This document shows positions 1 to 42,117 of a stretch of 42,117 nt of DNA, piece by piece. Origin of the DNA: Jiulongibacter sp. Lineage in GTDB: Bacteria; Bacteroidota; Bacteroidia; Cytophagales; Spirosomataceae. Position numbers and translations under genes: made by a program. Each line of letters begins with the position of its first letter. Within the stretch, counting starts at the first letter, position 1. The DNA lies in NCBI GenBank assembly GCA_024645245.1, contig JAHEBN010000014.1, positions 1 to 42,117 on the forward strand, given 5' to 3'. The notes beneath the pieces were generated by a model, which was not told the DNA's origin, did no database searches, and worked only from the letters and a program-made list of their open reading frames with translations.

Positions 1-1284
1 TTATCTATTCTCAATCGGAACAAATTCACGTGCGGTATGCCCGGTGTAAATCTGACGTGGCCTTCCTATCGCTTGACCTTCATTGCGAAGTTCAAGCCAT
101 TGAGCAATCCATCCCGGTAGCCTACCAATAGCAAACATAACAGTAAACATATTTACCGGAATGCCTAAAGCCCGGTAAATTATTCCGGAGTAGAAGTCAA
201 CATTAGGATATAATTTTCTGGATACAAAATAGTCATCTTTCAATGCAGCTTCTTCCAATCCTCTGGCAATATCCAGAATAGGGTCGTTAACGCCTAATTT
301 CTCCAATACATCGTCAGCAGCTTTTTTGATAATTCTGGCTCTGGGATCGAAATTTTTATATACACGGTGACCAAAGCCCATCAAGCGGAAGTTTGAATTT
401 TTGTCTTTAGCCATATCAATGTATTTTTTTACATTGCCTCCATCGGCTTTTATGGCTTCCAGCATTTCGATAACTTCCTGATTGGCACCACCATGAAGTG
501 GACCCCAAAGAGCTGAAATACCGGCAGAAATAGATGAATATAAATTCGCCTGAGACGAACCAACCAATCTTACGGTCGATGTAGAGCAGTTTTGTTCGTG
601 ATCGGCGTGTAAAATTAAAAGTTTGTTCAATGCACTTGCCACTACTGGATCTACGTGGTAATCCTCAACCGGAAGTGCAAACATCATGTGCAGGAAGTTA
701 GAACAGTAATCCAGTTTATTTTGTGGATAATTGATCGGGTGCCCCTGTGATTTTTTATAGCACCAAGTGGCTAAAGTTGGTAATTTGGCCATCAATCTTA
801 CAATATGGTGATCGATGTTCTCTTCTTTGCTTTTGTCAAAAAGCTCAGGATAAAAACCACACATGGCACTTACTAATGACGACATTACCCCCATCGGATG
901 GGCATTTACCGGAAAACCGTCAAAGATTTTACGCATATCTTCGTTTACCAATGTATGACGCGTAATACCTCCTACGAAATTGTCGTACTGTTCTTTATTG
1001 GGAAGTTCACCGTAAATTAAAAGATAGGCAACACCCAGAAAGTCAGCTTTTTCAGCAAGATCTTCAATTGAATAGCCCCTATATCGCAAAATGCCATTTT
1101 CACCATCCAGAAAAGTGATGGCTGATTTAGTAGCACCTGTATTTTTATAGCCGGGATCTAAAGTGATCAAACCGGTTTGTCCACGAAGTTTCGAAATATC
1201 GATGGCTTTTTCACCTTCAGAACCCGTAAAAACCGGATATTCAAACTCCTGACCATCGAAAATTATTTTAGCCGTTTCAGCCAT
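1..1284 (-). CDS. gltA: Citrate synthase (hexameric type II)
   Basis: Condenses oxaloacetate and acetyl-CoA to citrate at the entry of the TCA cycle, in the cytoplasm. The 427-residue length equals that of the E. coli hexameric enzyme. The active-site blocks GPLHGGANQEV and GFGHRVYKNFDPRA carry the two catalytic histidines, and NVDFYSGIIYRALGIP near the C-terminus carries the catalytic aspartate. The ATG start is followed by a short N-terminal beta domain typical of the Gram-negative enzyme. The stop codon is the first three bases of the window, so the gene is complete. It stands alone, with 254 bp to the next gene upstream. Confidence 0.97.
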   Translation of the reverse strand: MAETAKIIFDGQEFEYPVFTGSEGEKAIDISKLRGQTGLITLDPGYKNTGATKSAITFLDGENGILRYRGYSIEDLAEKADFLGVAYLLIYGELPNKEQYDNFVGGITRHTLVNEDMRKIFDGFPVNAHPMGVMSSLVSAMCGFYPELFDKSKEENIDHHIVRLMAKLPTLATWCYKKSQGHPINYPQNKLDYCSNFLHMMFALPVEDYHVDPVVASALNKLLILHADHEQNCSTSTVRLVGSSQANLYSSISAGISALWGPLHGGANQEVIEMLEAIKADGGNVKKYIDMAKDKNSNFRLMGFGHRVYKNFDPRARIIKKAADDVLEKLGVNDPILDIARGLEEAALKDDYFVSRKLYPNVDFYSGIIYRALGIPVNMFTVMFAIGRLPGWIAQWLELRNEGQAIGRPRQIYTGHTAREFVPIENR

Positions 1285-1538
1285 TTATATTGAGATTTTG
1301 ATATTATAGGTATATAATTAAATGGGACGCTAAGATAATAAAAATAGTACAAATTTTAGGTAGTAGAATAAAAAATGTGAGTGGATATCTAAAATCAAAA
1401 AAATAATATCAGAAATTGTAAAAAAAGGATAGCGGGTTTCGAATTTAAAGACAACGAGGTACTTTAAGTATAAGTTTAATGTTTATTTTACTTAAAATTA
1501 TTATTGTTAAAATACAATCTTTTAGGGTTTAAAATAGC

Positions 1539-3137
1539 TTATTTCTTTTTATTTCTTGCTTCACATTGTATTTCTACTTGGTGCCAATCTACCGAAACCC
1601 CATTACTTACCTCCAACTTGACTTGATAAACTGACGGGTTTTTAAATGTGTATTTGAAGCTTTTTTGATTAGAAATAGCCTCATCGTTCAAATACCAGTT
1701 ATATGTTATTTCAGATTCAGGTCCGGTTGTGGCCAATGATTTAGCATCAAATTGTACCTCAAAAGGAACTATTCCCTTTAAATTATCGGCCTCGATGTAT
1801 GCCTCGGGTAATGACCTACCATTGGAATAGTAAATTTTTACAATTTTAGAATTGCCTAATAAAATAAGTGTACCATCTGTATTAAACTCCATTGAATTTA
1901 TTGCAAAATTGCCTGGAGAAGCTACGAATGGTTCGATATTTAGTAATTTATTAAGTGAACCGTAAGTGGTAACCTCAATCCCCGTGATAGGGTCATAACC
2001 AAAAACTTTTTGATCGTAATATATTGGAAAAGCAAAAGGATTTCCTTCGTTAAGAGCTGCCTGAAATCGGGTGGTATAATTTATTTTAGAATTACTTATT
2101 TGACTGAAATCTGTTAAAATGAATTCAGATCCATTTTTATGCCTACTTAAACGACGCACCAGATATTCATTTTCCCCATTTTCCTGAAAACAATAAACAT
2201 AGCCATTTTCATTAAAATCCGGGTCGTGTTTAAGATAAATGGTGTTAATTAAATCAGGAAAAATTCCACAAAAGATCCATTTTTTTTCCAGAACATTATA
2301 TTCTAGCAACCTGCCGTTTTGTTCAATAATCAAAATATTACCATTGGGTGCTATAGAGAAGGATTTTGCCTGATTTAATGTGTCGGATAAACTAATAGTG
2401 GAAAAATCTGATTTTTCGGGTAAAATTTCACCGGCTACTTTGCTGTAATCTGGTCCATTAGTGGCAGCCACTTCTTGCATTGCTGAGAGGATATGATTTA
2501 AGAAATCTTCATTTGCGTACGCCAGAGAATCGCCCCCTAAAGCAGTATAGAACATTTTATTTCCATATTCTGAAACGTGATACCAGGATAAAACATTCCC
2601 ACCTAAATCCATTATTACCGGTTTGCAATCGAAAGGTAATTTTTGAAAAAATAATGGTTTATCGTTTAATTTCCATAAAATCGGAACTTTCGCTTTACCT
2701 ATATAAAGGTTTGTTATCAAATTACTTAATTGAGGGGTTTCAGGTTGTTGGTCTGTTAATTTGCCCACCAGAAATTTTTCAAACCAAAGCCATTTCGTGT
2801 CCGTTTGATTGCAGGCATGAATGCCAACAAAACCTCCACCTGCTTTAAAATATCTTTCTAATTCAGTAGATTCTCTTAAACTCAGTGAATTTATACCGGT
2901 ATTGAGAAAACAAACCAAATCGTATTTTGCTAATTCCTCTTCGTTAAAAACATCCGGATTTTCGGCAATTTGAATTGTAATATTAGCTAAAGAAGCCTTT
3001 TCGCCTATATTTAATAAGGCTATTTTGTTCAGTTCGGTGTATGTAGGTTCCGGGTGACTATAAATTAAAACTTGCTGTCCAAGGGAATGGAAAGTTAAAA
3101 CTAAAAAATAACATGTAATTATGAAGGTATATCGCAT
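1539..3137 (-). CDS. Secreted ThuA-domain protein with propeller-like middle and PKD domain
   Basis: The 532-residue protein has a signal peptide (residues 1-20, ending SLGQQ). A ThuA-like region follows (about 20-215; VLIYSHPEPTYTE, then GGGFVGIHACNQTDTKW), the glutamine-amidotransferase-like fold found in sugar-utilisation proteins. The middle (about 240-430) resembles a glucose/sorbosone-dehydrogenase-like beta-propeller (SFSIAPNGNILIIEQNGRL), and a PKD domain lies at about 437-525 (VPFEVQFDAKS, then YTFKNPSVYQVKLEVSNG). Related Bacteroidota proteins are often above 1000 residues and carry further modules, so this is a short form. Substrate and activity cannot be read from the sequence. 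It is probably exported to the periplasm or surface. Confidence 0.75.
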   Translation of the reverse strand: MRYTFIITCYFLVLTFHSLGQQVLIYSHPEPTYTELNKIALLNIGEKASLANITIQIAENPDVFNEEELAKYDLVCFLNTGINSLSLRESTELERYFKAGGGFVGIHACNQTDTKWLWFEKFLVGKLTDQQPETPQLSNLITNLYIGKAKVPILWKLNDKPLFFQKLPFDCKPVIMDLGGNVLSWYHVSEYGNKMFYTALGGDSLAYANEDFLNHILSAMQEVAATNGPDYSKVAGEILPEKSDFSTISLSDTLNQAKSFSIAPNGNILIIEQNGRLLEYNVLEKKWIFCGIFPDLINTIYLKHDPDFNENGYVYCFQENGENEYLVRRLSRHKNGSEFILTDFSQISNSKINYTTRFQAALNEGNPFAFPIYYDQKVFGYDPITGIEVTTYGSLNKLLNIEPFVASPGNFAINSMEFNTDGTLILLGNSKIVKIYYSNGRSLPEAYIEADNLKGIVPFEVQFDAKSLATTGPESEITYNWYLNDEAISNQKSFKYTFKNPSVYQVKLEVSNGVSVDWHQVEIQCEARNKKK

Positions 3138-3171
3138 GCTTTAAACTCGTAGTCCAAAAATAAGTATTCTT

Positions 3172-4101
3172 TCAGATATTAAACTTGTTAAGAATTTCAA
3201 AGGCTTTCTTTTTTATTTGGATAATAGGCAAATCGCCATCAATCCAATGTATTTTTAAACCCTTTTTCTCCATACTTCTGAAAAATGTCATTTGTCTTTT
3301 TGCATAACGATGAATTTCCGTTTCTAGTTTTTTAAACATCTGATTATATGAAATCTGTTTTAAAACATATTGCGTGAGGTATTTATATTCCAATCCGTAA
3401 TAGATTAATTTATCAGGACTGATACCTGACGCAAGGAGCTTTTCTACTTCATTTACCATTCCTTGCGATTCCAGCCTTTCTTTTAACCTTTGTGTTATTT
3501 TATTTCTTCGGTTTTCCTGAGATGGGTTTATGCCGATAATCAAGGGTTTAAGCTTAGGTTGAGGGTCTTTTGGAATATTTTTTGCCGACTGTTTAGCAAT
3601 TTCTATTCCTCTGATAATTCTTTTTCGCGTCGAAGTGTCAATAGGGGTGCTCCCTTGAATTTGTTTCAATCGATTTATTAATTCATCGTCACTTAATAAA
3701 TTTAATTCTGTGCGTAAAGCAGCATCGGGTTCATATTTAGTGTTTTGATATCCTTGTAAAACCGCCTGAATGTAAAGCCCTGTACCGCCGCACAGGATGG
3801 GCAATTTATCTTTTTCTTTTATGATTTGAAGAGCCGCTGCGAAATCCTTTTGAAAGCTTGCGAGGTTATATTCTTCACCTGCCTCAATAATATCTATCAG
3901 GTGATAAGGAATAGCATTTCCATCAATTAGATAGTTGCCTAAATCTTTACCAGTTCCAATATTCATCCCTCGATAAACCTGCCTGCTATCGGCTGAAATA
4001 ATCTCCGTATCGAGTAAATTTGCCATAACCACAGCTAGATTAGTTTTACCTGAAGCTGTCGGTCCTAAAATTACAAGTACATCAAATTTACTTTTGCTCA
4101 T
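3172..4101 (-). CDS. miaA: tRNA dimethylallyltransferase
   Basis: Transfers a dimethylallyl group to N6 of A37 in tRNAs reading U-starting codons. The P-loop GPTASGKT is at residues 13-20, followed by the family motifs ISADSRQVYRGMNIGTGK, PYHLIDI and PILCGGTGLYIQAVLQG. The C-terminal KRQMTFFRSM block matches the tRNA-binding end of the family, and 309 residues is a normal length. The ATG at 4101 lies inside the 3' end of the upstream Hef-like gene (14-bp overlap), so the two are probably translated from one message. Confidence 0.96.
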   Translation of the reverse strand: MSKSKFDVLVILGPTASGKTNLAVVMANLLDTEIISADSRQVYRGMNIGTGKDLGNYLIDGNAIPYHLIDIIEAGEEYNLASFQKDFAAALQIIKEKDKLPILCGGTGLYIQAVLQGYQNTKYEPDAALRTELNLLSDDELINRLKQIQGSTPIDTSTRKRIIRGIEIAKQSAKNIPKDPQPKLKPLIIGINPSQENRRNKITQRLKERLESQGMVNEVEKLLASGISPDKLIYYGLEYKYLTQYVLKQISYNQMFKKLETEIHRYAKRQMTFFRSMEKKGLKIHWIDGDLPIIQIKKKAFEILNKFNI

Positions 4102-4888
4102 TATAATATTTCTTCAATTTCCAACTCCCTGAATTCCAAATGCAGTCTTTTTCATTTTCGAAGCGGACTCTTTTATTTTTTAAATCAAGTTTATATCCCA
4201 TAGGTTCAGTTTTACCCACTATTTGGAATCCTAATTTTATAAAATTTTGTCCATTGCTCCAATCGGCGTCAATGTAGGTCATCAATTCATCTGGTTGATA
4301 ATTTTCTTCGTAATGTTTTAAAAATTTATCCAGACCACCAATTATTGAAAGATTTTTGGTGGTTGCAAAGCGTACCATTTCATGAGAAACAATCGTTTTA
4401 TCTTCTTTTTTAAATCTTCTGGGTTGATTAAATGACATAACGGCTAAAAGTAGCGTTTCCGATTCGGGTACCATTTCCTGAGGCAAAAAGCGGTAGTGGG
4501 ATTGAGGTAGAAATAACCCAAAATGGGATTTAGCTTTTGTGGAGCCTTGTAAATGATTTTCTTCTAAAAATTGTACTGATTGTAATTTGTCGATTTTTTG
4601 AAGGCGGCAAACCCGGGCAGGAATACGGGTGTTCAACTGAAGCAGGTTGTTTATTCGGGACTCAATTACAGGTTGATTTCGTTCCCATTGATCTGACCAA
4701 ATTCGAATGGAATCCGGATGCTTCTCAGTAATCCTATTAAATAATTGAATATTCAGAAAATATTGAAAATACAATATATTTAGATTTCTTAGTTTTAATA
4801 ATAAATATTGTACGTTCTGATAGTTCAGGTAATTTAATTCAAAACCCTTGCTCTTCAAAAAGCCAACGAAACCTTCCGTATTGCTCAA
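4088..4888 (-). CDS. Protein with a phage Hef-like / GNAT-like C-terminal domain, TTG start
   Basis: The C-terminal part (about 95-250) carries motifs I recognise from the domain shared by phage Hef-like homing endonucleases and stand-alone GNAT-like proteins: FLEENHLQGSTKAKSHFGLF, LLLAVMSFNQPRRF, EMVRFATTKNLSIIGGLDKF and YIDADWSNGQNFIKLGF. No nuclease motif is evident in the N-terminal 90 residues, which contain IRIWSDQWERNQPVIESR. There is no ATG before about residue 140. The most plausible start is TTG at 4888, which directly follows, in the same frame, the TAA stop of the upstream M28 peptidase. Translation is therefore likely coupled. The 3' end overlaps miaA by 14 bp. The function is unknown; the fold suggests acetyltransferase-like chemistry or nucleic-acid binding. 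Confidence 0.7.
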   Translation of the reverse strand: MSNTEGFVGFLKSKGFELNYLNYQNVQYLLLKLRNLNILYFQYFLNIQLFNRITEKHPDSIRIWSDQWERNQPVIESRINNLLQLNTRIPARVCRLQKIDKLQSVQFLEENHLQGSTKAKSHFGLFLPQSHYRFLPQEMVPESETLLLAVMSFNQPRRFKKEDKTIVSHEMVRFATTKNLSIIGGLDKFLKHYEENYQPDELMTYIDADWSNGQNFIKLGFQIVGKTEPMGYKLDLKNKRVRFENEKDCIWNSGSWKLKKYYNEQK

Positions 4889-6379
4889 TTACTTATTATA
4901 CAAGGTTTTAAATGCTTTTTCATACTTATCGCCAATTTTCCAGGATGGGGCAATGGGATTATTGGCAATCAGTCTACCGGCATAAACAAACGATTGACAA
5001 AATTTTTGAATGTATTCGAAATCCAACGTTTCCGGATTATCTGCTGCTTTGTGGTAATATTTGCCTATTTCAGCGTCAAAAGCAGTTAAGCCAGGGGAGA
5101 AATCGGGTGCTGGTACACCTACAGCTGCAAAATTTACATTATCCGATCGATCGAAAAGCCCTTGTTCCGGCACTGGGTCATTGATAACTTCTAAACCAAA
5201 TTCAGCACCTGCCTGAATTATTTGATCTTCTGCAGTGGTTCGATCCAACCCAATTACGGTGATTTTTTCTTTCGAATTATATCCGGCACCATCCGTGTTT
5301 AAATTGAATATGACTGTATTCATAGGCACCAAAGGATTTTGTGCATAATATTTACTACCTAAAAGCCCAAGTTCTTCTGCGGTATAGGCAATCAAAAGAA
5401 TAGACCTTTCAGTAGGAAATTGGGAGAAATTTTTTGCTGCAGCCAAAACCGCCGCCGTTCCAATGGCATTATCACGGGCACCATTAAAAATAGAATCGGA
5501 TTCGGTAATATTTCCTGCTGTTTTGCCAAATCCTATATGATCAAAATGTGCGGTAAGTGCAACAAATTCGCTTTTCAGTTTTGGGTTGGTTCCTTCAATA
5601 AATCCAACTACGTTTTTAGTATAGATGCTTTTATGCTCAGCAGGAGCTATTTGCATATCAATCGTGTTACCAATGGATTCGAAATAGCTTTTTGCTTTTT
5701 TATAGTTAAGCCAAATGTGGGTGATTTCGGAACCTGAATCTTTTTCCGTCAAGGTATAATTTTCTTTCCCGAAAAAGCCCTTAACCGTAGTCCAGGGTAT
5801 CGGTAAAGTATAAATTTCTATAAGTGCAATTGCTCCCTGGGCTTGGGCTAATTTGCGTTTTTCCCGAGAAGCTCCAAAAATTTGTTGTGGATTTGTAGCA
5901 TCCGGTGTTCCCATTTGGGCAATAATTACTTTTCCTTTTACATCGATATTTTTAAAATCGTCATAGTTGCCATCAGTTGAGGTAAAAGCATACGGAAGTT
6001 GAATAATTTGAGCGTTCTGAACATCTATTCCCAGCCCCGCAAGTTGAATGAAATCTTCATTTAAGTTAAACTGCAGTGTGTCTTTGCCAATTTTTCCAGT
6101 TTTTGAAGGCATGGTTTTAGTGAGTTCAACTTCCTGAAAATATCCGGCTTCCGAAAAAGGTTTTACACCTGATTTTCTGAATTGTTCAGCTATATATCTG
6201 GCTGCAATGTCATTTCCATAATGCCCTGGTTTCCTTCCCATTAGCTCGTCGGATGCCAAAAACCGGATATCTGATTCGATGTCCGCTGCATTTATTTGGT
6301 TTTCCGGAAGGGCATCATTATTTTGAGCAAAACCAGAGATATGGATTACCAGAATAAGGTAAAAAAGGTATTTCTTCAT
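4889..6379 (-). CDS. Exported M28 family zinc aminopeptidase
   Basis: The mature protein is predicted to be a di-zinc exopeptidase in the periplasm or outside the cell. A longer frame reaches 6511, but the ATG at 6379 begins a clear signal peptide (MKKYLFYLILVIHISGFAQ) and avoids overlap with the upstream DUF3820 gene, giving 496 residues. Zinc-site motifs are in family order: TAHFDHIGFG, NGARDNAIGTAAVL, YTAEELGLLGS, NLNTDGAG and KYYHKAADNPETLDF. A PA-like insert sits between the N-terminal segment and the catalytic domain (GKVIIAQMGT, AQGAIALIEIY). The stop codon abuts the TTG start of the next gene in the same frame. Confidence 0.92.
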   Translation of the reverse strand: MKKYLFYLILVIHISGFAQNNDALPENQINAADIESDIRFLASDELMGRKPGHYGNDIAARYIAEQFRKSGVKPFSEAGYFQEVELTKTMPSKTGKIGKDTLQFNLNEDFIQLAGLGIDVQNAQIIQLPYAFTSTDGNYDDFKNIDVKGKVIIAQMGTPDATNPQQIFGASREKRKLAQAQGAIALIEIYTLPIPWTTVKGFFGKENYTLTEKDSGSEITHIWLNYKKAKSYFESIGNTIDMQIAPAEHKSIYTKNVVGFIEGTNPKLKSEFVALTAHFDHIGFGKTAGNITESDSIFNGARDNAIGTAAVLAAAKNFSQFPTERSILLIAYTAEELGLLGSKYYAQNPLVPMNTVIFNLNTDGAGYNSKEKITVIGLDRTTAEDQIIQAGAEFGLEVINDPVPEQGLFDRSDNVNFAAVGVPAPDFSPGLTAFDAEIGKYYHKAADNPETLDFEYIQKFCQSFVYAGRLIANNPIAPSWKIGDKYEKAFKTLYNK

Positions 6380-6398
6380 ATTTTGAACGGGTGTAATT

Positions 6399-6668
6399 TT
6401 AAAACTTTTGGTAATTATTTTGATTTGAATTTCCGAATCGCTTTTTGAGTTGTTGCAAAATTTCCTCGAGACCATTGGATTTGATTTCGAAAACCGTCGA
6501 TAATTGATCACCTAGTTTTCCTGGCGGGAACCCACCTTTTCTTGTAAACCATTCCAAATATGAAACTGGTAAATCGGCAAGTAAAGTACCTTTGTATTTA
6601 CCGAAAGGCATTCTGCTTTTTACTATTTCAATTAAAATTTCCTTTCGGAATAAGGGATTTTCCTCCAT
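6399..6668 (-). CDS. DUF3820 family small protein
   Basis: The 89-residue protein matches the DUF3820 / quorum-sensing-regulated virulence factor pattern: MPFGKYKGTLLADLP, YLEWFTRKGGFPPGKLG, and FEIKSNGLEEILQQLKKRF. Family members are small cytoplasmic proteins, sometimes fused to exonuclease domains; their role is not firmly established. The ATG at 6668 is the only reasonable start. It lies 19 bp upstream of the M28 peptidase start and is probably the first gene of the run DUF3820, M28 peptidase, Hef-like protein, miaA. Confidence 0.85.
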   Translation of the reverse strand: MEENPLFRKEILIEIVKSRMPFGKYKGTLLADLPVSYLEWFTRKGGFPPGKLGDQLSTVFEIKSNGLEEILQQLKKRFGNSNQNNYQKF

Positions 6669-6826
6669 TTATATCAGAATGCGGTTTGATTTATGATCCA
6701 AAATCAATGCTGATTACAAATTTAAGGTTTTTGGGGCAATGCTAAGGTTAATATCTTCGAGTGCTTTGTTTTTATTCGAATTTATTTTATAAACTAATAA
6801 TCATTAAATGGTTAAACTTCTTCTCT

Positions 6827-7225
6827 TTAAATTCTTTTTTCAACTGGCTTTTGAAAATAAATGCTTACCAAAACAATAATGAGCAGGAAATTATACTCCA
6901 TTCCATTTCTGCCACCACTCACTACAAACCAGCCTTCTTTAAAGTGAATAATGAAAATGCCGGAAATTAAGATAAAAATTGTGACAATTATGGCCGGTTT
7001 GGAATAGCGATTCAATAGTATTAGAATAGCTGCAGCAATATGAGATAGTTTGATTGCCCAAGCCAGGGGTACTCCAATTGGTGAAAATCCCACCTGATTT
7101 AAATAGAGTTCGCCGAATGCCTGAATACCGCCATCAAACATGCCGACCAAGCTGTGACTTAGTAAGATTACGACAATGACCGATTTTATGAGTAGTGTTT
7201 CCGTTACATATCCTGTTAATTTCAT
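6827..7225 (-). CDS. DoxX-like integral membrane protein
   Basis: The 132-residue protein has four hydrophobic segments (about 11-29, 51-70, 76-94, 106-124). The loop between segments 1 and 2 reads GMFDGGIQAFGELYLNQVGF, and the second segment starts at PLAWAIKLSHIAAAILILL, the layout of DoxX/DoxD-like four-helix proteins. Family roles range from quinone-linked oxidoreductase subunits to uncharacterised inner-membrane proteins; none can be assigned here. ATG start at 7225. It is convergent with nothing and stands alone upstream of the DUF3820 operon. Confidence 0.7.
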   Translation of the reverse strand: MKLTGYVTETLLIKSVIVVILLSHSLVGMFDGGIQAFGELYLNQVGFSPIGVPLAWAIKLSHIAAAILILLNRYSKPAIIVTIFILISGIFIIHFKEGWFVVSGGRNGMEYNFLLIIVLVSIYFQKPVEKRI

Positions 7226-7389
7226 CTGCTTTTTTTATTTGCTTAAGGAAAGTTTAATTTTCCCAATGTTGCTTATTTAGTTGATAAAGTGCAGTATTTA
7301 CACCTTTTATCAATATTTCGGATAGTTTCATACCAAATTCACTGGATTTGGCAGATAATTTAGCCTTTTTTGCAGGCAAAAAAAAGATT

Positions 7390-8355
7390 ATGAAAAGCAC
7401 TTACAGAACTGTTTATGGCCGCATTGAAAATGTGGAATTCAGAGATTTACCCATGCCAGAGCCTAAGGCCAATGAATTGCTTATTAAAATAAAAGCAAGT
7501 AGTGTAAACCGCACCGATGAGGGTGGGCTATTGGGCAAACCCTATATTTTTCGATTTTTCGTGGGCTGGCCTAAACCCAGGTATGTGGCCACCGGAACTG
7601 ACTTTTCAGGAGTTTTAGTGCAAAAAGGAGAAGAAGTCGAGGACTTCGAAATAGGCGACGAACTCTATGGTTTTTTGGATACGGGCTTAGGTACACATGC
7701 CGAATACTGTTGTATTGCAATGGACAAACCCATTTTTAAAAAGCCTAAAAATATCAGTCATGAGCAAGCGGCGGCTTCGCTCGAAGGAGCTCATTATGCG
7801 TACTATTTTTTGGAAAGGGTAAACCTGAAACCCGGAGATAAGGTAATGGTAAATGGAGGTACGGGAGCCATAGGCAATGCAGCCATTCAAATGCTTTTGG
7901 CTCGAAATGTAAATGTGACATTTACTTATCCGACAGATAGTTATGAGAAAATAAGAGACCTTAAAACTGAAAAAAAGATTGATTATCTGAAAGAAGAATT
8001 TACCCTGCAAGATACCCTTTTCGATTTCGTGTTTGATGCTGTGGGCAAAAGCAGTTTTGGGGCTTGTAAACGAATCCTTAAAGAGGGTGGAATCTATATC
8101 TCGTCGGAACTTGGCCCGAAAGGTGAGAATATCCCACTTTCCATTTTAGGTTTATTTTCAAAAGGAAAGCGGGTGGTATTCCCACTGCCGGGTAATCCGA
8201 AAAATAGCATTGCCTATGTCAAAAGTTTGCTCGAAGAAGGTAAATTCGTACCTCTAATTGACCGTGTTTTACCTTTAGAAAACTTCACCGAAGGCTTTCA
8301 ATATATGCTCACTGGGCAAAAGCGAGGGAGTGTGGTGCTGGTAATGGAAAGTTAA
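7390..8355 (+). CDS. Zinc-free MDR NAD(P)-dependent oxidoreductase (quinone-reductase-like)
   Basis: The 321-residue protein belongs to the medium-chain dehydrogenase/reductase superfamily. The N-terminal GroES-like domain has SSVNRTDEGGL and GTDFSGVLVQKGEEVEDFEIGD. The Rossmann segment is VMVNGGTGAIGNAAIQMLLA, and YVKSLLEEGKFVPLIDRVLPL matches the C-terminal part of the family. The structural and catalytic zinc cysteines of alcohol dehydrogenases are absent, which points to a quinone-oxidoreductase-like enoyl/quinone reductase. The reading frame opens at a TTG (7348), but the ATG at 7390 (MKSTYRTVYGRIENVEF) aligns with usual N-termini and was chosen. The substrate is unknown. Confidence 0.88.
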   Translation: MKSTYRTVYGRIENVEFRDLPMPEPKANELLIKIKASSVNRTDEGGLLGKPYIFRFFVGWPKPRYVATGTDFSGVLVQKGEEVEDFEIGDELYGFLDTGLGTHAEYCCIAMDKPIFKKPKNISHEQAAASLEGAHYAYYFLERVNLKPGDKVMVNGGTGAIGNAAIQMLLARNVNVTFTYPTDSYEKIRDLKTEKKIDYLKEEFTLQDTLFDFVFDAVGKSSFGACKRILKEGGIYISSELGPKGENIPLSILGLFSKGKRVVFPLPGNPKNSIAYVKSLLEEGKFVPLIDRVLPLENFTEGFQYMLTGQKRGSVVLVMES

Positions 8356-8388
8356 AGAGTCTTTATTTCAAATATTTCTGATCATGCC

Positions 8389-9005
8389 CTAAAACTTTAC
8401 CCCGAAATGCAGTCCAGGCTCAGGGAAAAAGGTTTTCGGCCATTTATCGTTAATTGCCTTAAAACTCTCAGGCTGATTGGTTTCGATAAGGCGATGGCTG
8501 AGAGCAATACCAGGCTCCTCAAAAGAACGATTTTTAAACAATGGGATATGGTAACCGAGGCGGTAGGTAATAAAAAGTTGGTAGCCGTTTTGAATCTTCT
8601 TATTCTTTTCATCAAAATGCTTTAGTGAGCTATTCATGGCATGAACAGCCGTATAAAGCCCTTCCCATAAATATCGCTGATAGGTTAATGCTCCGCTGTG
8701 CGATCGTATATATCCAGGAAACCCTTCCCCTTCTGCCTCAAATTATTTTCCATAAGGAATTCCGATGGGCCAGGCATATTTCCATGTTTTTAACTCTACC
8801 GATACTACGTCTTTGGGCGGAATTCTATAACCCAAATTGAGTTGGTAAAATCGGGTGCATTCTAGTCTTTGGTGTTTAGATTGGCCAACATAAAGAGCGA
8901 ACTACCGACAAAAAACTTGCGATAGAGACTAGGGCATTTTTGGCAAAAAACAGAGCTTAACATTGTACAAAGGACCAAAGTCCAAACAAACATTTTCTTT
9001 TTCAT
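8389..9005 (-). pseudogene. Broken gene for a small exported barrel-like protein (two stops, one frameshift)
   Basis: Reading from ATG at 9005 gives a signal peptide (MKKKMFVWTLVLCTMLSSVF, then CQ) and KFFVGSSLFMLANLNTKD, then a TAG (8862-8864). NAPDF follows in the same frame. A one-base loss in the T run at 8847-8850 then shifts to YQLNLGYRIPPKDVVSVEL, continuing to a TAA at 8743-8745 (IPYGK, stop, FEAEGEGFPGYIRSH) and on to an intact tail ending EPGLHFGVKF. Restoring the base and both codons yields about 204 residues that resemble exported Bacteroidota proteins of unknown function. Homology is from memory, but the lesions are directly visible. Only the last 82 codons remain open. Confidence 0.8.
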
Positions 9006-9086
9006 TTTTGTAGCTTTTAATTATTTGGGCAACAAAAATAGGAGGGCAAATAGCCTCAGTTAGTTATCTTAAGTTAATAAATGGCT

Positions 9087-10166
9087 CTAGAGAATCTCTG
9101 AAATTATTTGGGCTATTTCCCTTGTGATTTGGGTTGGGGAATTGCAATCGCAATTGGTAAGGCCTATGACATAAATGTCTTTTTCGGGCAGGTAAACGCC
9201 CATTGATTTGAAACCAAAAATAGATCCACCGTGCTCAAAGCTCAGGGTACCTTCCGTATTTTTGATATGCCATCCATAGCCATAGTCTATTTTTTGTCCA
9301 TTATTTAAGGTGTAATTGGTAAATGCTTTCCGGGTAGTTTGAGCATCCAGTAACTTATTTTTGAGTAGAGCATTTTGCCAATTAAGCATATCTTTCGCAG
9401 AAGAAATCAGGGCCCCTGTTGAATAAGGGATGGAATAACTGATATAGGTTTTATTTACATAATCATCTTTTAGCTGGTATCCATAGGCTCGGTTAGGAAT
9501 AATTTCTCTTGCACTATTGTATCGTGTGGCATTCATAGCTAGAGGTATGAATATATTTTGCTTCACAAATTCCTCGTAGGTCAGACCTGAAACTTGTTCA
9601 ATAATATACCCTAAAAGGAAATATCCGGAATTGGAATATTTGTACAATTCACCGGGATTAAATTCCAAAGAATCATTTTTGAATAAAGCTATTACTTCCA
9701 ATGGTTCCAGCTCATTTTTAGCCATTTCATTTAGCTCTTTTAGTCTCGTAAAGTCCTTTAAGCCTGAAGTATGAGTCAATAAGTGATGAATGCTTATTTG
9801 GTCCCCAAGCGGGAAATCAGGGATATACTTATTGATATTGTCAGAAAGTGAAAGTTTGCCTTTTTCAGAAAGAATTAGAATGGAAATAGCGGTAAACTGT
9901 TTTGTCATGGAGCCTATTTCAAAAACATTGTTAGTGTTCATTGGAATTGCCAGCTCAAGATTTGAAAGGCCGAAGGATTTTTCATAGATTATTTCTCCAT
10001 TTTGTGCTGCCAGAAATACGGCACCCGGGGCATCTTTTTTGTATTTTGAATTTAATAAACTGTCAATTCTGCTAACTGTTTTTTGAGCATAAGATTTAAT
10101 ATTGAACGATATAAGTAAAATTCCAAATAAGACCACATCACGACTAAAAGTTATTAGTTTTTTCAT
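9087..10166 (-). CDS. Exported serine hydrolase, class C beta-lactamase/PBP fold
   Basis: The 359-residue protein starts with a signal peptide (residues 1-27, ending KSYAQ). The penicillin-binding fold motifs are present: the nucleophile SxxK as SMTK in EIGSMTKQFTAISIL, YxN as YSNSGYFLLG, and HGG near the C-terminus in FEHGGSIFGFKS. Family members include beta-lactamases, D-aminopeptidases and esterases; the sequence does not separate them. There is no long C-terminal extension. The gene is isolated, with a 457-bp gene-free region upstream that holds a C9 tract (G9 on this strand). Confidence 0.9.
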   Translation of the reverse strand: MKKLITFSRDVVLFGILLISFNIKSYAQKTVSRIDSLLNSKYKKDAPGAVFLAAQNGEIIYEKSFGLSNLELAIPMNTNNVFEIGSMTKQFTAISILILSEKGKLSLSDNINKYIPDFPLGDQISIHHLLTHTSGLKDFTRLKELNEMAKNELEPLEVIALFKNDSLEFNPGELYKYSNSGYFLLGYIIEQVSGLTYEEFVKQNIFIPLAMNATRYNSAREIIPNRAYGYQLKDDYVNKTYISYSIPYSTGALISSAKDMLNWQNALLKNKLLDAQTTRKAFTNYTLNNGQKIDYGYGWHIKNTEGTLSFEHGGSIFGFKSMGVYLPEKDIYVIGLTNCDCNSPTQITREIAQIISEIL

Positions 10167-10623
10167 TTTTGTATATTAGTGATAATGGGGGATTAGATAG
10201 GAATCCGATAAGAAAGGTTGCAAACCTTCTGTTTTTATACTTTAAGATATGTGTTAAAGCATTGCTGATTAGTATAATTACCCCCCCCCAAATTTAACAC
10301 GGACAGTTAACTTGGGAAAAACTTAAATTGCTATCAGGATAAATTCAAAACGGAATTTTTTTCTTATAAACTTTATACTTCCGAAACGACATTAAAAAGT
10401 GAAGTCAAAACATAGTTATAAAATCTATGTATTTGTTTTACCGGAATTTTAATCACTTTAAAAGCGTCCGATTTGAAAATTAACTCGTATTTTATTCGGA
10501 CTAAATACCAGAAAATTTATTGAAACTGCCAAAGAATAAGATACTAAAATGAGATTGTCAAATCATTTAGCTTTAAATTTATTGACTAACATTAGAATTT
10601 TCTCGTATTACTAAAAACCGGTA
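10167..10623. other. 457-bp gene-free divergent region
   Basis: This AT-rich stretch lies between the divergent serine hydrolase and the lectin-type T9SS substrate. No frame with coding character was seen on either strand. It holds a perfect small hairpin (AAGGTT-GCA-AACCTT, 10214-10228) in the presumed leader of the hydrolase and a run of nine C at 10281-10289. No perfect TAnnTTTG promoter was found for either gene, so both probably depend on non-consensus promoters. Confidence 0.6.
10281..10289 (+). repeat. C9 homopolymer tract
   Basis: Nine consecutive C in an otherwise AT-rich intergenic region, 115 bp upstream of the serine hydrolase start and 335 bp upstream of the lectin gene. Such tracts are prone to slipped-strand length change. 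No function can be shown from one sequence. Confidence 0.9.
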
Positions 10624-12114
10624 ATGAAAATTGTTTATTACTTATTGATCATTTTTCCATGTATAGCTTCTGCTCAGCTGGTACAGGCGGATACCAACAT
10701 GGTATGCAAGGGTCAGGCAGTAAGATTATTTATTAACCCTAAACTATTTTCACCAACTGATTTTTGTCTGGATTACGAAGGAGTGCGGGATGGTTTGCAT
10801 TATTATTCCAGTTGCAATCAGATCAGTTTTGACGATGCATTTGCATTTGCAAGACTTATGAAAGGTAACCTGGTAACCGTAAATGATGATGCCAAAAACA
10901 GATTTGTAGCCAGACTTAAACCCGCTTATATTAAATGGTTGGGTTTTTTTCAGGACCCAGGGGCCGAAAGTTTCAATGATCCACCCGATCCGGCTTCAGG
11001 ATTTGTGTGGATGAGTGGGGCGAAGGCTGGATATACCCGTTGGGCTAGTGCACAACCAGATAATCTGGAAAATGCGAATCCGGGGAAAAATGTAATTTTA
11101 GGTTGTACAATAGTTACCCCACCAGAATGGTGCGATGTAGATAAAAATGATGGACATAAATATATTGCCATAATTGAGACTACTCAAAGTACAATTCCTG
11201 TTTTTCCTCAAGTGGAGGTTCTATGGGAAACAGGCTCTACTGCTCGAGAGATAATTGTAAATCCTACAAAATCAAAATATTATAAAGTGCAGGTTATTAT
11301 CGATGGTCAGGTGTATCAGGATAGTATTAAAATTCAAGTTCCTGAAGCAAAAGCTGATTTTTCAAAGTTTGGCGGGTGCGGAAATCCATTTTATTCCAGA
11401 CCTGTTCTTACTAGTAATTTACCTACTAATGATCTGAATATTTCCTGGATTTTTGGGGATGCCAATAACAGCGGCAAAGATTTCAAGCCGGATTTACAGA
11501 CTTACAATTCCGGAGATATAATTAGTAAGGTCAAAGTTGAAAGCATTTCTTGTGGCGAAATAGTACTCGACTCCAGCACAACATTATTGCTGGAATACCC
11601 ATTTGATACTGCACAGTTAATTCAAAAGGAATTAAAATTAAATGAAATTTTTACTTTAAACCCTCTCAATCAAAAAGAGGGCTTCATTTATAATTGGGTT
11701 CCACCCACAGGATTAAATAATCCCAATATTGCAGAGCCTCAATTTATGGCACTGGATCCGGTGGAATATATTTTGAAAATTGATGATGGTTTCGGATGTA
11801 AAACGGAGGAGGTTTTTCAGTTTACGATAGACCCCAATATTATTATTTATTTACCAAATGCCTTCACACCTAATAGTGATAATGAAAACGATCTGTTTAA
11901 AATTATAACCAATACGGGGTTTTACGGACAATTGAGGCAGTTTACCATATTCAATCGATGGTCACAAATTGTTTTTGACTCTGATAAAATTTGGGAATGG
12001 GATGGTAAAATCAAAGGTAAAGATGCTCCTCTCGGAATCTACCATTATGCACTCCGGTATGAGATAGAGAAAGTGCCTTATGTTAAAACAGGTTCTGTTT
12101 TTTTGATAAGGTAA
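10624..12114 (+). CDS. Secreted C-type-lectin-like protein with T9SS type B sorting domain
   Basis: The 496-residue protein has a signal peptide (residues 1-17, MKIVYYLLIIFPCIASA). A C-type lectin-like domain at about 48-188 begins with LHYYSSCNQISFDDAFAFA, includes KNRFVARLKPAYIKWLGF and TRWASAQPDN, and closes with PPEWCDVDKNDGHKYIAIIE. An Ig/PKD-like middle region follows. The last 85 residues (LPNAFTPNSDNENDLFKI, IFNRWSQIVF, WEWDGKIKGKDAPLGIYHYA) are the gliding-motility-associated CHU_C type sorting domain used by type IX secretion. It is predicted to be exported through the outer membrane and attached or released, with glycan binding as a plausible role. It converges with mnmE, 6 bp apart. 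Confidence 0.88.
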   Translation: MKIVYYLLIIFPCIASAQLVQADTNMVCKGQAVRLFINPKLFSPTDFCLDYEGVRDGLHYYSSCNQISFDDAFAFARLMKGNLVTVNDDAKNRFVARLKPAYIKWLGFFQDPGAESFNDPPDPASGFVWMSGAKAGYTRWASAQPDNLENANPGKNVILGCTIVTPPEWCDVDKNDGHKYIAIIETTQSTIPVFPQVEVLWETGSTAREIIVNPTKSKYYKVQVIIDGQVYQDSIKIQVPEAKADFSKFGGCGNPFYSRPVLTSNLPTNDLNISWIFGDANNSGKDFKPDLQTYNSGDIISKVKVESISCGEIVLDSSTTLLLEYPFDTAQLIQKELKLNEIFTLNPLNQKEGFIYNWVPPTGLNNPNIAEPQFMALDPVEYILKIDDGFGCKTEEVFQFTIDPNIIIYLPNAFTPNSDNENDLFKIITNTGFYGQLRQFTIFNRWSQIVFDSDKIWEWDGKIKGKDAPLGIYHYALRYEIEKVPYVKTGSVFLIR

Positions 12115-12120
12115 TCTGAT

Positions 12121-13458
12121 TTACTTCCCGATACAAAACTTTCCAAAGATATTTTTAAGTAAATCATCCGTAGAAATTGTACCTGTCAGTTCACCTAAAT
12201 GAAATAAGGAAAGTCGGATATCCTGAGCCAGGAAATCTCCCGTAATACCTGTATCCAGCCCATTTAATACTTCATTTAAGGCATCATTGGTTTTGGAAAG
12301 CAGTTCAAAATGGCGTAAATTAGTTAAAATAGTACTTCCAGTAATTTTTTCAGAAGCGGCTTTTTCAAGTTGTTTTTCCAGTTCTTTTATTCCTGTACCA
12401 TTTTTAGCAGAAATTCTAAGATCAGTAGTGGCTTCAGCGGGTTCTTGTAAATCAACCTTATTTTTAATCCAGAACACTTTTCGTTTACTTAATTCTTCGG
12501 CAAATTCATTTTGCAGGAATACCTTCTCAATGCCTTCATCATACAGACAAAGTACAATTTCTGCTTTATTTAGGGCATTTTTAGATTTTTCGATGCCAAT
12601 TTTTTCGACTTTATCCGTAGTTTCCCGGATTCCGGCTGTATCAATAAAACGAAATTTATATCCCCCTAAAACAAGCGTATCCTCTATGGTATCTCGTGTG
12701 GTACCGGCCACATCAGTTACAATCGCCTTTTCTTCCTTAAATAAGGCATTGAGTAGTGTTGATTTACCTACATTAGGTTGCCCAATAATGGCCACCGGTA
12801 TACCTTCTTTCATCGCATTACCTGATTCGAAGGAGTTTAGCAATTGTTCAATTTGCTGCTGAATTTTAAAAATAAGTTGGCGTAAATCGTCCCGGTCGGC
12901 GAATTCCACATCTTCCTCACCGAAGTCAAGCTCCAATTCCACGAGACTGGCAAAATGGATAAGTTCTTCCCGAAGTTGGGCAAGTAAATCCGAAAATCCA
13001 CCCCGCAGTTGATTAAACGCCGTTCTGTGTGCCACTTCGGAGTCGGCATGAATGAGGTCGGCCACTGCTTCGGCTTGTACCAAATCAAATCGTCCGTTTA
13101 AAAATGCCCTTTGGGTAAATTCACCAGGTTGTGCCATCCGGCAACCATTTTTGACCAGGGTTTGCATTATGGCTTGTATGATAAAGCTACTTCCGTGGCA
13201 GGAAATCTCCACCGAATCTTCTTTTGTAAAAGAATGCGGGGCCTTGAATACACTTAACAGAACTTCGTCAATATCCTTGTCTGCTCCACGGAAAATGCCG
13301 AAATGAACGGTATGCGAGGCAACCTTATTTAGATCTTTGCCTACAAAAAACTCATTTGTAATACCTATGGCATTTTTTCCTGAAACCCGAATTATTGCAA
13401 TTGCTCCAATACCCGGAGCAGTTGCCAAAGCACAAATACATTCCTGTTGTTCAGGCAT
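12121..13458 (-). CDS. mnmE: tRNA uridine-5-carboxymethylaminomethyl modification GTPase MnmE
   Basis: With MnmG, MnmE forms the cmnm5 group on the wobble uridine of several tRNAs. The N-terminal folate-binding domain has CALATAPGIGAIAIIRVSG and CHGSSFIIQAIM. The G domain is inserted in the helical domain with G1 GQPNVGKST, G3 DTAGIRE and G4 NKVD. The C-terminal helical part has SLFHLGELTG and ends with the FCIGK cysteine motif. The frame extends upstream to 13506, but the ATG at 13458 (MPEQQECICALAT) gives the family N-terminus and 445 residues. A TATTTTTG element lies 22-29 bases upstream of the start. Confidence 0.97.
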   Translation of the reverse strand: MPEQQECICALATAPGIGAIAIIRVSGKNAIGITNEFFVGKDLNKVASHTVHFGIFRGADKDIDEVLLSVFKAPHSFTKEDSVEISCHGSSFIIQAIMQTLVKNGCRMAQPGEFTQRAFLNGRFDLVQAEAVADLIHADSEVAHRTAFNQLRGGFSDLLAQLREELIHFASLVELELDFGEEDVEFADRDDLRQLIFKIQQQIEQLLNSFESGNAMKEGIPVAIIGQPNVGKSTLLNALFKEEKAIVTDVAGTTRDTIEDTLVLGGYKFRFIDTAGIRETTDKVEKIGIEKSKNALNKAEIVLCLYDEGIEKVFLQNEFAEELSKRKVFWIKNKVDLQEPAEATTDLRISAKNGTGIKELEKQLEKAASEKITGSTILTNLRHFELLSKTNDALNEVLNGLDTGITGDFLAQDIRLSLFHLGELTGTISTDDLLKNIFGKFCIGK

Positions 13459-13479
13459 ATTAATCCTTCCTTTTGATAG

Positions 13480-13514
13480 CAAAAATACAGATAATTGCCT
13501 TAGCATCTGGCAAA
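13480..13514 (-). promoter_or_regulatory. Predicted mnmE promoter (TTTG / TATTTTTG)
   Basis: On the minus strand TATTTTTG (13480-13487) matches the Bacteroidota -7 element perfectly, and TTTG (13511-13514) sits 23 bases upstream, slightly longer than the usual 19-21 spacing. The predicted start of transcription lies close to the chosen ATG at 13458, leaving a short leader. Confidence 0.45.
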
Positions 13515-13583
13515 CTGCGGACTCTCTTGTTTATTTTCATTTCAAAAGCTTTATCGGAGCTAAATTAAGCTAAAAATTCTTTC

Positions 13584-13591
13584 TATTTTTG
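13584..13591 (+). promoter_or_regulatory. Predicted -7 element for the MBOAT gene
   Basis: TATTTTTG is a perfect TAnnTTTG match 60 bases upstream of the MBOAT start. No good -33 TTTG is seen at the usual distance. The leader that follows contains a short AAAAGG/CCTTTT hairpin (13602-13620). Confidence 0.4.
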
Positions 13592-13650
13592 GCGACTAAT
13601 TAAAAGGGTAAAAACCTTTTCTAATAAAAAATAATCAAATTCAGGTCTGA

Positions 13651-15051
13651 ATGCTTTTTAATTCCCTCCAGTTTGTATTCTTTTTCATTGTAGTATCTAT
13701 TCTTTACTATTTGTTGAGGCAAAGAGGTCGGGTTTGGCTTTTACTTTTGGCTAGTTGTTACTTCTACATGGCATTTAAGCCTGTTTATATACTAATTCTG
13801 CTTTTTACCATTTTGGTAGATTATTTTGCCGGATTTCTTATTCATAATGCAGAAGGAGGTAAACGAAAAACCTACCTGATTATCAGTTTGGTCACTAATA
13901 TTGGTTTTTTGGCTATTTTTAAGTATTTCAACTTTATCAATCTTAATATTACGTATTTACTTGGTCTGGCCGGAATGGAAAACCCGATTCCCAATTATCC
14001 GTTGGAATTACCAATAGGTCTTTCTTTTCATACTTTTCAGGCAATGAGTTATACCATCGAAGTTTATCGTAGAAATCAAAAACCGGAGAAAGACTTCATT
14101 ATTTATTCTCTTTACGTCATGTTTTACCCGCAGCTGGTGGCTGGCCCTATTGAGCGGCCACAAAATCTGTTGTGGCAGTTTCATTCCTTTTTTAAATACA
14201 ATTTTGAGAATGTTAAAGCCGGATTGATTCGTATTGCCTGGGGGATGTTTAAAAAAGTGGTTATTGCTGATCGGCTTTCGATGATGGTTGATTTTTGTTA
14301 CGATAACCCTTCAGAACACAGTGGCCTCACATTGATGGTGGCAACGCTGTTTTTCTCCATTCAGATATACTGCGACTTCTCCGGTTATTCAGATATAGCC
14401 ATCGGTTGTGCCCGATTAATGGGCTTTAAATTGATGGAAAATTTTAATGTGCCTTATATTTCAAAATCGATTTCGGAGTTCTGGAGCCGTTGGCACATTT
14501 CTCTTTCCGGTTGGTTTCGCGATTATTTATACATCCCTCTTGGTGGAAATCGGGTAAAGGAGGGTAGACTTTATTTTAACTATTTTATTGTTTTTATGAT
14601 AAGCGGACTTTGGCATGGAGCCGCCTGGACTTTCGTGATATGGGGAAGCTTGCATGGGATTTACCTGATTCTGGCAATGGTTCGAAAGAAATATTTTGAT
14701 TTCAAAATTGGCCATGGCAGAATACAAGATACCCTCAATATGCTTTTTACTTTTATTCTGGTTACTTTTAGTTGGGTCTTTTTCCGTGCAAGGGGATTGG
14801 GCAATGCAAAAACTATTTTGTCTAAAATGATGAATCCTGGGGATTATCAAAATTTTGATGGACCTTTCAACTCGGTGGAGATGTGGTTTTGCATATTTTT
14901 ATTGGTGTTTTTGATGGTAAAAGAAATCAAATGGCCGGTAATTCAAACTACTAATACCGCCCGCTTTTATTTCTTCTTTAGTGCATTGATGGTAGCTTGC
15001 TACTTTTTTGGTGTTTTTACTTCGAATCAATTTATTTATTTCCAATTTTGA
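13651..15051 (+). CDS. MBOAT family membrane O-acyltransferase (AlgI/DltB-like)
   Basis: The 466-residue polytopic inner-membrane protein carries the MBOAT signature: FHTFQAMSYTIEVYRR, YPQLVAGPIERPQNLLWQF, CDFSGYSDIAIGCARLMGF, the WSRWHISLSGWFRDYLYIPLG block and the catalytic-histidine segment SGLWHGAAWTFVIWGSLHG. Family members move acyl groups, usually acetyl, across the membrane to exopolysaccharide, teichoic acid or other surface polymers. Its TGA stop overlaps the TTG start of an SGNH-like lipoprotein gene, the usual AlgI-AlgJ/X style pairing, so the two probably acylate an envelope glycan together. The acceptor is not identifiable. Confidence 0.94.
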   Translation: MLFNSLQFVFFFIVVSILYYLLRQRGRVWLLLLASCYFYMAFKPVYILILLFTILVDYFAGFLIHNAEGGKRKTYLIISLVTNIGFLAIFKYFNFINLNITYLLGLAGMENPIPNYPLELPIGLSFHTFQAMSYTIEVYRRNQKPEKDFIIYSLYVMFYPQLVAGPIERPQNLLWQFHSFFKYNFENVKAGLIRIAWGMFKKVVIADRLSMMVDFCYDNPSEHSGLTLMVATLFFSIQIYCDFSGYSDIAIGCARLMGFKLMENFNVPYISKSISEFWSRWHISLSGWFRDYLYIPLGGNRVKEGRLYFNYFIVFMISGLWHGAAWTFVIWGSLHGIYLILAMVRKKYFDFKIGHGRIQDTLNMLFTFILVTFSWVFFRARGLGNAKTILSKMMNPGDYQNFDGPFNSVEMWFCIFLLVFLMVKEIKWPVIQTTNTARFYFFFSALMVACYFFGVFTSNQFIYFQF

Positions 15052-16061
15052 AAATACTTAAATACATAGCTTTACTTATTTTCAGTGCCCTTTGGTTTAC
15101 GGGTTGTTCCAAAGACCTGGCCCAATGGCTGTTTGAAAAAGGCCTGATAAAGGATGATTATCGGTATGGTGATTTATACCGCATGTCAAATCTGGCGGAG
15201 TTCAGAGTGCCTGTGGGCAAATGTATAAAATCAAATCAAAACTCCCCATTATTACCAATTAAATTAACACTGGCAGGCGACAGTTTTACGGAAGAAGGTC
15301 GGATTGATTCTTTGGATTTTCCTGTAAAATCATTTAAAAGAACACATGGGGCTCAAACCGGACTGGCTATTCCCGACCCTCAACTGGAAAATGTTTTAAT
15401 AATTGAAACCGTTGAACGCCACTTCAGAGAAAGATTTACTCAACCCTGGGAAGGTATCTTGGTTGAGAATTCAAAGCCAGAAGAAGGAAAATGGTATGAC
15501 TATTTATTGCAATTAAGAATACCCTATAATACGGAAAGAAATGAAGCTGTGCTTTTTGGCTACGATTGGGTGATGCGAATTCGGGAATGGAAAGCAGCCT
15601 TGAATTTTCGATTATTTGGTCGTACCGATGCGAAAGTGGCTTTAAGCAAAAATAAAGAGCATCTGGTATATCAGTTGGCTGTTGCACCCGGAATTTCATC
15701 TTCTTTCGCGATAATATCTCAATCTGAAATAGACACCCTGGTAAAGAATGTGAACCGAACAGTTTCTTTTTATAAGCAGGCCGGATTTGAAAGGGTGGCT
15801 TTGAGTATTATTCCAAATAAAGCAAGTATTCTGGCTAGTGATTTAGGAACTTATAATTACCTGATAAAAAGAATTCAATCCAACCCTGATTTACAGGCAG
15901 ATATAATCGATATATATTCCGATTATGCCGTTTTAAAAAATCAGGTCTATGAAAAAGGGGATACCCATTGGAATTGCCTTGGAAAATCAATCTGGCTGGG
16001 AAAAGTGAATGATTATTTACAAAAAAGTAGTGTTGAAGAATCTTTTAGTCTTAAGTATTAA
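15048..16061 (+). CDS. Lipoprotein with SGNH/AlgX-like hydrolase fold
   Basis: The 337-residue protein begins at TTG 15048, overlapping the upstream stop as TTGA, the non-ATG equivalent of an ATGA coupling site. Residues 1-22 form a lipoprotein signal with lipobox FTGC (ALWFTGCSKD). AGDSFTEEGR contains the GDS block with the nucleophile serine, and KGDTHWNCLGKSIW near the C-terminus contains the DxH pair, both typical of SGNH-like AlgJ/AlgX partners of MBOAT proteins. It is likely the periplasmic partner that completes O-acylation. The reading frame opens earlier, at a TTG (14997) inside the MBOAT gene, but the signal peptide supports 15048. Confidence 0.8.
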   Translation: MKILKYIALLIFSALWFTGCSKDLAQWLFEKGLIKDDYRYGDLYRMSNLAEFRVPVGKCIKSNQNSPLLPIKLTLAGDSFTEEGRIDSLDFPVKSFKRTHGAQTGLAIPDPQLENVLIIETVERHFRERFTQPWEGILVENSKPEEGKWYDYLLQLRIPYNTERNEAVLFGYDWVMRIREWKAALNFRLFGRTDAKVALSKNKEHLVYQLAVAPGISSSFAIISQSEIDTLVKNVNRTVSFYKQAGFERVALSIIPNKASILASDLGTYNYLIKRIQSNPDLQADIIDIYSDYAVLKNQVYEKGDTHWNCLGKSIWLGKVNDYLQKSSVEESFSLKY

Positions 16062-17200
16062 AGATTGAGCAAAGTTTCAACAAAAGCTTTGGTGCTGTGT
16101 TCTGCTGTATACCTTGTTCCGTCAATTTGCCATTTTTCAGGGTTATGAGTAAAATCAATTAATTTATCCCTGATTTCAGAAATATTCGAAGGATTAGCAG
16201 AAAATCCCAGTTTATGAGCTAAAGTTAATTCCTCCACTAAACCATAATTGGAGACTAAAGAAGGCTTATTGTACTTGGCTGCCATTCCAATGACTCCACT
16301 GCTTGCAAAATAGTTGACATTCATTCTAAGAATCAGGTCTGACTGGTCGAATAGGGCTTCCATATGTGAATCTTGGACAAATTCGTCTCTGATTATCACC
16401 TGAAAATTATTTTTTTTCTCTGTAATGGCTTCGTTTAAAATTTCTTTATTCGCATCGCTCACCTTTCCCACCATTAAAAGAGTGCTATTATTTCTTTCTT
16501 TATGGGGAAGTCGATCAAAAGCATCTATTATATTAACAATATTTTTGCGTTCATCCAGAATACCAAAAATCAGAAAAACTTTGTTTGAAAATGGGATACC
16601 ATAAAATTCTTTAATATTGATGACTTCCGGCTGCGAAGTATTGAAAATCGGATCTGGAAGGTAATGAAATACATTCAGAAAATTCTTATTGTAATAGTCT
16701 ACAGATTTCTGATCATTTAGTATAAAAATGCGATCTATATTAGGATTCTTAAGGACAGTTTTAAGAAGCCATTTTTTCTTTGTTTTATTAAGTAAATACA
16801 AGAATTTGTCTTTGAATGCTGTACCGGTAAATTCCTGTCGGAAAAAAGGACGAAACCAAATGCCACTTATTTTGAAAGGCAAGATCATCTGTTTTCCTAA
16901 GGCCAGTTGATAAACGTCCAATTCCATTAGAATTATTTCCAAGGCATTTATTTCTGCCGCCTTTTTAAATATTACATTTAACTGATCCTGGTATTTAGCA
17001 ACAATACTTTTAGTGGTTCGGGATTTTACCACATAATTCCACACCAAGTCATTTTTACTTTTGTCTATTGGAATATTACTCAGAAAACAATAGCGGTTTG
17101 TTTTATTGTGTTTTTTTAAATATTCAAAAATTTCCTGCATGAACCCGATTTTATGGCCATCAAGAGATATATTTAAATCTACAATTAAAGTAGTATCCAT
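16058..17200 (-). CDS. Glycosyltransferase, GT4-like
   Basis: The 380-residue soluble protein has two Rossmann-like halves. In the C-terminal half, IFGILDERKNIVNIIDAF matches the donor-binding start of GT4 enzymes, LLMVGKVSDANKEILNEAI follows, and LILRMNVNYFASSGVIGMAA with KPSLVSNYGLVEELTL occupies the place of the nucleotide-sugar EX7E region, though the classic glutamate spacing is not clear. ATG 17200 (MDTTLIVDLNISLDG) is preferred over a TTG further upstream. Its stop overlaps by 4 bp the stop of the convergent SGNH-like gene. The neighbouring MBOAT pair suggests a shared surface-polysaccharide role (inference). Confidence 0.7.
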   Translation of the reverse strand: MDTTLIVDLNISLDGHKIGFMQEIFEYLKKHNKTNRYCFLSNIPIDKSKNDLVWNYVVKSRTTKSIVAKYQDQLNVIFKKAAEINALEIILMELDVYQLALGKQMILPFKISGIWFRPFFRQEFTGTAFKDKFLYLLNKTKKKWLLKTVLKNPNIDRIFILNDQKSVDYYNKNFLNVFHYLPDPIFNTSQPEVINIKEFYGIPFSNKVFLIFGILDERKNIVNIIDAFDRLPHKERNNSTLLMVGKVSDANKEILNEAITEKKNNFQVIIRDEFVQDSHMEALFDQSDLILRMNVNYFASSGVIGMAAKYNKPSLVSNYGLVEELTLAHKLGFSANPSNISEIRDKLIDFTHNPEKWQIDGTRYTAEHSTKAFVETLLNL

Positions 17201-17373
17201 AATTCTTAACAGAATAGACTTTTTAAAAGGAGGCAAAATTATTATTTATAGTTTTTGAAAACACAAATTTTTAAAAGTAGCCTGAAAGTTTATTTAAATC
17301 ATTCTTGTAAAAAAGATTCAGAATTTTGTCCTTTCAAATTTAAAGTTACTAGGAATGCCAACCTGACAAAAGA

Positions 17374-17402
17374 AAAACGCCCAGGAGTTTCCAGGGCGTT
17401 TT
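17374..17402 (-). terminator. Rho-independent terminator after the OmpH pair
   Basis: AAAACGCCC (17374-17382) pairs with GGGCGTTTT (17394-17402) around an 11-base loop. On the minus strand the stem is followed by a T-rich run, placing it directly downstream of the OmpH gene ending at 17421. It ends the uppS-bamA-ompH transcript. Confidence 0.85.
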
Positions 17403-17420
17403 AAATCGTTTTAAAAACTT

Positions 17421-17993
17421 TTAGTTTGTTCCGGCGGCACCTGTAGCTGCAGGTGCATCTTCAGGAATGGCAACTCCCATCTTTTTGAACACAAGATTAG
17501 TGATATTATCCTGTTCTGGTGCGACCAATACTACCGGAGTAGTACCAGCACCGGCATCAGAATTGAAAACAAATGTGTATCCATTTTCCTTTGCCACTGC
17601 GTCAATGGCTTGTTGGATTTTATCCATTACCGGAGCCATTAATTCCTGGTATTTTTTACTTAAAGCACCTTCCGAATTTTGTTGGAATTCCTGTATTTCA
17701 TTTTGCTTGTTTTGAAGGCTTTTTTCTTTGTCCTGACGGATTACAGCTGTCATTGAAGCAGCATTTTTCTGGTAATCTTCGTAGTTTTTTTGAAAATCGG
17801 CTACTTTATCGTTAAGCAATTTATCGTATTGAGCTTTTTCAGTAGCCAGTTTGGCCTGGATATCTTTTGAATCTGGAATTACTTGCAATACATAATCTAT
17901 ATTAGTATATCCGATTTTTAATGTCTGAGCAGATACGCTAGCACCAGCCAACATCATTACAGCAAATACAGCAGCGAACAGTTTAATTTTCAT
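17421..17993 (-). CDS. OmpH/Skp family periplasmic chaperone
   Basis: The 190-residue protein has a signal peptide (MKIKLFAAVFAVMMLAGASV, then SAQ). The Skp-type start KIGYTNIDYVLQVIPDSKDI is followed by a long coiled coil (about 45-125, rich in K, E and Q) and the typical VAKENGYTFVFNSDAG close, with an alanine-rich tail. Skp trimers hold unfolded outer-membrane proteins for BAM. ATG 17993 is chosen over an upstream start at 18023 because it begins the signal peptide. It is the second of two tandem OmpH genes after bamA and precedes a clear terminator. Confidence 0.92.
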   Translation of the reverse strand: MKIKLFAAVFAVMMLAGASVSAQTLKIGYTNIDYVLQVIPDSKDIQAKLATEKAQYDKLLNDKVADFQKNYEDYQKNAASMTAVIRQDKEKSLQNKQNEIQEFQQNSEGALSKKYQELMAPVMDKIQQAIDAVAKENGYTFVFNSDAGAGTTPVVLVAPEQDNITNLVFKKMGVAIPEDAPAATGAAGTN

Positions 17994-18027
17994 TTTTTTG
18001 ATATTTGAATTAATTTGATACAACGGT

Positions 18028-18546
18028 TTATTTTTTAGTTAAAATTCCTAATTCTTCGAGAATGTAATCTGTGTAATCATGACGCGGATCTGTATAGATC
18101 ATACTCAGGTCAGATGCTTTGTCAAAGATAAACATCAATTTCTTTTGTCGGGCTACTTTTTCACTAGCTCCATAAATTGCTTCCATTACTGGTTTCAATA
18201 TTTCTTTCTTTTTTTGAAATAATTGGCCATTCATTCCAAAAATTTCATTGTTCAGGTTCTTAACCTGAGTTTCCTTATCCGAAATAGTTTTAAGCCTTTC
18301 TTTTTTCATTTCGGCTGTTAAAAGAATTTCTTCGTTTCTGAAATCGTTCTTTAAATTTTCAATATCGGCATACTTATCCTGGATATCTTTTATCCATTGA
18401 TCGCTATATTCATTCATGAGTTTATTTGCTTCTGTATATTCGGGCATTTTACTCATGATATATTCCGTGTCGATATATCCGAACTTCTGACTAAATCCCT
18501 CTTTTGTAAGGATCAACAAAAATATAAAAATTATAACTCTTTTCAT
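18028..18546 (-). CDS. OmpH/Skp family periplasmic chaperone, first tandem copy
   Basis: The 172-residue protein has a signal peptide (MKRVIIFIFLLILTKEGFSQ), then KFGYIDTEYIMSKMPEYTEA, a charged coiled-coil region (about 40-125), and VARQKKLMFIFDKASDLSMIYTDP near the end. It differs from its neighbour in the tail (DYTDYILEELGILTKK) and is more divergent than a recent duplicate. It lies 119 bp downstream of bamA and 34 bp before the second copy, consistent with an OMP assembly operon. Confidence 0.9.
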   Translation of the reverse strand: MKRVIIFIFLLILTKEGFSQKFGYIDTEYIMSKMPEYTEANKLMNEYSDQWIKDIQDKYADIENLKNDFRNEEILLTAEMKKERLKTISDKETQVKNLNNEIFGMNGQLFQKKKEILKPVMEAIYGASEKVARQKKLMFIFDKASDLSMIYTDPRHDYTDYILEELGILTKK

Positions 18547-18665
18547 TTTACTAACCGCTTTCTAATCATTATTTTATCCTACGGCTTTGTTAAATTTTGT
18601 CTTTTTGACGAAAAAATATCTAAATAGGTTAAGCCCGGATCGTTCATTAACGTTTATTTAACAGC

Positions 18666-21296
18666 TTAGCGTATTTGTTGACCAAGACTGAAAGTGAATT
18701 TTTTTAACCCTTTATTACTCACACCCGGAATCGGATCAAATCCATAACCATAGTCAAACCCAAGCAAACCAAAGGCCGCCATAAAAATACGTACACCTAC
18801 TCCTGCCGATCTTTGTAATTTGAATGGGTTAAAATCTTTATAACTTCCCCAGCTATTACCGGCTTCCAAAAATGATAAGGCATAAATGGTAGCAGATGGG
18901 TTAAGCGAGATCGGATAACGTAATTCCATGGTGTATTTGTTGTAAATTATACCACCTTGTCGGCTTAGAGAACTATTTGAATTGGAAATTCCAAGTGCAC
19001 GGTCTTGCTGTTCTTGCAACGTCGGTTGATATACTATACCTTCATCGTAGCCACGTAATCCTATTAATTCCACACCAATACTATTAACATTTTGCAAACC
19101 CATTCCGGCACCGCCTAAAACGAATCTACCAAATGGACTATAGCCAACACCTGAATTATATCGGCCTAAAAAGCCCATATTGGACTTTGCATGAAATACC
19201 AATTTTCCTATAACCGGGGTATACCAATCGGCATCAAACATCCATTTGTGTCCCTCGATCCAAAGTTTTTCTTTGTTTGTATTTTGAAGTCCAAAGGCAG
19301 AGTAAGGAGGGTTAAAAGAAGCGGTTAAAGAAAAAGAAGATCCACTTCTTGTAAACTGAGGATTATCAAGACTATATCTGGAAATATTAGCGTTGAGGGA
19401 AACGTCGTGAGCCTTTCCATTCTGGAAATTTGCTAGTAGAAAACTATTTACAACATCGTAATATTGATAGGAAAATGTACTACTTAAAGAGAAATTACGA
19501 TCTGGCCAATTCAGTCGTTTTCCATAAGTAATTGAACCACCGGTATTTTTGAACGATCCCTGATAAAGTGAACTACCGAAACCTAAACCGCCTGCGAAAG
19601 GATTATATATGCCATTACTTCCATACAATTTTTGATATCTTTCATATATCTTACTGTAATCTTGCTGCGAATGAAACAGACTTACAGAAAATGTATTAGG
19701 TTTTTTTCCACCGAGCCAAGGTTCAGTAAAAGATACCGAATAATTCTGATAACCACCATTTGCCTGAAAACGAATAGCAAATTTCTGACCGTCGCCTTTT
19801 GGAAGAGGCTTGTATTTTTTCAATTTTGCAATATCCCTTATTGCAAAATTGTTAAAAACGATACCGAAGGTGCCTACAAAACCCTGTATACCTCCCCATC
19901 CACCAGAAAGTTCAATGTTGTCATTTGATTTTTCCTCTACATTATACTCTATATCCACCGTTCCATCTGCCTGTGGGATAGGCTTTGGTTCTATTTTCTG
20001 TGGGTCAAAATAACCCAACTTTGAGAGCATCTGGGTGGTTTCAATTAAGTCGGTTTTTGAGAATTTCTGCCCTGGTTTTGTTAAGATCTCCCTTAGAACC
20101 ACGTGATCCGAGGTTTTAGTGTTGCCATTTAAAACGATGCGGTTTATCATGGCTTGTTTACCTTCAAAAATTCGCATCTCAATATCTATAGAATCACCTT
20201 CTACTGCTATTTCTATGGGCGTACAGCTGAAATACAGGTAACCATCATCCATGTAATAGGAGCTTACATCATTCTGTGGTATACCATTTATCTTTTTTTC
20301 TAACTCCTCCGGATTATACAAGTCGCCTTTTTTAATTCCTAAAATCAGACCCAATGTATCTGAGGCATGCAGGTAATTCCCGGTCCAGGTGATGTTTCTG
20401 TAAAAGAAACGATGGCCTTCGTTGACATCCATATAGATGTCAATGTTTCCGTTTTTATTGGTGACTATGGAGTCGTTAACCACGTATGCATTACGATATC
20501 CTTTTTTATTCAGAAAATCAACCATGGTCTTTTTATCTTCCTTGTATTTCTTAGCTACATATTTGGAAGGTGTAAAAATGCGTAAAGGGGCACGTTCTTT
20601 GGTTTTTTTAAGTTTCGAAAGAACTTTCCATTCGGGCATCTCTTCAATGCCTTCAATGAAAATATTGTCGATTTTTACTTTTTTCTTTTTATCTATATTA
20701 AATACCAGGGTGGCATTATTTACTCTCAGGCTGTCGTCTATTTGCTGAACCTGCACAGCGGTATTGAGGAAGCCTTTGTCGATAAAATGCTTTTTTATAC
20801 TTAGTTGTATATTCTTAACTAATGCTTCGGTTATTACCTTACCTTTATTAGTTGAAATCTTTTCTTCCACACTGTCCATTTCACCTTTTCTGATTCCCTT
20901 AAGAACCATTTTGGCAAGCCGGGGTCTTTCTTTGAGTTCGATTTCGAGCCAGGCTTTTCCACCTTCAATTTTTGTGACATTAATAGATACATCTTCCAGG
21001 ATACCCTGATCCATTAATCTACGCACTGCCGAACTTATAGCCTCGCCCGGTAAAGAGATACGGTCATTTACACTTAAGCCACTAACTGAAATCAGGGTGT
21101 TTGGGTCCAAAAACTTGGTACCGGTGACAGTAATAGCTGCTATATTGAATTCCTGAGGATTCTCATAGCTTAATTCCTCCATCGGGTTTCGATTGGCTGT
21201 TTGAGAGCCTAATCCTATCTTAAATTGAGCAAAACCCGTAAAGACGAAAAATTGCAGGATAAAGAGTAATGTAAATCGTTTAATAATATTATGCAT
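18666..21296 (-). CDS. bamA: Outer-membrane protein assembly factor BamA
   Basis: The 876-residue Omp85 protein inserts beta-barrel proteins into the outer membrane. A signal peptide (1-23) is followed by POTRA repeats (about 45-460; for example TVTGTKFLDPNTLISVSGLS, then RIVLNGNTKTSDHVVLREIL in the last one, with KPGQKFSKTDL). The C-terminal barrel (about 480-876) includes RFVLGGAGMG and GLRGYDEG and ends at FTFSLGQQIR. The conserved VRIF segment is seen in SAGVGVRIFMAAFGLLGFDYG. It lies 18 bp after uppS and before two OmpH genes, the usual Bacteroidota order. Confidence 0.96.
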   Translation of the reverse strand: MHNIIKRFTLLFILQFFVFTGFAQFKIGLGSQTANRNPMEELSYENPQEFNIAAITVTGTKFLDPNTLISVSGLSVNDRISLPGEAISSAVRRLMDQGILEDVSINVTKIEGGKAWLEIELKERPRLAKMVLKGIRKGEMDSVEEKISTNKGKVITEALVKNIQLSIKKHFIDKGFLNTAVQVQQIDDSLRVNNATLVFNIDKKKKVKIDNIFIEGIEEMPEWKVLSKLKKTKERAPLRIFTPSKYVAKKYKEDKKTMVDFLNKKGYRNAYVVNDSIVTNKNGNIDIYMDVNEGHRFFYRNITWTGNYLHASDTLGLILGIKKGDLYNPEELEKKINGIPQNDVSSYYMDDGYLYFSCTPIEIAVEGDSIDIEMRIFEGKQAMINRIVLNGNTKTSDHVVLREILTKPGQKFSKTDLIETTQMLSKLGYFDPQKIEPKPIPQADGTVDIEYNVEEKSNDNIELSGGWGGIQGFVGTFGIVFNNFAIRDIAKLKKYKPLPKGDGQKFAIRFQANGGYQNYSVSFTEPWLGGKKPNTFSVSLFHSQQDYSKIYERYQKLYGSNGIYNPFAGGLGFGSSLYQGSFKNTGGSITYGKRLNWPDRNFSLSSTFSYQYYDVVNSFLLANFQNGKAHDVSLNANISRYSLDNPQFTRSGSSFSLTASFNPPYSAFGLQNTNKEKLWIEGHKWMFDADWYTPVIGKLVFHAKSNMGFLGRYNSGVGYSPFGRFVLGGAGMGLQNVNSIGVELIGLRGYDEGIVYQPTLQEQQDRALGISNSNSSLSRQGGIIYNKYTMELRYPISLNPSATIYALSFLEAGNSWGSYKDFNPFKLQRSAGVGVRIFMAAFGLLGFDYGYGFDPIPGVSNKGLKKFTFSLGQQIR

Positions 21297-21314
21297 TTAA
21301 AATTTTCCTCAAGT

Positions 21315-22067
21315 TTAGTTTTTTACCTGATCTCCTGTCTTTCCAAACCTACGCTCACGACGTTGAAATTCGGCAATGGCTTCTATCAGGTCTTTTTTTC
21401 GAAAATCTGGCCAGAAGATATCATCCAGAAATAATAATTCGGCATATGCCGACTGCCAAAGTAAATAATTACTTATTCTGTGATCTCCACCTGTGCGAAT
21501 CAAAAGATCTACATCCGGTGTTTCTTCAGTTGCTAAATGTGCACTGAAAGTTTGCTCCGTAATGTCATCCGTTTCCAATTCGCCGGATTTTACTTTTTCG
21601 ACTATTGCTTTAGTGGCTTGCAAAATATCCCATTTTCCAGAATAACTTAAGGCCAGAATCAGGGTCAGGCCTGTATTGTTTTTGGTTAGATCAATTCCAT
21701 CCTGTAATTGTCTCTTTGCTTTTGTGGGTAAAGAGGCAATATCACCAATAGCTTTTAGTTTGACATTGTTTTTGTGCAACTCAGGTACCTCTGCAGAAAT
21801 GGTAGTAACCAATAACTGCATAATTCCATCGACCTCCATTTTAGGCCTGTTCCAGTTTTCGGTAGAGAAAGTGTATAATGTTAAGTATTTAATACCCAAT
21901 TCTGCACTTGCTTCTACTGTATCCTTCACCGCTTTAATGCCATGATGATGACCGAAAATACGCATGGCACCTTGTTGCCTCGCCCATCTGCCATTTCCAT
22001 CCATAATAACGGCAATGTGTGCAGGCAAATTGCTTGTGTCAATCTTTTCTTCCCCGGGTGTCAGCAA
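21315..22067 (-). CDS. uppS: Isoprenyl transferase (undecaprenyl diphosphate synthase)
   Basis: Makes C55 undecaprenyl diphosphate, the lipid carrier for peptidoglycan and surface glycans, by cis-condensation of isopentenyl diphosphate. Family motifs are in order: HIAVIMDGNGRWARQQG (catalytic aspartate), GHHHGIKAVKDTVEAS, YTFSTENWNRP, LILALSYSGKWDI and DLLIRTGGDHRISNYLLWQ followed by AYAELLF and FWPDF. At 250 residues it is full length. It is upstream of bamA with an 18-bp gap. Confidence 0.96.
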   Translation of the reverse strand: MLTPGEEKIDTSNLPAHIAVIMDGNGRWARQQGAMRIFGHHHGIKAVKDTVEASAELGIKYLTLYTFSTENWNRPKMEVDGIMQLLVTTISAEVPELHKNNVKLKAIGDIASLPTKAKRQLQDGIDLTKNNTGLTLILALSYSGKWDILQATKAIVEKVKSGELETDDITEQTFSAHLATEETPDVDLLIRTGGDHRISNYLLWQSAYAELLFLDDIFWPDFRKKDLIEAIAEFQRRERRFGKTGDQVKN

Positions 22068-22155
22068 AGCTTAAAAACAGTTAAAAATGAATAATTCAGC
22101 CCAAAATGACTGCAAATGTAGCAAAAAAGGCAGGCATAAAAAACTTTAAAAAATG

Positions 22156-22920
22156 TTAACGTTTGGGGTTTGGGCAATTAACGCGATAGAATACGTAGCT
22201 TATCCAGATATTTGTATAAAAATACATGTCTTTTTCTCTTGTATTTGGGATTGTATATTTTTTAAGAAGGAAATCACCCGGATTGGTGGCCGAAGAATTT
22301 AAATTAGGCTCTCCAGACCTTAGATAACCAAAACTATCAATTTCCTCATCTGAATAGGTTTTACGGGCTCCGAATTCACATCCCCAATTCCAATTGCCTT
22401 TGGACCTTTTTTTAAAACCAATTCCAAAAGGAATGCAGTAATTCCGGTTTAAGCTTGGAGTAACTTCCGGAGAAAGAAAATTTGATCCACCCGATTTCTG
22501 TAAAGTATGTCTGTTTAAAATCTGATAAGTGCCATAACCTGCAAAAAGATAGGGGCTCCAATCCGTTTTACTGCCGATTCTGGATTCCCGAAAATTTTCA
22601 AAATTGTATTCCAATTGTCCGGCAGCTTCCCAGATCAGGGTTGAGAAGGAATTATCACGTGCGAGATTAAGAGGTGCATGGAAATTTCTATCTTTCGCTG
22701 AAAGCCTGGTACCAAGCAAAGTGGCTTTCAGAGATAAAGCATCATTGTGATTGTACCTGATAAGGATATTTGCCCCGGGGTTTACCTGAAAAACCCTAAA
22801 TGAAGGCCTTAAATCGCCTTTATAATGCGAAATGCCTGTTCCGAAGCCAGCCTCCCATTTTTGGCTCCAAGCTAAAGAATAATTTAATAACAGTAAAACG
22901 AAAGCGATATACCTATACAC
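22156..22920 (-). CDS. DUF6089 family outer-membrane barrel protein (GTG start)
   Basis: The 254-residue protein has a signal peptide (residues 1-19, ending LAWSQ) and the pattern WEAGFGTGISHYKGDLRPSF near the N-terminus, which fits the DUF6089 barrels common in Bacteroidota. Alternating hydrophobic strands continue to the C-terminus, with ASSOCIATED features such as YLFAGYGTYQIL typical of small outer-membrane barrels. The only usable start is GTG at 22920; no in-frame ATG lies upstream before the previous gene. It is shorter and clearly diverged from the adjacent copy. Its function is unknown. Confidence 0.75.
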   Translation of the reverse strand: MYRYIAFVLLLLNYSLAWSQKWEAGFGTGISHYKGDLRPSFRVFQVNPGANILIRYNHNDALSLKATLLGTRLSAKDRNFHAPLNLARDNSFSTLIWEAAGQLEYNFENFRESRIGSKTDWSPYLFAGYGTYQILNRHTLQKSGGSNFLSPEVTPSLNRNYCIPFGIGFKKRSKGNWNWGCEFGARKTYSDEEIDSFGYLRSGEPNLNSSATNPGDFLLKKYTIPNTREKDMYFYTNIWISYVFYRVNCPNPKR

Positions 22921-22956
22921 TGTGAAATGTTTATCATAAAAAATTTTGTAAAGGTA

Positions 22957-24009
22957 TTATTTTATAATCGGACATTTAACGTTTCCTGAAATAATGTAAC
23001 TGATGGTGAATTGAGTAAGGAAATAAGAGTCAATCCTTTTGGTACCTCTGATATTTGCAGGATCTTTTGCTCCATAACCCAAGAGGCCATTTAAAGATGA
23101 ATAAGGATCAGAACTAGTATATGGCACACCTTTTTCTTGTAGAATTTGCAGAACTTCAGGTAAACGTGTCTTTCCTGTTGAACTAAATGCTTCCTTACTT
23201 CGGTTTGATAATGCTGCTGAAAGTGGATCAATAGCTCCGAGTTCATTTGGATCAGGGTAGGCTGCGTCACCACCAACATCGTCTAAATAATCAAATGGTG
23301 TCAAATGCAGTGTTCCTTCTGCTGTAAAATCCCATTTATCGTTAATTTTCAATCTAACCCCAATACCTGTCGGTAATACAAATTGTACTAGTGAATATGG
23401 TTTCAAATTATTAGTTGCCAGGTTTTGGCCTGAGGTGCTGTATTGTCTTAAGTTTATCCATTGATTAGGCTCAATGTTAAGATTTAAAGTCGGGTCTACG
23501 GGTGTTTTGGCCTGTGGGTTATGACCGTAAAAACCAATTCCAGCGATAAAATAAGGCATTACGGAATTTCTACCTTTGGCACCTTTTCCATATTGTGGCA
23601 ATATATTGAATAAGCCGCTTAAAGTAAATTCTTTCACATCGTTCCGAAAACTGAAATTTCGTAAAAAATTACCTCCTAATGCATCCAGATTCCTACTTGC
23701 AAAAGTATAATCATCGCCTGCAATACGAGCCCAGGTAAATTGTACCCTGGCTGCCGCTTGAGGGGTGAGATATCGGGTATAATTAATACTGGCGTTCCAT
23801 CTGACATTGGTGTAAAAGCCATAATAAAACTGAGAATATGGAGCCAGATCTCCGTAATAATGGGAACTTCCGCCACCTATACCTACGGTAGTATACTGAT
23901 TAACGACTTTTTGGCGACTGAAAAGGCCTTGAGCTTGAGAGCTAAGTGCAATTAATGCAAATAGTACGATGTTTAGCGTAATTTTAACTACTGACGATAA
24001 TTTAGCCAT
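22957..24009 (-). CDS. DUF6089 family outer-membrane barrel protein
   Basis: The 350-residue protein has a signal peptide (about 1-26, ending LSSQAQ), then YTTVGIGGGSSHYYGDLAPY, VRWNASINYTRYLTPQAAAR and VMPYFIAGIGFYGHNPQAKT, the pattern of DUF6089 outer-membrane barrels. It ends with SYIISGNVKCPIIK, which matches the IS YVFYRVNCPNPKR end of its neighbour, so the two are paralogues. Both sit between nadK and uppS, a conserved place in this phylum. The role is unknown; a structural or assembly role in the envelope is plausible. Confidence 0.8.
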   Translation of the reverse strand: MAKLSSVVKITLNIVLFALIALSSQAQGLFSRQKVVNQYTTVGIGGGSSHYYGDLAPYSQFYYGFYTNVRWNASINYTRYLTPQAAARVQFTWARIAGDDYTFASRNLDALGGNFLRNFSFRNDVKEFTLSGLFNILPQYGKGAKGRNSVMPYFIAGIGFYGHNPQAKTPVDPTLNLNIEPNQWINLRQYSTSGQNLATNNLKPYSLVQFVLPTGIGVRLKINDKWDFTAEGTLHLTPFDYLDDVGGDAAYPDPNELGAIDPLSAALSNRSKEAFSSTGKTRLPEVLQILQEKGVPYTSSDPYSSLNGLLGYGAKDPANIRGTKRIDSYFLTQFTISYIISGNVKCPIIK

Positions 24010-24090
24010 TCTTATATCCTGTTTTAGGAATTCCTTAACAAAACGTTTATACTTTTTTTTTTATTGTTAGCAGCAACAGTAAGATTCTGA

Positions 24091-24990
24091 CTACGACGGG
24101 TAAGTTATCCGGTTTCTGATGTCGGTTCCCCAGCCCAATTTACCCCGAAGGGTATCCAGAAATTCAGAACCATGCAAAGCAACTAGTTTGGCTTTAAATT
24201 CTTCTTTTCGGATCGTAAGTTCGGTTTCCACATCACCCACTATTTTTGCACGTGAGTCCATAGACACCAAAAAATTACTACTTCTGCTTTCTACTTTTAA
24301 GGAAATCACGCTATTACTCGATACAATCATTGGCCTTACAAATAAATTGTGCGGACAAATCGGAGTAATGATGAAATTCTCCGAATGTGGCATTACAAGA
24401 GGCCCTCCACAACTTAGTGAGTAACCCGTTGATCCTGTGGCTGTAGCCACCATCAAACCATCCGCCCAATACGAGTTTAAAAACTCATTATTTATATAAG
24501 CATGAATAATGATCATCGAAGAAGTATCTGTCTTCGAGATCGCTATTTCATTAAGTGCAAAATTCATGCCTTTTTCAAAAATCGGGCTGGATGAGTCTGT
24601 ATGTACCATCGTACGTTCATCCAAAGTATATTTTTTAGATCGTAATTTTTCAATTGCTTCTTTAATTTGCGTGGGCTGAACCGAAGCCAAAAAACCTAAT
24701 CTACCAAAATTGACTCCCAATATCGGGATTTCCAATGCCCCAATCATACTTACCGTTTCCAGAAAAGTGCCATCACCACCTAAGCTTAAAATTACTTCGG
24801 CATCATTGATTTCGGATTGATTCAAAAAGACTTTTGGGTCCTTAATTGTTATTCCTGCATTTTTCAGTATTTCAAAAAAAACTTCAGAAATAAAAAAAGT
24901 GATTTGATGGTTTAGTAATTCGTCAAAAACCTGTGAAACCAGCCGGGCAGCTTCAGGTTTGAATTCCCGTCCGTGGATTGCGATTTTCAT
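24091..24990 (-). CDS. nadK: NAD kinase
   Basis: Phosphorylates NAD to NADP in the cytoplasm. The GGDGTFLETV nucleotide-phosphate motif is preceded by EVILSL, then follow NFGRLGFLASV, NEIAISKTDTSSM, SYWADGLMVATATGSTGYSL and SCGGPLVMP, all family hallmarks. The 299-residue length is typical. ATG start at 24990. It lies 35 bp downstream of the CBS-domain gene in the same orientation. Confidence 0.96.
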   Translation of the reverse strand: MKIAIHGREFKPEAARLVSQVFDELLNHQITFFISEVFFEILKNAGITIKDPKVFLNQSEINDAEVILSLGGDGTFLETVSMIGALEIPILGVNFGRLGFLASVQPTQIKEAIEKLRSKKYTLDERTMVHTDSSSPIFEKGMNFALNEIAISKTDTSSMIIIHAYINNEFLNSYWADGLMVATATGSTGYSLSCGGPLVMPHSENFIITPICPHNLFVRPMIVSSNSVISLKVESRSSNFLVSMDSRAKIVGDVETELTIRKEEFKAKLVALHGSEFLDTLRGKLGWGTDIRNRITYPS

Positions 24991-25025
24991 GAGAAAGTAA
25001 GGGTTTTTTGGTTTTATTCCGGATT

Positions 25026-25688
25026 TCAGATTTCCAGGTATTTCATTAGTAATTCATAACGATCTCTGTCAATACTTTCGATTTCCTGACCAGGAGTAAG
25101 GTTTTCGGCATTATATCCAAATCTTCGAAGGCTGTTTATTGCACCTGAAATCTCATTGCTATTGAATTGTAACAAAACCTGTAAATCATTTTCGGTATCA
25201 CTGCCTGATCCTGAAACAAAAACTTTCATGATTTTAACATTTTCTGTTTCGGCGATGCGACTTATATTAGAAAGTGAGTAATCTTTATTGTTTAATAGTA
25301 CTGATACTAATCCAACAGGTAGCGAAAAAATGGAATCTACGATTTCTTTGTTCACATCTTTTTGCAAAACCATACCTTTAAAAAAGCCTTCGCCATCTGC
25401 TACAGGTAGCATTTCGCTGTTTTTCTGTTGAAATAAAACAGGTAACTGTAGCAGGTGTAATCTTTCATGCAACAATGGGACATCTTCCATCGGAGGTAGA
25501 TTAAAAATATCGAGTTCTTCGTCATAATTCGACAGATGTTCATCTGATAAAAGATAAAGAAAACGATTTTCTTCAATTACGGGCAGTTGATTCTGGTGGG
25601 CATCGTGCATGATATCAATAGCTCTGCCAACCGAATCAGAGAGACGAAGAAAGGGAATGTCATAATTTATAAGGTCGGCAACCAACAT
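25026..25688 (-). CDS. CBS domain-pair protein
   Basis: The 220-residue cytoplasmic protein has a CBS pair in residues 1-135 (IPFLRLSDSVGRAIDIMHDA, HQNQLPVIEENRFLYLLSDE, MLPVADGEGFFKGMVLQKDV). An ACT-like C-terminal part follows (LVSVLLNNKDYSLSNISRIA, VLLQFNSNEISGAINSLRRF). CBS pairs bind adenosyl nucleotides and regulate partner enzymes. Its place directly before nadK is conserved in Bacteroidota, so a nucleotide-sensing link to NAD metabolism is possible (inference). ATG 25688 is 4 bp after the stop of the upstream hydrolase; the longer frame to 25703 opens with TTG. Confidence 0.82.
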   Translation of the reverse strand: MLVADLINYDIPFLRLSDSVGRAIDIMHDAHQNQLPVIEENRFLYLLSDEHLSNYDEELDIFNLPPMEDVPLLHERLHLLQLPVLFQQKNSEMLPVADGEGFFKGMVLQKDVNKEIVDSIFSLPVGLVSVLLNNKDYSLSNISRIAETENVKIMKVFVSGSGSDTENDLQVLLQFNSNEISGAINSLRRFGYNAENLTPGQEIESIDRDRYELLMKYLEI

Positions 25689-25692
25689 ATAT

Positions 25693-26475
25693 TTATGCCA
25701 CAAAGGCTTTATCCGAAATACGTAATTTTTCCAGAAAATGTCCTAAATAATTATTGAAAATTTCTGGCTGCTCCATCATTGGTGCATGGCAGCATTTATC
25801 AATAAAGTACAATTCTGAATTAGGAATAAGACGTTTAAATTCATGACCTACGTGTGGAGGGGTAATGGTGTCATTTAATCCCCAAATCAAACAAGTAGGT
25901 ATTTTTATCTTAGGCAAATCCAATGCCATGTTATTTCTTTGAGCTGATTTAGCTATTTGTACTATATTCATGCACTTGGGAATACTAGATGTAATTTCAA
26001 AAACTTCATCCACTAACTCCTTAGACGCTGTTTCGGGTTTATAAAAAGTATATTCAACTCTTTCTTTAATATAATCATAGCTTCCTCTTTTGGGAAATGA
26101 ACCTCCCATTGTGTTCTCAAAAAGACCGGAGCTTCCCGTTAGTACCAAGGATGCTACATTATCCTGATGAGCAAGCGTGTACATTAAAGCTACATGTCCC
26201 CCAAGAGAATTTCCCAGCAAAATCATGTTTTTAAGGTTTTTCATTTCGACAAATTTCTCAATAAATGCCTGTAAACCTTCCAATGAAGCTTGCCTCATTG
26301 GCATCTCATATATAGGCATTACAGGTATTAACACTCGATATTCGTTCCGAAAACCTTCAATTACACCATCAAAATTACTCAGTGCCCCAAACAGACCATG
26401 TAAAACCAAAAGAATTGGTCCATCACCTTCGTCAATAAATTGGTAGCCATTTTCTTCTTTTACCTGATAATTCAT
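25693..26475 (-). CDS. Alpha/beta hydrolase
   Basis: The 260-residue soluble enzyme has the oxyanion motif LHGLFGALSNFDG, the nucleophile elbow GNSLGGH (Ser in GNSLG), the acidic residue in LIWGLNDTITPPHVG, and the catalytic histidine in DKCCHAPMMEQPEIF. No signal peptide is present, and the sequence opens with an N-terminal strand. The substrate is unknown. It is the first gene of the run ending in nadK, 4 bp from the CBS gene. Confidence 0.87.
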   Translation of the reverse strand: MNYQVKEENGYQFIDEGDGPILLVLHGLFGALSNFDGVIEGFRNEYRVLIPVMPIYEMPMRQASLEGLQAFIEKFVEMKNLKNMILLGNSLGGHVALMYTLAHQDNVASLVLTGSSGLFENTMGGSFPKRGSYDYIKERVEYTFYKPETASKELVDEVFEITSSIPKCMNIVQIAKSAQRNNMALDLPKIKIPTCLIWGLNDTITPPHVGHEFKRLIPNSELYFIDKCCHAPMMEQPEIFNNYLGHFLEKLRISDKAFVA

Positions 26476-26562
26476 TTAATTTTAGCTAGTTTCTGGTGTA
26501 ATATGATACAAAATACCGTGATATTCCTGAAATATCAAAAAAATGATTTGCTCCTGGTTTTT

Positions 26563-27312
26563 TTAATCAAACTTATCCAGCTGATTTATAAGTACTTCGA
26601 AATCTTTAGAATAGGGTGCTTCTGCCTGAATAATGCCGTCATCGAGGTCTTTAAAAGTTATTCGAAAAGCATGAAGGGCTACCCTTTTTATTAAAGGCAA
26701 TTCATCTGTATTATGCTTCAGATTAAAATTTCTTTTTAACTGTGAAAGAAAAATATCTTCACCGCCGTATGTCGGATCGCACACAATCGGGGCATTCAGG
26801 CATTTAAGGTGTATACGGATCTGGTGCATTCGTCCGGTAATCGGGTGGCATTTTACCAAAGTGTGTTTTCTGTAATTTTTTAAAGTAAAGAAAATAGTTT
26901 CTGCCGGCTTTCCCTTAATCCTGTCTATACGTACTGCAGTTCCATCTTTCAATGAGGCAATAGGTAAAAACACCGAAATACTTTCTAGATTATGTACTCC
27001 ATTTACCAAGGCATGGTATTCCTTATTAACTTCACGATGCTCAAATTGCATGGCAAGATTTCGATAAGCTTCCGGATTTTTGGCCAAAACCAATGCACCT
27101 GAAGTTTCCTTATCCAATCTATGGCATAATTGTATGTCGCCATATTTTTCCCTTGCCATTTTTAGTATGCTCGAAGATTTATCAGCTGTACGTTCATCCA
27201 GAGAGGCAACAAATGCAGGTTTATTAATAACCACATAATTCTCATTTTCGAAAATTATCAGGTCATCAAAATTTAGATTCTTGGGTAATTTTTTAAATTT
27301 GGAAAGATCCAT
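26563..27312 (-). CDS. RluA-family pseudouridine synthase
   Basis: The 249-residue enzyme isomerises uridines in rRNA or tRNA. The catalytic block is LCHRLDKETSGALVLAKN, with the aspartate in HRLD; EVNKEYHALVNG and HPITGRMHQIRIHLKCLNAP are further family motifs. No clear S4 domain is seen at the N-terminus, which starts directly with FENENYVVINKPAFV. The RluA, RluC and RluD target sites cannot be told apart. It lies 9 bp downstream of the histidine kinase gene, so it is probably co-transcribed. Confidence 0.92.
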   Translation of the reverse strand: MDLSKFKKLPKNLNFDDLIIFENENYVVINKPAFVASLDERTADKSSSILKMAREKYGDIQLCHRLDKETSGALVLAKNPEAYRNLAMQFEHREVNKEYHALVNGVHNLESISVFLPIASLKDGTAVRIDRIKGKPAETIFFTLKNYRKHTLVKCHPITGRMHQIRIHLKCLNAPIVCDPTYGGEDIFLSQLKRNFNLKHNTDELPLIKRVALHAFRITFKDLDDGIIQAEAPYSKDFEVLINQLDKFD

Positions 27313-27321
27313 TAAACGTAT

Positions 27322-28353
27322 TTATGCCTTTTTTAAAGAAAATGAGAAACGCGTACCTTTATCGATTTTTGAACTTACACTTATAGTAGAATTGTGTGCA
27401 TTTAATATATGCTTAACAATTGCAAGCCCTAGTCCGGTTCCACCCGTTTCCCGCGACCGACTTTTATCAACCCGATAGAAACGTTCAAAAATACGCGAAA
27501 GATGCTCTTTCGGGATTCCAGGGCCATCGTCTTCAACAGAAATTTGCCAGGCATTTTTTGCTTCTTCGAATTCTATAAGGACTTTGCCATTATCTCTTCC
27601 GTACTTAATCGCATTATCTACAAAGTTGGTCATTACCTGATTGATTCGCTGCGGGTCGGCAATTACCAGACATTCTTTCAAGTCCTTTGGCTTAATTTTA
27701 ATACTAACTCCTCTTTTCTGGGCCTTATTTTCTAACTGTTCAATAATATCATTGATCACATTTATCATATCGACTATGATAAATTGCATTTTTAATTCGC
27801 CTGTTTCCACTTGAGTCAGAACTACGAGATCGCGTACGAGAGCATCAAGTCCATCCAGACTTTTGGCTGCTTTTTGTAAAAATCGGGTTGAGACTACAGG
27901 ATCGTCTTTTGCCCCATCCAGTAAAGTGTGAATAAAGCCCTGAGCAGCGAAAATAGGTGTTTTCAGTTCATGCGAAACATCTGCTAAAAACTCCCGCCGG
28001 AAAGTTTCCATTCGCTTTAATTCATTAATCTCGGCTTGCTTTTTTTCCACATAATCCGAGATTTCTGTATTTAATTTTTTTAAAGGGTTAACATTTATGA
28101 TCAGTTTCTTTTTAGAAATATCAAAATCTTTGATTTTTAACTTTCTGATTGTTTTGTAGATATTATTTACCTCTTGAAATACAAGCAGATCAATTGTATA
28201 ATAGATTCCGAAAAATGAGATTATTAAGCTACTTACACCTGCCACAAATAGCATAGTAATATCTACACCAGGCACAAAACTCAAAAAGGCAACGACTAAA
28301 GTTGCTATTAGGCCAGCCAACAAAACAGCTATCCAACGCGGGGATAAAAACAT
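27322..28353 (-). CDS. PhoR-like sensor histidine kinase
   Basis: The 343-residue protein has two N-terminal membrane helices (about 8-28 and 32-54) separated by a very short extracytoplasmic turn, so there is no obvious external sensor domain. The HisKA block FLADVSHELKTPIFAAQGFI carries the phospho-accepting histidine; the ATPase boxes are NFVDNAIKYGRDNG (N), VEDDGPGIPKEHLSRIFERF (G1/F) and GGTGLGLAIVKHIL (G2). The short input region resembles PhoR of phosphate control. It is encoded 55 bp after its response regulator and before the pseudouridine synthase. Confidence 0.93.
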   Translation of the reverse strand: MFLSPRWIAVLLAGLIATLVVAFLSFVPGVDITMLFVAGVSSLIISFFGIYYTIDLLVFQEVNNIYKTIRKLKIKDFDISKKKLIINVNPLKKLNTEISDYVEKKQAEINELKRMETFRREFLADVSHELKTPIFAAQGFIHTLLDGAKDDPVVSTRFLQKAAKSLDGLDALVRDLVVLTQVETGELKMQFIIVDMINVINDIIEQLENKAQKRGVSIKIKPKDLKECLVIADPQRINQVMTNFVDNAIKYGRDNGKVLIEFEEAKNAWQISVEDDGPGIPKEHLSRIFERFYRVDKSRSRETGGTGLGLAIVKHILNAHNSTISVSSKIDKGTRFSFSLKKA

Positions 28354-28408
28354 GAAAATTTATTATTTCGCACCAAAATTGGTGATTTTGACAGATAAAA
28401 AAAATTAT

Positions 28409-29092
28409 CTAGTCTTCAGAAGGAAACATATAGCCCACGCCTTTCAGGGTTTTGATGTAGTTCTCACCTACTTTTTCCCGTACTTTTCTGATGTGAACAT
28501 CCACGGTACGTTCCACCACAAATACATCTGTTCCCCATATTTTATGAAGTAACTCATCTCTGCTTAGTACTTTATCGGGATTTTGAGCCAATACATAAAG
28601 AAGCTCAAATTCTTTTTTAGGAAGCACTATAGAATTTCCTTCAGGGGTGGAAACGGTGTAATTCTTTTTATTTATCACCAATCCATTTTTTCTGATTACA
28701 TCTTCATCGGATGTCTTAACTGATTCTTTTCGGAAAAAGGCACCAATCCGGCTCATTAAAGCCCTTGGTTTTATTGGTTTTGTGAGGTAGTCGTCGGCTC
28801 CTGCCTCGAATGCGGCAATTTCAGAGAATTCTTCTGCACGGGCCGTTAAATATATTATATGCGTATTATGAAGTTTAGGATTCGATTTTATTAGCCTGCC
28901 GGCTTCTATACCATCCATTATGGGCATCATGATATCCATTAATATCAGATCAGGATTTGACTCTTCTGCCATCCGCACACCTTCCTTTCCATTTAATGCT
29001 TTAAAAACCTTATAACCTTCTTTTACAAGATTATAAGCAAGCATTTCCTGGATATCCTCATCGTCATCTACAAGTAGTATTTTTCTTTCCAT
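28409..29092 (-). CDS. PhoB/OmpR-type response regulator
   Basis: The 227-residue regulator has a receiver domain with acidic pocket LLVDDDEDIQ, phospho-acceptor aspartate in LILMDIMMPIMDG and the lysine in YLTKPIKPR. A winged-helix DNA-binding domain follows (VLPKKEFELLYVLAQNPDKV, VVERTVDVHIRKVREKVG, IKTLKGVGYMF). It partners the adjacent PhoR-like kinase, and a phosphate-starvation role is likely but not proven. Three 11-bp direct repeats just upstream (29123-29155) could be its own binding sites. Confidence 0.94.
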   Translation of the reverse strand: MERKILLVDDDEDIQEMLAYNLVKEGYKVFKALNGKEGVRMAEESNPDLILMDIMMPIMDGIEAGRLIKSNPKLHNTHIIYLTARAEEFSEIAAFEAGADDYLTKPIKPRALMSRIGAFFRKESVKTSDEDVIRKNGLVINKKNYTVSTPEGNSIVLPKKEFELLYVLAQNPDKVLSRDELLHKIWGTDVFVVERTVDVHIRKVREKVGENYIKTLKGVGYMFPSED

Positions 29093-29120
29093 AAAGGAGC
29101 TTTTGGACTCTTTTGCCTTA

Positions 29121-29128
29121 CAAAGATA
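29121..29128 (-). promoter_or_regulatory. Predicted -7 element of the response-regulator operon
   Basis: On the minus strand TATCTTTG is a perfect TAnnTTTG match 29-36 bases before the ATG at 29092. No TTTG lies at the normal -33 distance, which would fit an activator-dependent promoter. Confidence 0.5.
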
Positions 29129-29158
29129 ATACCTGAATATTACCTTAATGTTAAGTTT

Positions 29159-30001
29159 CTATTTGGTGGCTTTCGGCGAAATTTCAAAAATTTCTCTTTG
29201 TTCGTTTGTAAAAACTAAATGCGAATTGTCTTCGTATGCTATGGCTTCTGTTTGTCTTCTGCGGGTTTTTAAACAACCCTTTGGTTTTGAAAAGTTTATC
29301 TGAGTGCCATCAATTTCAAAGAAATATGCTTTGCCATATGATAACAAAACGAATTCTTTCTGATCAGGTCTTATGTCGGCAGCAGTAACCGCGGTGGTCA
29401 TTGGCATGCTATCCACTAATTTTGCTGTTTGTTTTCCGGCCTGATCTGAAAGCTCGTATAGTAAAGTCACCTTGTTTTTTTTATCCCATATTTTAGTAAA
29501 CAGATATAATTTGTTGTTAAACCATAAGAAGGCTTCACAATCAATTTTATTATTCTTAATGCCGTCATTCTTAATACTTTCATATTCAAAATTTATTACC
29601 TCTGTTTTATTATTATGGTATTTATAAATAGAAAGGTCGTTTCTTTTTCCTGAATTATTTCCAAAATCACCCGCATATATATTGCCTGATATATCTTTTG
29701 CAAGATCTTCCCAATCAATATTATTTGCATTTTTTATTATTAAAGTATCATAGATAAATCCTTTTTTGTCGATCATATAGAGTTCAGGAGATCCTCCACT
29801 ATCATTGTGTGTCCAGTAATAACCATTTTGCCATGCCTTGATCAATCCGGAGCTCTCATTTATACATACAGGCATTTTGCCGGTTTTTTTTATTTCCATT
29901 TCAGAATTTACGGAATTAAAACCTTCCTTAGCATCCGGTGTACAACTACATACTGCCAGTTTTAGTCCGAAAAGAAACATGTATAATTTATAAATAATCA
30001 T
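29159..30001 (-). CDS. Predicted lipoprotein of unknown function
   Basis: The 280-residue protein has a hydrophobic N-terminus with a possible lipobox (LAVCSC; Cys at about 20). The region ESSGLIKAWQNGYYWTHNDS, with GGSPELYMIDKKG and NIDWEDLAKDISGNIYAGDF, resembles beta-propeller-like secreted proteins of Bacteroidota. A repeat of strand-turn units continues to the C-terminus (KLYLFTKIWDKK, LVFTNEQREIFEI). No catalytic motif is evident. It lies 66 bp upstream of the response-regulator ATG and on the same strand, with its own region of 142 bp to the divergent permease. Confidence 0.65.
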   Translation of the reverse strand: MIIYKLYMFLFGLKLAVCSCTPDAKEGFNSVNSEMEIKKTGKMPVCINESSGLIKAWQNGYYWTHNDSGGSPELYMIDKKGFIYDTLIIKNANNIDWEDLAKDISGNIYAGDFGNNSGKRNDLSIYKYHNNKTEVINFEYESIKNDGIKNNKIDCEAFLWFNNKLYLFTKIWDKKNKVTLLYELSDQAGKQTAKLVDSMPMTTAVTAADIRPDQKEFVLLSYGKAYFFEIDGTQINFSKPKGCLKTRRRQTEAIAYEDNSHLVFTNEQREIFEISPKATK

Positions 30002-30093
30002 CGTGGTTTATTGTAATTTGAAAATAGGATTGACATGTTAAAATGATCGATAAACAGTATTTTAATCCGTTTATACTTTAAAAATAGTTATAA

Positions 30094-30125
30094 TCTGAAT
30101 TAAAAGCACGGATTAGTTATTTTTG
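30094..30125 (+). promoter_or_regulatory. Predicted promoter of the AI-2E family gene
   Basis: TATTTTTG (30118-30125) is a perfect -7 element and TCTG (30094-30097) sits 20 bases upstream as a one-mismatch -33. The predicted leader to ATG 30144 is very short. Confidence 0.5.
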
Positions 30126-30143
30126 AATTAAAACTCAATAGGT

Positions 30144-31196
30144 ATGGTTAGCAAAAAGCATGGTAATATTATAGAATTGGCCGCAGCAGCCTTGTTAATA
30201 GTCGTAATAATATTTGGTTTGTATATCCTCAAAGATGTACTTATTCCACTTTTAATATCTGGTTTAATTGCCATCCTGGTTCTACCAATTGTGAGTTTTT
30301 TGGAATCGAAAAAATTTCCACGGGTATTAGCCATTACACTTACCATTTTATTGGTATTTACTATTTTAACTTTAGTAATTATTCTTTTTGTAAATCAAAT
30401 CGCAAGTTTGGATAACGTGTGGCCCTTGATGATCGATAAGGGGGAAGAATGGATTAAACTGGGTAGAATTTTTATTACAGAAAATTTACATGTTCAACAA
30501 GCTGAGCAACTTACCGAAGGGAAAAAATATTTGAGTGAATTACTGAAAAACAGTTCTTCTTTCTTTTCTAATGCTTTAAGTACCACTACCGGCTTTTTAG
30601 CCAATTTCTCCTTAATTCCCTTATATATTTTTTTAATGCTTTTATATCGCGACTTTCTAAGAGAGTTTCTGTATCGGGCATTTTACTCAAAATCGAGGTA
30701 TCACATAGATTTGGTTGTGCATAAAATAGAAAAGGTGGTACAGAATTATTTGTCGGGCTTATTACTCGTAATCCTGATAATCGGTATTTTAAACAGCACA
30801 GCTCTTCTTGTTTTGGGTATTCCAAATGCCATTTTCTTCGGTTTTTTTGCAGCCTTACTTGTTTTATTACCCTATATCGGTGTTGCAATCGGTTCATTAT
30901 TACCAATAATTATGGCACTAATTACCAAAGATTCGGCTTGGTATGCGGTGGGTGTGGCGGGCTCTTTTGCCGTTGTTCAGTTTTTGGAAGGTAATTTTAT
31001 CACGCCATACATAGTTGGCTCAAAGGTTAGTATTAATTCCCTGGCGGCTATTCTTGCACTTATTCTTTTCGGAAACCTATGGGGTATTTCGGGTTTGGTG
31101 CTGGCTCTGCCTCTTACGGCTATTATTAAAGTTATTTTTGACTCTAGCAAACGATTGAAACCTTTTGGGTATTTGTTGGGTGGGGTGGAAGAGTAG
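30144..31196 (+). CDS. AI-2E family transporter (YdiK/TqsA-type permease)
   Basis: The 350-residue inner-membrane protein has about eight membrane segments. The family block AILVLPIVSFLESKKFPRVL sits near the N-terminus, and the C-terminal part has LPYIGVAIGSLLPIIMALI, VVQFLEGNFITPYIVGSKVS and LWGISGLVLALPLTAIIKV, typical of AI-2E permeases. Members export a range of solutes; transport of autoinducer-2 cannot be claimed. The ATG at 30144 begins MVSKKHGNIIELAAA. It converges with the M23-type gene across a periodic repeat. Confidence 0.92.
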   Translation: MVSKKHGNIIELAAAALLIVVIIFGLYILKDVLIPLLISGLIAILVLPIVSFLESKKFPRVLAITLTILLVFTILTLVIILFVNQIASLDNVWPLMIDKGEEWIKLGRIFITENLHVQQAEQLTEGKKYLSELLKNSSSFFSNALSTTTGFLANFSLIPLYIFLMLLYRDFLREFLYRAFYSKSRYHIDLVVHKIEKVVQNYLSGLLLVILIIGILNSTALLVLGIPNAIFFGFFAALLVLLPYIGVAIGSLLPIIMALITKDSAWYAVGVAGSFAVVQFLEGNFITPYIVGSKVSINSLAAILALILFGNLWGISGLVLALPLTAIIKVIFDSSKRLKPFGYLLGGVEE

Positions 31197-31202
31197 GTTT
31201 TT

Positions 31203-31370
31203 GTTGGAAAGTTGTCAAGTTTTAGAGTTGTTGAGTTTTTGGGTTGGAAGGTTGGAAAGTTTTTTAGTTGTAGAGTTTTTTTGTTTGAAAGTTGTAAGGA
31301 TATAAGGTTGGTAAGTTGTCAAGTTATTGAGTTATCAAGATATCGGGTTTTTTGGTTGTCGAGTTTTTAG
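31203..31370. repeat. Degenerate tandem repeat with exact 8-bp period (21 units)
   Basis: From 31203, every 8 bases begins a unit of the form GTTnnnRR (examples GTTGGAAA, GTTGTCAA, GTTTTAGA, GTTGTTGA, GTTGGAAG). Twenty-one units fit end to end with no insertion or deletion: 19 begin GTT and two begin GAT (31299 and 31339). The last positions are mostly A or G. The array fills nearly all of the space between the convergent AI-2E permease and M23-type genes. Confidence 0.85.
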
Positions 31371-31389
31371 GGTAAGTTGCTTTGTTTTT

Positions 31390-32019
31390 TTATAAATTCA
31401 GGAAATCGTAGGGGTTTAGGCAAATGGATTGATAAAATTTCAGATCATCTTCTGCACACACACCGGGGAAATCTCCTTTTTTTTCGAGCATTGTGTTCAT
31501 CACCTGAAAATGAAGATGTGGTGGCCAATTTCCGTTTTCGGGGAATGGGCCGATTTGCGCAAAATTTTCACCTGCAAGTATTGCTTTCCCTTTGTAAATG
31601 TTTTGTAGAGAAGTGGCAGTAAGGTGTCCAAACAGATAGAATATTTCCGAATTTATCGACTTTAGAATAATGGTTGGTCCATAATCTCCTGGATTATTAT
31701 TGTTTTGAAAGCTATGGACAAGGCAGTTTTCAGGTGCAAAAAGCGGGGTACTGGCCTCTGCCCAGATATCAACACCCAAATGAATATTTCTGGATTTTCC
31801 AGCTTGAAAGTGATCTTTGGACTGATAAATGATTCGGTTTTCGAGCCAACCACCAATTCCTGTTTTTACTTTCGATTTGGCAAGTTCATGGAAAATATAG
31901 GTATTGAATGTTTCCACATTTTCTGCAAGTTGAGGACTGATGTCTTTGTTTTTTGCTGAAAAATCCAACCAAATAAATTGATCTTTTTTGAAATCGAATG
32001 GTGTAATATTTGCAAACAT
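31390..32019 (-). CDS. M23-type metallopeptidase-like protein, cytoplasmic form
   Basis: The 209-residue protein has the LytM/M23 zinc motifs: HLGVDIWAEASTPLFAP (His and Asp ligands), FYLFGHLTATSLQN and the HLHF box in GNWPPHLHFQVMNT. There is no signal peptide. Stand-alone LytM peptidases are normally exported, so a cytoplasmic or unconventional location is odd. The same module occurs fused to aminotransferase/phosphotransferase proteins in some organisms. ATG 32019 (MFANITPFDFKKDQ) is chosen. It lies 1 bp after the stop of the DinB-like gene; the longer frame opens inside that gene. Confidence 0.78.
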   Translation of the reverse strand: MFANITPFDFKKDQFIWLDFSAKNKDISPQLAENVETFNTYIFHELAKSKVKTGIGGWLENRIIYQSKDHFQAGKSRNIHLGVDIWAEASTPLFAPENCLVHSFQNNNNPGDYGPTIILKSINSEIFYLFGHLTATSLQNIYKGKAILAGENFAQIGPFPENGNWPPHLHFQVMNTMLEKKGDFPGVCAEDDLKFYQSICLNPYDFLNL

Positions 32020-32020
32020 C

Positions 32021-32596
32021 TTACTCTTTTTTAACCCCCAGTAATACATCCACCCCCGCTGGTAAAGGATTGCCGGAAGACCGCCGGAAACTCACCACCT
32101 GACCCACATGCCAGATTGCATCTGCAATAGGGCCATTTATCAGATTCCAGAAAGGTATGTCGCTTTTGGTATCTCCAAATTGTAATTTTAAGTTTTCAGG
32201 ATGGACATCTTCGTTCTTTAGTAAATCAGAAGCCTGTCTTATTTGAAGCAATGTTTTATTTCGTAGTTCTTCATAACTAAGCTCTGCTTTTTTACTATTT
32301 CCCGTCACTTTTTTGCCTGCCATGGTATTTAAAATTACCTCAGTAAGACCATCGATGTGCTCCAGCGTTTCGCGGGTGGTTCTGGCATCTGTGTTGGGTT
32401 TGAATGCAAGGTCAGGCTCATTTAAATCGTAACTTGCCCAATAGTATCGAAACCCGAGCCCATCGATCATTCTTGCCACTGTGGTATTGGCGTTGTAAAC
32501 TGCCGGGGCTTCTGGAATATTATAAAAGTAGGGTTTGTCTTGGGCTGAAATGTAAGTAGTGTATAACAGAAATAGTAATAAAATTAGCTTTGGCAT
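32021..32596 (-). CDS. Exported DinB-family protein
   Basis: The 191-residue protein has a signal peptide (about 1-18, ending TYISAQ). The four-helix DinB-like fold is suggested by NTTVARMIDGLGFRYYWASY, ETLEHIDGLTEVILNTM and the closing IADAIWHVGQVVSFRRSSGN, whose histidines could bind a metal. DinB-like proteins include thiol-dependent transferases and unknown proteins. The gene is followed at 1 bp by the M23-type gene, so the two are translationally coupled. Confidence 0.75.
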   Translation of the reverse strand: MPKLILLLFLLYTTYISAQDKPYFYNIPEAPAVYNANTTVARMIDGLGFRYYWASYDLNEPDLAFKPNTDARTTRETLEHIDGLTEVILNTMAGKKVTGNSKKAELSYEELRNKTLLQIRQASDLLKNEDVHPENLKLQFGDTKSDIPFWNLINGPIADAIWHVGQVVSFRRSSGNPLPAGVDVLLGVKKE

Positions 32597-32664
32597 TTAA
32601 AAGTTTTTTTTCAAAAATAGCTATTTTTTTTTTATTAGAATAAAAGTTTGTGTGGATTAGCGGT

Positions 32665-32865
32665 TCATAATTTGTGTTTACTTTGTATTATTATAACCAT
32701 CCCATTTTTATTATCCACATATATAATTATCAAATCGTCTGGTCGTAACTTGTCCCTTTCTTTTTTAGAGGCTATTTCTACTTCATACACTTTAAAAAGT
32801 ACATTATCTAGACCTTCTAATTTTTTGGTTTCTTCTTTCTTGTGAGATCGGTGGATATTCGATAT
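32665..32865 (-). pseudogene. Open in-frame tail behind the BlaR1-like gene, no start codon
   Basis: Directly after the TAA stop of the BlaR1-like gene, 66 codons stay open in the same frame to a TGA at 32665-32667. They encode a charged, protein-like sequence containing KKEETKKLEGLDNVLFKVYE and RPDDLIIIYVDNKNGMVII. There is no ATG in the first 50 codons. The opposite strand is also open here but has the composition of a shadow frame. It could be a remnant of a lost gene, or a C-terminal extension cut off by the TAA. Homology was not recognised. Confidence 0.4.
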
Positions 32866-34416
32866 TTACTTTTTCTCCAACATAAACTGAACCGGTATAG
32901 AGTACATCACAGCCACATTTTTACCGTTTTGTTTACCAGGCGACCATTTGGGCATCATATAGATCAGGCGTATTACCTCTTCGTCGCATCCAAAACCTAT
33001 TCCTTTAACTATTTTGGGTTGGCTGGTTTGCCCGTATTTATCGATTTTAAAACTTACCAATACTTGCCCCTCAACATTGGCTCTTTGTGCATCAGCAGGG
33101 TACCTGATATTCTCTCCTAAAAACTTATACAATTCTTTTGTACCACCCGGAAATTCCGGCATTTCTTCTACCACAGTAAAGATTTCACTCTGATTTTCGA
33201 CAGTTGGTTTGATTTCATTTGGGTCTTTGGAGTATCCTACTACTACCATTTTCTCCATTTCTACCGTAGTAGGAATCATTTTTACTGAAATGTTTTGGGT
33301 AGGCTTATCAATAATTTGAGTGGTATAGCCAACAAAAGAAATTACGAGTTTCGCATTACTGTCAATGTTTTCGAAATAGAATTTACCATCGACATCCGTT
33401 TTTGCACCGATAGTTGTATTTTGAACAATAACATTTGCTCCAGGCAGTCCATCGCCATTTTCATCCAAAACCTGGCCAGCTACTTTTATAAGGTTAAGTT
33501 TCTGATTTAATTTTAGATGTTCTTTTTGCCCCTCATTTTTTGTGATTTTATCGAAAAAAAGGATTTCTGAGAAGCTAGAACTTCTGTTTTTTGCATCAGA
33601 ACTTGCGGTTGATAAAATAAGCATTCCAGCAAAAAGAGGTAGTGCTAAACCATATTTCAACAAGGCTCTTTTGTTTGATTTTTGTTTTGTCAGCATCATA
33701 ATTCGTGTTTTTAAAATGGATTGATTATAAAAATTATTGACAAGTAAATTGGGTGCCACTTTAAAATGACAGCTCACCAATAAGGTGGCGTATTGTTTTT
33801 TAGAACCTAAAAAATCTGATGCTTTTTCGTCGGCGATAAATTCATGAATATTCCGGATTTCTTTTCTAATCCAGCTCACCAATGGGTTGAACCAACAGAT
33901 AACTCCCATTATTTCGAAAAAGAAAACATCAAAAGAGTGAAACTGATGGCTGTGCACTTCCTCGTGATTTTTTATGGTTTCGTAATTTTCCAGCTTTTTG
34001 TCAATCATAATTTTGCCAAAAACCGAAAATGCGGCTCCATCCGGTAGGCGTAATCGCAACAATTGCTGCAGTTTCAATAAAGAAATACTCATTCGTAAAA
34101 GACCGAATGAAAAACCGAGAAAATAGATGGTGATCCAAAAAGTTGTCCAGTTCCATTCGAAAGATTTTGCCTCTGTTTTTATCAGAAACTCGGGAATGGT
34201 GCCCGAATAAATTACCTGATTTACCTGCTCGGTTACAAACCAACTCTGTACCATACCCATTTTCCAGAATGGCACAAGCAGGCACAAAGCAGTTATACTT
34301 AGTAGATAAATGCGATTCCAGCTAAAGTAGGTCTCATTGCGAAGCAGAAGAGCATAGAGTAAATAGCTTAGACCTAAATAGATGTTGATTTGAATTAAAT
34401 AATTAAGCCAGTTCAT
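32866..34416 (-). CDS. BlaR1-like M56 metallopeptidase with carboxypeptidase-regulatory and TonB domains
   Basis: The 516-residue protein has several N-terminal membrane helices (about 8-26, 34-50, 89-112) and an M56 zinc site: HEEVH at 151-155, with the third ligand region in HEFIADEKASDF. A membrane helix at about 265-285 leads outside, followed by a CarboxypepD_reg-like domain (about 313-395; GQVLDENGDGLPGANVIVQN) and a TonB C-terminal domain (about 428-516; VEGQVLVSFKIDKYGQ, VIRLIYMMPKWSPGK). With BlaI 14 bp upstream it forms a sensor-protease/repressor pair. The signal is unknown; no penicillin-binding domain is present. Confidence 0.9.
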   Translation of the reverse strand: MNWLNYLIQINIYLGLSYLLYALLLRNETYFSWNRIYLLSITALCLLVPFWKMGMVQSWFVTEQVNQVIYSGTIPEFLIKTEAKSFEWNWTTFWITIYFLGFSFGLLRMSISLLKLQQLLRLRLPDGAAFSVFGKIMIDKKLENYETIKNHEEVHSHQFHSFDVFFFEIMGVICWFNPLVSWIRKEIRNIHEFIADEKASDFLGSKKQYATLLVSCHFKVAPNLLVNNFYNQSILKTRIMMLTKQKSNKRALLKYGLALPLFAGMLILSTASSDAKNRSSSFSEILFFDKITKNEGQKEHLKLNQKLNLIKVAGQVLDENGDGLPGANVIVQNTTIGAKTDVDGKFYFENIDSNAKLVISFVGYTTQIIDKPTQNISVKMIPTTVEMEKMVVVGYSKDPNEIKPTVENQSEIFTVVEEMPEFPGGTKELYKFLGENIRYPADAQRANVEGQVLVSFKIDKYGQTSQPKIVKGIGFGCDEEVIRLIYMMPKWSPGKQNGKNVAVMYSIPVQFMLEKK

Positions 34417-34430
34417 AAGTGAAAAGGGTT

Positions 34431-34814
34431 TTACTCATCTTTCATTTTATTCAAAATCTGCAAAAGTTGATCAGCGTCTTTCAGATCAATTTTTTGCTCT
34501 TGCACAAAAAAAGATACGAATTGACCAACCGAATTTCCAAAATACCCCGACATAAGCTTTTTCGCAGCAAAATTGCGGTATTCGTCTTTGGTTATAATCG
34601 GGAAATATTCGTAGGTTTTGCCATAGGCAAGGTGATCCACAAAACCCTTTTGCTCCAAAATACGGATGATAGTCGATACCGTATTATAAGCGGGTTTTGG
34701 TTCAGGTAGTCGCTCGATAACATCTTTTACAAAACCTTTTTCCAGCTGCCAAAGCTCTTGCATTACTTCTTCTTCGGCTCGGGTAAGGTCTCTCAGGTTC
34801 TTTTCTTCGTTCAT
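34431..34814 (-). CDS. BlaI/MecI-family repressor
   Basis: The 127-residue winged-helix repressor has LTRAEEEVMQELWQLEKGFV, RLPEPKPAYNTVSTIIRILE and KGFVDHLAYGKTYEYFPIIT, then a C-terminal dimerisation part. In the family, the BlaR1-like protease triggers cleavage of the repressor to start transcription. ATG 34814 (MNEEKNLRDLT) is chosen over an upstream TTG. An inverted repeat overlaps the promoter 44-79 bp upstream, so it probably represses its own operon. Confidence 0.92.
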   Translation of the reverse strand: MNEEKNLRDLTRAEEEVMQELWQLEKGFVKDVIERLPEPKPAYNTVSTIIRILEQKGFVDHLAYGKTYEYFPIITKDEYRNFAAKKLMSGYFGNSVGQFVSFFVQEQKIDLKDADQLLQILNKMKDE

Positions 34815-34848
34815 GTCGGTAAAATTCAATTTTTGGAAAAATCTAAAA

Positions 34849-34880
34849 CAAACATAAAACTAATAGTTTAGTTTTTAAAC
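34849..34880 (-). promoter_or_regulatory. Predicted blaI promoter
   Basis: On the minus strand TATGTTTG (34849-34856) is a perfect TAnnTTTG -7 element, 35 bp before ATG 34814. TTTA, a one-mismatch -33 element, lies 19 bases upstream. Confidence 0.55.
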
Positions 34881-34893
34881 TATTTTATTAGTT
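34858..34893. promoter_or_regulatory. Predicted BlaI operator (17-bp arms)
   Basis: AACTAATAGTTTAGTTT (34858-34874) and AAACTATTTTATTAGTT (34877-34893) form an inverted repeat matching at 14 of 17 positions around a 2-bp centre. It covers the spacer between the -7 and -33 elements of the blaI promoter, as expected for a BlaI/MecI-type operator. It lies 93 bp upstream of the divergent DUF4136 gene and could act on it too. Confidence 0.6.
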
Positions 34894-34986
34894 ATTTAAA
34901 AAAATGACTTTGATCATCTATTTGACTTTCCTAAGTCATACTAATTTAACTTTATACTTCTTTACCTTTAAGAAAAATTAGAAATA

Positions 34987-35538
34987 ATGTTTAGAAAAAA
35001 GTTTTTATTCTTGGGCTTAGTTATTGCTTTATCGGCTTGCAACAAAAATCTGTTGATTGATAAAGAGCCCAATATGCCGGTTCAGAATTACCTTAATTAT
35101 TCCTGGAATGAAATAAAAGAAATTGGGAACAATCCGTATTACACCAGTAAATTGATGGACAAAACTTTGACGGCTTATGTAGATGAACGTTTAAAATCGT
35201 ATGGTTATCAAAAAACAAAAGCCGAAAACGCCGACTTTTATATAGATTATCATATTTACATAAAAGATCAATCTTTTCAACAATTGGTTTGTCCTCCAGG
35301 GTTTTATCGGGCAAACAGGTATTCACCCGAACTTAGTGGTGCACCTCAATGTGAAGTGCCCGAGGTAATGATGGCTTACGATTCGGGTACCTTTGTTATT
35401 GAGATCGTACACAAAAAATCGGGTCAACTTATCTGGCGTGGAACCTCAACCGAATTAATAGAGAACCCGATTTATGCCGATGCCATTTTCAAGAGAAAAA
35501 TCAGACGATTATTAAAAGACTTGAAAATCAAATCCTGA
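34987..35538 (+). CDS. DUF4136 lipoprotein
   Basis: The 183-residue protein starts with a lipoprotein signal (FLFLGLVIALSACNKN, lipobox LSAC). DUF4136 features are YYTSKLMDKTLTAYVDERLK, YGYQKTKAENADFYIDYHIY and the closing LIWRGTSTELIENP with IFKRKIRRLLKDLKI. The family consists of outer-membrane or periplasmic lipoproteins without a known activity. It is divergent from the BlaI operon. Confidence 0.85.
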   Translation: MFRKKFLFLGLVIALSACNKNLLIDKEPNMPVQNYLNYSWNEIKEIGNNPYYTSKLMDKTLTAYVDERLKSYGYQKTKAENADFYIDYHIYIKDQSFQQLVCPPGFYRANRYSPELSGAPQCEVPEVMMAYDSGTFVIEIVHKKSGQLIWRGTSTELIENPIYADAIFKRKIRRLLKDLKIKS

Positions 35539-35565
35539 TTTTACCCATTACAATTATCCGTAAGA

Positions 35566-35597
35566 TTTGGTAGATAGCGGGATAGGTGTTTAATTTG
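35566..35597 (+). promoter_or_regulatory. Predicted promoter of the POT transporter gene
   Basis: TTTG (35566-35569) and TTAATTTG (35590-35597, 7 of 8 matches to TAnnTTTG) are separated by 20 bases, the normal Bacteroidota spacing. They lie 33 bp upstream of ATG 35630. Confidence 0.55.
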
Positions 35598-35629
35598 ATT
35601 ATTGCAATTCAACACTAAAACCTGTTATC

Positions 35630-37078
35630 ATGAAAGAAGAAACTGTCTTTGGTCATCCCAAAGGTCTTTTTGTCTTATTTTTTACCGAAATGTGGGAACG
35701 CTTCAGCTATTACGGCATGCGGGCAATACTATTTCTCTATCTCACCAAAGCAGCCAGTGAAGGAGCTCTCGCCTTACCTGAAGACCAAGGCGGGGCAATA
35801 ATGGGTTTATATATGGCTTCTGTGTATTTGCTTACTTTACCGGGTGGCTGGATAGCCGATAATATTCTGGGTCAGAAAAAATCAATTTGGTACGGAGCAA
35901 TTTGTATAATGATTGGTCATATTATTTTGGCAATTCCTGGTAGCGTTGGAGTTTTTTTTAGTGGATTGGCCATGGTTGCTATTGGCACGGGTTTGTTAAA
36001 AGCAAATATTAGCTCAATTGTTGGTGAACTATACCCTGAGGGTGGTGCCCGCCGAGATGCTGCTTTTTCCATTTTCTACCTGGGTATTAACCTGGGTGCA
36101 TTTTTAGGAATGTTTATAGTAGGTTATCTTGGAGAAAAAGTTGGTTGGCATTACGGATTTGGGGCTGCCGCTTTTGCAATGCTTTTTGGTGTTATAAATT
36201 TTAGATTAAATCAAAAACACCTTACCCATGTAGGAAACGAACCTGCTCAAAAATCTAAATTGACGTACGTTTATGTTGTAGTTGGTTTGTTGGTTTTTAC
36301 AGCAATGTTATTAATTACCGGTGTTTTGGATAGCATAGCCCTGGCCAATATTATGAAATACATTATTTCTGGAATAACACTTGGATATTTTGCCTACATC
36401 GGATTTATGGATAAATCACTTACGGTGGTAGAACGAAAAAGAGTAGGGGTGTTGTTTATTTTATTTATAGGTATTTCTATTTTTTGGTCGGGATTTGAGC
36501 AGGCAAGTACAACACTAACTATTTTTGCAGACCGACACACAGATCGTAATCTTTTTGGATGGGAGCTACCCGCTTCATGGATGCAAAATGCTAATTCCAT
36601 GTTCATTCTGATATTCTCGGCACCAGTTGGAGCCTTGTGGATCTACCTAAACAGGAAAAATTTAAATCCTACCCTGCCAGTAAAATTTGGTCTTGGGCTT
36701 ATTCAGATGGGTTTGGGCTTCCTGGTTATGTATTTTGCTGCCAAAAAAGTTTTAGATGGCAATTTGGCGGGTATGGGTTGGTTAATAATGACCTATATGT
36801 TTCATACGCTTGGTGAACTTTTTGCAAGCCCGGTTGGGCTAAGTGCTTACACCAAATTAGCTCCGAAAAAATATTACAGCCAGCTAATGGGACTTTGGTT
36901 TGTAGGAGCATCATTAGGTAATTTGATTGCAGGCTTATTTGCCGGAAACTTCAATAAAGAAAATGTTAGTCAGATGCCGGATTTATTCTATCAGGTGTTT
37001 ATTATTGCGGGTATATCGGGTTTGTTGCTACTGATTTTTTATAAGCCTATCAAGAAATGGATGGGAGGTGTCATCTAA
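35630..37078 (+). CDS. POT/PTR family proton-coupled oligopeptide transporter
   Basis: The 482-residue inner-membrane protein imports di- and tripeptides with protons. TM1 carries the ExxER motif in FFTEMWERFSYYGMRAI. The PTR2 signature region follows in GGWIADNILGQKKSIWYGAI and TGLLKANISSIVGELYPEG, with AFSIFYLGINLGAFLG next. The C-terminal half includes SIFWSGFEQASTTLTIFADR. About 12-14 hydrophobic segments span the chain. A terminator at 37100-37123 follows the gene. Confidence 0.95.
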   Translation: MKEETVFGHPKGLFVLFFTEMWERFSYYGMRAILFLYLTKAASEGALALPEDQGGAIMGLYMASVYLLTLPGGWIADNILGQKKSIWYGAICIMIGHIILAIPGSVGVFFSGLAMVAIGTGLLKANISSIVGELYPEGGARRDAAFSIFYLGINLGAFLGMFIVGYLGEKVGWHYGFGAAAFAMLFGVINFRLNQKHLTHVGNEPAQKSKLTYVYVVVGLLVFTAMLLITGVLDSIALANIMKYIISGITLGYFAYIGFMDKSLTVVERKRVGVLFILFIGISIFWSGFEQASTTLTIFADRHTDRNLFGWELPASWMQNANSMFILIFSAPVGALWIYLNRKNLNPTLPVKFGLGLIQMGLGFLVMYFAAKKVLDGNLAGMGWLIMTYMFHTLGELFASPVGLSAYTKLAPKKYYSQLMGLWFVGASLGNLIAGLFAGNFNKENVSQMPDLFYQVFIIAGISGLLLLIFYKPIKKWMGGVI

Positions 37079-37099
37079 AAGCAAACAAAAATATATGGA

Positions 37100-37127
37100 A
37101 AGCCGGAAATTAACCTCCGGCTTTTTT
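37100..37127 (+). terminator. Rho-independent terminator shared with the 3' end of the SUI1 gene
   Basis: AAGCCGGA (37100-37107) pairs with TCCGGCTT (37116-37123) across an 8-base loop, followed by a T run. It ends the POT transporter transcript on the plus strand; its right arm is also the last coding bases (AGG, stop in the loop) of the opposite SUI1-like gene. Confidence 0.85.
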
Positions 37128-37442
37128 TGCTTTATATCCTTCTTTTAAAAGATAAGCCAGAACTTTATCACGATGATCTCCTTGTATCAAAATTTCGGAA
37201 TCTTTGGCTGAGCCGCCGCTTCCACATATCCCCTGTAGCTTTTTCTTTAAATCCTGTAAGTCGTCGTTTTTTCCCATAAACCCTTCGATTCGGGAAACGA
37301 CTTTATTTCCACCTTTTCTGTCCAGCCAGATTTTGAAACTTTGTTGATCTTTGGCTAAAGTATCCGGTTCAGTTTCTTCGGAAGCATACTCGAAGTCGGG
37401 ATTTGTTGAATATACTATTCCGCTATTAATTTTTTTACTCAT
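37110..37442 (-). CDS. eIF1/SUI1-family translation factor (YciH-like)
   Basis: The 110-residue protein has the SUI1 core: FKIWLDRKGGNKVVSRIEGF, DLKKKLQGICGSGGSAKD and ILIQGDHRDKVLAYLLKEGY. Bacterial members are small ribosome-associated proteins related to eIF1; E. coli YciH influences initiation fidelity. Its ATG overlaps by 4 bp (ATGA) the TGA of the diacylglycerol-kinase-like gene upstream, so it is coupled to it. The 3' end forms one arm of the terminator of the converging transporter gene. Confidence 0.93.
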   Translation of the reverse strand: MSKKINSGIVYSTNPDFEYASEETEPDTLAKDQQSFKIWLDRKGGNKVVSRIEGFMGKNDDLQDLKKKLQGICGSGGSAKDSEILIQGDHRDKVLAYLLKEGYKAKKAGG

Positions 37443-38314
37443 ATAAGTACATGTAAAGAATTTTCTAAAATCGAAAAAATTAAGGTATTTGTATTTAATA
37501 AATGTGGCTCGCCATCCAGATGTAATTGTACCGGAGAAGAGGTTTTTATTTCAAAAGTTTTTCCTCGGTAGTATTCACATAGCCTGCTTTCATCTAAATT
37601 ACCTTTAAAAAGTTTTAACAAAAGACCGGGAACCTGATGTGTTTTTGGTGGAGAAATGATCGAAACATCCAGGAAACCGTCATCAATTATGGCTTTTGGG
37701 CAAATGTATGCATTGTTTCCAAACTGATTTGCATTTCCAAAAGTAATGCTGTAGAGTGAGTTGTAGGCTTGTTTATTAAATTCAATCTTTAAGCTTCTAT
37801 AGCTAAACCAGCCTTTTAAGGCTATTTTTATATAATTAATGAGGCCACGCTTGCCGGCGTTTTTGTCAAATAATTGAGCACAATACGCATCAAAACCTAA
37901 GCCCGAAGTGCAAAAAAAGGACAAGCCATTTACAGTTGCTGTATCAATTTTTTTTGAAACGGATTTATTTAGCTTGATGAGACTTTCTTCCAATGTCAGC
38001 ATATAACCCAGATGTCGGGCAAGCCCATTTCCTGATCCTCTTGGAATAATGAAAAGTGAAAAATCGGTATTTATTAATTGAGTTGCAACTTCATTTACCG
38101 TTCCATCACCGCCAACAGCTATATAAAATTTGAATTTTTTATTGATGTATTTTGATACAATTTCGGAAGCATGGCCTCGGTATTCGGTGTATTCAAAATG
38201 AGGGTCAAACTTAGTTAAATCAATAAAACTCATTACCTCATATTCGAAGTCAGTTAAACTCCTTTTTCGGCCTGCGTTTGGATTTACTATGAATATTACT
38301 GCTTGCCTGCTCAC
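37439..38314 (-). CDS. Diacylglycerol/lipid kinase family protein (DagK/YegS-like), GTG start
   Basis: The 291-residue protein has the DAGK catalytic signatures: IVNPNAGRKRSLTDF, then AVGGDGTVNEVATQL, IIPRGSGNGLARHLG and FCTSGLGFDAYCAQLFD. The C-terminal part reads DGFLDVSIISPPK and PVQLHLDGEPHLL, where LDGE is the conserved end motif. Members phosphorylate lipids such as diacylglycerol; a sphingoid-base substrate is possible in this phylum but is inference. It starts with GTG at 38314 (MSRQAVIFIVNP). It is coupled to SUI1 downstream and divergent from the NTF2-like gene. Confidence 0.9.
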   Translation of the reverse strand: MSRQAVIFIVNPNAGRKRSLTDFEYEVMSFIDLTKFDPHFEYTEYRGHASEIVSKYINKKFKFYIAVGGDGTVNEVATQLINTDFSLFIIPRGSGNGLARHLGYMLTLEESLIKLNKSVSKKIDTATVNGLSFFCTSGLGFDAYCAQLFDKNAGKRGLINYIKIALKGWFSYRSLKIEFNKQAYNSLYSITFGNANQFGNNAYICPKAIIDDGFLDVSIISPPKTHQVPGLLLKLFKGNLDESRLCEYYRGKTFEIKTSSPVQLHLDGEPHLLNTNTLIFSILENSLHVLI

Positions 38315-38337
38315 AAACTTTTGATAATTTTACACTA

Positions 38338-38787
38338 TTGAATAAGCAAATTAAATTGAAATTACTTCAGCTGGCAATTTTTGTGTTTATCTTTCCTAAT
38401 TGTTTTGCTCAAAAAAACGATTCGGAAGAACAAATAAGGGCAATTTTATTGAGACAAACAGAATGTTGGAACTCCAACGATCTGGATTGTTTTATGAGTT
38501 ATTACTTAAAATCAGATTCAATAAGGTTTGTTTCGAAAAACGGGGTTAGTTATAGTTGGGGAGCACTTTATGAGCGATATGAAAAATTTTATCCTACGGA
38601 AAAAGAGAAGGGTATATTACAGTTTACTATATTGCACATAGATAAATTGGGTAGAAAAAATATCAGTGTTGTAGGTAAATTTTACCTAACCAGACCTGAT
38701 ATTGGTGATGCCAGCGGGTATTTTACCTTACTGTTTGAGAAAATTAAAAAAGAATGGTTAATCGTGATGGATCATACCAGCGGATAA
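38338..38787 (+). CDS. Exported NTF2-like (DUF4440-type) protein, TTG start
   Basis: The 149-residue protein begins at TTG 38338 with a signal peptide (residues 1-25, KLLQLAIFVFIFPNCFAQ). The NTF2-like fold is suggested by EQIRAILLRQTECWNSNDLD, CFMSYYLKSDSIRFVSKNGV and GYFTLLFEKIKKEWLIVMDH. Family proteins include ketosteroid isomerase-like enzymes and ligand binders; no catalytic pair is evident. No in-frame ATG lies upstream, and the gap to the divergent gene is 23 bp. The stop is 4 bp before the MaoC start. Confidence 0.78.
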   Translation: MNKQIKLKLLQLAIFVFIFPNCFAQKNDSEEQIRAILLRQTECWNSNDLDCFMSYYLKSDSIRFVSKNGVSYSWGALYERYEKFYPTEKEKGILQFTILHIDKLGRKNISVVGKFYLTRPDIGDASGYFTLLFEKIKKEWLIVMDHTSG

Positions 38788-38791
38788 GATT

Positions 38792-39208
38792 ATGTCAACT
38801 AAAATTACAATAGGTGCTGAATACAAGCACACTTTCAGTTTTACACAGAATGATGTGGAAGCCTTTGCCCAAGTAACAGGCGATTATAATCCTATTCATC
38901 TGGACCCGGAATATGCTGCCAAAACCAAATTTGGGAAGTGCATAATTCATGGTCATTTATCTAGTAGTGTTTTTACTCGCTTTTTAGCAATGGGTGAACC
39001 TGGAGGTGAGGGGTCTGTTTACCTTAAACAAGAAACTGAATACTTGCGACCCATGTTTGTTGACAAAGAATATGAAGTGGTTTTCCGGGTTGAGGCTATT
39101 GATGACAAAAAACACAAAGCTGAAATTACGACTGAAGTATTTGATCTGGAAACTAAAAAAATCACCATCCGTGGTAAAGGCTTGCTAATGAATGCCGATT
39201 TATATTAA
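38792..39208 (+). CDS. MaoC-like (R)-specific enoyl-CoA hydratase
   Basis: The 138-residue hot-dog protein carries the hydratase 2 motif FAQVTGDYNPIHLDPEYAA with the catalytic Asp and His, and FGKCIIHGHLSSSVFTRFL. It hydrates trans-2-enoyl-CoA to (R)-3-hydroxyacyl-CoA or acts on a related substrate in lipid metabolism. The ATG is 4 bp after the NTF2-like stop, so the two are co-transcribed. A terminator follows at 39251-39278. Confidence 0.93.
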   Translation: MSTKITIGAEYKHTFSFTQNDVEAFAQVTGDYNPIHLDPEYAAKTKFGKCIIHGHLSSSVFTRFLAMGEPGGEGSVYLKQETEYLRPMFVDKEYEVVFRVEAIDDKKHKAEITTEVFDLETKKITIRGKGLLMNADLY

Positions 39209-39250
39209 GATCTTTTAAAATAATAATAAGCCTTTAAAGCACATAAAAAG

Positions 39251-39278
39251 AAAAAACCCCACTTCTGCGGGGTTTTTT
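39251..39278. terminator. Bidirectional rho-independent terminator
   Basis: AAAAAACCCC (39251-39260) pairs with GGGGTTTTTT (39269-39278) around an 8-base loop, giving a T run on both strands. It lies between the converging MaoC and Hc1 genes and can serve both. Confidence 0.88.
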
Positions 39279-39311
39279 AAGACCATTTTCATTTAGATTC
39301 AGAGAGGCTTA

Positions 39312-39491
39312 TTAAATACCTTCGTTTTTCATGTTTTGAACTTCGGCTCTTACTGACTTAGCCCAAACAGCCAAATCCTGCATTCCTTTTCTTACACGTG
39401 TGCCAGCAGCTTTGTTTTTCTTGTCATAAAACTTCTCAAAATCATCGGCCATTGACGTTACCAGATCATGTAATTCCTGATATTTGTTCAT
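39312..39491 (-). CDS. Histone H1-like protein Hc1 family
   Basis: The 59-residue protein (MNKYQELHDLVTSMADDFEK, then FYDKKNKAAGTRVRKGMQDL) fits the short Bacteroidota Hc1 group related to chlamydial histone-like Hc1. The block KKNKAAGTRVRKGMQDLAVW is the hallmark. The N-terminal part forms a helical hairpin; the long basic tail of chlamydial Hc1 is absent. Chromatin binding in this phylum is inferred, not shown. ATG at 39491, stop TAA at 39312-39314; a bidirectional terminator follows. Confidence 0.85.
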   Translation of the reverse strand: MNKYQELHDLVTSMADDFEKFYDKKNKAAGTRVRKGMQDLAVWAKSVRAEVQNMKNEGI

Positions 39492-39626
39492 AGTATAAAG
39501 GGTTAAAAGTTATAATTTTATTTACGGTACGCAAGATATATTTTTTAAATTAAAAATTGGTATACAGAAATGGAAAATGTATAAAAAAATGGGTTCTAAA
39601 GCTTAAATAGGGGTAATAAATCAAAA

Positions 39627-39653
39627 AAAATCACCTTTTTTTAAGGTGATTTT
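39627..39653 (-). terminator. Rho-independent terminator of the oxoamine synthase gene
   Basis: AAAATCACCTT (39627-39637) pairs with AAGGTGATTTT (39643-39653) around a T5 loop. On the minus strand it is followed by a T run, 24 bp after the stop at 39678. Confidence 0.82.
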
Positions 39654-39677
39654 TGTGAATCAAAGTTCATTTTTACT

Positions 39678-40937
39678 TTAAGCTTCAATACTTACTGGTG
39701 CATACTCACCATTTTTAAGTTTACTTTGAACCACTTCAAAGCAATCCATGGTGTAGTTTACATCTTCTAAAGTGTGAGATGCTGTAGGAATAATTCGTAA
39801 CAGTATAACTCCTTTAGGCACTACGGGATAAACTATGATGGAACAAAATACATTCATGTTTTCACGCATGTCGCGAATCAGGTTAGTAACTGTGGCTAAT
39901 TCGTATTCGCCATGAAGAAATACAGGTGTTACACAACTTTGCGTATTTCCGATATCAAAACCTCTATCTCTGAACCCATTTTGCAATGCGTTAACTATTT
40001 CCCAAAGTTTGTCCTTGTATTCCGGATGGTTTTTGATTAATTCCAAACGCTTCATTCCACCAATAACAAAAGGCATAGGGAGGGCTTTTGCATAGGTCTG
40101 TGATCTCATATTGTATTTCAAATACATGATAACCTCTTTTTTTCCTGCAATAAATGCACCAATCATAGCCATAGATTTGGCAAATGTCGAGAAATGCAAA
40201 TCTACAGAATCCTGAACCCCAAAATGCTCTGGTACTCCCGATCCGTTTTTACCCATAGTGCCAAAACCATGTGCATCGTCAACCAATAATCGAAATTTAT
40301 ATTTTTTCTTAAGTTCTGCTATTTTATCAAGGGCACCTACAGCACCGGACATGCCAAAAACGCCTTCTGTCACCACTAAAATGCCGCCATTTTGTTCTTC
40401 GGCAAGTTTAGTAGCTCTAATCAGGTTTTTTTCCAGACTTTCCATGTCATTATGCTTAAAGGTATAGGTTTTGCCACCTTTGGCACGATGTAATCTTACA
40501 CCATCAATCAAGCAGGCGTGAGATTCGGCATCATAAACTATTACATCTTTAAAATCAACCATGGCTTCTACTGCCGACATGACGCCCTGATATCCGTAAT
40601 TAAGGAGAAAAGAATCTTCCTGCCCTACATATTCGGCCAATTGACGCTCAAATTCTTCGTGTAAATCTGAATTCCCCGTCATCATTCGTGCACCCATAGG
40701 GTAAGCCAGGCCATATTCAGCCGCAGCATTGGTATCGGCCTCTCTTACTTCAGGATGATTTGCCAAGCCGAGGTAATTATTTAATGACCAGTTAAGCATT
40801 CTTTTGCCATTAAACTCCATATAAGGGCCTATTTCACCCGAAAGTTTTGGAAAAGAATAATAATGATGAGAATAGTGAGCATGCGAACCAATAGGTCCTA
40901 AGTTATTAACTACTTTTTCGAAGATGTCTTGTACCAT
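39678..40937 (-). CDS. Alpha-oxoamine synthase (serine palmitoyltransferase / cysteate acyltransferase-like)
   Basis: The 419-residue PLP enzyme joins an amino acid and an acyl-CoA with loss of CO2. The PLP lysine is K254 in LHFSTFAKSMAMIGAFIAG; H140 (YDAESHACLIDG), D221 and H223 (LLVDDAHGFGTMG) complete the cofactor pocket. The N-terminal block GKRMLNWSLNNYLGLANHPE is typical of the family. Members include KBL, AONS, ALAS and SPT. In Bacteroidota this subtype is associated with sphingoid bases or with capnine-type sulfonolipids; the acceptor amino acid cannot be read. The 21-residue start MVQDIFEKVVNNLGPIGSHA follows ATG 40937. Confidence 0.85.
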   Translation of the reverse strand: MVQDIFEKVVNNLGPIGSHAHYSHHYYSFPKLSGEIGPYMEFNGKRMLNWSLNNYLGLANHPEVREADTNAAAEYGLAYPMGARMMTGNSDLHEEFERQLAEYVGQEDSFLLNYGYQGVMSAVEAMVDFKDVIVYDAESHACLIDGVRLHRAKGGKTYTFKHNDMESLEKNLIRATKLAEEQNGGILVVTEGVFGMSGAVGALDKIAELKKKYKFRLLVDDAHGFGTMGKNGSGVPEHFGVQDSVDLHFSTFAKSMAMIGAFIAGKKEVIMYLKYNMRSQTYAKALPMPFVIGGMKRLELIKNHPEYKDKLWEIVNALQNGFRDRGFDIGNTQSCVTPVFLHGEYELATVTNLIRDMRENMNVFCSIIVYPVVPKGVILLRIIPTASHTLEDVNYTMDCFEVVQSKLKNGEYAPVSIEA

Positions 40938-41008
40938 TTGAAATACGGGTATTAAAAGGTTTTAGTATGTTTTCCCGATGTGGATCAATGTTTAACAGAA
41001 ATAAAGTG

Positions 41009-41016
41009 CAAATTTA
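41009..41016 (-). promoter_or_regulatory. Predicted -7 element of the oxoamine synthase gene
   Basis: TAAATTTG on the minus strand is a perfect TAnnTTTG match, 72 bp upstream of ATG 40937. A TTTG lies only 14 bases further upstream, too close for the normal spacing. Confidence 0.42.
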
Positions 41017-41219
41017 AAATAATTAATTTACAAAATAAAATTATACTATTCTAAGAAATATAGTATTAAAAATTATAATGTATTGTACTTTGCCAATATT
41101 TTAAAAACAGCCAATCTTGAATTGTCGGAATAATGAAAAAAAGTGATTTACATAGTTGTTGAAAATCAGCGAATTATGGGTAAATGTAAAAATACTTCTA
41201 AATTTTTTTGGCATAAGTA

Positions 41220-41251
41220 TTGAAACAAAAAAAACTAAAGCACTATATTTG
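41220..41251 (+). promoter_or_regulatory. Predicted promoter of the tRNA cluster
   Basis: TATATTTG (41244-41251) is a perfect -7 element and TTG (41220-41222) lies 21 bases upstream. The predicted transcript starts about 10 bases before tRNA-Ser. Confidence 0.65.
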
Positions 41252-41269
41252 CACTCCGTTTCGACGAGA

Positions 41270-41356
41270 GGAGGGATGGGTGAGTGGCTGAAACCACCAG
41301 TTTGCTAAACTGACGTACTGGAAACGGTACCGCGGGTTCGAATCCCGCTCCCTCCG
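41270..41356 (+). tRNA. tRNA-Ser (anticodon GCT)
   Basis: The acceptor stem GGAGGGA/TCCCTCC, a long variable arm (GTACTGGAAACGGTAC), the anticodon loop TTGCTAA and the T loop GTTCGAATC define an 87-base class II tRNA. It reads AGC/AGU serine codons. CCA is not encoded. Confidence 0.97.
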
Positions 41357-41408
41357 CAAGGAGTGTTTGGGAGACAGAAACAGCCACTCAAACACACAGA
41401 AAACACCA

Positions 41409-41483
41409 CGGGGTGTAGCGTAGCCCGGTCATCGCGTCTGCTTTGGGAGCAGAAGGTCGCAAGTTCGAATCTTGCCACCCCGA
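41409..41483 (+). tRNA. tRNA-Pro (anticodon TGG)
   Basis: Acceptor arms CGGGGTG/CACCCCG and anticodon stem-loop TCTGC-TTTGGGA-GCAGA with anticodon TGG define a proline tRNA of 75 bases. CCA is not encoded. Just after it, ACTCTTT/AAAGAGT (41496-41514) forms a terminator-like hairpin. Confidence 0.96.
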
Positions 41484-41513
41484 CACAAAAACAAGACTCT
41501 TTGAATAAAAGAG

Positions 41514-41573
41514 TTTGGGAGCAAAAGGATCGCAACAGCAACGGCTGCCGCTTGGAACTTGCCACCCCGACAC
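41514..41573 (+). pseudogene. Decayed 3' copy of tRNA-Pro
   Basis: This stretch repeats tRNA-Pro from the anticodon loop (TTTGGGA) to the 3' end and flank (CTTGCCACCCCGACAC, identical in both). The T arm is replaced by 15 extra bases and the 5' half is missing, so it cannot fold as a tRNA. It lies 28 bp downstream of the identical flank of the intact gene. Confidence 0.75.
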
Positions 41574-41575
41574 CA

Positions 41576-41611
41576 GAAAGGCTTTTTCGGCTAAAGCTGA
41601 GGAAGCCTTTC
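41576..41611 (+). terminator. Long hairpin after the tRNA-Pro remnant
   Basis: GAAAGGCTTTTTCGGCT pairs with AGCTGAGGAAGCCTTTC, 17 positions with three G-U pairs when read as RNA, around an AA centre; in practice the innermost pairs open. A T run (41614-41619) follows after AGA. It looks like the former terminator of the decayed tRNA copy or a processing hairpin. Confidence 0.55.
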
Positions 41612-41639
41612 AGATTTTTAAAGGAATAATCCTTGAAAA

Positions 41640-41713
41640 GGTCCCGTAGCTCAGCTGGATAGAGCATCTGCCTTCTAAGCAGACGGCCACACGTTCGAAT
41701 CGTGTCGGGATCA
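41640..41713 (+). tRNA. tRNA-Arg (anticodon TCT)
   Basis: Acceptor GGTCCCG/CGGGATC (one G-U pair), D arm AGCTCAGCTGGATAGAGC, anticodon loop CTTCTAA with TCT, and T arm ACACGTTCGAATCGTGT define a 74-base tRNA for AGA. CCA is not encoded. Confidence 0.97.
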
Positions 41714-41714
41714 C

Positions 41715-41742
41715 AAAAGCGAGTTGAAAGACTCGCTTTTTT
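41715..41742 (+). terminator. Rho-independent terminator of the tRNA cluster
   Basis: AAAAGCGAGT (41715-41724) pairs with ACTCGCTTTT (41731-41740) around TTGAAAG-type loop bases, followed by a T run. It immediately follows tRNA-Arg. Confidence 0.88.
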
Positions 41743-41754
41743 CTTTATTAGGAA

Positions 41755-41787
41755 TTGACATTTTCCTGAATTGAAGACTTATCTTTG
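41755..41787 (+). promoter_or_regulatory. Predicted promoter of the third OmpH-like gene
   Basis: TATCTTTG (41780-41787) is a perfect -7 element; TTG (41755-41757) lies 22 bases upstream. The ATG follows 31 bases later. Confidence 0.55.
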
Positions 41788-41818
41788 AACCCAATTCGAA
41801 TTGCTATACAAATCAGAT

Positions 41819-42117
41819 ATGAAAATATTTCCTCTTTTTTTGATAACTTTCTTAAGTGTATTTTTTGTAAATGCACAAAATAAAAAAAAGAAGTCTCCAG
41901 ATTTGGCAAGCAAGCCAGCTACCGGGCAAGATTTGAAAATTGCTTATATCTACGAAGATTACATCTTTGAAAATTACCATGAAGTGAAAAACCTGGAAAA
42001 GGCAATTGAGCAAGAAAAGGCTAAAATGCAAGATGAGTATAATAAGATGGCTTTGGATTATCAGACTAAATACCTGGCATATCAGTCCAGTTTAAAAAAT
42101 CTGGATTCAATGACCAC
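41819..42117 (+). CDS. OmpH-like exported coiled-coil protein, cut by the window end
   Basis: The first 99 residues are visible. A signal peptide (MKIFPLFLITFLSVFFVNAQ) is followed by a lysine-rich segment, then LKIAYIYEDYIFENYHEVKN and a charged helix (about 60-99, EQEKAKMQDEYNKMALDY). The layout strand, short helix, long coiled coil is that of OmpH/Skp chaperones, so this is a likely third family member, away from the bamA pair. The C-terminal half lies outside the window. Confidence 0.72.
   Translation, partial: MKIFPLFLITFLSVFFVNAQNKKKKSPDLASKPATGQDLKIAYIYEDYIFENYHEVKNLEKAIEQEKAKMQDEYNKMALDYQTKYLAYQSSLKNLDSMT

Follow-up and report, generated by a model that had tools for sequence, protein, structure and literature searches.

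Two published families of intergenic 7-bp repeats come closest to the array reported here, and a literature search for octamer arrays of this kind found nothing closer. Rehm 2015 (PMC4692102) describes, in Xanthomonas and Nostoc, GGGNATC and GGGGAYT heptamers capable of forming G-quadruplexes, which lie upstream of genes when antisense and downstream of them when sense; of the two ends of the G-strand, the 5′ end is the nearer to an ORF in xanthomonads (28 nt versus 160 nt on average), and convergent pairs occur as inverted repeats (70 and 75 cases). That paper also reports that transcripts start or stop more often in the quadruplex-forming group, and identifies no function. MacGregor 2015 (PMC4679880) describes TAACTGA direct repeats in Beggiatoaceae, Cyanobacteria and some Bacteroidetes, proposes a role in translation, and states that related heptamers are rarely repeated; one example is Flexibacter litoralis, where a start codon follows 12 of 14 sets, all in forward orientation, and one further set lies reversed directly after a stop codon. 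The GTAG/CGTC-tagged REP palindromes (PMC3733652), which have been suggested to act in termination and in mRNA stability, are small dispersed repeats of 20–40 bp, and the LSSR of prokaryotes (Mrazek 2007, as cited in PMC4679880) are tandem repeats of short units found above chance, with slippage as their proposed cause. Tandem short units above chance are what the present array has in common with LSSR, and slippage is proposed for both. LSSR reportedly consist of identical or near-identical copies, so that a degenerate array of the present kind would be missed.

The array lies in a window of 42,117 bp (the whole stretch of DNA analysed) from Jiulongibacter sp. assembly GCA_024645245.1, hereafter the own genome. 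Like the heptamers of Rehm 2015, it is intergenic, has short units, and has the 5′ end of its G-strand nearer an ORF; those heptamers have 7-bp units with G-tracts, whereas the window array has 8-bp GTT units, is far more degenerate, is unpaired, and contains GGG only twice (31241 and 31345). No GGGNATC-type 7-bp unit with four G-tracts is found in it. The reverse strand of TAACTGA is TCAGTTA, a 7-bp GTT word, and its polarity in Flexibacter litoralis is as in the present arrays; it is a single fixed 7-bp word, whereas the window units are 8 bp and use other words. The REP repeats are palindromic, unlike the window array, which has no stable fold. The window array misses the unit definitions of the repeats in both heptamer papers and obeys their placement rule, and we file it as a degenerate octamer array without G-tracts among the intergenic repeats that are polar with respect to gene edges. 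The original remark that no named element has this form is half right: the literature search gave no description of such octamers, but their placement rule is already on record for 7-bp arrays (PMC4692102, PMC4679880).

The array (31203–31370, plus strand) occupies the gap between two convergent genes, as originally reported. To its left is a gene for an AI-2E family transporter (PF01594, Pfam E 2.9e-59; 30144–31196, plus strand), and to its right is a gene with an M23-type peptidase domain (PF01551, Pfam E 1.5e-9; 31390–32049, minus strand). The array starts 6 bp past the transporter stop codon, which is the gene edge from which its GTT strand points away, and ends 19 bp short of the stop codon of the peptidase gene. 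A short partial unit, GTTTTT (31197–31202, plus strand), lies between the transporter stop codon and the first full unit, and the spacer on the other side (31371–31389) contains no inverted AAC arm. Elsewhere in the window, the gene at 10624–12114 encodes a T9SS type B sorting domain, which points to Bacteroidota.

There are exactly 21 in-phase 8-bp units with zero indels over 168 bp, 19 starting with GTT and two with GAT (31299 and 31339), in full agreement with the initial description; 19 of the 20 GTT trinucleotides are in a single phase. The plus strand is G/T-rich and almost free of C, as had been noted (T75 G50 A38 C5). Positions 1–3 of the unit are G21, T19 A2 and T21, positions 4–6 are G10 T7 A4, T16 G5 and A8 T8 C5, and positions 7–8 are A11 G7 T3 and A13 G7 T1, such that the array forms a single GTT arm of units with GTT or GAT, three variable bases, and mostly two closing purines. 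Autocorrelation at 8 bp is 0.619, compared to 0.336 ± 0.037 for dinucleotide shuffles; with all periods between 4 and 20 considered, not one of the 5000 shuffles is as high. This confirms the proposed 8-bp periodicity and excludes chance or composition as the source of the array. At lags of 8, 16, 24 and 32 the values are 0.619, 0.625, 0.597 and 0.566, with the remaining lags from 1 to 31 between 0.236 and 0.407, and every one of the top 40 scoring 168-bp stretches across the window overlaps the array. It thus has constant-length tandem units beyond chance, as in SSR and LSSR, and its mean pairwise unit identity of 0.618 is short of the near-identity of LSSR. A coding repeat was rejected, as no ORF of at least 80 aa overlaps the array, and none of at least 60 aa in a further check.

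TRF (minimum score 30) reports a 40-bp unit with 2.3 copies at 31203–31294 together with four shorter rows of 8 or 16 bp, and the 40-bp super-repeat was discarded because it is not significant under shuffled unit order (maximum over lags p = 0.67). Neighbouring units within the window array are no more similar than in shuffled order (p 0.49 at lag 1, and again p 0.67 for the maximum over lags), and slippage has therefore left no trace in this array. The variance in conservation between unit columns is reached by only six of 3534 neutral runs matched for identity, and the sum of the three best columns by 19 of 3534. In the neutral simulation an array grows as blocks are duplicated and substitutions fall uniformly, and under this simple model, on which the conservation result depends, GTT is conserved beyond neutral expectation in the window array.

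Similar arrays are present in both the own genome and its relatives, as anticipated. Four exact GTTnnnRR units give 31 overlapping matches on 11 contigs of the own genome, five of them inside the window, versus none for the reversed control, and five units with up to three mismatches give 120 matches versus 16 for the reversed control. Two of these arrays (L034 and L040) combine 7-mers such as GTTCAAG with 8-mers, and strict phase is therefore a trait of the window array and not of the class. The original suggestion of selection for phase accordingly fares in two ways: GTT is kept above the neutral model, and the strict phase is not general. Some own-genome arrays adjoin further periodic words, among them CTTCGTGCTTCGTA and TTGAACCTTGAAC. 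We note several periodic words within the same gaps at L033, L034 and L038–L040 (CTTCGTGCTTCGTA, TTGAACCTTGAAC, GGGAATAGGCAATAG), and contig C29 begins inside a multi-word tract, so such tracts may break the assembly.

When 15 arrays of the own genome are pooled, the interiors of neighbouring units are more similar than in shuffles at lag 1 (0.503 versus 0.466, p 0.004) and at lag 2 (0.534 versus 0.467, 0 of 2000 shuffles), with none at lags 3 to 5; the result is unchanged when the window array is removed. Neighbour-unit similarity extends to a set of 95 arrays from other contigs (0 of 500 shuffles), and in these sister arrays it points to local copying of units. Exact units are common to own-genome arrays at 0.223, compared to 0.028 with other genomes; we rejected these common words as proof of copying between loci because they mostly reflect column composition (0.185 ± 0.027; 80 of 1000 as high).

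Beyond the own genome, a five-unit exact array is present in 10 of 58 other genomes of relatives, and a scan of genome contigs gave at least 116 array loci. Among the matches listed, 79 loci have Bacteroidota titles, the names being judged by general knowledge, and other sources include Chloroflexi, Cyanobacteria, Lentisphaerae and Gammaproteobacteria. Some relatives score higher for the reversed control than for the GTT pattern (e.g. G006, 67+32 versus 14+6), which makes GTTnnnRR one of several word families. The expectation that the arrays favour convergent gene ends was not borne out, with 11 of 85 arrays from many genomes lying between convergent genes (of 137 arrays, 25 overlapping an ORF call and 27 without one or both neighbours were left out); the convergent background, 14 of 104 gaps, comes from own-genome stretches alone. 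Two side observations concern other loci. In Pontibacter (L072, L123 and L143) a common motif close to AATCCTGATTCWGACAA occurs in either orientation downstream of arrays, and in G115 (L323, L327 and L328) several gaps each use a 7–8-bp word of their own and carry matching arms in inverted orientation close to the gene edge on either side, as judged by eye.

The arrays tend towards one arrangement relative to genes, with the 5′ end of the G-rich strand close to a gene edge and the strand pointing into the gap. Among array-selected loci, including 68 viral contigs that entered this count only, 204 of 278 arrays are polar in this sense, and by gap type these are 73/102 and 77/97 tandem, 31/43 convergent and 23/36 divergent; these loci overlap in places (L272 is the window array again) and are related, and the p value is thus too good. 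In contiguous stretches of three relatives, chosen on account of arrays noticed earlier in their genomes, 93 arrays are non-coding, 50 of them were scored and 38 are polar (11/17, 19/22 and 8/11; p 0.0003), or 36 of 47 without one stretch picked for a known array. Polarity is significant alone in one of the three (G115), and by gap type it is 20/25 in tandem, 11/14 in convergent (p 0.057) and 7/11 in divergent gaps, being weak between divergent genes in both this and the array-selected set. Own-genome stretches, which are partly array-chosen, give 22 of 26. Polarity is also evident in arrays without GGG (30/39 in the three relatives, 84/113 on array-selected contigs). The gene edge is a stop codon in 34 and a start codon in 26 of 60 polar cases in four genomes (the relatives and the own genome), and a stop codon in 63 of 123 polar arrays on contigs. 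Gene edges are from a greedy longest-ORF caller without start-site modelling and the start-codon distances are approximate; arrays were dropped for coding overlap, fewer than two neighbours, a distance difference below 20 bp, or a low G/C skew (<4 bases for the count of 278 and <3 bases for the relatives, own-genome and no-GGG counts). The window array itself, with its G-strand 5′ end 6 bp from an ORF and its 3′ end 19 bp from one, falls below the 20-bp margin and is a weak case of polarity because it fills its gap.

Pairs of neighbouring arrays on opposite strands are head-to-head without exception (37 of 37). The ratio of head-to-head to tail-to-tail pairs is 26:0 in G145, in stretches chosen around matches, 6:0 in G115, 1:0 in G124, 4:0 in the own genome and 0:0 in G033. 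A gene-free search of 296 genomes of the phylum with two patterns of nearly equal information gave 22 head-to-head matches at about ten places in five genomes, and no tail-to-tail matches in the same genomes.

The best explanation, to which we give a probability of roughly 55%, treats the window array as a single arm belonging to a wide class of 7–9-bp tandem arrays between genes, which gain and lose whole units; this arm would be kept in a GTT...RR frame. The arrays would lengthen and shorten most simply by in-register replication slippage, and the G-rich strand, read 5′ to 3′, runs off the nearest gene edge into the gap. Substitutions accumulate, but GTT and the closing purines are kept, such that the tract holds its 8-bp frame. 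At many loci there are two arms head-to-head, some pairing into a hairpin; in the window the transporter-side arm stands alone, filling the convergent gap with neither strand folding, and would be either old and saturated or have lost its partner. Any effect of this arm on the two genes would probably be weak. Whole-unit slippage would account for units of constant length, for the resemblance between neighbouring units and for the differences in array length; it does not explain either the retention of GTT or the leading G-rich strand.

The length differences are seen at the orthologous transporter gene, whose end was read in eight genomes of another genus of the same family. In five of the eight the transporter gene faces one common convergent gene, which is not the peptidase gene found in the window, and the gaps between the two are 3 bp (G070), 69 bp (G139), 93 bp (G115), 98 bp (G095) and 157 bp (G143); array length thus varies between species at a fixed gene end. 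The three longest gaps have GTT-type left arms and AAC-type right arms, and in G143 and G095 the right arm is almost letter-identical and the left arms are unequal in copy number (by eye). In other genomes of that genus a different neighbour follows, and in four (G026, G083, G106 and G123) an ordinary-looking hairpin replaces the arms. At L295–L298 (G124, G084, G030 and G071) the transporter gene is followed by a different G-rich and then a C-rich stretch, in gaps of 109, 69, 62 and 62 bp respectively.

The hairpins with GTT and AAC arms in these orthologous gaps (z −2.84 and −4.65) raise a different possibility, that the window array is what remains of a hairpin element after loss of its second arm, perhaps in a rearrangement joining the peptidase and transporter genes. 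Folding is common among related loci, with 28 of 63 array-bearing gaps giving z below −2 (30 shuffles each) and the strongest hairpins at z −18 (L124) and −13 (L145). Paired arms are most numerous in G145, a Pseudobacter sp. MAG, which has 246 four-unit matches in its whole genome versus none for the reversed control. In 292 kb of it chosen around matches there are 26 paired arms (L373–L392 and L343–L372) forming dispersed hairpins of about 90 bp, with arms mostly of four GTTnAnAn units and a centre of 24–27 nt in 24 of the 26 pairs. Variable positions of the arms agree at 0.72 within an element and 0.58 between elements. Covariation in an alignment of 11 of these elements is mixed, however: cells changed on both sides (17 versus 9.7 ± 2.6 shuffled, 2/500) and the covariation score (0.133 versus 0.090, 2/500) are high, whereas pairs with a change on both sides (8 versus 6.3, 89/500) and pair types (19 versus 17, 96/500) are not unusual. 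Also against a remnant, the second arm has left no trace in 31371–31389, and within the own genome three gaps fold with z of −0.01 (the whole window gap), −0.75 and +2.0. Furthermore, the two arms of own-genome pairs at L032 and L036 differ in words, and terminal inverted repeats of a single element were rejected for the own genome because the arms of one gap differ in word (both by eye). A head-to-head pair is present in the own genome at C78 and none in the window gap, which lacks an AAC arm and with it the convergent inverted-repeat pairing of Rehm 2015. On balance we think it unlikely that the window array is such a remnant.

Several further features of the paired loci are of interest in themselves. 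Very long intergenic hairpins with octamer arms are present at L124:4835–5109, L145:4750–4905, L085:736–877 and L138:3425–3534, and the L145 arms mirror each other apart from one extra unit in one of them. Rfam gave no family at its thresholds for the G145 hairpin loci tried. Convergent enrichment and avoidance of divergent gaps by the G145 hairpins are suggestive only (Fisher p 0.063 and 0.079, respectively), and unpaired G145 arrays have no clear polarity (4/7).

The RNA read from the array bears on how transcription might end in this gap. An ordinary hairpin and an intrinsic terminator, with a G+C-rich stem followed by a T run, are both excluded: folding of the array is no better than shuffles on either strand (z 0.03 and 0.02) and no terminator-like sites are found in 31100–31500, in keeping with the original remark that a normal terminator is absent. 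Rfam gave no matches at gathering score in the window interval 29703–32734 (L014) or at five other loci. Rho loading sites are C-rich, G-poor, unstructured RNA, and a read-through transcript of the peptidase gene would carry just such a strand (A75 C50 T38 G5 over 168 nt), with AAC every 8 nt and a minimum free energy, across 140 nt, of −0.7 kcal/mol; the own genome has a rho gene (652.7 bits, above the cut-off). Judged on composition, a Rho-dependent end for the minus-strand peptidase gene is possible. The stronger proposal, that the array is a Rho-dependent terminator or insulator stopping that transcript before it runs antisense into the transporter gene, is rather doubtful. It would serve only one of the two window genes, and it fails as a rule for the class, because the sense strand is G-rich after the stop-codon edges (63/123, and 34/60 in the other set).

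The preferred reading, an arm of a slippage-prone array class, still requires a cause for polarity, and here our guess is a Rho-based transcription filter. C-rich, ribosome-free sense RNA after a stop codon would load Rho and G-rich RNA would not, and a C-rich arm beside a start codon may be short enough to do no harm. Under such a filter the transporter transcript would be indifferent to the array, and the peptidase transcript would meet a Rho-loading stretch; a Rho filter alone does not account for polarity between convergent genes. Polarity is found without G-tracts, with many words, and at start and stop edges alike, and the rule therefore needs another cause. A more ambitious interpretation, which we hold only very tentatively and consider quite unlikely to be correct, is that there is a placement law across unrelated phyla, with G-rich strands leading off gene edges and lying head-to-head, made or kept by a dedicated process. 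This process would be either a repeat-adding enzyme extending broken or nicked 3′ ends or the Rho-based orientation filter, and G-quadruplexes, the earlier suspect, would not be needed.

The conservation of GTT could instead reflect a phased array of binding sites, with a protein that recognizes GTT at 8-bp intervals and nucleates along the tract. The retention of GTT above neutral expectation in the window is consistent with this, as is the finding that positions 1, 2, 3, 5 and 7 are invariant or nearly so in 219 G145 units. However, the pattern used to collect the G145 units fixes GTT and the closing purines beforehand, so only position 5 and partly position 7 are informative; own-genome arrays mix 7- and 8-mers, relatives use different words, and 8 bp does not equal the helical repeat of DNA. 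We regard a binding array as improbable. Least probable of all is an end-healing scar, in which a repeat-adding polymerase or reverse transcriptase lengthened broken ends in the gap before these were joined like fused telomeres, an origin that would make head-to-head G-strands automatic (37:0) and fits both the polarity at start and stop edges and the different words of the arms in a single gap, but not the largely mirror-image arms of G145 and L145, which independent extension would not be expected to give, nor the local copying of units in sister arrays.

Intergenic arrays of 7–8-bp units are usually taken for microsatellites, and in two groups for G-quadruplex repeats. The polarity of their strands relative to gene edges bears on how bacterial transcription is ended or insulated in gaps without ordinary terminators.
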